Source: Lysobacteraceae bacterium
GTDB taxonomy: Bacteria > Pseudomonadota > Gammaproteobacteria > Nevskiales > Nevskiaceae
Assembly (NCBI GenBank): GCA_013823855.1
Contig: PNMW01000011.1
Span: 1-64,000, forward strand
Direction: 5' to 3'
DNA length: 64,000 nt
The notes beneath the pieces were generated by a model. It was not told the DNA's origin, did no database searches, and saw only the letters and a program-made list of their open reading frames with translations. How positions within the stretch are numbered: position 1 is the first letter of the stretch; each line of letters opens with the position of its first letter. The translations under genes were made by a program, and so were the position numbers. Positions 1 through 64,000 of the stretch are shown one piece after another.

Positions 1-91
1 CCGTCGTGCCGATCGGGAGATTCGTCGGATCGCGAGGCCGGGCGGGTGGGTCGCCACGGCACAATCCCGGTTCCGTCATACAGGACGCGCC

Positions 92-868
92 ATGCACGAC
101 CCCGACCGTTACCGCCCGACCGAACGCTTCGGCGACCGGGTCGACGATTATCGCCGCTATCGCCCGGGCTATCCCGGCGCCCTGACCCGCTGGTTGCTCA
201 CCGAAGCGGCTCTGACGGCGGGCGATGCGGTGGCCGACATCGGTGCCGGCACCGGCCTGCTGACCCGTGACCTGCTGGCGGCCGGTCTTGCGGTCCGCGC
301 CGTCGAGCCGAATGCCGCGATGCGGGCGGCCGCGCAAGCCGATCTCGGCCACCATCCGGGTTTCACCGGTGTCGACGGCACGGCCGAGGCGACCGGCTTG
401 CCGGCAGGCTCGGTCCGCCTGGTCACGGCGGCGCAGGCCTATCACTGGTTCGATCCCGAGGCCGCCCGCGCCGAAAGCCTGCGGATCCTGCAGGCCGGCG
501 GTCATGCCGCGCTGATCTGGAATGTCCGGCGCATCGACAGCCGCTTCGCGGAAGCCTACGAAACCCTGCTGATGGCGCGCTGCCCGGATTACGCCGCCGG
601 CCAGCCGCATCAGGCCTCGGCCGAGGACATCGGCCGCTACTTCGGACCGGTGTCGAGCCGGCATGTCAGCTTCGACTACCAGCAGCACTTCGACTTCGAC
701 GGCCTGAAGGGTCGGCTGCTGTCGTCGTCGTACACGCCCAAGGCCGGCGATCCGGCCCGTGAACCGCTGCTCGAGGCACTGCGCAGCCTGTTCGACCAGC
801 ACCAGCAGGACGGACAGGTGGCGTTCGGTTACGACACCCGGGCCTGGATCGCGCAGCTCAAGGCTTGA
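92..868 (+). CDS. Class I SAM-dependent methyltransferase
   Basis: The 258-residue protein has a Rossmann methyltransferase core. The glycine-rich SAM-binding motif VADIGAGTGLLT lies near residues 49-60, followed by an acidic residue in VEPN about 20 residues later, where the SAM ribose is bound. The N-terminal segment, rich in Tyr, Arg and Pro before that motif, is usual for the small soluble Methyltransf_11 type. The substrate cannot be told from sequence. The gene runs tail-to-tail into the LysR gene with an 11-bp overlap of the two 3' ends. No promoter was recognised in the 91 bases before it. Confidence 0.85.
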   Translation: MHDPDRYRPTERFGDRVDDYRRYRPGYPGALTRWLLTEAALTAGDAVADIGAGTGLLTRDLLAAGLAVRAVEPNAAMRAAAQADLGHHPGFTGVDGTAEATGLPAGSVRLVTAAQAYHWFDPEAARAESLRILQAGGHAALIWNVRRIDSRFAEAYETLLMARCPDYAAGQPHQASAEDIGRYFGPVSSRHVSFDYQQHFDFDGLKGRLLSSSYTPKAGDPAREPLLEALRSLFDQHQQDGQVAFGYDTRAWIAQLKA

Positions 869-1766
869 CCGCGTAGAGCTGCAGCAGCCGCTCGCGGAGC
901 CAGCGGTTGGCCGGGTCCTGGTGCTGGCGGGCATGCCAGAACAGGTTGATGGCGATCTCCGGCAGGCTCGCCGGATGCTCGACGATCGCCAGCCCGAACG
1001 GCGTGGTGACCGTTTCGGCGAAGCGCGCCGGCACGGTCGCGATCATGTCGCTGGTCGCCAGGATGTGGCCGACGGCGACGAAGTGCGGCACCCGCAGCCG
1101 GATCCGCCGGGCGATCTTCTGGCGGTCGAGCAGCGCATCGACACGGCCATGGCCGGTGCCGGCCGACATCACCACGACGTGCTCGGCGCCCGCAAAGGCA
1201 TCCAGCGTCAGCGGCGCCCGGCGCAAGGGGTGATCGCGGCGCATCAGGCAGACATAGCGCTGCGAAAACAGCGGCCGCTGGAAGAAGCCGGCCTTCAGCT
1301 GCGGCAGCAGGCCGATCGCCAGATCGACCTGTCCGGCCTCCATCGCGTCGCGCAGGTTCACCGCCGTGTTGCGCACCGTGCTGATGGTCAGCTGCGGGGC
1401 ATCGCGACTCAGTGTTTCCATCAGGGTCGGCAGGAAGTAGATCTCGCCGATGTCGGTCATGCCGATCGTGAAGGCGCGCTCGGAACTGGCCGGATCGAAG
1501 GCGGTGCGCTGGTTGACCGCCCGGTGCAGCAGGCTCAGCGCGGTCGCCACCGGCTCGGCCAGCGCCTCGGCGAACGGCGTCGGCTCCATGCCGCGGGAGG
1601 TGCGACGGAACAGCTCGTCGCCGAGCAGCCGGCGCAGCCGGCCGAGCGCATTGCTGACCGCCGGCTGGGTCAGGCCCAGCGATTCGGCCGCCCGGGACAC
1701 GCGGCGTTCGGCCATCAGCTGATGGAAGACGACCAGCAGGTTGAGGTCGATCTCGCGAAGGTCCAT
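858..1766 (-). CDS. LysR-family transcriptional regulator, NahR/NagR-like
   Basis: This 302-residue protein has an N-terminal winged helix-turn-helix (RVSRAAESLGLTQPAVSNAL, about residues 24-43) and a C-terminal substrate-binding domain. The N-terminus MDLREIDLNLLVVF is typical of the NahR/NagR group, which responds to salicylate. The gene is divergent from the gentisate/salicylate genes, so it is probably their activator. I chose the ATG at 1766; a GTG at 1784 would add six residues but falls inside the palindrome at 1780-1793. Family assignment is firm; the inducer is inferred from context. Confidence 0.88.
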   Translation of the reverse strand: MDLREIDLNLLVVFHQLMAERRVSRAAESLGLTQPAVSNALGRLRRLLGDELFRRTSRGMEPTPFAEALAEPVATALSLLHRAVNQRTAFDPASSERAFTIGMTDIGEIYFLPTLMETLSRDAPQLTISTVRNTAVNLRDAMEAGQVDLAIGLLPQLKAGFFQRPLFSQRYVCLMRRDHPLRRAPLTLDAFAGAEHVVVMSAGTGHGRVDALLDRQKIARRIRLRVPHFVAVGHILATSDMIATVPARFAETVTTPFGLAIVEHPASLPEIAINLFWHARQHQDPANRWLRERLLQLYAVKP

Positions 1767-1900
1767 CGGCGTCCCATCAATCACAAACGTGATGCTGCGT
1801 ATTCAGAACATTCTATTGGTTAATGATGCACGGCGGGCAATGATCGCCACCTGAGACGCGCCGGCCTGTACCGGTGCCGCACCGAGGAGAGACCCGCCCG
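1767..1900. promoter_or_regulatory. Divergent control region of the LysR gene and gentisate operon
   Basis: This 134-bp region separates the LysR start from the gentisate dioxygenase start. It holds the dyad ATCAC-AAAC-GTGAT at 1780-1793, which contains a T-N11-A pattern expected of LysR operators. A more AT-rich stretch at 1800-1830 (attcagaacattctattggt, then taatgat) could hold the activation site and promoter. A good ribosome-binding site, gaggag, lies at 1884-1889. The operator role is inferred. Confidence 0.5.
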
Positions 1901-2923
1901 ATGTCCGACGCGCGCCGCGCCTATTACGACCGCATTGCCGCGCACGGCCTGACGCCGCTCTGGGAGGTGCTCGGCGCGCTGGTGCCGCACGAGCCCCGGT
2001 CGCCGGCAAGGCCGGCGCTGTGGCGCTACGCGGAGGTTCGCGAGCACGTCATGGAAGCCGGCCGGGTGATCACCGCCGAGCAGGCCGAGCGCCGGGTGCT
2101 GATCCTCGAAAACCCCGGCCTGCGCGGCCAGTCCTGCATCACCCCGTCGCTGTACGCCGGCCTGCAGCTGATCCTGCCGGGCGAGGTCGCGCCAGCGCAT
2201 CGCCATACGCAGTCCGCGCTGCGGCTGGTGCTCGACGGTGAGGGCGCCTACACGGCGGTGGACGGCGAACGCACGACGATGCGGCGCGGCGATTTCATCA
2301 TCACGCCGGCCTGGACCTTCCACGATCACGGCAACCTCGGCGATCAGCCGGTGGTCTGGCTCGACGGACTCGACATTCCGACCGTGCGTTTCCTCGACGC
2401 CGGCTTCGCCGAGAAGGCCAGCGAGCAGGTGCAGCCGGTGGCGCGGCCGGAAGGCGACGCGCTGGCGCGCTACGGCGCGAACCTGCTGCCGATCGATTAC
2501 GCCCCGAAACCGGCCGATCCGACCCGGGTTTTCGTCTACCCGCACGAGAAGACCCGTGCCGCGATGCAGGCGATCGCCGGCGCCGGCGCGCCCGATCCGC
2601 ACCTCGCGCACAAGCAGCGCTACGTCAATCCGGCGACCGGTACCTCGCCGATGCCGACCATCGCCGCGTTCACGCAGGCCATCCCGGCCGGCTTCGAGAC
2701 GCGAGCGCTGCGCTCGACCGACGGCACGATCCACGTCTGCCTCGAAGGCGACGGCGAGGCCGAGATCGCCGGCCAGACTTGGCGCTTCGCCGAGAACGAT
2801 GTCTTCGTCGTGCCGTCCTGGCACACGCTGAAACTGCGCGCCGCGCGCGACGCGATGCTGTTCAGCTTTTCCGACCGCCCCGTGCAGCGGGCCCTGGGCC
2901 TGTGGCGCGAGCAGCGGCTTTGA
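1901..2923 (+). CDS. Gentisate 1,2-dioxygenase
   Basis: This 340-residue bicupin enzyme opens the ring of gentisate (2,5-dihydroxybenzoate) with O2 to give maleylpyruvate. The first cupin carries the likely Fe(II) ligands His100, His102 (PAHRHTQSALRLVLDG) and His141 (WTFHDHGN). A second, degenerate cupin lies at about residues 230-330. Length and motifs match the NagI/GDO family. The ATG at 1901 has the ribosome-binding site gaggag about 11 bases upstream; a GTG at 1874 lies before that site and is unlikely. It is the first gene of a rightward cluster, 21 bp before the fumarylpyruvate hydrolase gene. Confidence 0.93.
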   Translation: MSDARRAYYDRIAAHGLTPLWEVLGALVPHEPRSPARPALWRYAEVREHVMEAGRVITAEQAERRVLILENPGLRGQSCITPSLYAGLQLILPGEVAPAHRHTQSALRLVLDGEGAYTAVDGERTTMRRGDFIITPAWTFHDHGNLGDQPVVWLDGLDIPTVRFLDAGFAEKASEQVQPVARPEGDALARYGANLLPIDYAPKPADPTRVFVYPHEKTRAAMQAIAGAGAPDPHLAHKQRYVNPATGTSPMPTIAAFTQAIPAGFETRALRSTDGTIHVCLEGDGEAEIAGQTWRFAENDVFVVPSWHTLKLRAARDAMLFSFSDRPVQRALGLWREQRL

Positions 2924-2944
2924 TCCTTCCCCCCGATTGAATCC

Positions 2945-3640
2945 ATGACCTACGCCATTCCCGCACCCGCGCAGCGCAGCCTGAGCATCGCCGGCAGCGC
3001 CGAGCGCTTCCCGGTCAACCGCATCTTCTGCGTCGGTCGCAACTACGCCGCCCATGCCCGCGAGATGGGCCGCGATCCGGACCGCGAAGCACCGTTCTTC
3101 TTCATGAAGCCGGCGCAGGCAGCGGTTGATGCCAGCACCCCGGCGACCATTCCGTATCCGCCGCGAACCAGGAACTTCCACCACGAGATCGAACTGGTGG
3201 TGGCGATCGGCACCGGTGGCGCCGACATCTCGGTCGAGTCGGCGCTGGCCCATGTCTACGGCTACGCGATCGGCCTCGACATGACCCGCCGCGATCTGCA
3301 GCTCGACGCCCGCGACAAGGGCCGGCCCTGGGAGTTCGGCAAGGCCTTCGCCGCGTCGGCGCCGGTCGGCGCGATCCATCGCGCCGCGGACATCGGCCAC
3401 CTGGAACACGCGGCGATCGCGCTGACCGTCAACGGCCAGCCGCGGCAGGCCTCGGACATCGACAAGCTGATCTGGTCGGTCGCCGAGTCGATCGCCCAGC
3501 TGTCGATGTACGAAGCACTCGAACCGGGCGACCTGATCATGACCGGCACGCCGGAAGGCGTGAACGCGGTGCTGCCGGGCGACGTGATGCTCGGGACCAT
3601 CGCCGGTCTGGGCCAGATCGAAGTGCGCGTCGCGAACTGA
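2945..3640 (+). CDS. Fumarylpyruvate hydrolase (FAH family)
   Basis: The 231-residue protein belongs to the fumarylacetoacetate hydrolase fold. It should split fumarylpyruvate into fumarate and pyruvate, the last step of the gentisate route. Likely metal ligands are Glu81, Glu83 (FHHEIELVVAIG) and Asp112 (GLDMTRRDLQ). The segment VNRIFCVGRNYAAHAREMG matches the NagK type. The protein follows the dioxygenase gene closely. No maleylpyruvate isomerase is encoded nearby, so either an unlinked isomerase supplies fumarylpyruvate or this enzyme takes maleylpyruvate directly. Confidence 0.9.
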   Translation: MTYAIPAPAQRSLSIAGSAERFPVNRIFCVGRNYAAHAREMGRDPDREAPFFFMKPAQAAVDASTPATIPYPPRTRNFHHEIELVVAIGTGGADISVESALAHVYGYAIGLDMTRRDLQLDARDKGRPWEFGKAFAASAPVGAIHRAADIGHLEHAAIALTVNGQPRQASDIDKLIWSVAESIAQLSMYEALEPGDLIMTGTPEGVNAVLPGDVMLGTIAGLGQIEVRVAN

Positions 3641-3671
3641 CCCGCCGGCAAGGCAAACGAGGAGAACCGAG

Positions 3672-4391
3672 ATGGCCCACTACGTCCTGATCCACGGTGC
3701 CTGGCACGGCGGCTGGTGCTGGCGCGAGGTTGCGAAGATCCTGCGCGCGCAGGGCCACACGGTGTTCACGCCGACCCTGACCGGCAATGGCGAATCGCGC
3801 CATCTCGGCGGCGAGCGCATCACCCTGGAAACCCATACCCGCGACGTGCTCGGGCTGATCGCGGCCGAGGAACTGGACGAGGCGATCCTCGTCGGCCACT
3901 CCTACGGCGGCATGGTGATCACCTCGGCCGCCGATCGCGTCGCGTCGAAGATCCAGCGGCTGGTCTATCTCGATGCCTTCGTGCCGACCCATGGCGAGAA
4001 TCTCGTCGACTGCATCCGCCGCAACCTGCCTGCGGAAGCGGCGGCGATCTTCATCGGCCACTTCCATCAGGCGCGCCACAACGACGGCCTGATTCCGCCG
4101 ATTCCCGGTGCGCTGTTCGGCCAGACGCCGGCCACTACCGCGTGGATGGAGCGGCAGTGCAACGCCCAGTCGCTGGCGACCTTCCAGTGGCCGGTGCTGC
4201 TGACCGGCGCGGCCGACGCGATTCCCCGCAGCTACATCGTCGCCAACGACTGGCAGCCGAGCCCGTTCCAGGCCGAGGCCGCGCGCTATGACGGCGCCGC
4301 CGGCTGGACGCTCGATCGCCTGCCCGGCGGTCACTGCCTGATGATGGACAGCCCGGCCGAGCTGTCGGCCCTGTTCGCGAAGCTGGCCTGA
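3672..4391 (+). CDS. Alpha/beta hydrolase, possible salicylate-ester esterase
   Basis: The 239-residue alpha/beta hydrolase has the oxyanion-loop motif HGAWHGGW near the N-terminus, the nucleophile elbow GHSYGG with Ser77, and a C-terminal His221 in LPGGHCLMM. Asp182 (LTGAADA) is the likely acid. The N-terminal pattern and the short lidded fold resemble the plant methylesterase/hydroxynitrile lyase-like group, which includes methyl-salicylate esterases. It sits between the fumarylpyruvate hydrolase and the salicylate hydroxylase genes, which suggests an entry step for an ester or amide of salicylate. The family is clear; the substrate is inference. Confidence 0.8.
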   Translation: MAHYVLIHGAWHGGWCWREVAKILRAQGHTVFTPTLTGNGESRHLGGERITLETHTRDVLGLIAAEELDEAILVGHSYGGMVITSAADRVASKIQRLVYLDAFVPTHGENLVDCIRRNLPAEAAAIFIGHFHQARHNDGLIPPIPGALFGQTPATTAWMERQCNAQSLATFQWPVLLTGAADAIPRSYIVANDWQPSPFQAEAARYDGAAGWTLDRLPGGHCLMMDSPAELSALFAKLA

Positions 4392-4402
4392 GCAGGTCCG
4401 CG

Positions 4403-5668
4403 ATGAACGCGCCGATTCCCCGCGCAGAACTCGCGGCTTCCACGATGAACTGGGAGCGCGGCACCAGCCGCATCCCGTTCGCGGTCTACAACGACCCGGC
4501 GCTGCACAAGCAGGAACTGCAGCGCTTCTTCTACGAGCGGCACTGGTGCTACGTCGGCCTGGAAGCGGAAATCCCGAAGCCGGGCGACTACAAGCGCACC
4601 GAGATCGGCGAGCGTTCGGTGATCCTGGTGCGGGCGCTGGACGGCGCGATTCATGTCGTCGAGAACGCCTGCGCGCATCGCGGGGTCGCGTTCTGCCGCG
4701 CTCGCCACGGCAATGCGCAGGCCTTCGTCTGCCCGTACCACCAGTGGAATTACGCGCTCGATGGCCGCCTGCGCGGCGTGCCGATGCGCCATGGCGTCAA
4801 GCGCGATGGCGTGGTGCAGGGCGGCATGCCGGCCGATTTCAACTTCGCCGATCACGGCCTGACCCGGCTGAAGGTCGCAGTGCGCGGCGGGGTGGTGTTC
4901 GCCAGCTTCGATCACGACGTGGAGGCCTTCGAGGACTTCGTCGGCCCGGCGGTGCTGCGCTACTTCGATCGCCTGTTCGATGGTCGCCAGTTGAAAATCC
5001 TCGGCTACAACCGCCAGCGCATTCCGGGCAACTGGAAGCTGATGCAGGAAAACATCAAGGACCCGTATCACCCGGGCCTGCTGCACACCTGGTTCGTGAC
5101 CTTCGGCCTGTGGCGCGCCGACAACCGTGCGCGGATGGTGATGGACGGCCATCACCGGCACGCGGCGATGATCTCGACACGCGGCAATGCCGGCGCGGTG
5201 TCGGAGGTGTCGCGGGTGTCGAGCTTCAAGCAGGCGATGAACCTGCACGATCCTCGCTTTCTCGACATCGTCCCCGAAGCCTGGTGGAACGGCCCGACGG
5301 CGGTGATGACCACCCTGTTCCCGAGCGTGATCCTGCAGCAGCAGGTCAACAGCGTGTCGACCCGGCAGATCGTGCCCGATGGCCATGGCCACTTCGATTT
5401 CGTCTGGACCCATTTCGGCTTCGAGGACGATACGCCGGAGATGACCCGGCGCCGCCTGCGCCAGGCCAATCTGTTCGGCCCGGCGGGTTTCGTGTCGGCG
5501 GATGACGGCGAGGTGATCGAGTTCTCGCAGGAGACTTTCGAGGCCAAGCCGGCGCATCGCACCCTGGCCGAACTTGGCGGCGATGAGGTCGCCGACACCG
5601 ACCACATGGTCACCGAAACCCTGATTCGCGGCATGTACCGCTACTGGCGCGAGGTGATGGCGCGATGA
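4403..5668 (+). CDS. Rieske aromatic oxygenase large subunit (salicylate 5-hydroxylase NagG-like)
   Basis: The 421-residue oxygenase alpha subunit has a Rieske [2Fe-2S] centre with Cys90-X-His92 (ENACAHRG) and Cys110-XX-His113 (VCPYHQW). The mononuclear iron site shows Asp220, His223 and His228 in NIKDPYHPGLLHTW. Together with the small subunit it should hydroxylate salicylate to gentisate, feeding the dioxygenase upstream. Its stop overlaps the small-subunit start (ATGA), so the two are translationally coupled. A ferredoxin and a reductase are required and are not encoded in the window. Assignment to salicylate rather than another benzoate rests on the gentisate neighbours. Confidence 0.88.
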   Translation: MNAPIPRAELAASTMNWERGTSRIPFAVYNDPALHKQELQRFFYERHWCYVGLEAEIPKPGDYKRTEIGERSVILVRALDGAIHVVENACAHRGVAFCRARHGNAQAFVCPYHQWNYALDGRLRGVPMRHGVKRDGVVQGGMPADFNFADHGLTRLKVAVRGGVVFASFDHDVEAFEDFVGPAVLRYFDRLFDGRQLKILGYNRQRIPGNWKLMQENIKDPYHPGLLHTWFVTFGLWRADNRARMVMDGHHRHAAMISTRGNAGAVSEVSRVSSFKQAMNLHDPRFLDIVPEAWWNGPTAVMTTLFPSVILQQQVNSVSTRQIVPDGHGHFDFVWTHFGFEDDTPEMTRRRLRQANLFGPAGFVSADDGEVIEFSQETFEAKPAHRTLAELGGDEVADTDHMVTETLIRGMYRYWREVMAR

Positions 5669-6147
5669 GCGCGGCGATCGGTTTCGAGGACTGGCAGGCG
5701 CTGATCCAGCTCTATGCCGACTACGCCGGCACCGTCGATGCCGGGCATTGGGAGCAGTGGCCGGAATTCTTCACCGACGACTGCGTCTACCGCGTGCAGC
5801 CGCGCGAGAACCACGAGCGCGGCTTTCCGCTCGCCACCTTGAGTTTCGAAAGCAAGGGCATGCTGAAGGACCGCGCCTACGGGATTCGGGAAACGCTGTT
5901 CCACGATCCCTACTACCAGCGCCACGTCGTCGGCCTGCCGCGCCTGCTGCGCGCCGACGAGGGCCGCTACGAGGTGGAAGCCAACTACGCGGTGTTCCGC
6001 ACCAAGCTGAGCCAGCTGACCACCGTCTACAACGTCGGCCGCAGTCTCGATGTCGTGGTGCGGATGCCGGCGGGGCTCAAGTTCGCGCGCCGCGAATTCA
6101 TCTACGACAGCGAGATGATCCCGAACTCGATGATCTATCCGCTCTGA
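5665..6147 (+). CDS. Rieske aromatic oxygenase small subunit (NagH-like)
   Basis: The 160-residue protein has the ring-hydroxylating beta-subunit fold (SnoaL-like cone). It begins with a helix leading into YADYAGTVDAGHWEQWPEFF, and the segment ending in HDPYYQRHVVGLPRL is typical of the family. It has a structural role in the alpha3beta3 oxygenase. The start overlaps the large-subunit stop by four bases. It is the last gene of the aromatic cluster; the SufE gene follows on the opposite strand after 21 bp. Confidence 0.88.
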   Translation: MSAAIGFEDWQALIQLYADYAGTVDAGHWEQWPEFFTDDCVYRVQPRENHERGFPLATLSFESKGMLKDRAYGIRETLFHDPYYQRHVVGLPRLLRADEGRYEVEANYAVFRTKLSQLTTVYNVGRSLDVVVRMPAGLKFARREFIYDSEMIPNSMIYPL

Positions 6148-6168
6148 ACGACGGATGGCGCGTCCGGC

Positions 6169-6708
6169 TCAGGCCGGGTCGGAGCCCGTCACGGCGCTGG
6201 CAGCCATCTGGCGGATCCGTTCGACCATCGCGTAGAAGCCGTTGCGGCGGTTCATCGACAGATGGCTTTCCAGCCCCAGTTGCGCGAACGCTGCCTTGAT
6301 GTCGGTGTCGAGCACTTCGCGCGCGGTGCGGCCATCGGTCAGCGCCAGGATCAGCGCGATCAGGCCCTTGACGATATGGGCATCGGAATCGCCACGCAGG
6401 TGCAGCCGCGTGTCGGCATCGACGTCGCCAGCCAGCCAGACCTGGCTCATGCAGCCGCGCACCCGATGCGATTCATCGTGTTCGGCGTCCGGCATCGGCG
6501 GCAGCTTGCGGCCCAGCTCGATCAGGTAGCGATAGCGCTCTTCCCAGTCGCCGAGCATGTCGAAGGTGTCGATCAGGTCCTGCAGTGCGGTGTTGTCTTG
6601 CGTGTCCAAGCGTCCGGATTTCGTGTTCTTGCGTTCCCTTCGTATGGTACGGGCAACAGCCCGCTTAAGCTTTAGTCCATCGGGCAGGTTCGCAGGAGTG
6701 GTCGCCAT
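6169..6708 (-). CDS. sufE: SufE-family cysteine desulfurase sulfur acceptor
   Basis: SufE accepts persulfide sulfur from a SufS-type desulfurase for iron-sulfur cluster assembly. The domain runs from about residue 45 to the end, with the acceptor cysteine in RGCMSQVWL and the family motif [13 protein letters not shown]. The 179-residue form given here has a basic N-terminal extension of about 45 residues ([12 protein letters not shown]) not usual in SufE. No good ribosome-binding site precedes the ATG at 6708, which overlaps the msrP ATG on the other strand. A TTG within the 6600s would give a more normal length. The function is firm; the start is uncertain. No suf genes adjoin it. Confidence 0.82.
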
Positions 6709-7693
6709 GTTGATTCGCGTGTCACCGCAGCATCCCATCAAGCCGTCCGAGATCACCGCCGAGGCGGTCCATGCCGATCGCCGGCAATTCCTGGCCCGGA
6801 TGGGCTTGGCCGGCGCCGGGCTGGCGCTGGCGGGCTGCAGCGAAGCCAAGCCGCCGGTTCCGCCGGCCGCCGGAGCCGGCCCGGCAGCGACAAGCGCGCT
6901 GCCGGCGCTGGAAGTCGGCAAGACCTCGGCGCTGGCCGGTGGCGAAAAGCCGAGCAGCTACGAGGACATCACCCACTACAACAACTACTACGAATTCGGC
7001 ACCGACAAGTCCGATCCGGCGCGCAACGCCGCGACCTTGCGGCCACGGCCGTGGACGGTGCTGATCGACGGCGAATGCGACGCGCCGGGCCAGCTCGATC
7101 TCGACGCGCTGATCAAGCCGCACGCGCTGGAGGAACGCATCTACCGGCTGCGCTGTGTCGAGGCCTGGAGCATGGTGATTCCCTGGGTCGGCGTTCCGCT
7201 GGCCGATCTGCTGAAGCGCTTCAAGCCGAACTCGAAGGCCAAGTTCGTGCAGTTCTTTTCGCTGGCCGATGCCGAACAGATGCCGATGATCAGGCGCGGC
7301 GTGCTGCCCTATCCGTATCGCGAGGGCCTGCGGATCGACGAGGCGATGCATCCGCTGGCGTTCATGGTCGTCGGCTTGTACGGCAAGGTCCTGCCGAACC
7401 AGAACGGCGCGCCGATCCGGCTGATGGCGCCGTGGAAGTACGGCTTCAAGGCGGCCAAGTCGATCGTCAGGATCAGGTTCACCGAAACGCAGCCGGAAAC
7501 CACCTGGAATGCCATCGGCGCCGCCGAGTACGGCTTCTACGGCAACGTCAATCCGGAAGTCGATCATCCGCGCTGGAGCCAGGCCAGCGAACGCCGGCTC
7601 GGCGAGCTGTTCCGCAAGCCGACGCTGATGTTCAACGGCTACCCGGAAGTCGCGCCGCTGTACGCCGGCATGGACCTGCGCCGGTACTACTGA
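6707..7693 (+). CDS. msrP: Protein-methionine-sulfoxide reductase catalytic subunit MsrP
   Basis: MsrP is a periplasmic molybdopterin enzyme that repairs oxidised methionine in envelope proteins. The 328-residue protein has a twin-arginine signal ([10 protein letters not shown], Arg25-Arg26), the landmark [15 protein letters not shown] and the molybdenum-ligand cysteine in [14 protein letters not shown]. The signal ends in LALAGC, so Cys44 may be lipidated, unlike the soluble E. coli enzyme. A ribosome-binding site aggag lies at 6694-6698, eight bases before the ATG at 6707. The stop overlaps the msrQ start (TGATG). The paired arrangement with MsrQ is the standard one. Confidence 0.94.
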
Positions 7694-8355
7694 TGTCGCC
7701 TGCGGCACGACTGCGGCTGGCGCGAGGGCTGGTCTGGATCGGCTGTCTGACGCCGCTGGCGCTGCTGGTCGGGCGCACGCTGAACGGCGGCCTCGGCGCT
7801 AATCCGATCGAATACCTCGAACGCGCGCTCGGCGACTGGTCGCTGCGCCTGCTGTTGCTGGGCCTGGCGCTGTCGCCGCTGCGCAGCTTGAGCGGCTGGA
7901 CCTGGCCGCTGAAGCTGCGCCGCACCATCGGCCTGTGGGCCTATGCCTATGTCTGCCTGCATTTCGCGGTCTACATCGTCTTTGATCTCAACATCCTCGA
8001 ACCAGCCCGGGCCGTGGCGCAGCTGGCCGAGGATCTGGTCAAGCGGCTGTACATCACCGCCGGTTTCGCTGCCTGGCTGCTGCTGCTGCCGCTGGCGGTG
8101 ACCTCCACCGATGGCTGGCAGCGGCGCCTCAAGCGGAACTGGAAAACGCTGCACCGGCTGATCTATCCGGCCGCCGTGCTGGGTGTGCTGCACTACCTCT
8201 GGCTGGTCAAGAAGGACGCGAGCGATCCGCTGCTGTATGCGGCGATCCTCGCGATACTGCTGCTCTGGCGCTGGCCTTGGCCGAAAGTGCGCGGCGCTAT
8301 ACTCCGCGCCCGTCCCGCTCCCCCAGCCACCCCTCGTGACCAGACCCTCCGGTAG
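7693..8355 (+). CDS. msrQ: Heme-binding membrane subunit MsrQ
   Basis: MsrQ passes electrons from the inner membrane to MsrP. The 220-residue protein is hydrophobic with about six membrane segments, including [19 protein letters not shown] and [15 protein letters not shown]. Conserved histidines that may bind heme lie in [20 protein letters not shown] and GVLHYLWLV. The TGATG overlap with msrP fixes the start at 7693. The 3' end overlaps the RNase PH gene by 20 bp, so the operon runs on into rph. Confidence 0.93.
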
Positions 8356-9049
8356 AGCCCCCGACCAGCTGCGCGCCGTCACCATCGAGCGCCAGTTCAC
8401 GCGCCATGCCGAAGGTTCGGTGCTGGTGGCGTTCGGCGACACCCGGGTGCTGTGCACGGCCAGCATCGAGGAGCGTGGCCCGGCCTGGAAGAAGGACGGC
8501 GGCTGGCTGACCGCCGAGTACGGCATGCTGCCGCGCTCGACCCACACCCGTTCCAAGCGTGAAGCCGCGCAGGGCAAGCAGAATGGCCGCACCCAGGAAA
8601 TCCAGCGCCTGATCGGCCGGAGCCTGCGCTCGGTGCTCGATCTCGACGCGATGGCCGGCATCACCATCACCATCGACTGCGACGTGCTGCAGGCCGACGG
8701 CGGCACCCGCACCGCCAGCATCACCGGTGGCTACGTGGCGCTGGTCGATGCCGTGGCGCACCTGCGCAAGATCGGCAAGCTCAAGCGCGATCCGCTGCAC
8801 GGCCAGGTGGCGGCGGTGTCGGTCGGCATCGTCAACGGCGTGCCGGTGCTCGATCTCGACTACCCGGAAGATTCCGGCTGCGAGACCGACATGAACGTGG
8901 TGATGAACGAGGCCGGCGGCTTCATCGAAGTGCAGGGCACCGCCGAAGGCCACGCCTTCCGCCGCGACGAACTCGACGCCATGCTGGCGCTCGCGCAGAA
9001 GGGCATCGCCGAGCTGTGCATCGCGCAGCGGGCAGCGCTCGGCGGCTGA
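8336..9049 (+). CDS. rph: Ribonuclease PH
   Basis: RNase PH trims the 3' ends of tRNA precursors using phosphate. The 237-residue protein shows the family landmarks [11 protein letters not shown] at the start, [29 protein letters not shown] and [18 protein letters not shown]. The GTG at 8336 gives the usual family length (about 238); an earlier in-frame start inside msrQ would add about 50 unrelated residues. It overlaps msrQ by 20 bp and precedes rdgB by 15 bp, an arrangement seen in many proteobacteria. Confidence 0.95.
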
Positions 9050-9064
9050 CGCGGAACCCGCGAC

Positions 9065-9658
9065 ATGGCAGATCTCGTCCTCGCCAGCCGCAACCGCAAG
9101 AAGCTGCTGGAGCTGGAAGCGCTGCTGGCACCGCTCGGCTGGCGGCTGCGGCTGGTCTCCGAGTTCAGCGATGTCGAGCCGGACGAAACCGCGCCGACCT
9201 TCGTCGAGAACGCGCTGATCAAGGCCCGCCATGCGGCAAGCGTGTCCGGGCTGCCGGCGATCGCCGACGATTCGGGGCTGGAAGTTGCCGTCCTCGGCGG
9301 CGCCCCGGGCGTGCATTCGGCGCGCTACGCCGGCGTGCATGGCGACGATGCCGCCAACAACGCGAAGCTGCTGGCGGCGCTGGCCGGCGTGAACGACGAG
9401 CAGCGCGGTGCCCGCTTCATCTCGGTGCTGGCGCTGCTGCGCCATGCCGACGATCCGGTGCCGCTGATCGCCTTCGGCGCCTGGTCCGGCCGGATCCTGC
9501 ACGCGCCGCGTGGCGACAAGGGTTTCGGCTACGACCCGCTGTTCCTCGATCCGGAATCGGGTCGGTCGGCGGCCGAAATGACGGCGGAAGCGAAGAATGC
9601 CGTCAGCCACCGGGCGCGCGCGTTCGCGGCGCTGCTCGCGCAACTGCGGCCATCGTGA
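9065..9658 (+). CDS. rdgB: XTP/dITP diphosphatase (RdgB/HAM1 family)
   Basis: RdgB removes deaminated purine nucleoside triphosphates (ITP, dITP, XTP) so that they are not built into nucleic acid. The 197-residue protein has the N-terminal substrate loop VLASRNRKKLLEL, the conserved TFVENALIKAR, the catalytic IADDSGLEV segment and GFGYDPLF near the C-terminus. Its TGA overlaps the hemW GTG. It lies in an rph-rdgB-hemW run, likely one transcript with msrPQ. Confidence 0.95.
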   Translation: MADLVLASRNRKKLLELEALLAPLGWRLRLVSEFSDVEPDETAPTFVENALIKARHAASVSGLPAIADDSGLEVAVLGGAPGVHSARYAGVHGDDAANNAKLLAALAGVNDEQRGARFISVLALLRHADDPVPLIAFGAWSGRILHAPRGDKGFGYDPLFLDPESGRSAAEMTAEAKNAVSHRARAFAALLAQLRPS

Positions 9659-10803
9659 GCCTCGATCCGGCGGCGATTCCGCTGGCGCTGTACCTGCATT
9701 TCCCGTGGTGCGTGCGCAAATGTCCGTACTGCGATTTCAACTCGCACGGCCTGCGTGGCGAAGTACCGGAAGACGCCTATGTCGAGGCATTGATCCGTGA
9801 TTTGGCGTTCGAGCTGGCGCAGCCGGAGACGCGGCCGGTCGGCTCGATCTTCATGGGCGGCGGCACGCCGAGCCTGTTTTCCGGCCGGGCGATCGGCCGC
9901 GTGCTGGAAGCCTGCGCCGCGAAGCTGAATTTCGCGCCGGACATCGAGATCACGCTGGAAGCCAATCCCGGCACCGTCGATGCCGCGAACTTCCGCGACT
10001 ACCGCGCGGCTGGCGTCAACCGGCTGTCGATCGGCGTGCAGAGCCTGAATGACGCGATGCTCAAGCGCCTCGGCCGCATCCACGGGCACGGCGATGTCGT
10101 GAAGACCGTCGACGTCGCCCGCGGCGCCGGTTTCGACAATCTGAACCTGGACCTGATGTACGCACTGCCGCAGCAGACCGAGGCCGAAGCCGAAGCCGAT
10201 CTGCGCGCCGCCATCGCGCTGGCACCCGAGCACCTGAGCTACTACCAGCTGACCCTGGAGCCGAACACCGAATTCGCCGCCAGGCCGCCGCCGCTGCCCG
10301 ATGACGACAGCGCCTGGACCATGCAGCTGGCCGGTCAGGCGCTGCTGGCCGCCGCCGGCTATGCGCAGTACGAGGTTTCGGCCTACGCCCGGCCCGGTCG
10401 CCAGTGCCGGCACAACCGCAATTACTGGCAGTTCGGCGATTACCTCGGCATCGGCGCCGGCGCCCACGGCAAGCGCAGCTTTGCCGATCGCATCGAACGC
10501 CGCGCCCGGCACAAGCTGCCGCGCAGCTACCAGGGCGGTGCCGGCACGGCCGCCGCGATCCAGGAACAGCGCCGCCTCGACGCGGCCGAGCTGCCGTTCG
10601 AGTTCGTGATGAATGCGCTGCGCCTGAACGAGGGCTTCACGCCCGCGCTGTTCGAAACCCGCAGCGGACTGCCGATCGCGGCGGTCGCCGCGACGCTCGC
10701 GGCGCTGGCCGGCAAGGGCTTGATCGAGCAGGTCGACGGACACCATCGCCCGACCTCCCTCGGCCGCGCTCATCTGAATACACTGGTTGCCGAATTTCTA
10801 TAG
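9655..10803 (+). CDS. hemW: Radical SAM heme chaperone HemW
   Basis: HemW is a radical SAM family protein that binds heme and delivers it to respiratory enzymes. The 382-residue protein starts with [19 protein letters not shown], giving the CX3CX2C cluster motif, followed by GGGTPSLF and the HemW-type C-terminal domain with [23 protein letters not shown]. The start is the GTG at 9655, overlapping the rdgB stop (GTGA). The HNxxYW motif separates HemW from coproporphyrinogen dehydrogenase HemN. Confidence 0.93.
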
Positions 10804-10820
10804 ATCACGCCACCACGACC

Positions 10821-11219
10821 ATGCGCGAAGACGTCGAAGTCATCTGTCCGGCCTGCCATGAATCGATCCCGCTGACGGTCAATCCGGCCAAGGGCTCGAA
10901 GACCTGGGAGGAGGAATGCTGTGTCTGCGACACCCCGATCGCCGTGCGCCTGATCGTCGACGAGGACGACGAGTACACGGTGGAAGTCGAGGAAGTCAGC
11001 GAGGAAGAACCGGAAGCCAAGGACGCCGACGGCCTCGAGGAAACCCGCGTCACCTGCCCGGCCTGCTGGGAGGAAATCCCGCTGGTCATCGACCTGTCCG
11101 CCGGTTCGCAGACCTATTCCGAGGACTGCTCGGTGTGCTGCCGGCCGATGACGGTGAGGGTCTGGGTGTCCGAGGACGGCGACGAGCACACCGTCGATGT
11201 CGAGGCCGAGAGCGACTGA
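10821..11219 (+). CDS. CPXCG-type cysteine-rich protein with two tandem zinc-ribbon repeats
   Basis: The 132-residue acidic protein consists of two copies of one small domain. Copy one has CPAC at 9-12 and a CXXC at 33-36; copy two has CPAC at 79-82 and CSVC at 103-106. Each copy continues with a strand ([18 protein letters not shown], then [18 protein letters not shown]). Single-domain members of the CPXCG family are usually about 60-70 residues, so this is a tandem duplication. Four cysteines per copy suggest one zinc each. Function is unknown. It starts 17 bp after hemW. Confidence 0.8.
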
Positions 11220-11323
11220 CGGACGGCCGTTTCGAGGCTTGCTGTTCGCGATCGGCTTCTTTACACTCCGCGTCCCTTCGCCCGAGCCGAACTTGTCCGG
11301 GCTGTGAATTCCGAGAGATCGCA

Positions 11324-11533
11324 ATGAAGCCCGACATCCATCCGAACTACGTCGCCATCAACGTCAACTGCAGCTGCGGCAACACGTTCGCAACGCGTTC
11401 GACGGTCGGCCGTGACCTGCAGATCGAAGTCTGCTCGAAGTGCCATCCGTTCTACACCGGCAAGCAGAAGGTTGCCGACGTCGGCGGCCGCATCGACAAG
11501 TTCCGCAAGCGCTACGCCGGCGCCGCTGCCTGA
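11324..11533 (+). CDS. rpmE: 50S ribosomal protein L31
   Basis: The 69-residue protein is L31 of the zinc-binding type. Cys16, Cys18, Cys37 and Cys40 are all present (NCSCGNTF and [11 protein letters not shown]). The paralogous zinc-free type expressed in zinc limitation lacks them. A leader of about 100 bp separates it from the CPXCG gene, and a strong intrinsic terminator follows 34 bp after the stop, so it is probably its own transcription unit. Confidence 0.96.
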
Positions 11534-11567
11534 TCCCTCGGGCACGCTTTACCGCCGTATTGTCGTG

Positions 11568-11593
11568 AAAAGCCGCCTTCGGGCGGCTTTTTT
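11568..11593 (+). terminator. Intrinsic terminator after rpmE
   Basis: A GCCGCC-TTCG-GGCGGC hairpin (11572-11587) with a UUCG-type loop is preceded by AAAA and followed by six T residues. It ends the rpmE transcript. Confidence 0.92.
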
Positions 11594-11778
11594 GCATTCC
11601 GGGGTCTGGAAATTGCTGGACATGGGCGTCACCCAGACAGCCCGTGCTCGCCGAAACGTCCGGAAAATCGTTATGCTTCACGCACTCGCCGGGTGATCCC
11701 CCAAGCACTCCCCGCCGCCCTTCGTGGCGCGCAGACGTGAGATTGCGCGGATTGAATGCGGCACTGCACATTTTTTGC

Positions 11779-11800
11779 GGAACACAGCGTCCAGTGTTCC
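11779..11800. promoter_or_regulatory. Perfect inverted repeat just upstream of gltA
   Basis: GGAACAC and GTGTTCC arms (11779-11785 and 11794-11800) are separated by eight bases and end 23 bp before the citrate synthase start. It could be an operator or a hairpin in the leader RNA. The rest of the 11594-11823 gap shows no convincing -35/-10 pair. Confidence 0.4.
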
Positions 11801-11823
11801 TACAGTCCCACGGAGACGATGAG

Positions 11824-13119
11824 ATGACGACGCCTAGCTACAGCCTGATCAACAACGAGACCGGCGAAAAGGTCGACCTGCCGGCCGTCAAGGGCACGCT
11901 GGGTCCCGTGGGCCTCGATGTCGGCAAGGTCTACGACAAGATGGATCTGTTCACCTACGATCCGGGCTTCACCTCGACCTGCTCGACCAAGAGCGCGATC
12001 ACCTACATCGACGGCGACAAGGGCATCCTGCTGTATCGGGGCTACCCGGTCGACCAGCTGGCCCAGCACTCGACGTTCATCGAAGTCGCCTACCTGATCC
12101 TGCGCGGCGAACTGCCGAACAAGACCGAGCTCGACACCTTCGAGGCGTCGATCCGCCGCCATACGATGATCAACGAGTCGCTGCGCGGCTTCTTCGATGG
12201 CTTCAACTACGACGCCCATCCGATGGCGATGCTGACCGGCATCGTCGGCAGCCTGTCGGCGTTCTATCACGACACCACCAACAACAAGGATCCCAAGCAC
12301 CGCGAGATCTTTGCCCACCGGATGATCGCCAAGATCCCGACGATCGCCGCGGCCGCATACAAGAAGTACTTCGGCCAGCCGTTCATGTACCCGAAGAACA
12401 ACCTCGACTACTGCTCGAACCTGCTGCGGATGATGTTCGCGGTGCCGGCCGAGGAGTACGAGGTGAACCCGGTCGCCGCCAAGGCGCTCGACGTGCTGTT
12501 CATCCTCCACGCCGACCACGAGCAGAACGCCTCGACCTCGACGGTGCGTCTGGCCGGTTCGACCGGCACCAACCCGTACGCCGCGATCGCCTCGGGCATC
12601 GCCGCGCTCTGGGGCCCGGCGCACGGCGGCGCCAACGAAGCCGTGCTGAAGATGCTCGAAGAGATCGGCGACGTGAAGAAGGTGCCGGACTTCATGGCCA
12701 AGGTGAAGGACAAGAACTCGGGCGTGCGCCTGATGGGCTTCGGTCACCGCGTTTACAAGAACTTCGATCCGCGCGCGACGATCATCCGCGAGCAGTGCCA
12801 CAAGGTGCTGCGCGAGCTGAAGATCAACGATCCGCAGCTGGAACTGGCGATGAAGCTCGAAGAGATCGCGCTCAACGACGATTACTTCCGCGAGCGCAAG
12901 CTGTACCCGAACGTCGATTTCTACTCGGGCATCATCTACAAGGCGCTCGGCATCCCGGTGAACATGTTCACCCCGATGTTCGCCATCGCCCGCACCGTTG
13001 GCTGGGTCGCCCACTGGAGCGAGATGACCGCCGAGCCGGGTGGCGTCAAGATCGGCCGTCCTCGTCAGGTCTACACCGGCTCGCCGAGCCGCGACTACTC
13101 GCCGATCGCGACACGCTGA
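11824..13119 (+). CDS. gltA: Citrate synthase, type II
   Basis: Citrate synthase condenses acetyl-CoA and oxaloacetate at entry to the TCA cycle. The 431-residue length and the N-terminal beta domain ([20 protein letters not shown] downstream) mark the hexameric, NADH-sensitive Gram-negative type. Active-site segments include [12 protein letters not shown] and [15 protein letters not shown] start at the ATG at 11824 (MTTPSYSL); longer frames upstream would add 60 residues of low-complexity sequence and cross the control region. It is monocistronic: it has its own leader and a terminator 20 bp after the stop. Confidence 0.96.
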
Positions 13120-13139
13120 CCGGCCGCAGGAGCAGCACG

Positions 13140-13170
13140 AAAAAGGCCCGCTGAACCAGCGGGCCTTTTT
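13140..13170 (+). terminator. Intrinsic terminator after gltA
   Basis: GGCCCGCT (13145-13152) pairs with AGCGGGCC (13158-13165), flanked by AAAAA and TTTTT. The symmetry means it could also stop the leftward phosphatase transcript that ends at 13227. Confidence 0.93.
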
Positions 13171-13226
13171 CGTTGCAGCGGCCGACTGGTCAGGACGGCG
13201 CCCGTCGCAGACTGCCGCCGCCGCGA

Positions 13227-14534
13227 CTATGGCGCCTTGATCGGGCACTCCGGCGCAAAGGCCTGGTCGAGCCGCGCGCGCAGCACCGGCAGCGGGCAGG
13301 CGCCGTCGATCTCGTCGCGCGCGCAGCCCGGCACCTTCAGCAGCGCTTCGCCGGGCGGTGTCGCGAGACCGTGCTGCACATTGCCGCGCATCTGCACCAG
13401 GGTCTGGTACCAGACTCTCAGCCGCACGTAGACCTGACCGTTGGCCGGATTGCGCAGGCGTTCGAAGGCCAGCGTCGTGCCAGGCGCCGCGTCGTCGGGC
13501 TGACCCGGCAAGGTCCAGTCGATGCCGAGCAGGCCGGACATGCCGGCCAGGTGCTGGTCCCGGCCGGTGAACAGCACCAGCCGCGCCGTGTTGGCGGCCG
13601 GCGCCGCTTCCAGTTCGGCCAGCACGGCGCGTCCCAGCGAGGTCATGTGGCGGGCCGCGAGATAGGCTGGCTTGCGGGTGAGCGCCAGGAACAGGTTGCG
13701 CGGTGGTGCGAGTTCGGCGAGCGCTTCCGGTGTCGTCGCCTCGCCCCAGGCGATCTCGCTGTCCGGCCGGCCATCGGCGTAGGCGAGCAGGAAGTTCTCG
13801 CCGATGGTCGCCGCCCGGGCAATCCCGCCTTCGAGCTTCGGTCCATCCGGCGACTCGCCGAGCAGATTCGCCAGTCCTTCGATGCCGCAGGACGACTCGC
13901 CGTTCGCGCAGCCCGCGACGCTGCGCACGCGCACCAGCGCCTGCAGCTTGCGCAGCGCCGGGCGGACCTTGGCCGAGGCGTCATCGAGATCGCCGCCCGC
14001 GGCCTTGCTGACGGCTTTCTGCGCAAGCCCGGCCTTGATCGGGCAGGTGCCGGCGCCGACCGGGTTGAACAGCAGGTCCGGCGCGGTCTGCGGGGCAAAC
14101 GCCACCTTCAGACCGCAGTCCGGCGCGAGGCCATCGAGCAGCGCCTGGGCGCTGAGCGGAATCCGCGCCGCCGCGTTGTCGGCCCAATTGGTGACCGTGC
14201 CCGAAGCAGGGCATCCGGTTTCAGGCAGCAGACCGGCTGCCGCGTAATGCAGGCGATACCAGCCGCCGAGCGAACGCAGCAGCGTCTCGCCGCGTTCGGT
14301 CAGCAGACCCGGGCCGACCGGCCATGCCGGCCACGGCCGGGTGGCCGACTTGGCGAGCTGTTCAGGCGTCTGGTTCGGCGAGCGAATGCCGTGGCGCATC
14401 AGCAGCACCGATTTTTCCAGTATCAGCGCAGGTGCGGCCGTCGCGGCTGCTGCCGGCATCGGAACAGCGTTCAACAGGAGGACCGACAACGATAGTGCCG
14501 CGATAGCGCGCGGCAGACGGGAGATGGCGTTCAA
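13227..14534 (-). CDS. Histidine acid phosphatase (AppA-like), altered HD motif
   Basis: The protein of about 435 residues is a clade-2 histidine phosphatase, likely periplasmic. An N-terminal hydrophobic signal (IAALSLSVLLLNAVPMPAAA) precedes the nucleophile motif LLMRHGIRSPN (His48). The C-terminal part has the AppA/Agp-like stretch WTLPGQPDD. The proton-donor motif, normally GHDTN, reads GRDQH: the Asp stays but the His is Arg. The family hydrolyses phosphomonoesters such as sugar phosphates or phytate. The start is unsure: TTG at 14534 puts the signal peptide at the N-terminus; a GTG at 14594 lies inside the upstream gene. Confidence 0.8.
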   Translation of the reverse strand: MNAISRLPRAIAALSLSVLLLNAVPMPAAAATAAPALILEKSVLLMRHGIRSPNQTPEQLAKSATRPWPAWPVGPGLLTERGETLLRSLGGWYRLHYAAAGLLPETGCPASGTVTNWADNAAARIPLSAQALLDGLAPDCGLKVAFAPQTAPDLLFNPVGAGTCPIKAGLAQKAVSKAAGGDLDDASAKVRPALRKLQALVRVRSVAGCANGESSCGIEGLANLLGESPDGPKLEGGIARAATIGENFLLAYADGRPDSEIAWGEATTPEALAELAPPRNLFLALTRKPAYLAARHMTSLGRAVLAELEAAPAANTARLVLFTGRDQHLAGMSGLLGIDWTLPGQPDDAAPGTTLAFERLRNPANGQVYVRLRVWYQTLVQMRGNVQHGLATPPGEALLKVPGCARDEIDGACPLPVLRARLDQAFAPECPIKAP

Positions 14535-14574
14535 GGCAGGATCGGGAAGCGTAAGGAACCTAAGAGGCCGCTCG

Positions 14575-16125
14575 TCAGCGGCGCTTGCTGCCACCGGTCA
14601 GCGAGCCGAGCAGGCCGCGCAGCAGTTGCCGGCCGACTTCCCGGCCAACCTGCGAGCCGACGCTGCGGACCACACTCTTGGCCGCCGCTTCGAGCACCGT
14701 CTCGCGGTTCGACGGCCGCGGCGCGGCGACCCGCTTTTCTGCCGGCGCCGGTGCCGGCTGGGCGTTGCCCTGGTCCCACCAGCCGCCACCGGCTGCAGGT
14801 GGGGCGGCAGGCGGCGCCTGCGCGGCTTCGGCGGCGGCGCTGGCCCGGGCATTGAGCTTTTCGTAGGCCGATTCGCGGTCGACCGGCGCGTCGTACTTCG
14901 CGCCGACCGGACTGCGGCCACGCACCACTTTCCGCTCGTCCGGCGTGATCGCGCCGATCCGCGAACGCGGCGGCCGGATCAGCGTGCGTTCGACGACACC
15001 CGGCACGCCGCCGTCGCCGAGGCAGGACACCAGCGCCTCGCCGACGCCGAGCTGCTGGATCGTCTCGGTGACATCGAGCTTCGGATTGGGCCGGAAGGTT
15101 TCGGCGGCGGCCTTGACCGCCTTCTGGTCGCGCGGAGTGAACGCGCGCAGTGCGTGCTGCACGCGGTTGCCGAGCTGGCCGAGCACGGTTTCCGGCAGGT
15201 CCAGCGGGTTCTGGGTGACAAAGTAGACGCCGACCCCTTTCGAGCGGATCAGCCGCACCACCTGCTCGACCTTCTGGACCAGCGCCTTCGGCGCATCGGT
15301 GAACAGCAGGTGGGCCTCATCGAAGAAGAACACCAGCTTCGGCTTGTCCATGTCGCCGGCTTCCGGCAGCCGTTCGAACAGCTCCGACAGCAGCCAGAGC
15401 AGGAACGTCGAGTACAGCGCCGGCTTCTGGTACAGCACATCGGCGGCGAGGATGTTGACGACGCCGCGGCCGGTCATGTCCTGGCGCATCAGGTCATCGA
15501 GATCGAGTGCCGGCTCGCCGAAGAAGCTTTCCGCGCCATCGGCCTCGAGCGCGATCAGGCCGCGCTGGATCGCGCCGATCGAGGCCTTCGAGATCAGGCC
15601 GTAGTCCGGGCCGAGCGTCCTGGCGTTCTCGCCGACATGATTGAGCGCGGCCTTCAGATCCTTCAGGTCGAGCAGCAGCAGGCCCTGGTCGTCGCAGAAC
15701 TTGAAGACCAGCTGCAGCACCGCTTCCTGGACATCGGACAGGTTCAGCAGCCGCGCCAGCAGCAGCGGTCCGAGGTCGGATACCGTGCCGCGCAGCGGAT
15801 GACCCTGGGCGCCGAAGACATCCCAGAACACCACCGGGTAGATCGTCGGCGCGTAGTTCGCGAGGCCGACATGGGCGGCGCGCTCGACCAGCTTGGGCTT
15901 GACGTCCCCGGCCATCGACAGGCCGGACAGATCGCCCTTGATGTCGGCCGCGAACACCGGCACGCCCAGATCGCTGAAGCCTTCGCAGAGGCTTTGCAGG
16001 GTCACCGTCTTGCCGGTGCCGGTGGCGCCGGCGATCAGGCCGTGGCGGTTGCCGTACCGGGCGAGCAGCCACTGCTGCGGGCTGTCGGCGGCAGCGGCTT
16101 TGCCGATGAGGACATTGGATTCCAT
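14575..16125 (-). CDS. HerA/DUF853-family ATPase (YjgR-like)
   Basis: The 516-residue protein is an ATPase of the HerA/FtsK group annotated as DUF853. Walker A GATGTGKT sits at 33-40 and Walker B is [13 protein letters not shown] in the middle. A sensor-like [11 protein letters not shown] follows. The C-terminal 110 residues are an Ala/Pro-rich linker then a basic helix ([20 protein letters not shown]). The cellular role of YjgR-type proteins is not established; relatives are motors acting on DNA or protein. It is followed leftward by the phosphatase gene after about 40 bp. Confidence 0.88.
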
Positions 16126-16205
16126 GGCGTCGCGGATTCAGCGGGAGCGGGCCGCTAGCTTCGGGGGAGTTTGCCGCGATGGCAAACCCCCCCGATGCGA
16201 TCCGC

Positions 16206-19103
16206 TCAGCGCCGCAGCAGCCCCAGCCCCGAGCAGGTGTTGTCCTCGGTATCCGCGGTCGGCAGCACGTCGTCGATCCACCGGGTGATCAGCGCCGCCG
16301 CCTCGCCGTGGGTGACGCTGCGCGCCACCGGCGGCATCCGCACGCCGGCCTCCGCCGAGCCGACCCGGAACGGCAGGATCGAGGTGCCGGCATTGCGCGG
16401 CACGATGTCGTAGCGGCGGCCTTCGCCGGAACCGCGACCGGCGGCGATCGGCCGCTTGCAGATGCCGTAGCGCACGTCGACCGGCCGGGACGCGTCGAGG
16501 AACAGGCCGGAGTTGGCGGCCGAGCCACCGCCCGAATGGCAGTGCACGCAGTTCACTTCCAGATAAGCGCGGACCCGCTTGTGGAGGTCCTGATCCGAGC
16601 CCGGCAGCGCGCCGGCATCACCCGGCACGTTGAAGCGCGGCAGCCGTTCGATGCGGGCCAGATCGGCCGGCAGGCCGCTCAGCAGGCCACGCTGACTCAG
16701 GTACTGCAGCTGGTTCTGGGTCGTGCCATCCGGGTAGCGGTGCGCCTTGTTCAGGTTGCGCGCCTTCGGGCCGATCGGCGCGGCGCCGGCTTCGCGATCG
16801 TCGTTGCCGTGGCAGGTCACGCAGCTCAGCGCGGCCGGGATCGTGTAGCGCGGCACGGCGCCGGTGTAGCGCAGCCGCTGGCCCTTGGCATCGACCACTT
16901 CCGGATCAGGGTCGACGTAGTCGTAGCGGACACTGGCGGTGCCGCCTTCGACATGCAGTTCGGCGATCCGCCCGCCACCGCTCGCGGTGCGCCAGATGTA
17001 CGGCAGGCCGACCCAGGTCGGCCCGGTCGCGGTCTGGCGGCGGATCAGCAGGCGGGTTTCGACGACGTTCTCGGTGCTGCCGGACTTGAACGAGAAGGTC
17101 TTGGCGATCACCGTGCCGACCGGGAAATCGAACGTGGCAACGACGCCGTGGCTGGCCTGGTCGCGGTACTGCGCCGGCTGGCCGTCGGGAATGAACAGGA
17201 AGCGGTACTTGGTCGAATAGTCGCTGAACAGCGCCGTGTTCAGGTCGTACTCGACGCCCTGCACCGGGTTGGCGCGCGGATCGGCCGGGTTGGCGAACAG
17301 GCCGTACTGATCGAGACGCGGGCAGTTGTAGGCGAGCGCGGCGCGATTGACCTGCCCGGGACGGCCGCCGTTGCAGGCGGCCCGCACTTCGGCTTCGGAC
17401 GGACGACGGTCGCCATTGGCCGGGTCCGGCACGAACGGCAGCTGCAGGTTCGGCCCCGGACGTGCCGGCAGCGAGCAGCGGTGTGGCGCCAGGCTGGTCG
17501 ACGCCGGCTTCAGCAGGTCGAGCGCCAGCTGGCCCGGTTCGCTGGTGGTCAGCCTGGCATTGACGAACGGTGTGGCGAACGCGGTCAGCAGGCGGGTGTT
17601 CGAGAACTGGTTGTCGTCGGCGATGCACAGGCCGTTTTCCGGCAGCTTGAGCTGGCCGGCGGCATTGAACTTCCAGGCATTGAAACGCTTGCCGCCGCAG
17701 TTCGGGCCGGGATCGGTCGGGCCGTAGTTCGGCCGGCCGCGCTCGTCGGCGCGCGCTTCGCTGCGGCCGGTCTCGCTCGGGTTCGGCTGGTTCAGCGGCA
17801 CGCCGCTGGCGTCCTTCGGATACTCGGTGCAGCCGTTCGGGGCATCGACGCCGCCATCCCAGACGATGTGCGCCGAGCGGCCGAGGTTCTTCAGCTTGAT
17901 CAGCAGCGGCAGCAGCGAGGCCTCGCCGCGCTGCGGTGTTGGCAACTGGATGGTGCCGCCGTTGTCGCGGAAGCGGTTGCCGTGGATCTCGATGCCTTCC
18001 GGGTGGAAGTCGTAGCGCAGGTCCGCCTCGTTCGGATCGATCAGGCCGTAATTGACGATGCCGATGCCCATCGTGTCGTGGTCGCTGATCTCGTTGTCGA
18101 CGATCTCGAGCTGGTCCGAGGCCAGCACCAGCATGCCGGTGCCCTTCGGCACGCTGCCGACGATGTTCCCGGCGGGGGCAAAGTTCGGGAAGTTGTTGTT
18201 GAAGGCGCGGTTGCGGTGCACCCGGTTCTTCTCGCCGTACTGGGCCAGGCCCGGCAGGTCGAAGATCAGGAAGCCGCCGGTGTTGTTGGTGGCGATGTTG
18301 TCGACGAACTCGGCGCGGTAGGTGTTCTCGAACTCGAAGCCGGCAACGTTGTATTCGGCGCGGGTGCGGCGAACGATGACGTCCGAGGTCTGGCCGACGT
18401 AGATGCCGGCGTCGGAGGCGCCGAAGGCTTCGGAATCCTCGATCAGCACGTGCTGGCAGAGCACCGGGTAGAGGCCGTAGGCGCCATGCCGGGTGCAGGA
18501 GTTCGGGGCGTCGAGCCGGGTCGAGCAGGTCTTGTAGTCGGACCAGCTGGCACGGACGTCCCGAAACGTCACGAAGCGGCTGCGGAACACGCGGATCGAG
18601 TTGCCCGGCGTGTCCTCGACGGTGAAGCCCTGCATGACGATGCCGTCGGCATGGCTGACATTCAGGCCTTCGGCGGCATCGGAACTGGCGAAGTTGAGGA
18701 TCGTCCTGTCCTTGCCCGCGCCCTTGATGGTGATGCCGCGCTTGTTGTTCATGATCAGCCCGGTCGACAGGCTGAAGCGGCCGGCGCAGAAGGCGATCGT
18801 GTCGCCTTCGCGGGCGTCGAAGAACGCGGTCAGCGCTTCCGTGGTCGCGTTCGGACCCGGGCAGATCTTGTAGGTGCGCGTGGCGGGCGCCGGCGTTGCG
18901 GCGGCGGTCTTCGTCGAGGGGGCAGCAACCGCAGTGGCGGCGCTGCCGCTCGCCGCTTCGGTCGGAGCGGCCGGCTCGGGCGCGGCGAACGCGGTTGTCG
19001 GCAGCAAGCTTGCGGGTTCACCGCAAGCCGACAGCAAGGCCGTGGCGACGGCGAGCACGGCGAGCAGGCCGATGCGGCATCGGCCGAAGGTGTGGCGGGT
19101 CAT
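16206..19103 (-). CDS. Fusion lipoprotein: parallel beta-helix domain plus SO2930-type diheme cytochrome c
   Basis: The 965-residue protein has a lipoprotein signal (LLSACG, Cys27), then a right-handed beta-helix region at about 70-430 with repeats such as GLIMNNKRGITIKGAGKDRT and NSIRVFRSRFVTFRDV. From about 550 it has a diheme cytochrome module with CXXCH motifs SCVTCH (about 760) and NCVHCH (about 850). In other genomes these two parts are usually separate neighbouring genes (the TIGR03805/TIGR03806-type pair, from memory). Here they are one frame. The start at 19103 has AGGGAG eight bases upstream; an ATG 36 bases earlier lacks the site. It is likely an electron-transfer or polymer-acting envelope protein; substrate unknown. 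Confidence 0.85.
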   Translation of the reverse strand: MTRHTFGRCRIGLLAVLAVATALLSACGEPASLLPTTAFAAPEPAAPTEAASGSAATAVAAPSTKTAAATPAPATRTYKICPGPNATTEALTAFFDAREGDTIAFCAGRFSLSTGLIMNNKRGITIKGAGKDRTILNFASSDAAEGLNVSHADGIVMQGFTVEDTPGNSIRVFRSRFVTFRDVRASWSDYKTCSTRLDAPNSCTRHGAYGLYPVLCQHVLIEDSEAFGASDAGIYVGQTSDVIVRRTRAEYNVAGFEFENTYRAEFVDNIATNNTGGFLIFDLPGLAQYGEKNRVHRNRAFNNNFPNFAPAGNIVGSVPKGTGMLVLASDQLEIVDNEISDHDTMGIGIVNYGLIDPNEADLRYDFHPEGIEIHGNRFRDNGGTIQLPTPQRGEASLLPLLIKLKNLGRSAHIVWDGGVDAPNGCTEYPKDASGVPLNQPNPSETGRSEARADERGRPNYGPTDPGPNCGGKRFNAWKFNAAGQLKLPENGLCIADDNQFSNTRLLTAFATPFVNARLTTSEPGQLALDLLKPASTSLAPHRCSLPARPGPNLQLPFVPDPANGDRRPSEAEVRAACNGGRPGQVNRAALAYNCPRLDQYGLFANPADPRANPVQGVEYDLNTALFSDYSTKYRFLFIPDGQPAQYRDQASHGVVATFDFPVGTVIAKTFSFKSGSTENVVETRLLIRRQTATGPTWVGLPYIWRTASGGGRIAELHVEGGTASVRYDYVDPDPEVVDAKGQRLRYTGAVPRYTIPAALSCVTCHGNDDREAGAAPIGPKARNLNKAHRYPDGTTQNQLQYLSQRGLLSGLPADLARIERLPRFNVPGDAGALPGSDQDLHKRVRAYLEVNCVHCHSGGGSAANSGLFLDASRPVDVRYGICKRPIAAGRGSGEGRRYDIVPRNAGTSILPFRVGSAEAGVRMPPVARSVTHGEAAALITRWIDDVLPTADTEDNTCSGLGLLRR

Positions 19104-19235
19104 GCGTTTCTCCCTGGGGCCATCTCGTTCGGATGGCACTTGTTGTCATGGGCCCGATCGTCGCGCGCGACGACGATCAGCCCAATGGTAAATACGACCC
19201 GCGGGGTGACGCTGACGCGCCGGAGAACCCCCTGT

Positions 19236-20543
19236 TCAGCGCGCCGCGCGGCAGGCGGCGTAGACCTGCGCCGCGCTGTCGCCGGCCAGCGACCGGGCGG
19301 TGAACAGCGCGCGCGGGCAGGTGGTGGCCTGCGGGCTGTAGTCACCCAGCACCGTCTGTGGCGATGCCCCCGGCGGGACCGAGGTGATGGCGCCGCCGAA
19401 GCCGGGCCGGCTCAGCAGCTGGCGATAGATCAGGAAGCCATTGTCGACCAGGCCAGCGTTCGGCAGGTAAGAAAAGCCATGCCTCGCGTCGGCACCGGGC
19501 GGACGGCCGCCGAAATCGCCGATCACGGCATGGAAGAAGCCGCTGGCATCGATGATGGCATCGCGGTCGGCGACGCAGGCGATCACCGTCTGCAGCAGCT
19601 GGCGGTTCTGGCACAGCGACCAGTAACGGACTTCGGGCACCACCGGACCGCGCAGCGCCGGGAAGCTGGGCGCCCGGAAGCGGACCAGCACCAGTTCGTT
19701 GCGGTTTTCGATCCGCGCCGACATGAAGCCGGCGTCCTGGTTGTAGACGACCCCGCTGCCGAGCACGCGGCTGGGCCGGTAGACCTCGAAGGGCACGTCG
19801 CGGCCCGGCGCGGCTGGCAGCGGGCTGCCGGCCTGCTGTCCGCCGAGTCGCAACGCCGGTAGCGGACCATCGTCGTTCACCGCCGTCCGCCGCAGCTTGA
19901 GGCTCGGCGGCTGGCTGCCGTCGGCGCAGGCGCTGCGCTCGATCGGGCTGTCCTGCGCCGGGCTGCCATCGTCGCGCTCGTAGCGGATCACCGGCAACGG
20001 CACCACACCGTTCGACAGGTAGGCGCGCAGGAACAGGTAGTTGCGGCCGATCGGCAGCGCCGAGGCGCCGGCGTACAAGGTGTTCGGCGCCGGGTGGGCC
20101 GGCCTGTCGGCGAACACTACGTACACCGTGTACTGGCCGCCCGGGCGGATCGCGGGGTCGATCCGGGTGATGCCGGTCAGCGGCGACTGGCTGCCCGGGT
20201 TCGGCTGGATCCGGTGATCGGAGAGGACATCGATGGCATTGAACGCCGAGCCGTACAACTGATACGAGAAATAGCGCGCCGCCAGGTAATGGCCGTCGAT
20301 GCGCAGCCGCAGGCCGCGCGTGCGGCTGCGCGGCAGGGCCAGCCGGAAATAGCGCGCATGGGTTTCCGGGTAGGCGGTATTGCCGTCCGGCTCGGTCCAG
20401 TCGCAGCTGCTGTCGGATGCCGGCGGGCCGGCTGCATCCGCCGGCAGGGCGGTGGCGCCGGAAGATTGGAATGACGACAGGCCCAGCAGCACCGCCAGCG
20501 TGAAGACGCGGACCGGCCATTGTGGAAACAGGATGGAAAACAC
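19236..20543 (-). CDS. Secreted protein of unknown function
   Basis: The 435-residue protein has a signal peptide (VRVFTLAVLLGLSSFQSSGATA) and is predicted to be periplasmic or secreted. I do not recognise a characterised family. Features seen are an N-terminal beta-rich domain (LRLRIDGHYLAARYFSYQLY, then NAIDVLSDHRIQPNPGSQSP), an SLCQNRQLLQTVIACVADRD segment with two cysteines, and a second cysteine pair near the C-terminus. The GTG at 20543 has GGAG nine bases upstream; an earlier in-frame start would add an Arg-rich stretch before the signal. It lies 132 bp upstream of the beta-helix cytochrome gene on the same strand. Confidence 0.65.
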   Translation of the reverse strand: MFSILFPQWPVRVFTLAVLLGLSSFQSSGATALPADAAGPPASDSSCDWTEPDGNTAYPETHARYFRLALPRSRTRGLRLRIDGHYLAARYFSYQLYGSAFNAIDVLSDHRIQPNPGSQSPLTGITRIDPAIRPGGQYTVYVVFADRPAHPAPNTLYAGASALPIGRNYLFLRAYLSNGVVPLPVIRYERDDGSPAQDSPIERSACADGSQPPSLKLRRTAVNDDGPLPALRLGGQQAGSPLPAAPGRDVPFEVYRPSRVLGSGVVYNQDAGFMSARIENRNELVLVRFRAPSFPALRGPVVPEVRYWSLCQNRQLLQTVIACVADRDAIIDASGFFHAVIGDFGGRPPGADARHGFSYLPNAGLVDNGFLIYRQLLSRPGFGGAITSVPPGASPQTVLGDYSPQATTCPRALFTARSLAGDSAAQVYAACRAAR

Positions 20544-20939
20544 GTGAACTCGCTCCGGAAATCGGTTCCGGACATTACTTTCACGTGGAAAAGCGTTTTC
20601 TATCTTCGGGAAATATGGATATCTTCGGATTGAAGACAAAAGGCTCGACGAGCGGTCGCGACGATCCGCACGATCATCGGCGGTCTTTCCGGAAGCTCCG
20701 TCCCGGGCTTCAATTTGATATCAACACCATGTATTGATTGATATTTATTTCTTTATACTTTCTGGTCTGCAGATCGGTTCGGTATCCGGATCTTTGCTCA
20801 GCGCTTCGGGTTCCGAAGCACGCTGCTGACAAAGTCTAAGGAAATAGGGATTTTCACGACGATGAATCTTCGATTATTCCATGATCGGTTATTTCGTCAT
20901 GTTTTCTTTGATCGGCGACAGCCTGCGCAGGCCTGCCGG
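20544..20939. other. AT-rich intergenic region with direct and inverted repeats
   Basis: No convincing gene lies here. The stretch 20700-20780 is far richer in A+T than the rest of the window. Seen are two 9-bp direct repeats TATCTTCGG (20601-20609 and 20620-20628), a 10-bp palindrome TTGATATCAA (20715-20724), and an inverted repeat GCTTCGG-GTT-CCGAAGC (20803-20819). It should carry the promoter of the leftward secreted-protein gene; the hairpin may end or attenuate the DUF1111 transcript coming from the right, but it lacks a T run. Confidence 0.5.
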
Positions 20940-22166
20940 TCAGCGTCCCTCGACCCAGCGGATCAGCAGGGCGCGGGCAGTGGCGGTCTGCTTCTCGAAC
21001 GCCGCCCGTGCCGCGCTGGCCTCGCCGCCGTGCCAGAGAATCGCTTCCTCGACGCTGGCGGCACGGCCGTCATGCAGCAACAGCAGCGGCGCCTTGGCGC
21101 GGGCTGCGGCAAGGCCCCAGAGCGGCGCCGTGCGGAAGCGTGTCGGTTGCGGGCGGTCGGCGAGATCGCGGTCGGCCAGCCCGGGCCCGAGGTCATGGCT
21201 GCGCAGGTCGCTCCATGCGGTGATCGTGTCGAGTCCGGCGATGCCGTCGACCGGCAACTGCACGACATGACAGCCGCTGCAGCCGGTGTCGATGAACAGC
21301 GCGCGGCCTGCCGCTTCCGCGTCCGCAGCCAGCGGCGCTTCGGCCGGCACCGGCAGCGAGCGTTGCAGTGCCAGCACGGCGTCGAAATCGCGGTCGGCAA
21401 CCTCTGGCACGCCGCCGTTCGCGGCTTCGAGGCAGGCGCGGTCACCGGTGCCGCAGTCGGGCTGTGGTCGCAGGCGGCTGGTGATGCCCATCTCGTGGGC
21501 GTAGGCGATCGCCGTCTGCTCGGCCAGGCTCGGCACCGCCGCCTGCCAGCCGAAGCGACCGGGTGACGGCAGCCGCGCCGCCTCGATCAGCGCCATGCCG
21601 AAGACCGGCGGCGCGATCCGCGGCCGGATCACGGTGCCGGCCGGCAGCCGCGCCCGGGCCACGGCATCGATCGGGTAGCGCGGCCGTCGCAGCCGCCACG
21701 GCTGGCCGTCCGGATAGCGGCCGTCGAGGTGATCGAACCGCAGCGTGGCGCGGCCCTCGACCGCTACGCCGGGCAGTGCCTGGGCGTTGAGCACCGCGCC
21801 GTACGGTGATGCGTTCGCGGTGCCGCTCGCCGTGCCGAGCTGGATCACCAGCGGCAGCGGTGCCGGTCCGTCGACGATCGGGCCGCGGGCCCGATGGCCG
21901 GAGTTGTGGCAGGCGTCGCAGCTTGCGGCGTTGTAGACCGGCCCGAGTCCGTCGATGGCTGCGGCACCCTCGGTGCCGGCCGCGACGTGATCGGTGTTGA
22001 ACAGCGCCAGCCCGCGGTCGCGCAGCCGGCGCGCCTCGGCGTCGAGCGGCAGCAGCGCCGCTTCCGGATCGCCGCTGCCGGTGAAGGCGACGCGGGGCGT
22101 CGGCGCCGCGGCCGCCAGCAACGGGATCGCCGCCAGCAGCAGCGGCCACGCGGCCGGTCGGCTCAC
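20940..22166 (-). CDS. DUF1111 di-heme oxidoreductase-like protein
   Basis: The 408-residue periplasmic protein has a signal peptide (WPLLLAAIPLLAAAAP) and two c-type heme sites, SCDACHNSG (about residue 85) and GCSGCHVVQ (about residue 295). The segments GLGPVYNAASC and IAPPVFGMALIEAA match the DUF1111/DHOR family. Family members are commonly found beside metal or porphyrin uptake genes; the reaction is not known. The start overlaps the stop of the 177-residue gene by four bases, so it is part of the receptor operon. Confidence 0.86.
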   Translation of the reverse strand: MSRPAAWPLLLAAIPLLAAAAPTPRVAFTGSGDPEAALLPLDAEARRLRDRGLALFNTDHVAAGTEGAAAIDGLGPVYNAASCDACHNSGHRARGPIVDGPAPLPLVIQLGTASGTANASPYGAVLNAQALPGVAVEGRATLRFDHLDGRYPDGQPWRLRRPRYPIDAVARARLPAGTVIRPRIAPPVFGMALIEAARLPSPGRFGWQAAVPSLAEQTAIAYAHEMGITSRLRPQPDCGTGDRACLEAANGGVPEVADRDFDAVLALQRSLPVPAEAPLAADAEAAGRALFIDTGCSGCHVVQLPVDGIAGLDTITAWSDLRSHDLGPGLADRDLADRPQPTRFRTAPLWGLAAARAKAPLLLLHDGRAASVEEAILWHGGEASAARAAFEKQTATARALLIRWVEGR

Positions 22167-22696
22167 GGCTCCGGCGTCACCGTGACGCGAACCGTGCTGT
22201 CGACGGCGCCGCTGAACTGCAGCAGCAGCGGCCGCCCGCCGGGCAAGCGGTAGCGGACCAGCTTGCGCGGCGCGGCACAGCCGCTGGCGCCGTGGAAATC
22301 GAGCGACGGCAGCAGGGTGGCGCCGTCGACGACATCGATCCAGTGCGCCGACGACAGCGCGACGCGGTACTCGCCGTCGCTCGGCACCGTGAAACGCAGC
22401 AGCCCGCCATGCGCGCCATCGGCCAGCCTGGGCTTGGCCGGCGGCCGCGCGTAATTGACCGTGTCCTGCGCCGGCAGGCGCACAACGGCCAGTTGTGCCG
22501 GCAGCAGCGGGGCCGCCGATGCGGCGTCGCGCCCGGCATCGAGCGCCTTGCCGGCGCCGGCGAACAGGGCGCGTTCGGCGCTGACGTTCCAGCGGAAGGC
22601 CTGACAGCCGTCGCCGGCCGGCTCCTGCGCCGATGCCGGTGACCCCATCGCCAGCGCCAGCAGCGACAGCCCCAGCCGCGCCAGCAGCGGCATCAT
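22163..22696 (-). CDS. Periplasmic protein of unknown function, partner of the TonB receptor
   Basis: The 177-residue protein has a signal peptide (ARLGLSLLALAMGSPASA) and a mature part with cysteines near both ends (DGCQAFRWNVS and ASGCAAPRKLV). The rest looks beta-rich (EYRVALSSAHWIDVVDG). I recognise no characterised domain. The start is ATGATG overlapping the receptor stop, and the stop overlaps the DUF1111 start, so the three genes are tightly coupled. A periplasmic binding or handling role for whatever the receptor brings in is a reasonable guess only. Confidence 0.7.
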   Translation of the reverse strand: MMPLLARLGLSLLALAMGSPASAQEPAGDGCQAFRWNVSAERALFAGAGKALDAGRDAASAAPLLPAQLAVVRLPAQDTVNYARPPAKPRLADGAHGGLLRFTVPSDGEYRVALSSAHWIDVVDGATLLPSLDFHGASGCAAPRKLVRYRLPGGRPLLLQFSGAVDSTVRVTVTPEP

Positions 22697-24765
22697 CGCG
22701 CCGCTCCGGATGCCCGGAAGCGCCAGTCGAGCTGGACCAGCCAGGTGCGGCCCGGCTCGAAGAAGCCTTCCTGGTAGGCGTACTTCTGGTCGGCCAGATT
22801 GCGCACGCCGGCTTCGACGCCGAGGCCGGCCACGGACGGCGGCTCGTAGCGCAGGAAACTGTTCAGCAGCGTGTAGCCGTTGGCGTAACGGGCGCCGTCG
22901 GTGGTCGACCAGCGGCGCGTCTCGTACTGGCCCTCGAACTTGCCGGTGACGCCGGCCAGCGGTGTCCAGCGCAGGCCGAGCCGGTATTTCTGTTCCGGCG
23001 TGTCGAGCTGGCGCAGTTCCGGCCGGCTGCGGTTGTCGCGATCGAGGAGGGTCGCCTGGGCATCGAGCTTCAGCCTGTCCAGCGCCTGCCAGCCGAGCGC
23101 CAGCTCGGCGCCGCGATTGCGCTGCTCGCCGACGTTCTGCAGCTGGAAGCAGGTCGGATTCGGCGCGCTGCACTGGCTGGCGGGAATAGTGACGTTCTCG
23201 ATCGCCTCGTCGAGATCGCTCTGGAACAGCGTCGCTTCCAGTTCCCAGCGGCCGCGCTGCTCGCGCCAGCCGAACTCGTAGTTCCAGGCCGATTCCGGCG
23301 CCAGCTGGGCGTTGGGGATTGCCGAGCCGAGGCGGAACGAATAGCGGTCCTTGATCGTCGGGAAGCGGGTCTTGCGGCTGAAGCCGGCGGTCAGCCGGCC
23401 GCTGGCGGTGGCCGCGACTTCGAGCACCAGCTGGGCGTTCTGCGCGTCGGCGCGGCCGGGCGGGAAGCGGGTGACCGTGCCGTTCGACAGGTTGTCGGCG
23501 CGCAGGCCGCGCTGCACCGACCAGCCGTACGATGGCGTGATCGTCACCCGCTCGGTTAGCCGCCAGCCGTGCTCGACGGCGACCGCGCCGCTCAAGTCCT
23601 CGTAGCGTTCCTGCGGCAGCCCGACAGCGTCGCGCTCGCGGTGCACGTCCTGCTTGCCGTGCACGGCGATGCGGGTGGCGTGGTCCGGACTCCAGCGCCA
23701 CTCGAAGTCGGCGTTGCCGCCGTAGGTGAAGTCGCTGTAGGCGCTGTCCTGGAACGCGAACGGCCGCGTGAAGCTGTTGTAGCTGGCGTTGTCGTAGCTC
23801 GACAGGCTGTTGCGGAACGTGTCGTGGTAGACCCGGGTGCGCAGGGTTGCCCGGTCATCGAACAGGCCGTTGCGGGTCGACAGGTAGAAGCTTTGCTTGT
23901 CCCAGTACGGCCAGCGCCAGAAGCGCGCCTGCACGCCCGGCGCGCGGCCGGCATACGGCGGCGAATCCTTCTGGCCGTCCTGCCGGTAGTAGGCCAGCGC
24001 GATCTCGTCGTCGCGGCCGTAGGCGTAGCCGAGTTTGGCGGCGATCGTCTGGTCGCCGCTGCCGCTGTTCTCGCGCCGGCCGCCGTCCTCGTTGGCGGTC
24101 GGCTTGAAGCTGTCGGGCAGCGCGTAGCCGCCGGATTCGAAGTACGAGTAGGTGGCGTGCGCGTACCAGGCGCCGCTGCGGCCGCCGACGCTTGCCGTGG
24201 CCCGCGAGGCCAGCGTGCCGCCGGCTTCGCCCTGCTCGAACTGGCTGGCGGCGCGCACTTCGAGCGGCGCCACCGGCTTGCGGCTGATCACGTTGATCGC
24301 CCCGCCGAGCACGTTCGGTCCGTAGAGCAGTGAGGCCAGGCCCTTGCCGACGACGATCTCGGACACGTAATCGACGCCGAAGCGGCTGAAGTCGACATTG
24401 CCGTCGTACGGCACGTAGACCGGCACGCCGTCGATGAACAGCGGCACCTGCCGGGAGCTGAAGCCGCGCACCGCGATCAGCCGCTCGCGGCGCTGGCCGA
24501 CGTTCTGCAGGTGCACGCCGGGCAGCAGGCCGATCGCTTCCGACAGATCGTCGCGATGCCAGGTCTGGATGTCCTCGGCGCTGACCGTGTCGGCCGGCGT
24601 CAGGATCGGCGAGCGCGCGCCGCGCACTTCGACGACGCCCAGCGAGAACACCGGAGTGGAAGTGTCCGCCTCCGGACTGACGTCATCCGCCGCGACCGCC
24701 AGGCTGGCCAGCACCAGCAGGCCAAGTCCACCCATCGCCGCCGCCCGGCATGTCTGGATTCCCAT
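22693..24765 (-). CDS. TonB-dependent outer-membrane receptor
   Basis: The 690-residue protein has a signal peptide, a plug domain (about 45-165, with SEAIGLLPGVHLQNVGQRRE, IAVRGFSSRQVPLFIDGVPV and GPNVLGGAINVI) and a 22-strand barrel ending in LVQLDWRF. It should import a substrate across the outer membrane using TonB energy. The substrate is unknown. A ModE-like half-site lies 37 bp upstream of the start, between it and the modE-like gene, and two periplasmic proteins follow with overlapping frames. The start at 24765 has GGAGA six bases upstream. Confidence 0.9.
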   Translation of the reverse strand: MGIQTCRAAAMGGLGLLVLASLAVAADDVSPEADTSTPVFSLGVVEVRGARSPILTPADTVSAEDIQTWHRDDLSEAIGLLPGVHLQNVGQRRERLIAVRGFSSRQVPLFIDGVPVYVPYDGNVDFSRFGVDYVSEIVVGKGLASLLYGPNVLGGAINVISRKPVAPLEVRAASQFEQGEAGGTLASRATASVGGRSGAWYAHATYSYFESGGYALPDSFKPTANEDGGRRENSGSGDQTIAAKLGYAYGRDDEIALAYYRQDGQKDSPPYAGRAPGVQARFWRWPYWDKQSFYLSTRNGLFDDRATLRTRVYHDTFRNSLSSYDNASYNSFTRPFAFQDSAYSDFTYGGNADFEWRWSPDHATRIAVHGKQDVHRERDAVGLPQERYEDLSGAVAVEHGWRLTERVTITPSYGWSVQRGLRADNLSNGTVTRFPPGRADAQNAQLVLEVAATASGRLTAGFSRKTRFPTIKDRYSFRLGSAIPNAQLAPESAWNYEFGWREQRGRWELEATLFQSDLDEAIENVTIPASQCSAPNPTCFQLQNVGEQRNRGAELALGWQALDRLKLDAQATLLDRDNRSRPELRQLDTPEQKYRLGLRWTPLAGVTGKFEGQYETRRWSTTDGARYANGYTLLNSFLRYEPPSVAGLGVEAGVRNLADQKYAYQEGFFEPGRTWLVQLDWRFRASGAAR

Positions 24766-24801
24766 CGCAATTCTCCGTCATTTGTTTTATGATGATAAAA
24801 G

Positions 24802-24812
24802 TATATAACGAT
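24802..24812. promoter_or_regulatory. Candidate ModE half-site upstream of the TonB receptor
   Basis: TATATAACGAT matches one half of the published ModE box (TATATAACGAT after a six-base spacer) at all 11 positions. The opposite half is poor. It lies in an AT-rich 91-bp gap between the modE-like stop and the receptor start, where a promoter would be expected. Binding is inferred. Confidence 0.5.
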
Positions 24813-24856
24813 GGAATAGCGTCAGACGGGAACGCAGGCCAGCAGCGGCGGCCTGA

Positions 24857-25648
24857 TCAGCCGAGACGGACGAGGATGACGCTGGCGGCGGAGAATAGCG
24901 CCCGCGCCGGGCCGCCACGGGCGAGGCCGAGGCGTTCGATCGCTTCGATCGTGACCACGGCGACCAGAGTCTGGCCGCCGGCCAGCTCGAGCACCACTTC
25001 GCCGTTGACCGCGCCGCGGTCGATCCGGCGCACCGCGCCGTCGAGCTGGTTCTCCGCCGAGCAGCCGCCGGTGCTGGCATCACCGGGCGTGGCCAGCATC
25101 AGCCACGGGGCCTTGATCAGCGCGGTGACCGGAATGCCCGGCGCCAGCGCCATCGCGCGGGTGCTTTCCCGGGTGATGGTTGCCACCAGCGGCTGGCCAC
25201 CGGCGAGTTCGATGACGATGCGGTCGTTGACGGCTCCGGCGTCGACCGCCCGCACCCTGCCGGCCAGCTGGTTGCGGGCGCTGCTCAGCATCGTCAGGCG
25301 GCCGAGCACCGGCAGGTCGCGCGCGGCGTTGGCATGCGATTCGGCGATCCGGGTGGCCATCGCCTGCTGCTCGGCGCGCAGCCGTTCGTAGAGCGCCAGC
25401 AGTTCGGTGCCGCGAGCGGTCAGTACGGTGCCGCCGCCGCGCCGGCCGCCGGTCTGCCGGTGCACCAGCGGCGCATCGGCAGCGTTGTTCAGCGCGTCGA
25501 TGGCATCCCAGGCGCCCTTGTAGGACATGCCGACCGCTTTCGCGGCCTGCGAGATCGAGCCGGCCCCGGCGATCGCCTGCAGCAGCGCGAAGCGCCGGCG
25601 CGTCGCCGGCGATTCGCTGAGCGCGCGCAGCAGATCGGCGTCGGTCAT
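24857..25648 (-). CDS. modE: ModE-type molybdate-responsive transcriptional regulator
   Basis: The 263-residue protein has an N-terminal winged helix-turn-helix (GAGSISQAAKAVGMSYKGAW, about 24-43) and two C-terminal Mop/TOBE domains that bind molybdate: about 124-190 (SARNQLAGRVRAVDAG) and 197-263 (SAENQLDGAVRRIDRG). This is the full-length ModE layout. ModE with molybdate usually represses modABC and activates molybdoenzyme genes, but no modABC is near. It lies 22 bp after the propeller gene and 91 bp before the receptor gene, same strand. Start at 25648 gives the family's usual length. Confidence 0.88.
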   Translation of the reverse strand: MTDADLLRALSESPATRRRFALLQAIAGAGSISQAAKAVGMSYKGAWDAIDALNNAADAPLVHRQTGGRRGGGTVLTARGTELLALYERLRAEQQAMATRIAESHANAARDLPVLGRLTMLSSARNQLAGRVRAVDAGAVNDRIVIELAGGQPLVATITRESTRAMALAPGIPVTALIKAPWLMLATPGDASTGGCSAENQLDGAVRRIDRGAVNGEVVLELAGGQTLVAVVTIEAIERLGLARGGPARALFSAASVILVRLG

Positions 25649-25670
25649 CGGGCGCGGCGCCGGCAGCCGC

Positions 25671-26756
25671 TCACGGCACCACAGGCTCGGCCAGCGGCGA
25701 GGCGGTGTCGTTGACGAACACCTTGAGCACCTGGAAGTGGTTCGGCAGCAGCAGCCCGGTGGCGAACGCGTGGTTGGTGACCAGCGCATTGCCGAGGCCG
25801 TCGAAGGCCAGGTTGGCCGGCGAATCGAACGGCTTGAACAGGTTCAGGCCCGGGTTCCGGATCCGCGCGAACTCGCTGCCATCCGGATTCAGCACCGAAA
25901 TGCCGTTCTGGCCCGGCAGCGCCAGCACCACGTAGAGCTTGCCGCTGGCGCCGAAGGCGATGCCGTCCGGTGCGCCGGCGAAATAGCGGTGGAATTCGAC
26001 CAGGTCGCGGGCCGCCGGCTTGTCGACCAGCGGCAGGCTGTAGACGTGGCCGATGCCGAGGAAATCGAGCGTCACCGTGAAGTAGATGCGGCTGCGATCG
26101 GGCGAGATGCGCAGGCCGTTGACGCCGACATACGGCGACGACAGCCGTGTGTCCTGGAACCAGATCCTTGGCGTGCCGCCGCCGGCCGGCACCTTCCAGA
26201 TCGTCGCCTGCAGGCTGTCGGTGACGTAGAGATTGCCGGCGTCGTCGAAGGCCAGGTCATTGGGCAGCGCCGGCAGGTTCGGGACCGTCGGCGAGCACGG
26301 TGCGCGATTCAGGATCGAGCAGGACTTGAGGTTCGGGTACGGCGGCGTGTAGCGGGCCTGCACGCCGGTGACCAGGTCGAGCCGGAAGGTGCCGAGCTGG
26401 TTGTTCAGCACGTACAGGCGGCCGGCGCCATCGAAGGTCAGGCAGGAATTGGCGTGCTCGGCGCCGAACACCTGCTCGCCCTGGGTTTCGAGGGTGCGCA
26501 GCAAGGCGCCGGTGGCGAGGTCGTACTCGAAGACCCGCGACGGCTTGCCGTTGAATACGGTGCCGAGGGTGGCCGGCCCGGCGACGTAGAAGCGATTGCC
26601 GCGCACCGCGATGCCTTCCGGGAAGCCGTTCGGGATCGGCACCTGGGCGAGCACCGAAACCTCGCCGTACTGGGCCGCGCCAGCCGGCAGGGCGCCGAGA
26701 ACCGCGCTGGCCGCCAGCAGGGCCGCGCGGGCAAGCAGTGTGAGTCGGGATGTCAT
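25671..26756 (-). CDS. Secreted beta-propeller protein (SMP-30/NHL-like)
   Basis: The 361-residue protein has a signal peptide (LLARAALLAASAVLGALPAGA) followed by about six blades of an NHL/SMP-30-like propeller, with repeats such as NGFPEGIAVRGNRFYVAGPA, PNDLAFDDAGNLYVTDS and PANLAFDGLGNALVTNHA. Propellers of this type may be lactonases or binding scaffolds; no catalytic residues can be assigned with confidence. The second of two ATGs (26756) has AGGAG eight bases upstream. It is the first gene of the leftward run that includes modE and the receptor. Confidence 0.75.
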   Translation of the reverse strand: MTSRLTLLARAALLAASAVLGALPAGAAQYGEVSVLAQVPIPNGFPEGIAVRGNRFYVAGPATLGTVFNGKPSRVFEYDLATGALLRTLETQGEQVFGAEHANSCLTFDGAGRLYVLNNQLGTFRLDLVTGVQARYTPPYPNLKSCSILNRAPCSPTVPNLPALPNDLAFDDAGNLYVTDSLQATIWKVPAGGGTPRIWFQDTRLSSPYVGVNGLRISPDRSRIYFTVTLDFLGIGHVYSLPLVDKPAARDLVEFHRYFAGAPDGIAFGASGKLYVVLALPGQNGISVLNPDGSEFARIRNPGLNLFKPFDSPANLAFDGLGNALVTNHAFATGLLLPNHFQVLKVFVNDTASPLAEPVVP

Positions 26757-26899
26757 GGGCATCGCTCCTGAGTCGTAGGCTTCGATCATGCCGGTGCCGG
26801 CGGGGGTCTCTGCGGACCTCGTGCATCCGGCCGCCGATTCTGCCCGCGAAACGGGCCGCCGGACACTGCACGCGCGTGCACCGCAGCGCGAGCTGCGTC

Positions 26900-27550
26900 T
26901 CAGGCGTCGCCTTCCCGGGTATCGGCGCCGTCGGCCGGCCGCGGGATCAGGGTCTTCAGCATCAGCTTGAAATAGGCGCGGAAATCCTCGCCGGCCGGGA
27001 ACTGCTCCGGCGTGTCGCGATGCACCTGCTGGTTGCCGATGAAGGTCGCGTAGGCGAACGTCGACCACAGCCGCGCTTCGCTGGCCGACAGGCCGAGGTC
27101 GAGATAGCAGCGGTGCAGGTAGGCCAGGCGGTTCGACGACACCCGGCGCACCACTTCGCCGACCACAGGGTCATCGCTGGACGCCGCCAGCGCCAGATAC
27201 AGGCGGCCGGCCTTGTAGCTGGCATTGCCCTGCTTGAACAGGCGGACGATGCGTTCGTAGGGGTCGGTCAGTTCCTCGACGCCGGCGCGGGCGTCGACCG
27301 TCTCGTGCTTTTCCCAGAGCGCCAGCGCCTCGCGCAGCAGGGCTTCTCGGCTCGGGAAATGCCAGTAGAAGCTGCCCTTGGTGACGCCGAGCCTTCGCGC
27401 CAGCGGCTCGACCGCCACCGCTTCGAGGCCACCGGCCGCCAGCGCTTCGAGCGCAGCCTCGCCCCAGGCTTCGCGGCTCAGGCTCGCTTTCGCGGCAGCG
27501 GCATCGCCGCCACGCGGGGCGCGGGATTGCGGGGGCACGTCGATCGACAT
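26900..27550 (-). CDS. TetR-family transcriptional regulator
   Basis: The 216-residue protein has the N-terminal TetR helix-turn-helix (EPLARRLGVTKGSFYWHFPS, about residues 44-63) and an all-helical ligand domain. The ligand is unknown. It is divergent from the DUF1329 gene, and a 16-bp dyad 14 bp upstream of its start is a likely operator. I start at the ATG at 27550 (MSIDVPPQ), since the longer frame upstream crosses that control region. Confidence 0.88.
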   Translation of the reverse strand: MSIDVPPQSRAPRGGDAAAAKASLSREAWGEAALEALAAGGLEAVAVEPLARRLGVTKGSFYWHFPSREALLREALALWEKHETVDARAGVEELTDPYERIVRLFKQGNASYKAGRLYLALAASSDDPVVGEVVRRVSSNRLAYLHRCYLDLGLSASEARLWSTFAYATFIGNQQVHRDTPEQFPAGEDFRAYFKLMLKTLIPRPADGADTREGDA

Positions 27551-27563
27551 CGGCAACGGGGTC

Positions 27564-27579
27564 CATACGTCAGGGTATG
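27564..27579. promoter_or_regulatory. Candidate TetR operator
   Basis: CATAC-GTCAGG-GTATG is a perfect 5-bp dyad in the 151-bp gap between the TetR and DUF1329 genes. A TTGACA hexamer on the minus strand (27576-27581) overlaps its right arm, as expected for autorepression. Confidence 0.5.
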
Positions 27580-27701
27580 TCAACGAATGTACGGTGCGGA
27601 TTCCCGTGCGGCAAGCCGGAGCGATGCGCTCGTCGTCCACGGCTGCCGATCCCGGCCGCGTCGCGTTATGGTTGCCGGCCTTTCCGCCCCAAGTGCCGAC
27701 C

Positions 27702-29012
27702 ATGCGCTCTGTCCCGACGCCGCCGACCCTGCTGATTGCCGCCGTGCTCGTTGCCCTCGGCCTGCCCGCACGCGCCCAGGACGTGGAGTCTGGCAGTGCG
27801 GTGCCTGCGATCACGATTGCGCCCGAAGCGGATTCCGAAGTCGCCGAACCCGCGCCGCTGGACGATGCGCCGCGCTACCTGATCCAGAAGAGCAACAGCG
27901 CGGCCCACGCCGCCAAGCTCAGCCCTGGCCAGCGGGCGCTGATCGCCGCGCTGCCGGACAGCTTCCGCATGCCGGTGCACGCCGCCGGCGCGCCATACCA
28001 GCCGCCGGCGGCGTTCGTCGCGGTGTCGGCAGCCGATGCCGGGAAGGCGCGTCTGGACGACAACGGCATGATCACCGGGCTGGGCCGCGGCCTGCCGTTC
28101 CCGGAGATCCTGAGTACCGATCCGGACGGCGGACTGAAGGCGATCTGGAACCACCTGCTGCGCTGGCGCGGTCCCGGCCGTAGCCGCAGCACCGTGCAGG
28201 CGGTGGTCGGCGACGACGGCACGCTGTCGCAGGTCGAGGTCCACGAACGCAGCCGGTTCCTGCGCGGCGTCGATGCCGAGGGTCCGGATCGGCCGCCGCT
28301 GCTGGCGCAGCAGATGTTCGGCATCGCTGCGCCGCCGCGCCTGGCCGGCAACCTGAAGCTGGTTCACGACTCGCTGTACGGCATCGTCAAGGCCTGGCAG
28401 CGCAGCCCGGGCCCGCTGCTGCCGAGCCTCAAGACCACCACCGAAGTCGGCGAGGACACGGCGGTGATCGGCAGCGACGGCCTGTACAGCGAAGATCAGC
28501 GCGAAGGCTACAGCGGCAGCCCGGAACGCTGGCGCTGGAGGCTCGTCGCCCGCCACGAACTGCTGGTGCCCTGGGCCGCCGATCGTTTCCACGCCCGCGA
28601 TCGCGCACCGGAAACGGTGCTGCTGGCGGGGCATCCGGATGCCAGCCTGCTGCGCTACGAACCGCGCCGGGTGCTGCAGGTCGACGCGACGCTTGATCCG
28701 GGCCGCAGCGGGCCCTGGCCGCGGCGCAGCTACTACATCGACGAAGCCAGCTGGCAGGTGCTGCTGGTCGAGTTCTATGGCCGCGACGAGCGCCTGCAGC
28801 GTGTTCAGGAAGTGCATGTCCGGCAGGTCGGCGACGTCCTTCTGCCGGCCGTCGATGTGATCTACGACCTGCCGAGCCGGCGCTATCTGGTCAGCGGCCT
28901 GGAAACCCGGGCCGACGCCACCGTGCTGCAGGCGCCGACCGCCGAGGATTTCCAGCCCGGCCGCGCCGTGGACTGGGCAAAGTCGGTCGGCGTGATCGCG
29001 CCGCGCCGCTGA
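27702..29012 (+). CDS. DUF1329 family protein
   Basis: The 436-residue protein has a signal peptide (LLIAAVLVALGLPARAQ) and a long lipoprotein-carrier-like beta domain typical of DUF1329, ending in GLETRADATVLQAPTAEDFQ. The conserved LPFPEI appears here as GRGLPFPEILS. DUF1329 proteins are LolB-like periplasmic proteins often found beside RND-type exporters; none adjoins here. Its role is unknown. It is probably controlled by the divergent TetR gene. Start at 27702 places the signal peptide at the N-terminus. Confidence 0.82.
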   Translation: MRSVPTPPTLLIAAVLVALGLPARAQDVESGSAVPAITIAPEADSEVAEPAPLDDAPRYLIQKSNSAAHAAKLSPGQRALIAALPDSFRMPVHAAGAPYQPPAAFVAVSAADAGKARLDDNGMITGLGRGLPFPEILSTDPDGGLKAIWNHLLRWRGPGRSRSTVQAVVGDDGTLSQVEVHERSRFLRGVDAEGPDRPPLLAQQMFGIAAPPRLAGNLKLVHDSLYGIVKAWQRSPGPLLPSLKTTTEVGEDTAVIGSDGLYSEDQREGYSGSPERWRWRLVARHELLVPWAADRFHARDRAPETVLLAGHPDASLLRYEPRRVLQVDATLDPGRSGPWPRRSYYIDEASWQVLLVEFYGRDERLQRVQEVHVRQVGDVLLPAVDVIYDLPSRRYLVSGLETRADATVLQAPTAEDFQPGRAVDWAKSVGVIAPRR

Positions 29013-29116
29013 GCGGGCCGGCTGCCGGCGTCGTGGTGGTGGCCGGGCGGGCGCCTCGATCGAGCCGTTCGGCGCCGCTCGTTGTCGCTCGCCGGTGCCC
29101 TGCCTAGACTGCCGGC

Positions 29117-29554
29117 ATGACCCGTCGACCGCTGCTCTGCCTGCTTGCCTGCCTGCCGCTGGCCGTATCCGGCGCGGAGATCTACAGCTGGTCGGACGCC
29201 GGCGGCGTCCGTCATTTCACCCAGGAAGCGCCGCCGAAAGGGGTGCCTTACAAACGCATTCCGGTCGAAGCCTCCACGCCGTCATCCCGCCCGCCGTCCG
29301 GCGTCCCGACGGCCAGGAAGGACAGCCCGACGGGTGGTGGCCCAAAGGCCCGCGAAGCGGGTCTGCGGCTGCGTGCGGAAACGCTGGAACGCTGCGCCAA
29401 GGCGCGGGAGCGGATCGCCTTTCTCGAAGAAAAGACCGCCCGGCGGCTATTCAAGCCGGGGCTCGACGGCGGCGAACCGTCCCGCTACACGGAGGAAGAG
29501 TTCAACGCCGAGCTGAATGCCGCGCGCGAGGCCGAGGCGGCGAACTGCGTCTGA
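29117..29554 (+). CDS. DUF4124 domain protein
   Basis: The 145-residue protein has a signal peptide (LLCLLACLPLAVSGA) and then the short DUF4124 motif EIYSWSDAGGVRHFTQEAP at about 21-39. The remainder is a charged, probably flexible and helical tail. This family is common in gammaproteobacterial envelopes and has no known function. The PspC gene converges from the other side 12 bp away. Confidence 0.82.
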   Translation: MTRRPLLCLLACLPLAVSGAEIYSWSDAGGVRHFTQEAPPKGVPYKRIPVEASTPSSRPPSGVPTARKDSPTGGGPKAREAGLRLRAETLERCAKARERIAFLEEKTARRLFKPGLDGGEPSRYTEEEFNAELNAAREAEAANCV

Positions 29555-29566
29555 GACGAACCGGAC

Positions 29567-29800
29567 TCAGGCGGTCTGGTCGTGGCGGACGCGGTCGGTC
29601 GGCGGCAGCTGGCGCGGCATCACGAACCACAGCACCAGATAGGCGATGAAGCCCGGGAACGCGGCCGAGCAGACCGAGATCAGCACGTAGAGCACCCGCA
29701 CCGACAGCGGCGTCCAGCCGAGAAACTCGGCGATCCCGCCGCAGACGCCGGCAATCATCTTTTCGTCATCCGAGCGCCACAGGCGCTTGCCGTTGTCCAT
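29567..29800 (-). CDS. PspC domain membrane protein
   Basis: The 77-residue protein is a single PspC domain: a basic N-terminus with KMIAGVCGGIAEFLGW, then one long hydrophobic segment (VRVLYVLISVCSAAFPGFIAYLVLWFV, read as 35-61). PspC proteins sense or respond to envelope stress, but this stand-alone form has no pspA or pspB neighbours. An AGCGGGAG-like site lies just upstream on its strand. Confidence 0.87.
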   Translation of the reverse strand: MDNGKRLWRSDDEKMIAGVCGGIAEFLGWTPLSVRVLYVLISVCSAAFPGFIAYLVLWFVMPRQLPPTDRVRHDQTA

Positions 29801-29874
29801 GATCCGCTCCCGTTCGTTCGCCTTGCCGCCCCATCCATCATTCGGCCGTGGCCCGGCATTTTCAAGCGCACAGC

Positions 29875-29900
29875 AAAAAGCCCGGCAGTGCCGGGCTTTT
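29875..29900 (-). terminator. Intrinsic terminator after the FKBP gene
   Basis: GCCCGGC-AGT-GCCGGGC (29880-29896) has five A residues to its left, which read as a T run on the minus strand. It lies 22 bp past the FKBP stop. T residues on the right make it nearly symmetric. Confidence 0.9.
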
Positions 29901-29922
29901 CGTTGCAGCAGCGGCGAGTGCC

Positions 29923-30675
29923 TTACTTCTTTTCGGCCGGGGCGTCGCCCTTCTCGACCTTGATCAGCTCGACTTCGAAGATCAGCGTCTCGTTCGGGCC
30001 GATCTTGCCGCCGGCGCCACGCTCGCCGTAGGCCAGCGCAGCGGGGATGTAGAACTTGGTCTTGCCACCGACCTTCATCAGCTGCAGGCCTTCGGTCCAG
30101 CCCGGAATCACGTTGGCGAGCGGGAAGGTCACCGACTGGTTGCGATCGTAGGAACTGTCGAACACTTCGCCGTTCAGCAGCGTGCCCTTGTAGTTGACTT
30201 CGACCTTGTCCGACGCGGTCGGCGCAGCGCCGGTGCCTTCGGTGATCGTCTCGTACTGCAGGCCCGAGGCGGTGGTCTTGATGTTCGGCTTCTTGCCGTT
30301 CTCGGCGAGGAAGGCTTCACCCTTGCCCTTGGCCTCGTCGGCTGCCTTGGCGCGCTCGGCGACCTGCTTCTCCTGGATCTTCTTGGAGACGGCGTTCTTG
30401 ATCTCTTCACGGGCGGCGTCGTCGAGGCGCGGTTCCTTGCCGCCGGCGACTTCGTCCAGACCCTTCTTCAGCGCGGCGAGGTCGACTTCATCCTTGACCG
30501 TGGCCAGCGAACGGCCGAGATCGACGCCGATGGCGTAACCGAACTTCTGCGCGTCGGTGGCGAGGTCGGCGTTCCCGGCGGCCGGAGCGGCTGCCGAGTC
30601 GGTGGCCGGCTTCGAGCAGGCGACGAGGAACGCGGCGCCGGCAATCAGCATCAGCGCGCGGGAATGCTTGAGCAT
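29923..30675 (-). CDS. FKBP-type peptidyl-prolyl isomerase, lipoprotein
   Basis: The 250-residue protein has a lipobox (FLVACS, Cys20), an N-terminal dimerisation domain (about 38-130, KFGYAIGVDLGRSL) and a C-terminal FKBP domain (about 140-245). The latter has VEVNYKGTLLNGEVFDSSYD, VIPGWTEGLQLM and AYGERGAGGKIGPNETLIFE. It belongs to the Mip/FkpA group, which folds proteins in the periplasm; here it is membrane-anchored. The ATG at 30675 fits the signal peptide. A terminator follows the gene. Confidence 0.92.
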   Translation of the reverse strand: MLKHSRALMLIAGAAFLVACSKPATDSAAAPAAGNADLATDAQKFGYAIGVDLGRSLATVKDEVDLAALKKGLDEVAGGKEPRLDDAAREEIKNAVSKKIQEKQVAERAKAADEAKGKGEAFLAENGKKPNIKTTASGLQYETITEGTGAAPTASDKVEVNYKGTLLNGEVFDSSYDRNQSVTFPLANVIPGWTEGLQLMKVGGKTKFYIPAALAYGERGAGGKIGPNETLIFEVELIKVEKGDAPAEKK

Positions 30676-30757
30676 GGATTCAATACCTGGTGGGAAAGGG
30701 TTCGTGAGCGGTTCAACGGGGGGCTTGGCGGAGCAGGCCCGCCGCGCAGCGGCCGGA

Positions 30758-33373
30758 TTATAGCCCAGCGCTCTTTTCAGACATTTGCTGCCCGGAAGGG
30801 TTCGACTCGCTGCCGTCGTTGGCGGATTCTGGCGCCGCCAGCGGGGTTTCGACGGTTTCGGCGACCGCCGGCTTCGGTGTCCGGCGACGGGCCAGCAGCT
30901 GCTGCAGGGTCTGCCGGGTCTCGTCGCTGAGCAGTTCGACCGAGCGTTCGGCAATGCGCTCGCAGCGGGCATCGACGGTCAGCACGCCGCCGGCGCCGGC
31001 GCTGACCACGCCGACCTCGATCAGGGTGTCGAGATAGGCCGAGAACAGCGCCTTGTCGAAGAACTCCGGCGCTTCGCGGCCGGTCAGCACCGCCATCCGT
31101 TCGGCCAGCAGGCGGCAATCGGTCTCGAACTGCTCGCGCTTGACCGTGCCGCTGCGCTTCTTTTCCTCGGTCAGCAGCAGCACCGCCATGGCCTGCCGTT
31201 CGAGCGTCTCGCCGAGCACGCGGCCGAGGGCGGCGAAGCCGGAATAGGCATCGCTGCCGACTTCCGGCCGGCGCAGGCGCGAATCGCCATCGCGGGTCAG
31301 CAGGCCGGTGGCCAGCATCTTGTCGAGATAGCCGCGCGCCACCTTCTCGCAATCGGCGACCGGCCACGGCAGGAAGAACTCGTTGCGCAGGAACGGGTAC
31401 AGCGCCCGGCAGCCGGTCAGCACCAGCTCGTCGGACAGCACGCCGCGGGTGCGGAAGAACGCGGCGATCAGCGCCGGCACCGCGAACAGGTGCTGGATGT
31501 TGTTGCGGTTGTAGGTCATCAGCACGCCATCGCGACCGTTGGCGGCCAGCAGATCGCCCCAGGGATGGTTGATGCGCTGGATGCGCGCGACCGGCGCGGC
31601 CCAGTCGAGCACCGCCTTGGCGTCCGGCGTCGGGACCATCAGCTCGTCGCCGCCCGGCCAGGGTTCGAGCAGGTCGATGAAGTGGCCGATCTGCTCGACC
31701 AGCTCGTCTTCGGTCGCGGCGCGGCGTGGCGCCGCCAGCAGCGCGCAGGCGGCAAGGCCGACCGGGCTGGCGATCGCCGCGGCGTTGATCCGCCGCATGT
31801 GCTCGAAGGCCAGGGTGCGCACCCACTTGGTGAAGCCTTCCGGGCGGGCATCGGGATTGGCGGCCAGCGCGGCACGCCAGCCCGGCAGGTTGGCGTCGGC
31901 GTGGTCCTGCAGGATCACCGGCTCGCCGAAGTTCACGTAGGCGCGGCCATAGCTCTTGCCGAGGATCTTGGTTGCCTTCAGCAGGCCTTCGGCCGATTCG
32001 CTCTGCTTCTTGGCGCCCTTCAGTTCCTTGAAGTAGCTGCCGACCTCGAACACCTTGTCGTAGCCGAGGAACACCGGCACCAGCGCGACCTTGCGCGCCT
32101 TCGAGCGCAGTCCGGATTCGGCGACCATCGCCATCAGGCCGGTCTTCGGTGGCAGCAGGCGGCCGGTGCGCGAACGGGTGCCTTCGGGGAAGAACTCGAT
32201 CGAATAGCCGCGCCGGATCAGGCTGTCGACATAGCCGCGGAACACGGCGGTGTAGATCGGATCGCCGCTGAACTTGCGGCGCATGTAGAAGGCCCCGCCC
32301 TTGCGCAGCAGCGCGCCGACCGGCCAGAAATTCAGGTTGATGCCGGCTGCGATATGCGGCGGCACCAGGCCGTTGGTGTACAGCACGTAGCTGAGCAGCA
32401 GGTAGTCGGCATGGCTGCGGTGCGACGGCATGAAGACGATTTCATGCGACTGCGCCAGCGCCCGGACCTGCTCCAGGCCCTTGACCTCGACCCCCTTGAA
32501 GACGCGGTTCCAGATCGCTTCGAGCACCCGCTCCAGCACCCGGACCGTGGTCGACGAGTAGTCAGCGGCGATCTCGTCGATGCACTTGCGGGCGCGGGCT
32601 TCGGCCTTCTCGATCGGCAGGTTCTGGCGCCTGGCTTCCGATTCGATCGCTGCACGCACGCCGGCCGATTCGAGCACGCCCTTCATCACCACGCCGCGAC
32701 GCAGCAGGGTTGGACCGAGTGCCGCCGTGCGCGCGCGCAGGAAATGGAAATGCAGCGCGCGCGGCAGCGCCCGCGCCAGCTTCCGCGAAGCCTGCTCGGT
32801 ATTGCCGCCGGCATCCTCGGTGACGCTGACCAGGTAGTCGCGATAGCCGAGCGGCTTGCCGAAGTTGGCCAGCACGTTGCGGCCGTTGGCGACGCCGATC
32901 AGGTACTTGCGGACCCGGCCGGCCTGCACGCTGTCGGCAAAGATCAGCTTGAACAGCGAGGTTTCCTTGCCCGGATCGCGGCCCCAGAAGATCGATACCG
33001 GCACGATCTGGACGTCGAATCCGGGGGTTGCCGCCGCCATCGCCATCAGCCGCGACAGGTCGGTATCGCCACGATGCTTCGGTGCGAAGGTTTCCAGCAG
33101 CGCCGGCAGGTAGACCAGGCCGGGGCGCTCCGGGGTCGGCAGTGCCGCGGCCGAGCGGCCGGGATTGGGCAGGCCGAGATCGCGGCAGATCCGTTCCAGC
33201 GCGAAGCGGTCGATCCAGGAGCGCTGCGGCAGCACATAGACCACCGGCTTCAGCGGGTCCAGCGCCAGCGTGCCGAGCGCGGCATCGGGGGCGACGCGGT
33301 ACTTCATCCAGTGGATCAGCGGCTTGGTCAGCCAGCGCGCGAGCAGGAACGTGAATTCGATCAGCGCCTTCAA
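30758..33373 (-). CDS. plsB: Glycerol-3-phosphate 1-O-acyltransferase
   Basis: PlsB starts phospholipid synthesis by acylating the sn-1 position of glycerol 3-phosphate at the inner membrane. The 871-residue protein has the acyltransferase motifs HRSHAD (block I, about residue 317), GAFYMRR, FFPEGTRSRTGR (block III) and KVALVPVFLGYD. It is somewhat longer than E. coli PlsB (about 807), with a C-terminal extension rich in Thr, Glu and Ala. The ATG at 33373 begins a hydrophobic, basic N-terminus. It precedes the FKBP gene by 82 bp on the same strand. Confidence 0.95.
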   Translation of the reverse strand: MKALIEFTFLLARWLTKPLIHWMKYRVAPDAALGTLALDPLKPVVYVLPQRSWIDRFALERICRDLGLPNPGRSAAALPTPERPGLVYLPALLETFAPKHRGDTDLSRLMAMAAATPGFDVQIVPVSIFWGRDPGKETSLFKLIFADSVQAGRVRKYLIGVANGRNVLANFGKPLGYRDYLVSVTEDAGGNTEQASRKLARALPRALHFHFLRARTAALGPTLLRRGVVMKGVLESAGVRAAIESEARRQNLPIEKAEARARKCIDEIAADYSSTTVRVLERVLEAIWNRVFKGVEVKGLEQVRALAQSHEIVFMPSHRSHADYLLLSYVLYTNGLVPPHIAAGINLNFWPVGALLRKGGAFYMRRKFSGDPIYTAVFRGYVDSLIRRGYSIEFFPEGTRSRTGRLLPPKTGLMAMVAESGLRSKARKVALVPVFLGYDKVFEVGSYFKELKGAKKQSESAEGLLKATKILGKSYGRAYVNFGEPVILQDHADANLPGWRAALAANPDARPEGFTKWVRTLAFEHMRRINAAAIASPVGLAACALLAAPRRAATEDELVEQIGHFIDLLEPWPGGDELMVPTPDAKAVLDWAAPVARIQRINHPWGDLLAANGRDGVLMTYNRNNIQHLFAVPALIAAFFRTRGVLSDELVLTGCRALYPFLRNEFFLPWPVADCEKVARGYLDKMLATGLLTRDGDSRLRRPEVGSDAYSGFAALGRVLGETLERQAMAVLLLTEEKKRSGTVKREQFETDCRLLAERMAVLTGREAPEFFDKALFSAYLDTLIEVGVVSAGAGGVLTVDARCERIAERSVELLSDETRQTLQQLLARRRTPKPAVAETVETPLAAPESANDGSESNPSGQQMSEKSAGL

Positions 33374-33545
33374 GTGCGCGCCCCGGGAGCGGCGATGGAC
33401 TGCAGGCGGTTCTGGATCACGGCGGCGAGGGACCTGGGCTGGAAGCTGGCGCGGTCATGAATCCGACCGCAGGTTTTGTCGGCGGATTATAGAAGCGTGC
33501 CGGGGGAATGCCGTCCGGCAGCCGGGGACTGCGACGTCGGGGCTT

Positions 33546-33667
33546 GCGCAAAGACACCAAGACGCGAAAGAAAAAGGTGCCAAGCCGGATCGCCGTTCGA
33601 GCTTGTGCCGAAGGCATTCGCTTCAACGGCTTTGCTGTCGTCCTCGGCGTCCTTGCGCCTTTGCGTG
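33546..33667. repeat. Imperfect inverted-repeat element of the CGCAAAGAC type
   Basis: Arms gcgcaaagacaccaagacg (from 33546) and the complement of cggcgtccttgcgcctttgc (to about 33664) are similar; they bracket about 75 bp. Such CGCAAAGACGC-like sequences recur between genes in many environmental proteobacteria. The rest of the 414-bp gap 33374-33787 holds no gene that I can support and no clear promoter. Confidence 0.45.
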
Positions 33668-33787
33668 AACCGGCCGTTGTCCTGTCGACTGGCAACGAAG
33701 CGCAAGGCCCGGTTTTTGCGGTGCGTCATTGACCCTTCCGCCAAGCCGCCGCCATAGTCGGCGCTGACCCCGATCTTCTCCATCTTC

Positions 33788-35287
33788 ATGTCCAGCCAGA
33801 CGTTTTTCGGCCATCCGCGCGGCCTCGCCACCCTGTTCTTCACCGAAATGTGGGAGCGCTTCACCTTCTATGGCATGCGCAGCCTGCTGGTGCTGTTCAT
33901 GACTGCGGCGGTGGTCGGCGGCAATCCGGGCCTCGGCCTCACCGAAGGCGAGGCCAACGCGATCTACGGCCTGTATCTGTCCTGCGTCTACCTGTTCTCG
34001 CTGCCCGGCGGCTGGGTCGCCGATCGCCTGACCGGCCAACGCAATGCGGTGATCGCCGGCGGCGTGATCATCGCGCTCGGCAATTTCATGCTGGCGGTCG
34101 GCGAACGCACGCTGTTCTTCCTCGGCCTGGTGGTGATCGTGCTCGGCGTCGGCCTGCTGAAGCCGAACATCAGCGCGATGGTCGGCAAGCTCTACGACCA
34201 CCTGCCGTCGGCCAGGCGCGACGCCGGCTTCTCGATCTTCTACATGGGCATCAATGTCGGCGCGGTGATGGCGCCGCTGCTGGTCGGCACCATCGGCGAA
34301 AAGATCAGCTGGCAGGCCGGCTTCGCCGGTGCCGGCATCCTGATGCTGCTCGGCCTGGTGCAGTTCCACGTGATGCGCAGCACGCTGCCGCCGACCGCCG
34401 ATGACGCCAGCGCCAAGACGCCGGAAGAACGCCGCAAGGCCTGGACGGCGCTGTTCACCGGTCTCGGGCTGTTCGCGGCCCTGATCGCCTCGGCGGTCGT
34501 CGGCCTGTTCGATCTGGAGCCGGTGGCGATCGCCGAGAAGGTCGGTGTCGCCATCGTCATCATCGCGGCGTTCTTCTTCGGCTACGTGTTCCTGTTCGGC
34601 AAGCTGACGTCGGACGAAGCCAAGCGCGTCTCGGTGATCCTGGTGCTGTTCTTCGGCGCGGCGACCTTCTTCATGGGCTTCGAGCTGGCCGGCTCGACCT
34701 TCAACCTGTTCGCGCGCGATTTCACCGACCGCAGCGCCTTCGGCAGCTTCTTCAGCGATGGCCAGCACCCGGCCAGCTGGTACCAGTCGCTGAACCCGCT
34801 GTTCGTGGTCGCGTTCTCGCCGGTGTTCGCCGCGCTCTGGGTGCAGCTCGGCCGCCGCAACCTGGAGCCGTCGATCCCGGCCAAGTTCGCCCTGGGGCTG
34901 ATCCAGATGGGGCTCGGCTTCGTGGTGATCGCCTGGGCCGCGCACATCGTGGTGACCGGCGGCGACGGCACCAGGGTGCTGCCGGTCTGGCTGCTGCTGA
35001 CCTATCTGCTGCATACCTTCGGCGAGCTGTGCCTGTCGCCGATCGGCCTGTCGGCGGTCACCAAGCTGGCGCCGCCGCGCTTCGTCAGCCAGATGATGGG
35101 GACGTGGTTCGCGGGTACTGCGCTCGGCAACCTGCTGTCCGGCCTGATCGCCGGCCATCTCGGGGCCGACGACATCGCCAGCGCGCCGCACCGCTACCTG
35201 ATGATCTTCGCGCTGGCACTGAGCCTGGGATTGCTGATGGCGATCATGGCCAAGCCGATCAAGCGGCTGATGGGCAGCGTGCGCTGA
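33788..35287 (+). CDS. POT-family proton-coupled oligopeptide transporter
   Basis: The 499-residue inner-membrane protein has about 14 hydrophobic segments and the POT signature EMWERFTFYGMR (the ExxERF proton-coupling motif) at about 19-30. The second POT landmark, FSIFYMGINVGAVMAPLL, lies at about 153-170. It should import di- and tripeptides with protons. The start has only a weak ribosome-binding site. It heads a peptide-use group with the M2 and DUF885 peptidase genes downstream. Confidence 0.92.
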   Translation: MSSQTFFGHPRGLATLFFTEMWERFTFYGMRSLLVLFMTAAVVGGNPGLGLTEGEANAIYGLYLSCVYLFSLPGGWVADRLTGQRNAVIAGGVIIALGNFMLAVGERTLFFLGLVVIVLGVGLLKPNISAMVGKLYDHLPSARRDAGFSIFYMGINVGAVMAPLLVGTIGEKISWQAGFAGAGILMLLGLVQFHVMRSTLPPTADDASAKTPEERRKAWTALFTGLGLFAALIASAVVGLFDLEPVAIAEKVGVAIVIIAAFFFGYVFLFGKLTSDEAKRVSVILVLFFGAATFFMGFELAGSTFNLFARDFTDRSAFGSFFSDGQHPASWYQSLNPLFVVAFSPVFAALWVQLGRRNLEPSIPAKFALGLIQMGLGFVVIAWAAHIVVTGGDGTRVLPVWLLLTYLLHTFGELCLSPIGLSAVTKLAPPRFVSQMMGTWFAGTALGNLLSGLIAGHLGADDIASAPHRYLMIFALALSLGLLMAIMAKPIKRLMGSVR

Positions 35288-35381
35288 CGCGCCGCGACAA
35301 CCGGTATCAAACCTTTTCGCCGGGCATGGCGTCCGACCGCATCGGGCAGTGCCCGCAAACAGATAGCCAGGGAGTCCTTTC

Positions 35382-37358
35382 ATGCACCATCACCTGATCC
35401 ACGCCGGACTCGTCGCCGGACTGGCGCTGGGCCTGTCGGCCTGCGGCAAGCGCGCCGATACGGCCGCCGTGGCGCCGGCAGCGACGGTCACGTCGGCCGA
35501 CGCCGATGCCTTCGTCGCCGACTTCAACCAGCGCGCCCGCGAACTCGGCAAGTACTACGCCTCGGCCCAGTGGCTGCAGTCGACCTACATTACCGATGAC
35601 TCGCAGCTGATCGCCTCGAAGTATGGCGAGCAGTTCCTCGAGTTCAACTTCAACCAGGGCCAGGCGGCGAAGCCGTTCTATGCGCTGAAGGATCTGAAGC
35701 CGGATACCGCCCGGGCGCTGACCCTGATCAAGCTCGGCACCGTGGCGCCGAGCGATCCGGCCAACCGCAGCAAGCTGGCCACCGTGCTGTCGGACATGGA
35801 AGCGAACTACGGCAAGGGCCAGTGGTGCCGCAAGAACGCCTCGGGCAATGACGAATGCCTGTCGCTGCCGCAGATCGAGGACATCGTCAACAACATCGAC
35901 GGCAAGCGGAAGCCGGAGGAAATCGCCGAAGCCTGGGCCGGCTGGCATGCCACCGCCAAACCGATCCGCGACGACTACCAGAACTTCGTCGGCCTCTACA
36001 ACGGCGCCGCCCGGGAATCCGGCTACGCCGATGCCGGCGAATGGTGGCGCGGCGGCTACGACATGAGCCCGGCCGATTTCTCGGCCGAGACCGAGCGGCT
36101 GTGGAGCCAGATGAAGCCGCTGTACGACGCGCTGCACTGCCATGTGCGCGCCAAGCTCAACGCCAGGTACGGCGATGCCGTGGTGCCCAAGGCCGGTCCG
36201 ATTCCGGCGCACCTGCTCGGCAACATGTGGGCGCAGCAGTGGGCGAACCTCTACCCGCTGGTCGAGCCGTACAAGGGCGTTTCGGATCTGGATGTCAGCG
36301 CGGTGCTGAAGCGGCAGCGCGATGCCGAGCTGAAAACCCTGCTGGCCGGCTACAAGGGCAAGCCGTCGGCGGTCGACGTGGCGGAGATGGAGCACAAGGC
36401 GGACGCCGTTTTCGCCGAGAAGATGACCCGCACCGCCGAGGACTTCTACACCTCGCTGGGCATGCCGAAGCTGCCGGATTCGTTCTGGACCAAGTCGATG
36501 CTGGTCAAGCCGCGCGATCGCGACGTGGTCTGCCACGCCTCGGCCTGGCCGATGGACGGGCAGGACGATGTCCGCATCAAGCAATGCATCCAGCCGGACG
36601 AGGAATCGCTGACCACGATCCACCACGAACTCGGCCACATCTACTACTACCTGCTCTACAAGGACCAGCCGACCGTCTTCCAGGGCGGCGCCCATGACGG
36701 CTTCCACGAAGCGATCGGCGATACCGTGACCCTGTCGCTGACGCCGAGCCATCTGCAGAAGATCGGTCTGGTCAAGGACGCCAAGGCCGACCAGAAGGCA
36801 GTGATCAATTCGCAGATGAAGCTGGCGCTCGACAAGATCACCTTCCTGCCCTGGGGCAAGCTGGTCGACCAGTGGCGCTGGAAGGTGTTCTCCGGCGAAG
36901 TGGCTCCGGCCGACTACAACAAGGCCTGGTGGAAGCTGCGCGAGGAATATCAGGGTGTCGCGCCGCCGCTGGCGCGCAGCGAGGAAGACTTCGATCCGGG
37001 CGCCAAGTACCACATCCCCGGCAACACGCCTTACACGCGCTACTTCCTGAGCTTCGTCGTGCAGTTCCAGTTCCACAAGGCGCTCTGCGAAGCGGCCGGC
37101 TTCACCGGCCCGCTGCATGAATGCGACATCTACGGCAACAAGGCTGCCGGCGAAAAGTTCATGGCCATGCTGGCCGCCGGCCAGAGCCGGCCGTGGCCGG
37201 AAACGCTGGAAAAGCTGACCGGCACCAAGCAGATGGATGCTTCGGCGATCCTCGAATACTTCGCGCCGCTGAAGACCTATCTGGAAGCGCAGAACCAGGG
37301 CCAGAGCTGCGGCTGGAGCCTGCCGGCCGATCCGCTGGCGGCGGCATCGGGCAGCTGA
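35382..37358 (+). CDS. M2-family peptidyl-dipeptidase (ACE-like), lipoprotein
   Basis: The 658-residue protein is an angiotensin-converting-enzyme-like zinc peptidase that removes dipeptides from C-termini. The zinc motif HELGH is at 415-419 (TTIHHELGHIYYY), with the third ligand Glu in GFHEAIGD about 24 residues later. The N-terminus has a lipobox (LGLSACGK). Localisation is periplasmic, membrane-anchored. Its dipeptide products fit import by the POT transporter encoded just upstream. Confidence 0.93.
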   Translation: MHHHLIHAGLVAGLALGLSACGKRADTAAVAPAATVTSADADAFVADFNQRARELGKYYASAQWLQSTYITDDSQLIASKYGEQFLEFNFNQGQAAKPFYALKDLKPDTARALTLIKLGTVAPSDPANRSKLATVLSDMEANYGKGQWCRKNASGNDECLSLPQIEDIVNNIDGKRKPEEIAEAWAGWHATAKPIRDDYQNFVGLYNGAARESGYADAGEWWRGGYDMSPADFSAETERLWSQMKPLYDALHCHVRAKLNARYGDAVVPKAGPIPAHLLGNMWAQQWANLYPLVEPYKGVSDLDVSAVLKRQRDAELKTLLAGYKGKPSAVDVAEMEHKADAVFAEKMTRTAEDFYTSLGMPKLPDSFWTKSMLVKPRDRDVVCHASAWPMDGQDDVRIKQCIQPDEESLTTIHHELGHIYYYLLYKDQPTVFQGGAHDGFHEAIGDTVTLSLTPSHLQKIGLVKDAKADQKAVINSQMKLALDKITFLPWGKLVDQWRWKVFSGEVAPADYNKAWWKLREEYQGVAPPLARSEEDFDPGAKYHIPGNTPYTRYFLSFVVQFQFHKALCEAAGFTGPLHECDIYGNKAAGEKFMAMLAAGQSRPWPETLEKLTGTKQMDASAILEYFAPLKTYLEAQNQGQSCGWSLPADPLAAASGS

Positions 37359-37491
37359 AGTAGCGGTCGCCCGGATCACGCCGGATGCACGATCACCACG
37401 GCGGGGACACGAAGCCGTGCTTCGTGTCCCCGCTGTCGTTGCGGCGGCCGTCCTGTTGCCCACCCGAAGTCGTCTGGACCGGAGTCTCCCC

Positions 37492-39312
37492 ATGAAAACC
37501 TTGTTCAAAGTCGTCGGCGGCCTGCTGCTGGTCGTGGTGCTCGGCGCCGGCCTGTGGATCGCCAACGTCGGCTGGTTCAAGCCGTACTCGATCGATCTGT
37601 TCTACAACCGGGTATTCGTGCGCTTCCTGCTGGAAAGCCCCGAACTGGTCACCAGCCTGGCGCCGCATCCGCTCGGCATCCGCTACTTCGACCGGCGCCT
37701 GAGCGATGCCTCGGTCGCCCAGCAGCAGAAGCAGGCCGCGTTCGTGAAAAGCGAACTCGACACGCTGCACGCGTACGACCGCGCCACGCTCGATGCCGGC
37801 CGGCAGCTGTCCTACGACATCCTCGAGGACTTCCTGGCGACCACCGTCGCCGGTGAGCCGTGGCTGTTCCACAGCTATCCGCTGAACCCGACCGCCGGCG
37901 AGCAGAGCGAGCTGCCGAGCTTCCTGCTCGGCCAGCATCCGATCGATTCGGCGGCCGATGTCGAAAGCTTCCTCAGCCGTCTCGACCAGTTCGGCACCCG
38001 CTTCGACCAGATCCTCGAAGGCCTGGCCTTGCGTGAAGCGCGCGGCATCCGGCCGCCGAAGTTCGTGGTCGACAAGACCCTCAAGCAGATGCGCGAGTTC
38101 ATCGCCAGGAAGCCGGAAGAGAACGTGCTGTACACCGGGCTCGCCGAAAAGCTGGCCAAGCTCGGCGATCTCGACGAGGCCGCGCGCGCGGCCTTGCTCG
38201 CCCGCACGGCGGCCAGCATCAACAACATCGTCTATCCGGCCTATGGCCGGCTGATCGAGAACTTCGAGGCGCTGGCTGCGAAGGTCACCGAGAACAACGG
38301 CGTCTGGTCGCTGCCCGACGGCGCGGCCTACTACGCCTGGTGCGTGCGCCAGCAGACTACGTCGACGCTGTCGCCGGACACGATCCACGACATCGGCCTC
38401 GCCGAGGTGGCGCGCATCGAGGCCGAGATGAACGCGCTGCTGGTCGAGCAGGGCTACACGGAAGGCAGCGTCGGTGCCCGCGTCAGCGCGCTGGCCAAGG
38501 AAGCGCGCTTCAGGTACACGGCCGATCAGCCAGGCGTACGCGAGCAGGTGCTGGCCGACTACCAGAAGATCATCGACGAGATCGATGCCGGCCTCGGTCC
38601 GTACTTCGACGTGCGGCCGAAGCTCGGCGTGCAGGTCAAGGCGATTCCGGCGTTCAAGGAAGCCTCGGCGCCCGGCGCCTACTACGAGCCGGGTGCGCTC
38701 GACGGTTCACGGCCCGGCGTGTTCTTCGCGAACCTGCGCAAGGTCGACGAGATCAGCCGTTATGGCATGCGCACCCTCGCCTATCACGAGGCGATTCCCG
38801 GCCATCACTTCCAGATCGCCATCGCCCAGGAACTGAAAGATGTGCCGGTGTTCCGCAACGTGCTGCCGTTCAATGCCTACGCCGAAGGCTGGGCGCTGTA
38901 CGCCGAGCGGCTGGCCTGGGAACTGGGCTACGAGAAGGATCCGTTCGACAATCTCGGCCGCCTGCAGGCGGAGATGTTCCGCGCCGTGCGGCTGGTGGTC
39001 GACACCGGCATGCACCAGAAGCGCTGGAGCCGCGAGCAGGCGCTGGCCTATCTGATCGACAAGACCGGCATGGCCGAGGTCGAGGCCACGGCCGAGATCG
39101 AGCGCTATCTGGTCTGGCCCGGGCAGGCGCTGGGCTACAAGCTCGGCATGCTGAAGATCCTCGAGTTGCGCGAGCGGGCCAAGACCCAGCTCGGTGACAG
39201 GTTCGACCTCAGGGAGTTCCACCGCGTAGTGCTGACGCCGGGTTCGATGCCGCTGCCGGTGCTGGAAGCGGTGGTCGATCGCTGGCTGGCGTCGAAGGCG
39301 CCGGCCAGCTGA
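37492..39312 (+). CDS. DUF885 family protein (putative metallopeptidase)
   Basis: The 606-residue protein starts with a single membrane segment (VVGGLLLVVVLGAGLWIANV), so it is anchored and faces the periplasm. The DUF885 hallmark LAYHEAIPGHHFQIAI is at about 427-442 and has an HEXXXH-like metal motif; AYAEGWALYAERL follows. The family is thought to be peptidase-like. The ATG at 37492 has ggag seven bases upstream. It lies 133 bp after the M2 peptidase gene. Confidence 0.88.
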   Translation: MKTLFKVVGGLLLVVVLGAGLWIANVGWFKPYSIDLFYNRVFVRFLLESPELVTSLAPHPLGIRYFDRRLSDASVAQQQKQAAFVKSELDTLHAYDRATLDAGRQLSYDILEDFLATTVAGEPWLFHSYPLNPTAGEQSELPSFLLGQHPIDSAADVESFLSRLDQFGTRFDQILEGLALREARGIRPPKFVVDKTLKQMREFIARKPEENVLYTGLAEKLAKLGDLDEAARAALLARTAASINNIVYPAYGRLIENFEALAAKVTENNGVWSLPDGAAYYAWCVRQQTTSTLSPDTIHDIGLAEVARIEAEMNALLVEQGYTEGSVGARVSALAKEARFRYTADQPGVREQVLADYQKIIDEIDAGLGPYFDVRPKLGVQVKAIPAFKEASAPGAYYEPGALDGSRPGVFFANLRKVDEISRYGMRTLAYHEAIPGHHFQIAIAQELKDVPVFRNVLPFNAYAEGWALYAERLAWELGYEKDPFDNLGRLQAEMFRAVRLVVDTGMHQKRWSREQALAYLIDKTGMAEVEATAEIERYLVWPGQALGYKLGMLKILELRERAKTQLGDRFDLREFHRVVLTPGSMPLPVLEAVVDRWLASKAPAS

Positions 39313-39439
39313 AGCGGCCGGGCCGGGCGCGCCGCTGCGCCCGGCCTCGCGGTGTTGCACCGAGGCGGGGGACCGGCCCCAGCCGAACTGCAATCCGCCT
39401 CGCGTAGACTCGGGATGTCCGTACCCGGAGGGAACCCCC

Positions 39440-40390
39440 ATGTCTTACTTCGCGCTGGCCTTGCTCACCTTCGTCCTGGTTACCGTCTACAAGGGCGTGG
39501 TCACCGTGCCGCAGGGCACGGAGTACACCATCGAGCGCTTCGGGAAATACCGCGCCACGTTCACGCCGGGCCTGCACTGGCTGGTGCCGTACGTCGATCG
39601 CGTCGGCCGCAGGCTGTCGATGATGGAGCAGGTGCTGGACGTGCCGTCGCAGGAAGTGATCACCAAGGACAACGCCATGGTCGGCGTCGATGGCGTCGTG
39701 TTCTATCAGGTGCTCGACGCCGCCCGCGCCGCCTATGAAGTGCAGAACCTGCAGTACGCGATCCTGAACCTGACCCAGACCAATCTGCGCACGGTGATGG
39801 GCTCGATGGATCTCGACGCGCTGCTCAGCCAGCGCGACCACATCAACGTGCGGCTGCTGGCCGTGGTCGATCAGGCGACCAGCCCCTGGGGCATCAAGGT
39901 CACCCGCATCGAGATCAAGGACATCCGGCCGCCGCGCGATCTGGTCGAAAGCATGGGCCGGCAGATGAAGGCCGAACGTGACAAGCGCGCCCAGATTCTC
40001 GAAGCCGAAGGCTCGCGGGCCTCGGCGATCCTCAAGGCCGAAGGCCAGCGGCAGTCGCAGATCCTGCTCGCCGAAGGCGAAAAGCAGCAGGCGATCCTCG
40101 ATGCCGAGGGGCGCCGCGAAGCGGCGTTCCGCGACGCCGAGGCGCGCGAGCGTCAGGCCCAGGCGGAAGCCAATGCCACCGCCAGCGTGTCGGCGGCGAT
40201 CGCCCAGGGCGATGTGCAGGCGATCAACTACTTCGTCGCCACGAAGTACATCGACGCGCTGCGGATGATCGCCACCAGCCCGAACGAGAAGCTGGTGTTC
40301 ATGCCGCTGGAAGCGTCGAGCGTGATCGGCGCGATCGGCGGCATCGCCGAACTGGCCAGGAAGGCGTCCGGCCAGAGCGCCGCCCAGTAG
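39440..40390 (+). CDS. SPFH/Band 7 membrane protein (QmcA/paraslipin-like)
   Basis: The 316-residue protein has one N-terminal membrane anchor (YFALALLTFVLVTVYKGVV), an SPFH domain (about 25-190, VPQGTEYTIERFGKYRATFT) and a coiled-coil tail rich in Ala and Glu with repeats of the form ILxAEGxRQ (about 185-230). Such proteins form large cages or microdomains in the membrane. It is paired with NfeD 21 bp downstream, which is the standard arrangement. Confidence 0.94.
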   Translation: MSYFALALLTFVLVTVYKGVVTVPQGTEYTIERFGKYRATFTPGLHWLVPYVDRVGRRLSMMEQVLDVPSQEVITKDNAMVGVDGVVFYQVLDAARAAYEVQNLQYAILNLTQTNLRTVMGSMDLDALLSQRDHINVRLLAVVDQATSPWGIKVTRIEIKDIRPPRDLVESMGRQMKAERDKRAQILEAEGSRASAILKAEGQRQSQILLAEGEKQQAILDAEGRREAAFRDAEARERQAQAEANATASVSAAIAQGDVQAINYFVATKYIDALRMIATSPNEKLVFMPLEASSVIGAIGGIAELARKASGQSAAQ

Positions 40391-40411
40391 CCGTCACCCC
40401 GGAGAACGACG

Positions 40412-40891
40412 ATGGACAGCCTGATCAACGACGGCTTCATCTTCTGGCACTGGTGGGTGCTCGGCTTCCTGCTGCTGGTCGCCGAAGTGCTGACGCCGGG
40501 CACCTTCTTCATGTGGATCGGCGCGGCGGCCTTCGTCACCGGCATCGCCGCATGGGCGGTCCCGGGGCTGAGCTGGGCCGGCGAGATCGTGATGTTCGCG
40601 CTGCTGGCGCTGGCGGCGGTCGGTGCCTGGTTCCGGTTCCGGCCGCTGCGCCGCAGCGACGACGAGGACAACGGCCTGAACCAGCGCGGCCGCCAGGTGA
40701 TCGGCCGCGAGCTGACCCTGGTGTCCGACATCGAGAACGGCGTCGGCCAGGCGCGCCTCGATGACTCGGTCTGGCGGGTCACCGGTCCGGACCTTGCGAG
40801 CGGTGCCCGGGTGCGGGTGGTCGGCACCGACGGCGCGACCCTGAAGGTCAAGCCGGTTACCCATCACGGCAACGCGGGGCACGCGCATTAA
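40412..40891 (+). CDS. NfeD family protein
   Basis: The 159-residue protein has two to three membrane segments (HWWVLGFLLLVAEVLTPGTFFMW, read as 12-34, then AVPGLSWAGEIVMFALLALAA) and a C-terminal OB-fold (about 90-150, RQVIGRELTLVSDIENG). It is the short NfeD type that partners Band 7 proteins. It probably stabilises the QmcA-like complex. It is translated 21 bp after that gene. Confidence 0.92.
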   Translation: MDSLINDGFIFWHWWVLGFLLLVAEVLTPGTFFMWIGAAAFVTGIAAWAVPGLSWAGEIVMFALLALAAVGAWFRFRPLRRSDDEDNGLNQRGRQVIGRELTLVSDIENGVGQARLDDSVWRVTGPDLASGARVRVVGTDGATLKVKPVTHHGNAGHAH

Positions 40892-40961
40892 CACGTCGTC
40901 CGAAGACCAGATCCACGAAGCCGCCGAGACCGCGCCGCCGGGCGAGGCCCGGGTCCGCGCC

Positions 40962-41639
40962 GTGGTCCGCGAGGCCACCCACAACCTGTACAGCTTCGGC
41001 GAGGAACTGGCCCACAGCCTGACCCACGGCCTCGGCGCGGTGCTGGCGATCATCGGCCTGTGCGTGCTGGTGGCGCGCAGCGTGCTCTATGGCGGCTCGC
41101 GCGAACTGGTGGCCAGCTCGATCTTCGGCGCGGCGCTGATCCTGATGTATGCCGCGTCGACCCTGTTCCACTCGATTCCGCTGCCGCGCCCGAAGCACAT
41201 CTTCCGGGTCATCGATCACTGCCTGATCTATGTGCTGATCGCCGGCACCTACACGCCGTTCACCCTGATCGCGCTGGCCGACAGCCCCTGGGGCATGCGC
41301 CTGTTCGCGTTCACCTGGGGGCTGGCGACGGTCGGCATCCTGTTCAAGATCTTCACCACCGGCCGCTTCGAGTGGCTGTCGCTGGGGGTGTACCTGGCGA
41401 TGGGCTGGTGCGGCGTGGTCGCCGGCAGCGAGATCATCGCCGCGGTACCGAACGCCGGCCTGTGGCTGCTGCTCGCCGGCGGGCTGTCGTACACCTTCGG
41501 CACCGTTTTCTACGCCTCGACCCGGCTGCGCTATCACCACGCGATCTGGCATGTGTTCGTGCTGGCCGGCAGCGTCTTCCACTTCTTCTGCGTGCTGTTC
41601 TACGTGCTGCCCGGCCCGCCGGTTCCGGCGCCGCCATGA
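40962..41639 (+). CDS. Hemolysin III/PAQR-family membrane protein
   Basis: The 225-residue protein has seven hydrophobic segments and the family landmarks EELAHSLTHGLGAVL (first His), STLFHSIPLPR with HIFRVIDHC, and the C-terminal HHAIWHVFVLAGSVFHF, giving a histidine cluster like the zinc site of PAQR proteins. No ATG fits; the start is taken as GTG at 40962. The upstream frame is open toward nfeD, so the exact N-terminus is unsure. Its stop overlaps the PPK2 start (ATGA). Confidence 0.88.
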   Translation: MVREATHNLYSFGEELAHSLTHGLGAVLAIIGLCVLVARSVLYGGSRELVASSIFGAALILMYAASTLFHSIPLPRPKHIFRVIDHCLIYVLIAGTYTPFTLIALADSPWGMRLFAFTWGLATVGILFKIFTTGRFEWLSLGVYLAMGWCGVVAGSEIIAAVPNAGLWLLLAGGLSYTFGTVFYASTRLRYHHAIWHVFVLAGSVFHFFCVLFYVLPGPPVPAPP

Positions 41640-42523
41640 GCGGCAAGCCGCGGCATGGCGTGGTCGACAGCCCGTTCCTGGTGCCGGACGACGGCCGCTT
41701 CCGGGTCAGCAAGGCGCACACCGCGCCGCCACAGGATGCCGGCGACGACGATCACCTGAAGGCCGAGCTGCGCGATCACGTTGCAGCACTCGACGATCTG
41801 CAGAAGATCCTCTACGCCCACGATCACCACGCGCTGCTGCTGATCTTCCAGGCGATGGACGCGGCCGGGAAGGATTCGACGATCCGGGCGGTGCTGACCG
41901 GCGTCAATCCGGCCGGCTGCGAGGTCCACTCGTTCAAGCGGCCGACGCCGCAGGAACTGGATCACGACTTTCTCTGGCGCAGCGCGCGCCTGCTGCCGGA
42001 ACGCGGCCGGATCGGCGTGTTCAACCGCAGCTACTACGAGGAAGTGCTGGTCGTGAAGGTGCATCCGGAATGGCTGGGCGCCCAGCGGCCGCAGCCGGGC
42101 CGGCATCCGAAGAAATTCTGGAAACAGCGCTACCAGTCGATCCGCGATCACGAGCGGCACCTGGCGGCTAACGGCACGGTGATCCTCAAGTTCTGGCTCA
42201 ACGTGTCGCGCGAGGAACAGCGCCGCCGTTTTCTCGATCGCCTCGACGAGCCGGAGAAGAACTGGAAGTTCGAGGCCGGCGATGTTGCCGAACGCGCGCA
42301 CTGGGACGCCTACATGGCGGCCTACGAGGACGCGCTGAACCACACCTCGCGCGACTACGCGCCGTGGTACGCGATCCCGGCCGATTCCAAGCCGTTCATG
42401 CGGGCCGCGGTGGCCGACATCATCGTCCGCCGCCTGCGGCAGCTCGACCTGCGCTATCCGGAATCCAGCGACCACGACAAGGCGCAGTTCGCCTCACTGC
42501 GCCGGCAGCTCGAAGCCGAATAG
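41636..42523 (+). CDS. PPK2-family polyphosphate kinase
   Basis: The 295-residue protein has the PPK2 P-loop FQAMDAAGKDSTIRAVL at about 79-95, followed by KRPTPQELDHDFLWR and FNRSYYEEVLVVKVHPEW, the lid and Walker B regions. The enzyme transfers phosphate between polyphosphate and nucleotides; a single-domain protein of this length suggests class I or III, acting on NDP or on AMP/ADP. It is coupled by ATGA to the hemolysin III-type gene. Confidence 0.92.
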   Translation: MSGKPRHGVVDSPFLVPDDGRFRVSKAHTAPPQDAGDDDHLKAELRDHVAALDDLQKILYAHDHHALLLIFQAMDAAGKDSTIRAVLTGVNPAGCEVHSFKRPTPQELDHDFLWRSARLLPERGRIGVFNRSYYEEVLVVKVHPEWLGAQRPQPGRHPKKFWKQRYQSIRDHERHLAANGTVILKFWLNVSREEQRRRFLDRLDEPEKNWKFEAGDVAERAHWDAYMAAYEDALNHTSRDYAPWYAIPADSKPFMRAAVADIIVRRLRQLDLRYPESSDHDKAQFASLRRQLEAE

Positions 42524-42535
42524 CGCCGCGCCGCC

Positions 42536-43177
42536 TTACAGCGGCAGGTCGTGGATCACGGTGCCGGCGGCATCGGTCCGGGCGATCCGCAGCATCGCGT
42601 CGGCCACGGCGTCGGCGGTGATCGGCCGGTACTTGCGCAGCGGCCCGATGCACAGCGGTGCCAGCAGCGGCGCCAGCGTCTGGGCGAAGGCTTCGGCCGG
42701 CCGGGATTCGCTGCGGGCGCCGAGCAGCAGCGACGGCCGGAACAGATGCACGGCCGTGAAGCCGACGGCGCCGACCGCCTGCTCCATCCGTGCCTTGACC
42801 CGCGAGTAGAACGCCGGCGACGTCGCGCTGGCCCCGGCGGCGGAGACGCCGTAGAAACGGCTCACGCCACCGGCCTGGGCGGCACGGGCCACCGCCAGCA
42901 CCATGTGGTAATCGACCCGCTCCAGCCCGGCCTTGCCGCCAGCCGCGCGGGTGGTGGTGCCGAGGCAGCAGAACAGGTCGTCGGCCTTGAGCGGATCGGG
43001 CAGCGCGTCGAGATCTTCGAGCGTCGACTTCACGAAGCGCAGCTTCGGATGGGCGATGGCGGGTGCGCGGCGGCCGAGCACGATCACGCTGCTGTAGTCG
43101 GCAGCGGCGAGCAGGCGTTCGAGCAAGGCGGCACCGACCAGTCCGGTGGCGCCGACCAGCAGGGCAGTTCGCGCCAT
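42536..43177 (-). CDS. NAD(P)H-binding Rossmann protein (HTATIP2/atypical SDR-like)
   Basis: The 213-residue protein has the nucleotide-binding motif LLVGATGLVGAALLERLL at 6-23, a LFCCLGTTTRAAGGKAG segment and YSRVKARMEQAV, where a Tyr-X3-Lys pattern is imperfect. Atypical SDRs of this group bind NAD(P) and act as reductases or sensors; no substrate is known. Its 3' end faces the PPK2 3' end with a 12-bp gap. Confidence 0.85.
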   Translation of the reverse strand: MARTALLVGATGLVGAALLERLLAAADYSSVIVLGRRAPAIAHPKLRFVKSTLEDLDALPDPLKADDLFCCLGTTTRAAGGKAGLERVDYHMVLAVARAAQAGGVSRFYGVSAAGASATSPAFYSRVKARMEQAVGAVGFTAVHLFRPSLLLGARSESRPAEAFAQTLAPLLAPLCIGPLRKYRPITADAVADAMLRIARTDAAGTVIHDLPL

Positions 43178-43275
43178 GAGCGCTCCGGGGTGGTGACGGG
43201 ACCACGAGTCTATCGGAGGCGCCCGCAGGCAGGCGTTACAGTGGCGGCCCTTTTCTCCATTCTCGCAACTCCGAC

Positions 43276-43719
43276 ATGAGCATCTGGAAGCGCCCCGTCA
43301 CCCTCGGCGAAGGTTTGCCGACGCCGCCGAACACCATGGGCGAACACCTGGGCATCAAGGTCACCGAGGTCGGACCGGACTACCTGCGCGGCACCATGCC
43401 GGTCGACCATCGCACCGTGCAGCCCTATGGCCGTCTGCACGGCGGTGCCTCCTGCGTGCTGGCCGAGGAACTCGGCAGCATCGCGGCCTTTCTCGCCACC
43501 GCGCCGGAAGACGGCATGCCGGTCGGCCTCGACATCAACGCCAACCATATCCGGCCGCTCGGCAGCGGCCTGGTCACCGGCACCGCTCGTCCGATTCATG
43601 TCGGGCGCACGTCGCAGGTCTGGGAGATTCGGCTGACCGACGCGCAGGATCGGCTGGTCTGCATGTCGCGGCTGACCGTGTCAGTGATTCCGGCCGCCAA
43701 GGCCAAGCCGGCCAGCTGA
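43276..43719 (+). CDS. Hotdog-fold thioesterase (PaaI/YdiI-like)
   Basis: The 147-residue protein has the hotdog thioesterase helix segment with RLHGGASCVLAEELGS at 54-69, where Glu65 would be the catalytic residue of the YdiI/4-hydroxybenzoyl-CoA type. VGLDINANHIRPL follows. It hydrolyses an acyl- or aroyl-CoA; the substrate is not clear, though YdiI relatives act on DHNA-CoA or benzoyl-CoA. It is monocistronic by context. Confidence 0.9.
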   Translation: MSIWKRPVTLGEGLPTPPNTMGEHLGIKVTEVGPDYLRGTMPVDHRTVQPYGRLHGGASCVLAEELGSIAAFLATAPEDGMPVGLDINANHIRPLGSGLVTGTARPIHVGRTSQVWEIRLTDAQDRLVCMSRLTVSVIPAAKAKPAS

Positions 43720-43771
43720 GCGGCGCGCATCGACGGCGCGCCTCCGCGAACCCCGACCGAGGAGCCGCCCG

Positions 43772-45988
43772 ATGCATCGCCGCCGAGTCTGCCGCCCGCT
43801 GATCCCGATCCTGTTCGGCGCTGCCGTCGCCGGCTGCGGCGGCGATGGCGCGGCGCCGCCGCCCGGGCCGGCGCCGACGCCGGGCGGCGTCGGCGGCATC
43901 GACACGCGGCCGAGCCTGCTGCCGCTGAACATCCCGACGGCCGCCGTGCAAGGCGGATCGGTCAGCGTGCAGCGGGTATTTCCGGCGCTGAGCTTTCCGG
44001 CGCCGCTGCTGTTCGCGGCGGCCCCGGACGACCGTACGCGCGGCTTCGTCGTATCGCAGCCCGGCGTCATCCGCGTGTTCGCGCTCGATGATCCCTCGGC
44101 CAGCCACAGCACGGTGTTCCTCGACCTCGACAGCCGGGTCACCAACGAAGGCGGCGAACTGGGCCTGCTCGGCCTCGCGTTCGATCCGGACTACGCGCGC
44201 AATGGCCATTTCTATCTGAACTACAACCCGAACTCGACGTTCGACGGTGCCGGCAACGGCAACCGGCGCACGCGGATCGCGCGCTTCACGGTCAGCGCCG
44301 ACCGCAGCGTCGCCGACCCGGCGTCCGAGCGCGTGCTGCTGGAGTTCGACCAGCCGTTCAGCAACCACAACGGCGGCTGGCTCGGCTTCGGGCCGGATCG
44401 CAGGCTCTACGTCGCGTCCGGCGATGGTGGCGGCGGCGGTGACCCACTCGGCAGCGGCCAGGACCTGGACTCGCGGCTCGGCAAGATGCTGCGGCTGAAT
44501 CCGGACGGCACGGCCCCGGCCGACAACCCGTTCGCCGGCGCGATTCCCGGCGCCGACGAGATCTGGGCCTACGGCCTGCGCAACCCGTTCCGGGCCGGCT
44601 TCGATCGCGCGACCGGCAGCCTGTGGGTCGGCGATGTCGGCCAGAACGCGTACGAGGAAATCGATGTCATCAGCCGCGGCGGCAACTTCGGCTGGAACGT
44701 CCGCGAAGGCCTGCATGGTTATCCGACGGCGAGCACGCCGAAGCCGGCCGGCCACAACTTCATCGATCCGGTGATCGAGTACAGCCACCGCGACGGCTGC
44801 AGCGTCACCGGCGGCTCGGTCTACCGCGGCGGCGCGATCCCGAGCCTGAGTGGCGCCTACGTCTACACCGACTACTGCTCCGGCACCGTCTGGGCAGCGA
44901 CCCCGGTCGATGGCCGGCCAGCGACCACGACCGTGATCGGCACGATTCCCGGCAATCCGAGTTCGATCGCCGAGGACCCCGATGGCGAGCTGATCGCCAC
45001 CGGCATCGCGTCCGGCGCGCTGTACAAGCTGTTGCCCGGCACCGGCGGCAGCGCCGAAGTGTTCCCGCAGACGCTGTCGGCGACCGGCCTGTTCCGCGAT
45101 ACCGCCGCACTGACGCCGAATCCCGGGCTGATTCCGTATGCGCCGAACGCCGCGTTCTGGTCCGATGGCGCCTCGAAGCAGCGCTGGTTCGCGATTCCGG
45201 ATGGCAGCCGGATCGGCTTCAGCGCCAGCGGTGCCTGGACCTGGCCGGTCGGCGCGGTGACCGTCAAGCAGTTCGACATCCGCGCTGCCGATGGCCGCAC
45301 GCGGCGGCTGGAAACCCGGATCTTCGTCAACCGCGCCAGCGGCTGGCAGGGCTACACCTATCGCTGGAACGAGGCCGGCACCGACGCCACGCTGATCACC
45401 ACCGCGCAGACCGAGACGTTCACCGCGTTCGGCGCCAGCCGCCCGCAGACCTACGAATACCCGAGCCGCGCCGCCTGCGCCGGCTGCCATACGGCGGCCA
45501 GCGGCTACGTGCTCGGCATCGGCACCGCACAGCTCAACGGCGACTATCCGTACCCGACCAGAACCGCCAACCAGCTGACCACGCTGAACGTCATCGGCCT
45601 GTTCACCACCGACATCGGCGCGGCGACGGCCTATCCGCTGCGCGTCGACCCGCGCGCCGCCAGCCAGCCACTGGCGGCGCGGGCGCGGGCCTATCTCGAC
45701 GTCAACTGCGCGCAGTGCCACCAGCCCGGCGGCCCGGCGCCGGTGAACATGGACCTGCGCGCCGCGACCGCGATCGGCAGCACGCGCCTGGTCGGGGTGC
45801 TGCCGCAGGCCGGCGATCTCGGCATCGCCGATGCGCGGCGGGTGGTGCCCGGCGACAAGGCGCGCAGCGTGCTGTGGGAACGGATGCGGCGGCTCGATGC
45901 GTTCCGGATGCCGAATCTCGGCAGCCACGTCGTCGACGAGGACGGCGTGGCGCTGATCGGCGCCTGGATCGACGCCGGGGCCGAGTGA
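43772..45988 (+). CDS. Fusion lipoprotein: glucose/sorbosone dehydrogenase-like propeller plus diheme cytochrome module
   Basis: The 738-residue protein has a lipobox (AVAGCGG, Cys22). It continues with a PQQ-type sugar dehydrogenase propeller at about 60-420 (LLGLAFDPDYARNGHFYLNY, HNGGWLGFGPDRRLYVASGD, GLRNPFRAGFD) and a C-terminal module at about 430-738 with CXXCH motifs CAGCH (about 571) and CAQCH (about 647). That module matches the C-terminal half of the beta-helix fusion at 16206-19103, with shared landmarks GLF, NAAFWSD/NTALFSD and IPDG. The cytochrome probably takes electrons from the propeller. Substrate unknown. The start has gaggag about ten bases upstream. Confidence 0.85.
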   Translation: MHRRRVCRPLIPILFGAAVAGCGGDGAAPPPGPAPTPGGVGGIDTRPSLLPLNIPTAAVQGGSVSVQRVFPALSFPAPLLFAAAPDDRTRGFVVSQPGVIRVFALDDPSASHSTVFLDLDSRVTNEGGELGLLGLAFDPDYARNGHFYLNYNPNSTFDGAGNGNRRTRIARFTVSADRSVADPASERVLLEFDQPFSNHNGGWLGFGPDRRLYVASGDGGGGGDPLGSGQDLDSRLGKMLRLNPDGTAPADNPFAGAIPGADEIWAYGLRNPFRAGFDRATGSLWVGDVGQNAYEEIDVISRGGNFGWNVREGLHGYPTASTPKPAGHNFIDPVIEYSHRDGCSVTGGSVYRGGAIPSLSGAYVYTDYCSGTVWAATPVDGRPATTTVIGTIPGNPSSIAEDPDGELIATGIASGALYKLLPGTGGSAEVFPQTLSATGLFRDTAALTPNPGLIPYAPNAAFWSDGASKQRWFAIPDGSRIGFSASGAWTWPVGAVTVKQFDIRAADGRTRRLETRIFVNRASGWQGYTYRWNEAGTDATLITTAQTETFTAFGASRPQTYEYPSRAACAGCHTAASGYVLGIGTAQLNGDYPYPTRTANQLTTLNVIGLFTTDIGAATAYPLRVDPRAASQPLAARARAYLDVNCAQCHQPGGPAPVNMDLRAATAIGSTRLVGVLPQAGDLGIADARRVVPGDKARSVLWERMRRLDAFRMPNLGSHVVDEDGVALIGAWIDAGAE

Positions 45989-46000
45989 GCGGCCGGCGCT

Positions 46001-46693
46001 TCAGCCCGCCGGCAGGAAGCGCGCGAGGATCGCCCGCATCGCGGCGTTATTGGCGGTGAAGGCTGCGACGTCGGCGAGGATCGCCTCCGGCGCCTGTACG
46101 TGGCGCGACGGCGTCAGCGTCTCGTGGCGTAACCATTCGATCGCGTTGTCGCGCGTCACCTCCAGATGGAACTGCAGGCCGATGACCCGGCCGCCATCCC
46201 AGCTGAACGCCTGCTGCGCGCAGGCTTCGCTGTGGGCCAGGCAGACCGCGCCGGGCGGCAGCGCGTAGGTGTCGCCATGCCAGTGGAACGCCGTGAAGCG
46301 CGGCGGCAGATCGGCGAATGCCGGCTCGGCGCGGCCGGCGGCGCTCAGTTCAACCGGGAACCAGCCGATTTCCGGCTCGTCGTTGCGACGCACCGGGCCG
46401 CCGAGCACGTCGGCGATCAGCTGCGCGCCGAGACAGATGCCGAGCACGCGCCGGCCCTGCGCGATCGCTGCGCGGATCAGCGCCTTTTCGGTGCGCAGCC
46501 AGGGGTGCGCTTGGTATTCATAGATGTTCATCGGGCCGCCCATCACGATCAGTGCATCGAAGTCAGCAGCTGGAGGCGGTATCGCACCGGCCTGCAGCGG
46601 CGTGCCGGTGACCGTGTGGCGGTGTGCCGCCAGCCACGGTGCGATGCAGCCAAGGTCTTCAAAATCAGCGTGTTGCAGCCAGTGGATACGCAT
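46001..46693 (-). CDS. Class I glutamine amidotransferase-like protein
   Basis: The 230-residue protein is a stand-alone GATase1 domain. The nucleophile is in GICLGAQLIADVLGG (about 87-101), and the His-Glu pair is in LQFHLEVT (about 176-183), completing the triad. It is preceded by DALIVMGGPMNIYE. Such GuaA-N-like proteins act as amidotransferases or hydrolases of gamma-glutamyl compounds. The start at 46693 (MRIHWLQHAD) is conserved in type. A sigma-54-like promoter faces away from it 55 bp upstream, so a link to nitrogen is possible but not shown. Confidence 0.9.
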   Translation of the reverse strand: MRIHWLQHADFEDLGCIAPWLAAHRHTVTGTPLQAGAIPPPAADFDALIVMGGPMNIYEYQAHPWLRTEKALIRAAIAQGRRVLGICLGAQLIADVLGGPVRRNDEPEIGWFPVELSAAGRAEPAFADLPPRFTAFHWHGDTYALPPGAVCLAHSEACAQQAFSWDGGRVIGLQFHLEVTRDNAIEWLRHETLTPSRHVQAPEAILADVAAFTANNAAMRAILARFLPAG

Positions 46694-46747
46694 GAACGAC
46701 GCCCCGACGGAAAGTCCGGAGCGGAGATTGCGCGGCGCGCCAGAAGT

Positions 46748-46763
46748 TGGCAAGGCTCTTGCT
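46748..46763 (+). promoter_or_regulatory. Sigma-54-type promoter
   Basis: TGGCA-N6-TTGCT (46748-46763) has GG and GC exactly ten bases apart, matching the -24/-12 consensus at all key positions. The start of transcription would be near 46774. No enhancer site was recognised upstream. Confidence 0.6.
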
Positions 46764-46790
46764 TGAACAGAAATGTCTCTTCTCGACTTT

Positions 46791-46814
46791 GCCCGGCTCC
46801 TCGCCGGGCTTTTT
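46791..46814 (+). terminator. Terminator-like hairpin just after the sigma-54-type promoter
   Basis: GCCCGGC-TCCTC-GCCGGGC (46791-46809) is followed by five T residues. It lies only about 17-40 bases past the predicted start, so the RNA would be about 40 nt or this is an attenuator for the propeller gene at 46866. Confidence 0.75.
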
Positions 46815-46865
46815 GTTGGCGCGGCCGGCGCCGATGGCCGGGGGCTGCGCCGCTATCATCCGGCC

Positions 46866-47783
46866 ATGACGCCTGCCGACCCCCGCCTGGGCCGCCACTT
46901 CAGCCGCTGCGTGCTCGGCATCGCGCTGCTGCTGAATTCCTGCGTGCTGCTGTCGCAGCCGGATGCGCCGCGGCTGGCCCAGCCGGCGCTCGATGAACTC
47001 AGCGGCCTGGCGGTCTCGAAGGCCGATCCGACCGTGCTCTGGGGGCACAACGACAGCGGCGGCAGGGCCGAGCTGTTCCGCATCGGCGTCGATGGCAGTG
47101 ACCTCGGCCGGCTGCGGGTGTCGGGCGCGCGGGCCTACGACTGGGAAGACATCAGCGCCTTCGAATGGCGCGGCAAGCCGGCGCTGCTGATCGCCGATGT
47201 CGGCGACAACAAGGCCGCGCGGCATTCGGTGACCCTGTACGCGGTCAGCGACCCGGGCCGCGGTGGCCGGCAGGCGCGGCTGCTCTGGCAACTCGATTTC
47301 CGTTACGACGGCGGCCCGCGCGACTGCGAAGCGGTGACCGTCGATCAAGCCGATCACAGCGTGCTGCTGCTGACCAAGCGCGAGCATCCGAAGCGCCTGT
47401 ACCGGCTGCCGCTGCCGAAAGGCAAGCCGCCGGTCGGCGTGGCGACCGCCGAACTGCTCGGCGAGGTCACCACCGTGCCGCAGCCGAGCGCCCTCGATCA
47501 CCTCGGCAACCCGATGCAGGCCCATTTCTTCGGCCAGCCGACGGCGATGGACCTGAGCCCCGACGGCCGCAGCCTGCTGGTGCTGACCTACAAGAACGCG
47601 CTGCGCTGGCGTCGCCGCGATGGCCAGCCCTGGATCGAGGCGCTGGCCGCCGCCCCCGAGATCATCGCGCTGCCATTCCTGCGCCAGGCCGAGGCGCTGG
47701 CGGTGGCCGCCGACGGCCAGTCGATGTTCGTCAGCAGCGAAGGCGCCAGCGCGCCGCTGCTGCGGGTGCCGCTGAGTCCCTGA
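46866..47783 (+). CDS. Secreted propeller-like protein of unknown function
   Basis: The 305-residue protein has a hydrophobic N-terminus (CVLGIALLLNSCVLLS) that could be a signal or lipoprotein signal (LLNSC). The rest shows propeller-like repeats: LSGLAVSKADPTVLWGHNDS, AYDWEDISAF, DCEAVTVDQADHSVLLLTK, PTAMDLSPDGRSLLVLTYK. The family is common in gammaproteobacteria with no known role. I start at the ATG at 46866; an upstream ATG in frame at 46773 would place the terminator-like hairpin inside the gene and sits at the predicted transcription start, so it is unlikely. Confidence 0.75.
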   Translation: MTPADPRLGRHFSRCVLGIALLLNSCVLLSQPDAPRLAQPALDELSGLAVSKADPTVLWGHNDSGGRAELFRIGVDGSDLGRLRVSGARAYDWEDISAFEWRGKPALLIADVGDNKAARHSVTLYAVSDPGRGGRQARLLWQLDFRYDGGPRDCEAVTVDQADHSVLLLTKREHPKRLYRLPLPKGKPPVGVATAELLGEVTTVPQPSALDHLGNPMQAHFFGQPTAMDLSPDGRSLLVLTYKNALRWRRRDGQPWIEALAAAPEIIALPFLRQAEALAVAADGQSMFVSSEGASAPLLRVPLSP

Positions 47784-47799
47784 GTCGTCGAGCCGTTCT

Positions 47800-47822
47800 C
47801 CCCTCTCCCCCGGGGAGAGGGG
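47800..47822. repeat. CCCCTCTCCCC intergenic palindrome
   Basis: An 11-bp arm CCCCTCTCCCC (47800-47810) is followed by one base and its exact complement (47812-47822), then CCGGGGGTGAGGG. This is a familiar intergenic palindrome in many bacterial genomes. It lacks a T run but lies between two converging genes. Confidence 0.6.
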
Positions 47823-47840
47823 CCGGGGGTGAGGGAAGCC

Positions 47841-48632
47841 TCAGGCCAGCGCGGCCCAACCCAGCAAGCCCGCACCGAGCGCGATCCGGTACCACGCGAA
47901 CGCGGTGAACCGGTGGCTCTGGATGTAGCGCAGCAGCCACTTGACGGCGATGAACGCCACCACCGCGGAGACCACGAAGCCGACCGCCACATGGCGCCAG
48001 TTTTCGCCGCCGCCGCCGTGCTTCCACTCGCCGTACAGCGCGTAGACGCTGGCCGCATACATGGTCGGGATGCCGACCAGGAACGCGAACTCGGTGGCCG
48101 CCGCGCGGCTGGCGCCGCCGATCAGCATTGCCGCGAAGATCGTCGTCGCCGAGCGCGAGGTGCCGGGAAACACGCCGGCCACCACCTGGCCGATGCCGAC
48201 CGCGATCGCCACCGTCCACAGGATCTCCGCCTGCTCCGGCCGGCGCCCGGCCCACCATTCGGCGGCCAGCATCCAGATGCCGCCGATCACCAGCGCCCAG
48301 GCGATCGGGCCGATGCTGTCCGGCAGCTCGAAGCCGAGCTTCTTGACGATCAGGCCGAGCACGGCGGTGATCAGGAAAGCCAGCGCCAGCTTGGCGATGT
48401 AGACGCGGTTGCCGGCGTCGCCGAGGCCGGTCGCCAGCGTCCACAGCCGGTCCCGGTAGATCACCGTCACCGCGAGGATCGCGCCGGCCTGGATCACGAT
48501 GTTGAACAGTTCCGAACGCTGGCCGAGACCGAACTGTTCGGCCAGCAGCAGATGGCCGGTCGAGGAGATCGGCAGGAATTCGGTGATGCCTTCGATGATG
48601 CCGAGCAGGATGACTTGCAGCAGGTCGTTCAC
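47841..48632 (-). CDS. uppP: Undecaprenyl-diphosphatase (UppP/BacA)
   Basis: UppP removes a phosphate from undecaprenyl diphosphate, recycling the lipid carrier for peptidoglycan. The 263-residue membrane protein has the two family motifs EGITEFLPISSTGHLLL near the N-terminus (about 14-30) and FPGTSRSATT in the middle. About eight hydrophobic segments follow. Start is GTG at 48632 (VNDLLQVILLG), which puts the first motif at the normal distance from the N-terminus. Confidence 0.95.
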   Translation of the reverse strand: MNDLLQVILLGIIEGITEFLPISSTGHLLLAEQFGLGQRSELFNIVIQAGAILAVTVIYRDRLWTLATGLGDAGNRVYIAKLALAFLITAVLGLIVKKLGFELPDSIGPIAWALVIGGIWMLAAEWWAGRRPEQAEILWTVAIAVGIGQVVAGVFPGTSRSATTIFAAMLIGGASRAAATEFAFLVGIPTMYAASVYALYGEWKHGGGGENWRHVAVGFVVSAVVAFIAVKWLLRYIQSHRFTAFAWYRIALGAGLLGWAALA

Positions 48633-48707
48633 GGGGTTCCGGGCGGTAGCAGGAGTGGCGGCGGCGATGGCCGATAATGCGGTCCGCAACAGGATAAGGG
48701 ACCGGTA

Positions 48708-49466
48708 ATGGGCATCGAGGTCGGGGCTTCACTTGCAGGAACCGCGCTGGTCACCGGCGGCGCGCGCCGGGTCGGTGCGGCGATCGTCGAATGCCTGCAC
48801 GGCAGCGGCATGAACGTCGCGATCCACTGCCGCAGCTCGGTCGCCGAAGGTGCGGCACTGGCCGGCCGCCTGAACGCGCTGCGCGCCGACTCGGCGATCG
48901 TGCTGACGGCCGATCTGGCCGACGATGCCGCCGTCGCCCGGCTGGCGGTCGACGCCCATGCCCGCTGGGGCCGGCTCGACGCGCTGGTCAACAACGCCTC
49001 CGGCTATCGGCGTACGCCGATCGGCACGATCACGCCGACGATCTTCGACGACCTGATCGCCTCGAACTTCAAGGCGCCGCTGCTGCTGACCCAGGCCTGC
49101 CTGCCGCTGTTCGGCGAACAGGCCACCGTGGTCAACATCCTCGACACCCTGGCCCGCCACGCCCGGCCTGGCTTCGCGCCGTACAACGCCGCCAAGAGCG
49201 CCCTGTGGTCACTGACCGAAACGCTGGCGGTCGAGCTGGCGCCGCGCGTGCGCGTCAATGGCGTGGCGCCGGGCCACATCCTGTGGGCCGAATCCACTGC
49301 GCTGAACGCCGCCCAGCAGGCCGAGGAACTGAGCCGCATCCCGATGGGCCGGCTCGGCGAACCTGACGAGATCGCCCGCGCGGTAGCCTTCCTGCTGTCG
49401 CCGGCCAGCGCTTATCTGAATGGCGTGGTCCTGCCGGTGGATGGGGCGTTGCGGTTGAGGGCGTGA
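48708..49466 (+). CDS. SDR-family oxidoreductase, pteridine reductase-like
   Basis: The 252-residue classical short-chain dehydrogenase has the cofactor motif ALVTGGARRVGAAI (about 13-26). The TGxxxRxG form, with Arg in place of a Gly, is the mark of PTR1/FolM-type pteridine reductases. The NNAS motif and the catalytic PYNAAKSAL (Tyr and Lys) are present. It likely reduces dihydrobiopterin or dihydrofolate. The gene is divergent from uppP with a 75-bp gap that should hold both promoters. Confidence 0.87.
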   Translation: MGIEVGASLAGTALVTGGARRVGAAIVECLHGSGMNVAIHCRSSVAEGAALAGRLNALRADSAIVLTADLADDAAVARLAVDAHARWGRLDALVNNASGYRRTPIGTITPTIFDDLIASNFKAPLLLTQACLPLFGEQATVVNILDTLARHARPGFAPYNAAKSALWSLTETLAVELAPRVRVNGVAPGHILWAESTALNAAQQAEELSRIPMGRLGEPDEIARAVAFLLSPASAYLNGVVLPVDGALRLRA

Positions 49467-49521
49467 TTGATACGCGCGGGCGTTGAAGCAGTGGCTGACG
49501 TTCGGTAGCGTGCGACTCATG

Positions 49522-49651
49522 TAGCTCGTAGGGCGGGTCGCGACCCGCCGCTTTCCGTGACGTAAAGACTTCCGTTCACTGCGTCGAAAATCAAAAGCCG
49601 CTGGCCGTATCGCTGCGTCAATGGCGGGTCGCGACCCGCCCTACGGAGCTA
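49522..49651. repeat. 130-bp element with long terminal inverted repeats
   Basis: The left end (49522-49549) and the right end (49623-49651) are inverted copies of about 28 bp that differ by one inserted base. Each end carries the 18-bp palindrome GGCGGGTCGCGACCCGCC and the flank TAGCTC. The 73-bp centre has no frame. It looks like a small non-autonomous element (MITE or REP-like). Confidence 0.65.
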
Positions 49652-49711
49652 GATTCTGTGGGGAGCTAAAGGAAGCAGGGTCAACTATCTGCCGCTTTAG
49701 CCAAGCTGAAG

Positions 49712-49743
49712 GGCCCAGGGTCGATTCAGGGTCGCCCTGGGCC
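49712..49743 (-). terminator. Hairpin at the 3' end of the NRDE gene
   Basis: GGCCCAGGG (49712-49720) pairs with CCCTGGGCC (49735-49743) across a 14-base loop, touching the stop codon of the leftward NRDE gene. There is no T run, so its role as a terminator is weak. Confidence 0.35.
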
Positions 49744-50564
49744 TACATCGACGGCCTTCCAACCGCAGCCGCGCCCCGCCCCGCCACCAACCGCGCCTCA
49801 CCCATCAGCCCACCATCCGCAGCAAAGCGCCGCTCGGCGAACAGCGTGCGGCCGTCGCGGCCGAGCATGACGATCTGGCTGGCGCGGGTGCCGTAGCCGG
49901 GCAGCTTGATGAACGGGGGCGACAGCAGCCGTTCGCGTTCCAGGCCGATGCCGGTGTCCGGCAGTTCGCTGTCGGCCGGCCGGTGCTCGTCGGCCAGCGC
50001 GGCGTACAGCGGTTCGAGGTCGGCAGCCTCGTCGGGCAATGACGCGCGACCCACTGCGCTGTCCAGCCAGTCGCCGAGCGCTGCGGTCAGCTTCCGGGTT
50101 TTCGGCCAGGGCTGCTCGAAGCTGCCATTGGACAGGCCGTGGACGCCGGCCTGCACGGTTTCCCAGCGCGGCTTCAGGCGATTGGTGGCGACGATCAGGT
50201 CCTCGCCATCCCAGAGCAGCAGGTTGAACGGGCCGTAGTCGTTGCCGTCGACACGGCGCAGTTCGGCGTAGGCCACCGCGGGCTCGCTGCCGCGGAGGAA
50301 TTCGTGGACCAGCGCGCCGCGCGAGCGTGCCGGGGACGGCGGCGTGGCCTCGCGGACATTGGTGACCGCCGCGAGCCGGGACCGCTGGCGATCGATGGCC
50401 AGCCAGCCGCCGCCGGCTTGCAGATCGCGTCCGCCGATGATGTCCGGGTGGTCGTCCCAGGGCCCGAGCGGGGCGGTCGGCCGGACGTGGAACTCGTCGC
50501 GATTGGCGATCAGCACGAGCGGGCAGGCGGGGTGAACGTGGTAGGCGAAGGCGATCAGGCACAT
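49743..50564 (-). CDS. NRDE-family protein (TANGO2-like)
   Basis: The 273-residue protein starts MCLIAFAYH and has the family tag VLIANRDEFHVRP at about 17-29, which gives the NRDE name. Cys2 would become the N-terminal nucleophile after Met removal, as in Ntn hydrolases. It continues with GGWLAIDRQRSRLAAVTNVR. Eukaryotic TANGO2 relatives are linked to lipid or heme trafficking; the bacterial role is unknown. The ATG at 50564 is fixed by the conserved MC start. Confidence 0.9.
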   Translation of the reverse strand: MCLIAFAYHVHPACPLVLIANRDEFHVRPTAPLGPWDDHPDIIGGRDLQAGGGWLAIDRQRSRLAAVTNVREATPPSPARSRGALVHEFLRGSEPAVAYAELRRVDGNDYGPFNLLLWDGEDLIVATNRLKPRWETVQAGVHGLSNGSFEQPWPKTRKLTAALGDWLDSAVGRASLPDEAADLEPLYAALADEHRPADSELPDTGIGLERERLLSPPFIKLPGYGTRASQIVMLGRDGRTLFAERRFAADGGLMGEARLVAGRGAAAVGRPSM

Positions 50565-50653
50565 GGGCGAAATGATGCCCGATCGCCCCGCGCCCGCGCA
50601 GGGAAGTCGATGGCAGGGCACACTCCAGCGTCCATTTCCCCACCGATGCCGAG

Positions 50654-51574
50654 ATGGCCACCACCACCCGCAGTCCTGAACAGCCGACGCCCTACGAACG
50701 CGAGCAACTGGCGCGGATCACCGAATGGCGCAACGAATCCCCGGACTTCTTCAGCCAGGCCCTGGGCCGTGCCCTGTCGCCGGCGGCACGGGCGGTGCAG
50801 CGGTCGATCCCGGTCGACTGGCTGCGCTCGGCGCTGAAAGGCGTGCAGCGCACCTCGGCGCGGATGGCCGATCGGCGCTCGATCCTGCGCGCGGCCGAGG
50901 TCGATGATCTGGCGGCACTGCGCGCCGGCCCGCTGGAAACCTGCGACAAGGTGGCCGGCCGCGTCGGCCGCCGCGGCGCGGCGCTGGCCGGCGGCAGCGG
51001 TGCCCTGTTCGGCATCGCCGGCGCTGCCGGGCTGGTCGCCGATGTCCCGACCTTGCTGGTGCAGGCGTTCCGGGTGATCCATCGCACCGGCCTGTGTTAC
51101 GGCGAGGACTGTGCCGAAGAGGGGCTGCAGCGGCTGCCGGTGGCGATCTTCGCGCTGGCCTCGGCCAACACGCTGGAGGAAAGGCAGGCGGCGCTGGCGG
51201 CGATCGAGCACGATGCCTCGGCCAGCGATGCGGCGATCCGCGACGGTCTGGAGCGCGCCGCCGAGCGCGAGCTGGCCAAGGAAGCAACGGTGTTCAGCAT
51301 CAGCAACCTGTCGTCGGCGATCGCCCGCCGCCTCGGGCTGGCCAAGGCCGGCGGCTCGCTGCCGCTGATGGGCGCGTTCGTCGGCGCTGCGGTCAACGCC
51401 TGGTATCTGAACGAGGTCGCCCATGCGGCACGCGCGGCCTTCCAGCTGCGCTGGCTGCGGCGACGCTACGCGCTGGCGCGGGTCGAGGCTGCGCTGGCAC
51501 CCGACGAAGCCTTGCCACCGCCGGTGGCGGCAAGGTCGCGACTCAGGCGCAAGCCGTCGGCGCCGTCCTCGTAG
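50654..51574 (+). CDS. EcsC family protein
   Basis: The 306-residue protein has an N-terminal helix (PYEREQLARITEWR) and the EcsC core with GGSGALFGIAGAAGLVADVPTLL and LPLMGAFVGAAVNAWYLNEVAHAA. The latter two are membrane-seeking hairpins. EcsC in Bacillus is encoded with an ABC transporter, but this family is found alone in proteobacteria and its role is unclear. The last 109 bp overlap the 3' end of the GNAT gene on the other strand. Confidence 0.87.
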   Translation: MATTTRSPEQPTPYEREQLARITEWRNESPDFFSQALGRALSPAARAVQRSIPVDWLRSALKGVQRTSARMADRRSILRAAEVDDLAALRAGPLETCDKVAGRVGRRGAALAGGSGALFGIAGAAGLVADVPTLLVQAFRVIHRTGLCYGEDCAEEGLQRLPVAIFALASANTLEERQAALAAIEHDASASDAAIRDGLERAAERELAKEATVFSISNLSSAIARRLGLAKAGGSLPLMGAFVGAAVNAWYLNEVAHAARAAFQLRWLRRRYALARVEAALAPDEALPPPVAARSRLRRKPSAPSS

Positions 51575-51987
51575 TAGCCGGGCAGCGACGCCGTTTCCCG
51601 ATAGCCGAGCCGGGCGTACAGGGCACGCGCGGCGCGGTTGTCGGCGCGCACTTCCAGGGTCACGCGCGCGCAGGCTTCATCGGCGGCGATCGCCTGCAGC
51701 GCCTCGACCAGCCGCTGGCCGATGCCGAGGCCGCGCGCCTCGGGCGCCACCACCACCGAGTAGGTCCGCATTGCCCGGCTGCCGGCGCGACGCAGGCCGA
51801 TCAGGTTGCCGAGCACCGCGCCGGCCGCGTTTTCGGCAACCAGCACCCGCGCCGTCGGCGCCCGCAGGAAGCGCCGGATGCTGCGCCGGGACATCCGGTC
51901 GGACGGGAACACCGCTTCCAGCGCCAGCATCGCGTCGGCATCGCCGTCGCGACCGCGGCGAACCACGACATCGGCCGGGGCGGCCAT
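51466..51987 (-). CDS. GNAT-family N-acetyltransferase
   Basis: The 173-residue protein has the GNAT acetyl-CoA pyrophosphate loop in VVVAPEARGLGIGQRLVEAL (about 77-96) and a RimI-like C-terminal half (LEVRADNRAARALYARLGY). It starts by TGATG overlap with the ATP-grasp gene stop, so the two are translated together. Related genes are sometimes fused with the same ATP-grasp protein, which suggests they modify one target. The last 35 or so residues lie antisense to the EcsC 3' end. Confidence 0.85.
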   Translation of the reverse strand: MAAPADVVVRRGRDGDADAMLALEAVFPSDRMSRRSIRRFLRAPTARVLVAENAAGAVLGNLIGLRRAGSRAMRTYSVVVAPEARGLGIGQRLVEALQAIAADEACARVTLEVRADNRAARALYARLGYRETASLPGYYEDGADGLRLSRDLAATGGGKASSGASAASTRASA

Positions 51988-53459
51988 CAGTCCGGCTCGC
52001 GCATCCGGGTCTGGGCGTCGAGCTTCTTGACGAAGAACTCCATGATCCGGCGGTAGATCGCCTCCTTCAGCACCAGATCCTCGACGCCGAAGTCGATGTT
52101 CGGGTTGTCGTTGACCTCGATGACCTTGACGACATTGCCGAACTGCTTGAGATCCACGCCGTACAGGCCGTCGCCGACTGCCCGCGCCGCCTGCACGGCG
52201 ACGCTCAGCACGTTCTTCGGCACCGCGGCGATGTCGACCGTTTCGTGGTCGCCCTCGCTCTTGGCACCCTTGGCGTCGCGCTTGACCACCTGCCAGTGCG
52301 CCTTGGCCATGAAGTAGCGGCAGGCGTACAGCGGCTGGCCGTCGAGCACGCCGACCCGCCAGTCGTAGTCGGTCGGCTCGAAGGCCTGGGCGACGATCAG
52401 GTCCGAGCGCTCCAGGAACTCGCGGGTCTCGCGCTTGAATGCGGCTGCGTTGTCGACCTTGATCACGCCTTTCGAGAACTGCGAATCCGGCTGCTTGAGC
52501 ACCATCGGGAAGCCGAGCTGGCGCACCACGTCATCGAGATTGGCGCGGTGGACCAGCAGCGTCTTCGGCTGCGGAATCCGGTGCCGCTCCATCAGCTGCG
52601 CCAGGAATACCTTGTTGGCGGCGCGGAGGATCGATTCCGGATGGTCGACCACCACCAGCCCTTCGCGCGCCGCCCTGCGGGCAAACCGGTAGGTGTGGTG
52701 ATTGACCGCGGTCGTTTCCCGGATGAACAGCGCGTCGTACTCGGCGACGTGGCCGTAGTCGCCCTTGTCGAGGAAATCAACCGAGAAGCCGAGATCCTCG
52801 GCCGCCTTCTCGAACGCCTTCAGGGCGCGGGCGTTCGACGGCGGCTCCTTCTCGTCCTCGTTGACCAGGATCGCCAGGTCATAGCGGGTCGAATCGCGGC
52901 GCTTCGGCGGCGCGCGGCGGCGGGTGAAGTAGTCGCGGGCGGTCTGGTAGAGGAATTCGTGGTGGCTGGCCGGCACCTCGCCGAGCGCGATCGGGCCCAG
53001 GGTGTCGACCCGCCACTCGTCGCCGCGCCAGACGAACTTGGCCTGCAGCAGCGGCGCCGGGAACAGGTTGAACAGCGCCCGCGCCAGCTTTTCGTGGCGC
53101 ACATAGGGGCTGTCGCCGAAGTAGACGTTCAGCACGTATTCGCTGGAGCCGAGCCGGGCCAGGCTCTTCTGCATCAGCTCCTCGATCTCGTCGTTCAGCA
53201 CCGACGGCGATTCGGCGAGCTTCAGGTCCTGCACCGTGGTGATGTCCGGCAGGATGCGATGGCCGCGGGCGCCGGCCAGCAGCGACACGTAGTAGCCGGT
53301 CGTCTGGTAGCTGAAGGTGCGGCACAGGTTGTAGACGCGCGCACCGCGGATCCGCGTGAACTCGTCGTGGGTCAGGTACTTCCAGGCCGTGACCACCTCG
53401 ACACCGGGAATCTCCACCGGCCAGTCGGCTAGCTGATCGACCACCACCAGCCCGCTCAT
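51987..53459 (-). CDS. RimK-like ATP-grasp ligase with RLAN N-terminal domain
   Basis: The 490-residue protein has an N-terminal RLAN domain (about 1-200, with YNLCRTFSYQTTGYYVSLLA and ILPDITTVQDLKL) and a C-terminal RimK-type ATP-grasp domain (about 290-480). The latter has GFPMVLKQPDSQFSKGV and the metal-binding VIEVNDNPNIDFG. The family joins an amino acid, often glutamate, to a carboxylate. The substrate is unknown. It is coupled to the GNAT gene downstream, and its start overlaps the stop of a possible 31-residue frame (ATGA). Confidence 0.88.
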   Translation of the reverse strand: MSGLVVVDQLADWPVEIPGVEVVTAWKYLTHDEFTRIRGARVYNLCRTFSYQTTGYYVSLLAGARGHRILPDITTVQDLKLAESPSVLNDEIEELMQKSLARLGSSEYVLNVYFGDSPYVRHEKLARALFNLFPAPLLQAKFVWRGDEWRVDTLGPIALGEVPASHHEFLYQTARDYFTRRRAPPKRRDSTRYDLAILVNEDEKEPPSNARALKAFEKAAEDLGFSVDFLDKGDYGHVAEYDALFIRETTAVNHHTYRFARRAAREGLVVVDHPESILRAANKVFLAQLMERHRIPQPKTLLVHRANLDDVVRQLGFPMVLKQPDSQFSKGVIKVDNAAAFKRETREFLERSDLIVAQAFEPTDYDWRVGVLDGQPLYACRYFMAKAHWQVVKRDAKGAKSEGDHETVDIAAVPKNVLSVAVQAARAVGDGLYGVDLKQFGNVVKVIEVNDNPNIDFGVEDLVLKEAIYRRIMEFFVKKLDAQTRMREPD

Positions 53460-53551
53460 GCGAACGGGCCCGGTTCGAGGCTGAATTGCGGAGGGTCTTC
53501 GGCGGTGTCGCCGAAGGAATCGGCAGCGTCGACAGCGTGCGGGTCGGGCAT
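53456..53551 (-). CDS. Possible small leader peptide gene before the RimK-like ligase
   Basis: A 31-residue acidic frame (MPDPHAVDAADSFGDTAEDP and on) ends in an ATGA overlap with the ligase start. The peptide has no cysteine or membrane segment. No good ribosome-binding site precedes it. It could be a real peptide, even the ligase's substrate, or chance. Confidence 0.3.
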   Translation of the reverse strand: MPDPHAVDAADSFGDTAEDPPQFSLEPGPFA

Positions 53552-53708
53552 TCGTGGTCTGGCGGGCGGAGGCGGGCAAGGCTTCCCGCGCGGCGAAAAT
53601 GCTAGCACGCGTCCCGCGCGGCATCGGTGCCGGGCATCGCCGTCTGGCGAAACGCGGGGCCGCCCCTGAAGATCGCAGTCCCGCCCCGCCGCTCACGAGG
53701 TTCGCGAC

Positions 53709-54074
53709 ATGATTCTTGGACTCCGCACCGCCATCTACCCGGCTCCCGATCTCGCCGCCGGCAAGGCCTTCTACAGCGCCGTGCTGGGCGTGGCGCCGTA
53801 CTTCGACGAGCCGTATTACGTCGGCTACAGCGTCGGCGGCTTCGAACTCGGCCTGGTGCCGGACGAAAAGCCGCATGCCGACGGCTGCCAGGCGCTCTGG
53901 GGTGTCGCCGATGCCGATGCCGCCTACGCGCAGCTGCTGGCGATCGGCGCGACGCCGCTGGTGCCGGTCAAGGAGGTCGGCGGCGGCATCCGGGTGGCCG
54001 ATGTGCTCGACCCGTTCGGCAACCGGTTCTCGATCATCGAGAATCCGCATTTCGATCCCACCGCTGTCCGCTGA
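53709..54074 (+). CDS. VOC (glyoxalase-like) family protein
   Basis: The 121-residue protein has two halves of the vicinal-oxygen-chelate fold: AIYPAPDLAAGKAFYSAVLG at the start and VADVLDPFGNRFSIIENP at the end. The metal-ligand Glu/His positions are incomplete, so it may bind a ligand rather than catalyse. No function can be given. The lipoprotein gene follows after 7 bp. Confidence 0.87.
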   Translation: MILGLRTAIYPAPDLAAGKAFYSAVLGVAPYFDEPYYVGYSVGGFELGLVPDEKPHADGCQALWGVADADAAYAQLLAIGATPLVPVKEVGGGIRVADVLDPFGNRFSIIENPHFDPTAVR

Positions 54075-54081
54075 CGCCCCC

Positions 54082-54582
54082 ATGCCGAAGCCACGAGTCG
54101 CGACCCCGTTCATGCTGCCGGCGACGCTCGCGCTAGCCGGCTGCGCCTGGAATCCGGTGCTGGAACCGTATGCCATCGCCGACGCGCGCGAGCAGCCGGC
54201 GGCCCGTGTGGCGACGGTCTGGGGCGTGCGCGACGGTGCGAAGCTGCACTTCACGCATGTCGACGGCGTATCGCTGCCGTCGCGTGGCGGAGGCGGCTAT
54301 CCGGTATCGCTGACGCTGACCCCCGGGGACCATGAACTGCGGATCTACTTTGCCGGCGCCGACCATCGCTGGACCGAGCGGAAGCTGACCACGGCGCTCG
54401 AAGCCGGGCATACGTATGTCGTGGAGTACCTGTATCTGCCGGAGAGGGCCGGTGTGTTGATCAAGCTCGCCGATCAGGGGCCGGACCAGCAATGCCGCTA
54501 CGAGCGCGTCAGTGCCGTCAGTGGCGCGGCGACGCTGCTTTGCGCGGCGACAGTCCGCGCTGACGGCGCAACCGAGCCTTGA
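54082..54582 (+). CDS. Small lipoprotein of unknown function
   Basis: The 166-residue protein has a lipoprotein signal (LPATLALAGCAW, Cys21) and a beta-rich body with YPVSLTLTPGDHELRIYFAG and AGHTYVVEYLYLPE, which resembles carrier-like or PEGA-type beta domains found in envelope proteins. A disulfide could form between Cys near 143 and 157. The start at 54082 is chosen for the signal peptide. It is only 7 bp after the VOC gene. Confidence 0.7.
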   Translation: MPKPRVATPFMLPATLALAGCAWNPVLEPYAIADAREQPAARVATVWGVRDGAKLHFTHVDGVSLPSRGGGGYPVSLTLTPGDHELRIYFAGADHRWTERKLTTALEAGHTYVVEYLYLPERAGVLIKLADQGPDQQCRYERVSAVSGAATLLCAATVRADGATEP

Positions 54583-54585
54583 TGC

Positions 54586-55554
54586 TCACGGCTGCCGCCA
54601 GATGAACCTGCCGAAGCCGCGCGGCCCATCCGCCGCGTCGGCGCTGCCGGTGACGGTCAGGGTGTCGGCGTCGATCCGCTGCACCGTATTGCTTTCCCAG
54701 TTGACGACCAGCGCCGCGCCGCCATCGGACGTGGTTTCGATGCCTTCCGGGTAGTCGCCGACGGCGAGCGTCGCCAGCGGCGCCAGGCTTGCGGTGTCGA
54801 ACACGCTGACCGTGGCCGCGTACTGGTTGCTGACGAACGCACGGCCGTTGGGGGTCAGCGCCACGGCGTACGGCCGCTCGCCGACCGCGACCGTGCCGAT
54901 CACGCGGCCGGCCACGACGTCGATCACCGACACATCGTGGCTGCCGACATTGGCGGTGTAGGCGCGGCGGCCATCGGCCGACAGCGTGACGCCGAACGGC
55001 CGGCTGCCGACCTTGGCCGTGCCGCGCACGGTGAAGCTCGCGGTATCGATGATCGAGACCTGACCGGCATCGCGATCGGCACTGATCAGCGTGTGGCCGT
55101 TGGCGCTGATCGCCAGCCCGGACGGCGACTGGCCGACCGCGACGAAGCCGGTGATCGCCCGCTTCAGCGGGTCGAGCGCGTAGACGCGGTGCTGGTACCA
55201 GTCGGCGACATAGACCGGCGCGCCGGAAGGATGGACCGCGATGCCCAGCGGCCCGCCGCCGACCGCGATCCGCCCGACCACGGCGCGCGTCGCGGTGTCG
55301 ATGATGGTGACGAATTTCCCTTCCGGGCTGGTGACGTAGGCGCGGCCTGCCTGTTGCGCGATGGCGACACCGGCCGGCTTGCCATCGACCGGGATATCGG
55401 CCAGCCGCTGCATCGTTGCGACGTCGATCACCGATACCCGATTGGCGACCTGGGCCGGCACGAAGGCGATGTCGCGGGCAACGACCAGGCCCGGAAACAG
55501 CAGCGCCGCGACCAGCAGGGCCGGTCGCGGCGCGGCGGGACGCCAGCGAATCAC
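54586..55554 (-). CDS. YVTN/NHL-type beta-propeller protein, periplasmic
   Basis: The 322-residue protein has a signal peptide (ALLVAALLFPGLVVARD) and about seven 42-residue repeats of the YVTN type: VSVIDVATMQRLADIPVDGK, then VTIIDTATRAVVGRIAVGG, VSIIDTASFTVRGTAKVGSR and others. The repeated SVIDxA..VVGxIxVG pattern is clear. Such proteins often bind or sit beside quinoprotein dehydrogenases. Its GTG start overlaps the SRPBCC stop (GTGA). Confidence 0.85.
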   Translation of the reverse strand: MIRWRPAAPRPALLVAALLFPGLVVARDIAFVPAQVANRVSVIDVATMQRLADIPVDGKPAGVAIAQQAGRAYVTSPEGKFVTIIDTATRAVVGRIAVGGGPLGIAVHPSGAPVYVADWYQHRVYALDPLKRAITGFVAVGQSPSGLAISANGHTLISADRDAGQVSIIDTASFTVRGTAKVGSRPFGVTLSADGRRAYTANVGSHDVSVIDVVAGRVIGTVAVGERPYAVALTPNGRAFVSNQYAATVSVFDTASLAPLATLAVGDYPEGIETTSDGGAALVVNWESNTVQRIDADTLTVTGSADAADGPRGFGRFIWRQP

Positions 55555-56087
55555 TTCGCTTCGAGCGACTTCTTCAGCTCGGCGAGCGTGGCGGTATACA
55601 GGCCTTTCACCGCAGCTTCGGAGGCGTCGTCGTTCAGTTCCGGCGGCGGATCGTTGTTCGGGTAGCCGCGGTAGAAGCCGGCCTTCCATTCGACCGTGCT
55701 CTTGCTGGCATCGCCGCTGACCTTGATCGTCGATGAATAGTTGTTGACCGGCAGCACTTTCGGATCGACCTTGGTGATCTTGTAGGTCAGCGTCCGGGCT
55801 TCGGCGTCGATCCTGGTCAGCTCTTCCTCGACGGTCGGCGCGCCATCGCCCTTCAGCGTCAGCACGCGGGTGGCGCCGACCGCGCTGCCGCCCGTACCGA
55901 TGGTCTTGGCGACTGCGGGAATCCACGAGGCGTCATCGAACTTCGCGAGCCGGGCCCAGACCTTGTCGGCCGGGGCGGCGATCTCGATCGACTCGGTGAC
56001 CTTCAGCCGGGACGGGCCATGGGCCATCGCCAGGCTGGGCAGCACGGCGAACGAGACGGCGGCAAAAATGGTTGGCAACTTCAGCAC
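55551..56087 (-). CDS. Secreted SRPBCC-family protein
   Basis: The 178-residue protein has a signal peptide (IFAAVSFAVLPSLAMAHG) and a START-like fold: VTESIEIAAPADKVWARLAKFDD at the beginning and a long C-terminal helix (AAVKGLYTATLAELKKSLEAK in part). SRPBCC proteins bind hydrophobic ligands. A GGAGGAG site lies seven bases before the GTG start at 56087. It is coupled to the propeller gene and follows the amidase gene by 50 bp. Confidence 0.85.
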   Translation of the reverse strand: MLKLPTIFAAVSFAVLPSLAMAHGPSRLKVTESIEIAAPADKVWARLAKFDDASWIPAVAKTIGTGGSAVGATRVLTLKGDGAPTVEEELTRIDAEARTLTYKITKVDPKVLPVNNYSSTIKVSGDASKSTVEWKAGFYRGYPNNDPPPELNDDASEAAVKGLYTATLAELKKSLEAK

Positions 56088-56137
56088 GGCAACTCCTCCG
56101 GTTCTGTTCTGGGCGCTTCTTTGAGCGTGTCCGGAGT

Positions 56138-57841
56138 TTATCGTTCGATCCCGGCTGCCGCAGGCGCCTCGGGGTCGAGCGTCGGCGGATGATCCGGGCG
56201 GGCCGCCGCTGCCATCCGCGGGGCGCGGCGATGCGCGGTGTAGCGCTCGTAGGCATGGCCGTAGCGCAGCAGCCGCGCCTCGCTCCAGGCCGGGCCGACG
56301 AATGACAGGCCGACCGGCAGGCCATCGACATAACCCATCGGCACGCTCAGGTGCGGATAGCCGGCAACGGCCGGCGCGGTCGACACCTTGCCGCCGATGT
56401 AGTGGTCGCCGAGCGTGTGATCGCTGAGCCAGGCCGGCGCGCTGGTCGGCGCGATCAGCACGTCGAGACGGTCCTTCTTCAGCGCGGCGTCGATGCCGTC
56501 GGCGCCGGCGAGCTTCAGCGCCCGCGCCCGCGCCTTGCGGATCTTCGCGTCGCTGGTCGGCGGGCTGGCGGCCGACAAGGTGAACAGCTCCTGGCCGAAG
56601 CTCGGCAGCTCGCGGTCGGCTTCGCGCGTGTTGAAGGCGATCAGATCGGCGAGCGACTTCGGCGCCGCCGGATCGAGGCCGGCCAGATAGCGCTCGATGC
56701 CGTCCTTGAACTCGGCGGCCAGCACCGTGAATTCGTCCTGGTGGTAGTCGTCGGCATGCGGCAGCACCACGTCGTCGACGATCACCGCACCGGCCGCCTT
56801 CAGCGCCGCGATCGCGTCGTTGAAGCGCCGCTCGACGTTGGGCAGGAAGGTCGACATCGAGCGCAGCACGCCGATCCGCACGCCGTTCAGCGAGGCCTCG
56901 TCGAGCGCGCAGTGGAAGCATTCGGCGGCGCGCCGGGTGGTCAGCGCGGCGGTGGCGGCGTCGCCGTCATCGCGGCCGGCGATCACGTCGAGCAGCAGTG
57001 CCGCATCGGCGACGCTGCGCGCCATCGGCCCGGCGACGTCCTGGCTGTCGGCGATCGGGATGATGCCGCTGCGCGACACCCGGCCGCGGGTCGGCTTCAG
57101 GCCGACGATGCCGTTGACCGCGCTCGGGCAGACGATCGAGCCGTCGGTCTCGGTACCGATCGCCACCGGCGCCAGGCTGGCGGCGACCGCCACGCCGGAA
57201 CCGGAACTGGAGCCGCAGGGATTGCGGTCCAGTGCGTAGGGATTGCGGGTCTGGCCGCCGCGCGCACTCCAGCCGCTGACCGCGTGCGTCGAGCGCCAGT
57301 TGGCCCACTCGGTCATGTTGGTCTTGCCGAGGATGATCGCGCCCGCCGCGCGCAGCCGTTCGACGAGGTAGGCATCGGCATTCGGCCGGTGGCCGACCAG
57401 CGCCAGCGAGCCGGCCGTGGTTTCCATCGCTTCGAGGCCGCTGCCGACGGTCGCGATGTTGTCCTTCAGCAGCACCGGAATGCCGTGCAGCAGGCCGCGC
57501 AGCTGGCCAGCCTTGCGCTCGGCGTCGCGCAGCTCGGCGATCGCCATCGCGCCAGGATTCACCTCGATCACCGCATGCAGGCCGTGCTCGCCGCGGTCGA
57601 GTGCGGCGATCCGCGCGAGATGGAAGGCGACCAGATCGCGCGAGCTGATCCGGCCTTCGGCGAGCCAGGCCTGCAGGGTCGCGAGGCTGGCATCGTCGAT
57701 CGCAGGCAGCGCCGAGCGCGACTCGACAGCGGGCGTGGTCGCCAGCGAAGTGCCGTGTGACGGCTGCGGCACCGGGCTGCTGCAGCTGGCCAGCAGGCAG
57801 AGCGCGCTGGGGGTGAGGATCGGTCGGAGTCGTCGAAGCAT
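56138..57841 (-). CDS. Amidase signature family enzyme, lipoprotein
   Basis: The 567-residue protein has a lipobox (CLLASCSS) and the amidase signature. The catalytic triad is the Lys in PVLLKDNIATVG and the two serines in NPCGSSSGSGVAVAAS and TETDGSIVCPS. The C-terminal part (SVPMGYVDGLPVGLSFVG) matches peptide amidases and similar periplasmic hydrolases. It probably cleaves C-terminal amides or related bonds. The start at 57841 puts the lipobox at the usual distance. It is the first gene of a three-gene leftward operon. Confidence 0.9.
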   Translation of the reverse strand: MLRRLRPILTPSALCLLASCSSPVPQPSHGTSLATTPAVESRSALPAIDDASLATLQAWLAEGRISSRDLVAFHLARIAALDRGEHGLHAVIEVNPGAMAIAELRDAERKAGQLRGLLHGIPVLLKDNIATVGSGLEAMETTAGSLALVGHRPNADAYLVERLRAAGAIILGKTNMTEWANWRSTHAVSGWSARGGQTRNPYALDRNPCGSSSGSGVAVAASLAPVAIGTETDGSIVCPSAVNGIVGLKPTRGRVSRSGIIPIADSQDVAGPMARSVADAALLLDVIAGRDDGDAATAALTTRRAAECFHCALDEASLNGVRIGVLRSMSTFLPNVERRFNDAIAALKAAGAVIVDDVVLPHADDYHQDEFTVLAAEFKDGIERYLAGLDPAAPKSLADLIAFNTREADRELPSFGQELFTLSAASPPTSDAKIRKARARALKLAGADGIDAALKKDRLDVLIAPTSAPAWLSDHTLGDHYIGGKVSTAPAVAGYPHLSVPMGYVDGLPVGLSFVGPAWSEARLLRYGHAYERYTAHRRAPRMAAAARPDHPPTLDPEAPAAAGIER

Positions 57842-57909
57842 GGCGGTGAGCGGGCGGGAACGGGCAAGTGGTCGCAAGAATGAGTCCGGCGCATGCGCCG
57901 CGCCGGAAA

Positions 57910-57939
57910 CCAGAACGCCGACTTTCGTCGGCGTTCTGG
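57910..57939 (-). terminator. Hairpin after typA
   Basis: A perfect 13-bp stem CCAGAACGCCGAC (57910-57922) with a TTTC loop lies 21 bp past the typA stop. The T run after it on the minus strand is short (GGTTTCC). It is probably the typA terminator. Confidence 0.7.
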
Positions 57940-57960
57940 ATGCAGCTCCGGCAATCAGGC

Positions 57961-59808
57961 TCAGGCAGCAGCCGATTCGCTGCGGCCGCGCTTGCGCTCG
58001 TGTTCCTTGAGGAACTTCTTGCGGATGCGGATCGAGGTCGGCGTCAGTTCGACCAGTTCGTCCTCGTTGATGAACTCCAGCGCCTGCTCCAGCGAATGCT
58101 TCACCGGCGGGGTCAGCAGCACGTTCTCATCCGAGCCCGAGGCGCGCATGTTGGTGAGCTTCTTGCCCTTCAGCACGTTGACCACGAGGTCGTTGTCGCG
58201 CGAGTGGATGCCGACGATCTGGCCCTCGTACACGTCGACCGCCGGATCGACCATCATGCGGCCGCGCTCCTGCAGGTTGAACAGCGCATAGGGCGCGGTC
58301 TTGCCCTGCTCGTTGGAGATCAGCACGCCGTTGTGGCGGTTGCCGATGCTGGCGTTGTCGGCCTTCGGACCGAAATGGTCGAAGTTGTGGAACAGCAGGC
58401 CGGTGCCCGAGGTCATCGACATGAATTCGGTCTGGAAGCCGATCAGGCCGCGCGACGGAATCGTGTATTCCAGACGGACACGACCCTTGCCGTCGGGGAC
58501 CATGTTGGTCATCTTGCCGCCACGTTCGGCGAGGCCCTGGATGACGCCGCCCTGGTTCGCTTCCTCGACGTCGGCGACCAGCGTTTCGTACGGCTCGCAG
58601 ATCACGCCGTCGATTTCCTTCTGGATCACTTCCGGACGGGCGACGGCGATCTCGTAGCCTTCGCGGCGCATGTTTTCCAGAAGAATGCCGAGGTGCAGCA
58701 GGCCGCGGCCCGAGACCTTGAACTGGTCGCCGGCCGCACCCTGTTCGACGCGCAGGGCGACGTTGGTCTTCAGTTCGCGCTGCAGGCGGTCGCCGATCTG
58801 CCGTGAGGTGACGAACTTGCCTTCCTTGCCCGCGAACGGCGACTTGTTGACCTCGAACATCATGCTCATGGTCGGCTCATCCACCTGCAAGGTGGCCATC
58901 TGTTCCGGGTTCTTCAGGTCGCAGATGGTCTCGGAGATGCCGAGGTCGGCGATGCCGGTGATGGCGACGATGTCGCCGGCTTCCGCTTCCTGGACTTCGA
59001 TCTTGTCGAGACCCATGAAGCCGAGCACCTGCAGCACCTTGCCGGTGCGCACTTCGCCGTCACGGCCGACGACCGACACCGCCTGGTTCGGCTTGACCTT
59101 GCCGCGGGTGATGCGGCCGGTGCCGATGACGCCCACATACGACGAGTAGGCCAGCGAGGTGACCTGCATCTGGAACGGGCCGTCCGTGTTGACCTTCGGC
59201 GGCGGCACGTTGTCGACGATGGCCTGGAACAGCGGGTCCATGTTGCCTTCGCGGATGTCCGGGTTGTCACCGGCATAGCCGTTCAGTGCCGAGGCGTAGA
59301 CGATCGGGAAGTCGAGCTGCTTGTCGGTGGCGCCGAGGCGGTCGAACAGGTCGAACACCTGGTCGATCACCCAGTGGGCGCGGGCGCCCGGACGATCGAT
59401 CTTGTTGACCACGACGATCGGGTTCAGGCCCATGCCGAAGGCCTTCTGGGTCACGAAGCGGGTCTGCGGCATCGGGCCGTCAGCGGCGTCGACCAGCAGG
59501 CAGACGCAGTCGACCATCGACAGCACGCGCTCCACTTCACCGCCGAAGTCGGCGTGTCCGGGGGTGTCGACGATGTTGATGCGGTATTCGATGCTGGTGC
59601 GCTTGTCGAGCCAGCGGATCGCGGTGTTCTTCGACAGGATGGTGATGCCGCGCTCGCGTTCGAGATCGTTCGAGTCCATGACGCGATCGCCGAGGTTTTC
59701 ACGGGCATCGAGCGTCTGCGACTGGCGCAGCAGCTTGTCGACGAGGGTGGTCTTGCCATGATCGACGTGCGCGATGATGGCGATGTTGCGGAGATTCTCG
59801 AGGCTCAC
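57961..59808 (-). CDS. typA: Translational GTPase TypA/BipA
   Basis: TypA is an EF-G-like GTPase of the ribosome, important in assembly and stress. The 615-residue protein has the G1 motif [16 protein letters not shown]2 in [14 protein letters not shown]3 [13 protein letters not shown] and G4 NKIDRPGA. It lacks EF-G domain IV and ends in the TypA C-terminal domain. The GTG at 59808 has GGAAG seven bases upstream; a TTG 24 bases earlier is less likely. Confidence 0.95.
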
Positions 59809-59977
59809 GATCTTGCTTCCGGTTGCGCCCAATCAGGGCCACTATTGCGACTGCTTGCTGCGGCGCAGCAAGAAAAAGATCGCAGATTGTACGCATCTCG
59901 GCGTGAAAAGGCATGCGCCGTTAGCGAAAATCGTGCCGGATTTTCGATGGACGGCGCAGCGACGCCGCCCGATCCAC

Positions 59978-60011
59978 TAGGCTGGCCGGCCAATTAGGCT
60001 AGCCGGCCAAT
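59978..60011. repeat. Tandem 17-bp direct repeat
   Basis: TAGGCTGGCCGGCCAAT (59978-59994) is followed at once by TAGGCTAGCCGGCCAAT (59995-60011), differing at one base. It lies upstream of the DUF4197 gene in the divergent gap with typA. It could be an operator pair or simple slippage. Confidence 0.6.
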
Positions 60012-60033
60012 CCTGTCGATCCGGAGTGTCGTG

Positions 60034-60768
60034 ATGCGCGTTTCCGTTGCCGTTGCAGCGGCCGTGGCCCTGCTGGCGTCTGGCCGCACCGTCAGTGCCG
60101 GCCCGCTCGGCGATTTCGCCCAGAAGGCCTACGAGGCAACGCGACGCGCCAGCGCCAGCGGCGTGCTCAGCGAGGCCGACATCGGCGCCGCGCTGCGCGA
60201 AGCGCTGGCCAAGGGCGCGGGCAGCGCGGTGCAGCAGCTGGGCCAGCCGGACGGCTACTGGCAGAACCCGCAGTTGCGGATTCCGCTGCCGAAGAAGCTG
60301 GTCAAGGCCGACGCCCTGCTGCGTGGCTTCGGCGCCGGCCCGCAGCTCGACGAGCTGCACCTGTCGATGAACCGCGCGGCGGAATCGGCCGTGCCGGTCG
60401 CCGCCGAGGTGTTTTCAGGGGCGATCCGGCAGATGACGCTGACCGATGTCCGCGCCATTCTCGACGGCGCGCCGGACGCGGCGACGCAGTACTTCCGCAA
60501 GTCGAGCAGCGACACCTTGCTGGCGCGCTTCAAGCCCATCGTCGCCGGCATCACCGCGAAAGCGGGACTTGCCCAGCAGTACAAGGCGGTGCTGGCCAGC
60601 GCCGGGCCGCTGGCGACCACGCTCGGCGCGCCGGACCTCGACGACTACGTGGCGCGCAAGGCGCTCGACGGCCTGTTCCTGCGCGTGGCTGAAGAAGAAA
60701 GCGCGATTCGCGACAATCCCGCCGCCCGCACCACGGCGCTGATGAAGAAGGTGTTCGCGAAGCCGTAG
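60034..60768 (+). CDS. DUF4197 family protein
   Basis: The 244-residue protein has a signal peptide (VAVAAAVALLASGRTVSA) and the DUF4197 body, mostly helical, with SEADIGAALREALAKGAGSA, YWQNPQLRIPLPKKL and DAATQYFRKSSSDTL. The family is widespread in proteobacterial envelopes with no known role. The ATG at 60034, preceded by a GTG, has GGAG eight bases upstream. It converges on the HupE-like gene with a 9-bp gap. Confidence 0.87.
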   Translation: MRVSVAVAAAVALLASGRTVSAGPLGDFAQKAYEATRRASASGVLSEADIGAALREALAKGAGSAVQQLGQPDGYWQNPQLRIPLPKKLVKADALLRGFGAGPQLDELHLSMNRAAESAVPVAAEVFSGAIRQMTLTDVRAILDGAPDAATQYFRKSSSDTLLARFKPIVAGITAKAGLAQQYKAVLASAGPLATTLGAPDLDDYVARKALDGLFLRVAEEESAIRDNPAARTTALMKKVFAKP

Positions 60769-60777
60769 CGGCCGCGC

Positions 60778-61905
60778 TCAGAACGGCATCGGGATCCGCA
60801 GGTCCAGCGCCCGCTGCAGCAGCCAGGCCAGCCCGGCGATCGCCACGATCAGCGACCCCGGCACCAGCACCGCATGGCGGAAACCGGCCGAATTCCGGCC
60901 GGCGAAGCACAGCGGCACGACCACGGCGACCAGCGCCAGCTGGGCCAGTTCCACACCGGCATTGAAGGCCAGCAGCGCCGTCACCCGGCCCTGCGCCGGC
61001 AGGCCGAGTTCGAGCAGCGCGCCGGCGATCGCCGCACCGTGGATCAGGCCGAAGAAGCCCGCCAGCAGCCACAGCCGACGCTGCACCATCGGCAGCAGGT
61101 TGTTGAGCCCGGCGAACAGCACCGATGCCGCGACCAGCGCTTCGACCAGCCGCGATGGCGGGCTGAACACGCCGCCGGCTGCGAGCGCGAGGGTCAGCGC
61201 ATGGGCCACGGTGAACGCGGTGACCAGGGCTGCGGTATCGCGCAGCGCCGCGCCCAGCGACAGGGCCGGCACCCAGCCGCCTTTCTTCCGGCGCAGCACC
61301 GCCGGCAGGAACAGGCCGGCGAGGAACAGCATGTGATCGGCACCTTTCCAGACGTGCCAGATGCCTTCATGGAAGTAGGTGCGGAATATCCGTGCCGGTC
61401 GGCCGGAGCCGAACGTCTGCCGGCGCCGGTCGGGCGCGAACACCGCCGTCTGGCTGCCGTCGCCGTAGGCCAGATGGAGCAGGCCGCGATGCTGGGCATC
61501 GATGTCGAACAGCAGGCGATAGTCGATCTCCAGCTGCGCCGGCGCCGACCGGCAGCGCCCGCCGAGGCTCAGCACCGCGTAGCGGCCGTCGCTGTGCTCG
61601 ACGATCTTCAGCGCCGATGCCGCGGCGAGCGGGCAGTCGGCGGCATCGCCGCGGATCGCCAGCCGGCTCAGGGCATGCGCGGTGATCGCCGCTTCGGCGT
61701 GGCGCACTTCGCCCCAGGTGATCGCGCCGTCGGCATCGCCGTCGAGGCCGATCGCGACATCGAGATCGCGCAGCGCGATGTCCCAGCGCAGGTCGACGCG
61801 CTCGGCGTCGATGCGGATCCGCAGGAAGCTGTCGCTGGCCTTGTGCGCCGAGGCACGGCCGGCGCTGCCCAGCAGCAGCGCGATCACCAGCAGCAGGCGG
61901 ATCAC
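60778..61905 (-). CDS. HupE/UreJ-family membrane protein with an EF-hand-like loop
   Basis: The 375-residue protein has a signal peptide, a periplasmic N-terminal domain (about 20-190) and a C-terminal HupE/UreJ-like membrane domain with about six to seven segments and the motif HVWKGADHMLFLAGLFLP. The N-terminal domain has a canonical calcium-type loop, DGDADGAITWGE, at about 54-65. HupE/UreJ proteins move nickel or related metals, but the long N-domain form is not characterised. Its start overlaps the TPR gene stop by four bases. Confidence 0.85.
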   Translation of the reverse strand: MIRLLLVIALLLGSAGRASAHKASDSFLRIRIDAERVDLRWDIALRDLDVAIGLDGDADGAITWGEVRHAEAAITAHALSRLAIRGDAADCPLAAASALKIVEHSDGRYAVLSLGGRCRSAPAQLEIDYRLLFDIDAQHRGLLHLAYGDGSQTAVFAPDRRRQTFGSGRPARIFRTYFHEGIWHVWKGADHMLFLAGLFLPAVLRRKKGGWVPALSLGAALRDTAALVTAFTVAHALTLALAAGGVFSPPSRLVEALVAASVLFAGLNNLLPMVQRRLWLLAGFFGLIHGAAIAGALLELGLPAQGRVTALLAFNAGVELAQLALVAVVVPLCFAGRNSAGFRHAVLVPGSLIVAIAGLAWLLQRALDLRIPMPF

Positions 61906-63113
61906 GGCGCGACCGCCGGAAGCGCGGCTGCGAGTGCGCGCAGGTCAACGTCCTCGATGCCGGTGCTGGCGATCCAGTCGAGCGCCGGCCGGGCGGCGAC
62001 CGGCTGCCGTGCCGCCGCGGCGGCTTCCAGCAGCAGTCGCGCATCGGCCGGTTCGCGCTGGCTCTGCCAGTTGCGCGTTGCCAGTTCCAGCGCGCGCGCC
62101 GGCTCGCGGGTCAGCCGCAGGCGATACAGCGCTTCCTCGCGCAGATGCACGGCCGATTCGCCGCGCAGCCCGGCTTCGGCGAAACGGGCGTCGAGCTGGG
62201 CGATGCTGTCGGCCAGTGCCGGATCACCGAGCGCCGACTGGGCCAGCGCATGGCGCAGCAGCAGGTTGTCGATGCGGGTCTGGTCGCGGGTGATGGCCAG
62301 CGCCTCGCCGGCGCGACCGTTGGCGAGCAGGAAATCGGCCCAGGCGGTCAGCAGGTAGGGATCGTGCCCGCTGCTGGCGTCGAGCGCCGCCAGCGCGTCG
62401 CCGAACGCGGCTTCGGCGCGGCGGCGCTCGCCCCGGCGCGCCTGCATCTCGGCCAGCGCCGTCAGCGCCCAGATCCGTTCGCTGGCGGGGGCGGCCGCGG
62501 ATTCGTCGATCGCCGCAGCCAGCGCCTGCGCGGCCGCGGCGGCGTGACCATCGAGGCTGCGCACGCTGGTGACGCAGACGGCTGCTGCGAGGAGCAGGCT
62601 GCGGGTCGCGAGCAGCGCGTCGCAGTCGGCGAGTGCGGCGTCAGGGCGCCCCTGCACCATCAACACCGTGGCGCGGGTCAGCCGCGCCTGCTGATCGTCC
62701 GGATGCCGGGCGATCAGCGCATCGAGATCGGCCAGCGCGCCGGTGAAATCGTGGCGCTGCTGGCGCAGGGTGGCGCGCAGCAGGCGCACGGCAGGCGGTG
62801 GATCGGCCAGTGCCAGCCACGGCGCCAGCGCCGATTCCGCACGGCCGTGATAGCGCGGATCGGCTTCGGCGCGACCCTGCTCGATCGCCTTGCGGGCGTA
62901 GGCCAGGGCCTGTGGCAGATCGTCCGGGTGGCGCGCCAGCCGGCGTCGCTCGGCGTTCAGCGCGCGCAGCGCCGCCGCGTCGGCCGCGCGCGGTGCCGCC
63001 CGTTCGAGCACGGTGTCGTTGCTGTCGGGGATGAACGGTTCGCGACCGGCCAGCGCAGCGGGCAGGTGGAGCACTGACAGCAGGGCGGCGGCAACGATCG
63101 GGGCGCGAGTCAT
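61902..63113 (-). CDS. Periplasmic TPR-repeat protein
   Basis: The 403-residue protein has a signal peptide (VAAALLSVLHLPAALAG) and about eight helical repeats of the TPR kind, such as DFTGALADLDALIARHPDDQ, QARLTRATVLMVQGRPDAAL and RRGERRRAEAAFGDALAAL. It is likely a scaffold. It is coupled with the HupE-like gene by an ATGA overlap and probably works with it. Upstream gap to the DUF6279 gene is 7 bp. Confidence 0.82.
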   Translation of the reverse strand: MTRAPIVAAALLSVLHLPAALAGREPFIPDSNDTVLERAAPRAADAAALRALNAERRRLARHPDDLPQALAYARKAIEQGRAEADPRYHGRAESALAPWLALADPPPAVRLLRATLRQQRHDFTGALADLDALIARHPDDQQARLTRATVLMVQGRPDAALADCDALLATRSLLLAAAVCVTSVRSLDGHAAAAAQALAAAIDESAAAPASERIWALTALAEMQARRGERRRAEAAFGDALAALDASSGHDPYLLTAWADFLLANGRAGEALAITRDQTRIDNLLLRHALAQSALGDPALADSIAQLDARFAEAGLRGESAVHLREEALYRLRLTREPARALELATRNWQSQREPADARLLLEAAAAARQPVAARPALDWIASTGIEDVDLRALAAALPAVAP

Positions 63114-63120
63114 CCCCGCC

Positions 63121-63996
63121 TTACGGCGCGGCAGACGCGACGGACGCGCCGCGTCGCGACAGCCGCTCGAAATCGTCGGCCAGCTCGCGCACGGTGGCCT
63201 TCAAGCGGTCGCGTTGCCGGGTGTCGGCGGCATCGAGCAGGCGCGCCAGCAGGACCCGCTCGCGCGCCTGCGCGGCATCGCTGCGCGCCCTTTCGCGGGG
63301 ATCGGCAGCGGCGATGAGCCGGTCGGTCAGCCCCGGTTCGCTGCGTGTCGCCAGGCCGGCGATCAGTCGCTGGTGGCGGGCCAGTCGGGCCGCCGCGTGC
63401 TCGGCCGGCGTGCGCAGCTGCGGCTGTTCGCTGATCCAGGCGGCATCGAGCAGCGCCCGTTGCCGGTCGTTCAGCTTGCCGATCCAGCGGTCGAGGCTGT
63501 TGCGCCATTCCCGCAGCCAGAGCTTGCGGCGATCTTCGAGGCTGTCGTCGGCGTGCTCGCGGGCTTCCTCGTCGATGGCCGTCCGCTGCCGTGCGTCGTA
63601 GGCGGTGACTTGCGCGTCGCCGAGCCGGGTCAGCAGCCGTTCGGCACCGGGTTGGGCCCGCTCCCACAATTGCTTGCCGTGCGCCTCGGCCTTGCCGAGC
63701 ATGGCGATGATCGCTGCGCCCAGGTCGGCGTTGCCGTCGATGGCGTCGGCCAGCGCGCGCAGGTCGGCCGCGTACAGCGGCAGCTGGGTCTGGCGATGCC
63801 ATTGGTGGAGCGCGCGGAATTCGTCGCGGAACGCGGCTTTCTGGGCATCGTCGAGGTCGATCTCGCTGTCGACTTCCCAGAGCGCCAGGCGTTCGAGGTT
63901 GTCGTACGCGAGCTTCAGGCCGGTGCTGCAGCCGACGGTCGCCAGCAGCAGGAGCAGCGACAGGGCGGCGGCGAGCGAACGCAGCGGAAGGGTCAT
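63121..63996 (-). CDS. DUF6279 family lipoprotein
   Basis: The 291-residue protein has a lipobox (LLATVGCSTG, Cys23) and a helical, charged body with LKLAYDNLERLALWEVDSEIDL. Arg-rich helices follow (DRLIAAADPRERARSDAAQA). The DUF6279 assignment is from the N-terminal pattern; function is unknown. The ATG at 63996 lies four bases inside the right edge of the window, so its promoter is not seen. It is co-oriented with the TPR and HupE-like genes with a 7-bp gap. Confidence 0.8.
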   Translation of the reverse strand: MTLPLRSLAAALSLLLLLATVGCSTGLKLAYDNLERLALWEVDSEIDLDDAQKAAFRDEFRALHQWHRQTQLPLYAADLRALADAIDGNADLGAAIIAMLGKAEAHGKQLWERAQPGAERLLTRLGDAQVTAYDARQRTAIDEEAREHADDSLEDRRKLWLREWRNSLDRWIGKLNDRQRALLDAAWISEQPQLRTPAEHAAARLARHQRLIAGLATRSEPGLTDRLIAAADPRERARSDAAQARERVLLARLLDAADTRQRDRLKATVRELADDFERLSRRGASVASAAP

Positions 63997-64000
63997 CGGG

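Follow-up and report, generated by a model that had tools for sequence, protein, structure and literature searches.

A ModE-linked TonB-dependent receptor operon as a candidate uptake system for molybdenum and/or tungsten

Introduction

How scarce or chelated molybdenum, and tungsten, enter through the Gram-negative outer membrane is, to our knowledge, largely unexplained. A gene cluster at positions 20940-26756 of a 64,000-nucleotide stretch of a Lysobacteraceae bacterium genome (hereafter the window) raises this question, as it places a molybdate-responsive type of regulator beside a TonB-dependent receptor (TBDR). An earlier note, made from the DNA sequence alone, had read the cluster as regulated outer-membrane uptake of molybdate, tungstate or a carrier-bound form. 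In this paper we analyse the proteins of the cluster, its promoter and the homologous receptor loci of other bacteria. The comparison leads us to propose, with a probability of roughly 0.78, that the cluster serves TonB-dependent uptake of molybdenum and/or tungsten under the control of ModE. A full-text literature search found no earlier description of a ModE-controlled TonB receptor for these metals, nor any published TonB receptor for molybdenum or tungsten.

Results

All genes of the cluster lie on the minus strand. The regulator gene (24857..25648) encodes a ModE-type molybdate-responsive protein of 263 aa with an HTH and two TOBE/Mop domains, and is separated by 91 bp from the gene of the 690 aa TBDR (22693..24765). 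The receptor gene is followed by P2 (22163..22696), a small exported protein of 177 aa, and by DHOR (20940..22166), a di-haem oxidoreductase and putative peroxidase of 408 aa. The stop of the receptor gene and the start of P2 share 4 bp (ATGA), as do the stop of P2 and the start of DHOR (GTGA). This confirms the arrangement first described, with a full-length ModE gene directly upstream of the receptor and two exported proteins in overlapping frames after it. The claim that modABC and molybdoenzyme genes are missing nearby also holds for the window, where tblastn found no modA, modB or tupA homologue and where no match to a ModC-type ATPase, PF00384 or PF20256 fell in the genome profile searches. 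An SMP-30/NHL-type beta-propeller gene (25671..26756) lies 22 bp upstream of modE within the same interval. We weighed it as a member of the system, and it is present in only 2 of 80 homologous receptor loci; seen in close relatives only, it is probably accessory.

The regulator scores 97.1 bits against the ModE HTH model TIGR00637 (cut-off 98.5) when searched as a protein and 99.2 bits, above the cut-off, in the genome search. The Mop model TIGR00638 matches with 123.5 bits over two stretches (cut-off 55), and TOBE is matched in two stretches as well. Residues 15-261 align to E. coli ModE (1o7l, E 3e-41), and the SARNQ and KAPW motifs of 1o7l, which have a role in oxyanion binding, are kept. 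Against PRK10676, a strict E. coli-type equivalog, the protein reaches 184.2 bits, below the cut-off of 369. Judged by these profiles it is a divergent member of the ModE regulators. The Mop part of this protein was also the sole match inside the window in the ModC-type search.

The receptor has a Plug domain (PF07715, 65.4 bits) and a barrel (PF00593, 98.2 bits), both above cut-off, and its AlphaFold2 model (mean pLDDT 85.0, pTM 0.85) has a barrel of 22 strands, counted by hand from the strand list of the model. All 25 named TBDR models listed from NCBIfam, including BtuB, PqqU, CirA and FepA, score below their cut-offs; by profile, the closest solved structures are CirA, BtuB and the catecholate siderophore receptors. 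Receptors were aligned as A1, without the receptor of locus L005 (genome G010) with its internal stops in the reading frame, and as A2, in which the window receptor joins 43 of the 80 receptors from the database. Four basic residues are invariant in the receptor alignment (R231, K266, R467 and K472), and by our reading of the model's strand list they map to predicted outer loops or the outer ends of strands.

P2 matches no family in Pfam or NCBIfam and nothing in a profile search of solved structures; a fold comparison gave low-similarity matches only, to PPC/collagen-binding beta-sandwich domains. Tblastn finds P2 homologues at 9 of the 80 homologous receptor loci, and in Hydrocarboniphaga effusa the P2-DHOR pair has its own upstream ModE box. 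DHOR matches PF06537 (115.5 bits) with CXXCH motifs at residues 83 and 296; it has no relative among solved structures at E 0.01 and no match to the MbnH model TIGR04039. Di-haem enzymes of the DHOR or MauG type occur in 50 of the 80 loci. A solute-binding protein, SBP3, is found near the receptor in 29 loci by ORF clusters; this count is used here, since the locus-scan counts were inflated by spurious matches inside the receptor gene and were set aside. A further partner has the Oxidored_molyb fold, and its Cys motif is absent from four of the aligned proteins looked at (L084, L092, L096 and L105), so the partner proteins do not settle the ligand.

The homologous receptor set comprises 80 loci from Pseudomonadota, Bacteroidota and Verrucomicrobiota, with family members in relatives of Solimonas, Pseudomonas, Methylophaga, Herminiimonas, Flavobacterium and Spirosoma. 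We scored full ModE boxes out of 16 against the pattern CGNTATATA-N6-TATATANCG. The published E. coli-type consensus is ATCGNTATATA-N6-TATATANCGAT, the same as the box used here (PMC545781). Upstream regions were counted for 78 loci: L035 lacks any upstream sequence, and L038 comes from the same genome as L037, as its second copy. Searching genomes for boxes upstream of such receptors, the check suggested at the outset, gave a clear answer: 35 boxes of at least 14/16 lie in 32,685 bp, at 24 of the 78 loci, compared with 0.00 per set in 20 dinucleotide shuffles of these regions and 9 in the remaining 1,003,494 bp of flanking DNA. Six of these nine are just upstream of tupA (3), modA, modE or P2-DHOR. 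At a threshold of at least 12/16 the loci with a box number 36 of 78 against 1.60 in shuffles. Homologous receptors of several phyla thus show a strong enrichment of full ModE boxes in their upstream regions. In six genomes, all 17 box sites with at most two mismatches lie at the receptor (9), modA (6) or P2-DHOR (2). A box scan of 19 genomes gave 50 sites against 23 for the reversed pattern. Of the 50, by hand placement, 20 sites lie at family receptors, 13 at modA or modE and 2 at P2-DHOR, with 15 elsewhere or not placed; since these genomes were chosen mostly for a good box already at the receptor promoter, the scan shows which other genes carry boxes and not how frequent receptor boxes are.

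Gene neighbourhoods point in the same direction. In 47 of the 80 loci the receptor lies within about 6 kb of modA, modB, modE, a ModE-HTH, Mop or tupA gene; 69 have a mod/tup-type gene or a box of 12 or more, and 11 have neither. Control TBDR loci were taken from eight of these genomes, and not one of the 38 has a mod/tup-type neighbour. These controls were 40 loci picked by hand among the PF07715 matches listed, mostly receptors below 900 aa, of which two proved to be members of the receptor family and were set apart; three control regions were shortened by contig ends. The neighbours themselves are well assigned, as all 15 ModA-cluster proteins match the NCBIfam modA model and 29 of 31 ModE-cluster proteins the ModE-HTH model, the other two being Mop-only. 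In G049 and G057 the modA and receptor genes are divergent neighbours. Flavobacterium contributes 25 loci to the set of 80 and 23 to the 47 with linkage; by hand count, 18 of its 25 loci have a Mop-less ModE HTH close to the receptor, and boxes of 12 or more are absent from all 25. We also drew six further loci by phylum, without regard to boxes or neighbours. Three have a ModE- or TupA-type neighbour. In a fourth the sole link is a 12/16 box 229 bp upstream, in a fifth it is a 16/16 box at a distance of 4.6 kb, and the sixth is without a molybdenum link. One member of this draw, L207, is probably a close relative of L040, given its identical box letters, and so is not fully independent.

In the window itself, the 11-of-11 ModE half-site claimed for the gap is present: TATATAACGAT, noted without a strand, occupies exactly 24802..24812 and reads ATCGTTATATA on the gene strand; the distance to the first base of the receptor start codon is 37 bp for its near end and 47 bp for its far end. 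It is the single match in the window when up to one mismatch is allowed (shuffles predict 0.03). The box has one perfect half and a weak second half, which matches 2/9 at spacer N6 and at best 4/9 at N8; no sigma-70-like promoter was found in the gap. Conservation of the half-site among relatives that keep the cluster is mixed. It stood in a 90% relative, where the 11-mer is intact, and in Sinimarinibacterium flocculans, which has two full boxes at the receptor; the congeners G002 and G010 have no more than a weak site upstream of the receptor. No ModE site was found upstream of the receptor in Solimonas aquatica (L013, L090). The 12 mismatches between the window and the 90% relative across the 91 bp would spare the 11-mer by chance with p ~0.19, so that conservation between the two closest genomes is not significant taken alone.

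Discussion

Could the half-site be an AT-rich promoter element that arose by chance, with modE a mere neighbour, in a family that ModE controls elsewhere? The missing second half-site and the weak sites in two congeners would fit this, and the 9-base core, found once in the own genome with both strands searched (reversed control 0), is unremarkable on its own, as about 2 copies are expected from genome size and base composition alone. The sole copy nevertheless lies in the 91 bp that follow modE; from base composition the chance of meeting the core there is ~5e-5, and that of meeting the 11-mer ~1e-6. At the strong modA promoters of the congeners, too, boxes are imperfect (12-13 of 18), which suggests that degenerate sites are the norm in the genus. 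Because of its position and of the full boxes recurring at homologous promoters, we reject pure chance as the whole story, and we consider a chance element at this one promoter very unlikely. ModE very probably controls the adjoining outer-membrane receptor, as far as sequence can tell.

The other alternatives concern the substrate. The receptor might import another metal complex, such as an iron-catecholate siderophore, with ModE merely coupling uptake to molybdenum status because these chelators bind molybdate too; the nearest solved relatives by profile include just such receptors. The recurrent neighbours, however, are modABC, modE and tupA, boxes are shared by receptor and modA, and no siderophore synthesis family was recognised among the recurrent neighbours, ten families of which were named by profile. 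We therefore regard a siderophore substrate as improbable. A narrower form of our preferred explanation is that free molybdate or tungstate is imported at very low concentration without any organic carrier. The proximity to modA and tupA in different lineages, the invariant basic residues at predicted outer surfaces and the parallel with other metal-specific TonB receptors agree with it; it leaves the frequent di-haem enzyme unexplained, and small anions can also pass porins. This form is a real, if tentative, possibility.

We thus return to ModE-controlled uptake of molybdenum and/or tungsten, the reading of the earlier note, which gains support from the enrichment of boxes, the linkage in 47 of 80 loci against 0 of 38 and the boxes shared with modA. 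The pairing of ModE and receptor in distant bacteria beside molybdate/tungstate uptake genes suggests an active outer-membrane route. When molybdate is plentiful, Mo-loaded ModE would bind the receptor promoter and repress the TBDR-P2-DHOR operon; under molybdate scarcity the operon would be derepressed and the receptor expressed. Binding at this promoter, the substrate and the periplasmic steps are what we infer, and repression is suggested by analogy, since E. coli ModE is a repressor. Powered by TonB, the receptor would carry a molybdenum or tungsten species across the outer membrane, P2 and the di-haem enzyme would handle it in the periplasm (with a solute-binding or molybdopterin-fold protein in the role of P2 in other lineages), and ModABC or TupABC would complete import. 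A more specific proposal, which we hold to be less likely than not, is that the family is widespread and imports molybdenum or tungsten in organically bound form (molybdophore or Mo-pterin), the di-haem enzyme oxidatively freeing or remodelling the metal before ModABC/TupABC.

The proposed system shares its regulator family and box consensus with the E. coli-type ModE-modABC regulon, which targets an inner-membrane ABC transporter, whereas here the target would be the operon of an outer-membrane TonB receptor and a di-haem enzyme. MnoT (Mn) and OprC (Cu) are reported to be metal-specific TonB receptors induced when that metal is low, and the H2-T6SS ModA-IcmP system of Pseudomonas aeruginosa acquires molybdate with a proposed dedicated outer-membrane partner (PMC8602904). 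Like MnoT and OprC, the present receptor would be tied to one scarce metal, its induction being proposed by analogy, but it is linked to ModE as regulator and to molybdenum or tungsten as metal; unlike IcmP, an insulin-cleaving metalloproteinase, the outer-membrane component here is a TonB receptor. IcmP belongs to the imelysin family, of which profile search found no member among the cluster genes of the window. The copper-related MbnH/MbnP pair of methanobactin systems also combines a di-haem enzyme with a partner, and the Bacteroidota version of our family has a MauG/MbnH-like enzyme encoded near the TonB receptor. The Bacteroidota enzyme differs in scoring below the MbnH cut-off (271.4 bits against 362.85 for one Flavobacterium protein), while the window has DHOR, and a P2 without a family.

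The family provides named genes that are open to deletion and assay. If our proposal is true, molybdenum and tungsten would join the metals that have dedicated TonB receptors, an orphan di-haem enzyme family would gain a role, and there would be implications for nitrate use, nitrogen fixation and trace-metal competition.

In keeping with the proposal, ModA scores above cut-off in all 13 receptor-bearing genomes of one genome survey. The only ModA of the own genome is a weak match (73.4 bits, contig C23), and no ModC scores above cut-off there. The congeners G002, G005, G010 and G013 each have one strong and one weak ModA match, so the strong mod locus may lie in the 12% missing from the own assembly. 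A second ModE-like gene of this genome, on contig C27 beside an MFS gene, was set aside; it is an HTH followed by what, from our reading of the ORF, looks like a periplasmic-binding-type domain. Molybdoenzyme genes are present in the own genome, with five PF00384 places and three PF20256 places in two reading frames.

Cluster and regulator

Comparative genomics supports the proposal that the TonB-dependent receptor of the window belongs to a ModE-regulated uptake system for molybdate, tungstate or a carrier-bound form. The evidence, which comes from sequence, reaches well beyond the window: ModE boxes and linkage to mod or tup genes recur near such receptors across phyla. The cluster would belong to an already known kind, in which TonB-dependent uptake of a particular metal is controlled by a metal regulator. 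A full-text literature search, judged by title and abstract, found no account of a TonB receptor that is controlled by ModE or serves molybdate or tungstate. Its scope did not extend to most of the subscription journals or to any regulon database, where such a prediction may already have appeared.

The cluster lies on the minus strand in the order SMP-30-like gene (25671-26756), modE (24857-25648), receptor gene (22693-24765), the small exported protein P2 (22163-22696) and the di-haem oxidoreductase DHOR (20940-22166), in a window of 68.7% G+C. As described in the earlier note, the regulator is of full-length ModE type. It has an HTH and two Mop/TOBE domains; residues 15-261 align with E. coli ModE (1o7l), and SARNQ and KAPW are kept. 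The two genes said to follow the receptor in overlapping frames also proved correct, as the starts of P2 and DHOR each overlap the preceding stop codon by 4 bp. DHOR has two c-type haem motifs. Nearby, a 977-aa protein (16206-19139) carries a parallel beta-helix domain that passes the TIGR03805 cut-off, while its di-haem cytochrome domain of SO2930 type scores 287.8 bits against a TIGR03806 cut-off of 313.3; the 467-aa protein after it (19236-20639) has no Pfam or NCBIfam match.

The half-site in the window

The 11-base ModE half-site noted between modE and the receptor gene is found exactly at 24802-24812, 37-47 bp ahead of the receptor start codon; by base composition, the chance of such a match in the gap is about 1e-6. 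For the whole window, shuffles give 0.03 expected matches at up to one mismatch. Its 9-base core occurs once in the own genome assembly (3.87 Mb, 87 contigs, 88% complete), where base composition predicts about 2 per genome but only about 5e-5 in the modE-receptor gap. The observation holds and is unlikely to be due to chance, with one limit, the weak second half-site (2/9 at the N6 spacer, best 4/9 at N8). The window's own box is incomplete and no promoter match was found in the gap; we count both against control by ModE. Molybdenum-loaded E. coli ModE acts as a repressor, and by analogy the loaded regulator would repress the receptor operon.

In a search of 100 genomes, own included, the receptor was present in 13 (E 1e-40 or better). 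The modE-receptor-P2-DHOR arrangement is found in L002 (the 90% relative), L003, L004 and L005, and L006 shows receptor-P2-DHOR in a locus that ends at a contig end. Conservation of the half-site among relatives that keep the cluster held in part: the L002 half-site is identical and L003 has two good palindromic boxes, but the two congeners L004 and L005 have weak sites. The agreement with the closest relative does not reach significance by itself, and this, like the weak sites of the congeners, counts against control by ModE. Good palindromic boxes also precede the receptor in L007, L008, L011 and L012, and the boxes of L009 and L010 are poorer. None was found upstream of it in L013 (Solimonas aquatica), a further point against. 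The sites in L007 and L004 were judged by eye, and the other loci were scored too. The receptor and modA are divergent neighbours in two genomes (G049 and G057), where the two matches lie 577 and 690 bases apart. In L005/L036 the matched frame of the receptor gene copy is interrupted by internal stops, due perhaps to a frameshift in sequencing or to decay of the gene.

Upstream boxes across the family

A scan of genome contigs kept 80 receptor loci, out of 328 relatives, from Nevskiales-type bacteria, Pseudomonas, Methylophaga, Burkholderiales, Gallionella and Verrucomicrobiaceae, among others, as well as Flavobacterium, Spirosoma, Fibrisoma and Chitinophagaceae. Boxes were scored over 16 positions with an N6 spacer in 78 loci. 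The search for ModE boxes ahead of such receptors, suggested in the earlier note, gave 35 of at least 14/16 in 32,685 bp upstream of receptors (24/78 loci), 47 of at least 13 and 61 of at least 12, against 0.00, 0.15 and 1.70 at 14, 13 and 12 in 20 dinucleotide-shuffled sets. The remaining 1,003,494 bp of locus sequence, mostly coding, held nine at 14 or more. Six of these nine immediately precede tupA (in three Methylophaga loci), modA, modE or, in Hydrocarboniphaga effusa, the divergent P2-DHOR pair. H. effusa has the receptor cluster twice on one contig, about 200 kb apart (L037 and L038), each time with the pair oppositely oriented and a ModE box upstream of it. At about 5.0-8.0 kb in each of the Methylophaga loci L058, L065 and L069, tungstate-binding tupA immediately precedes the receptor; both genes have ModE-like boxes ahead of them, and modA lies downstream of DHOR.

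Neighbouring genes and partners

Clustering of ORFs gave recurrent neighbour families, ten of which were named by profile. They include DHOR (31 loci), an Oxidored_molyb-fold protein (30), an SBP_bac_6-type solute-binding protein (29), a ModE HTH protein without Mop domains (23), an ABC ATPase (19), ModA (15), a MauG/MbnH-like di-haem enzyme (11), ModB (9), ModE (8; six with HTH, two Mop-only), Mop (7) and TupA (3). Housekeeping genes common to Flavobacterium loci also form recurrent clusters. The modA models match 15/15 proteins of the ModA cluster, and the ModE HTH model 29/31 of the ModE clusters.

By tblastn, at least one modA, modB, modE, ModE-HTH, Mop or tupA homologue is present in 47/80 loci and a di-haem enzyme gene in 50/80. 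A box of 12 or more occurs in 37/80, either a box or a mod/tup homologue in 69/80, and neither box nor mod gene in 11/80. Flavobacterium contributes 25 loci, 23 of them with such a homologue, so 24/55 of the other loci are linked. No Flavobacterium locus reaches a box score of 12, although 18 of the 25, between L049 and L098, encode near the receptor a short ModE HTH protein that lacks molybdate-binding domains. The missing Flavobacterium boxes and the 11 loci with neither sign count against the reading.

In Nevskiales-type bacteria and Alloalcanivorax P2 comes after the receptor; many Pseudomonadota have the solute-binding protein in a similar position, and Bacteroidota the Oxidored_molyb-fold protein, which suggests interchangeable partners. 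The P2 model (nine sequences, mean pLDDT 79.9) is a small beta-sandwich that matches PPC/collagen-binding domains at low similarity (best E 3e-4). The receptor model (mean pLDDT 85.0, pTM 0.85) has a plug and, by our own count, 22 strands. Residues invariant in 44 receptor sequences include R231, K266, W283, W285, H375, R467 and K472, which the model, read by strand order rather than coordinates, would place on outer loops or outer strand ends. The own genome has a use for molybdenum, as it contains molybdoenzyme genes (five PF00384 places, and three PF20256 places in two reading frames).

Control receptors and wider samples

As a control we took 40 TonB-dependent receptor loci from eight genomes that also hold family receptors. 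Two were themselves family members, set apart by receptor scores of 424 and 428 bits against at most 81 for the other 38; both are mod-linked and neither has a box of 13 or more. A mod/tup homologue was found in 0/38 of the remaining loci and a MauG-type gene in 1/38, and boxes anywhere in these stretches occur in 0 loci at 14, 1 at 13 and 5 at 12. Each of the eight genomes' family receptors (L048, L058, L063, L075, L103, L105, L111 and L112) has a mod/tup gene or a box.

In a less selected draw of 299 genomes from the phylum, the receptor is present in at least 7, own included (E 1e-90 or better), a lower bound because at most four candidates per genome were scored. L207, probably a close relative of L040 given the shared box letters, has a ModE HTH neighbour and an upstream box of 13, and L209 a ModE neighbour and an upstream box of 14. 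The others have a TupA-like neighbour only (L208), a 12/16 box only, 229 bp upstream (L210), a 16/16 box only, 4.6 kb upstream of the receptor (L212), or SBP3, a solute-binding-protein neighbour family, with DHOR only (L211).

Boxes were also sought genome-wide, at up to two mismatches, in 19 genomes chosen mostly for their receptor boxes. There are 50 sites in 16 of them, against 23 for the reversed control pattern, and none in G114, G115 and G116. We place 20 at family receptors, 13 at modA/modE and 2 at P2-DHOR; the other 15 lie elsewhere or are unassigned, as in G106 and G109, where nearby ORFs look TetR- or LysR-like by eye. In six genomes (G100-G103, G107 and G108) all 17 sites are at the receptor (9), modA (6; up to 339 bp ahead of the ModA profile match) or P2-DHOR (2), and the reversed pattern has two sites, both in G107. 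In the genomes of L080 and L086, ModE-box-like sites (L147 3575; L151 4164 and 4201) lie upstream of a similar TetR-like gene, named by eye, which is possibly a further ModE target. In the genome of L107 (L153 and L154), a TupA-like gene, two modE genes and modAB, with four box sites, come after a second family-like receptor; elsewhere this genome has a TonB receptor gene of another type with a 14/16 box just upstream.
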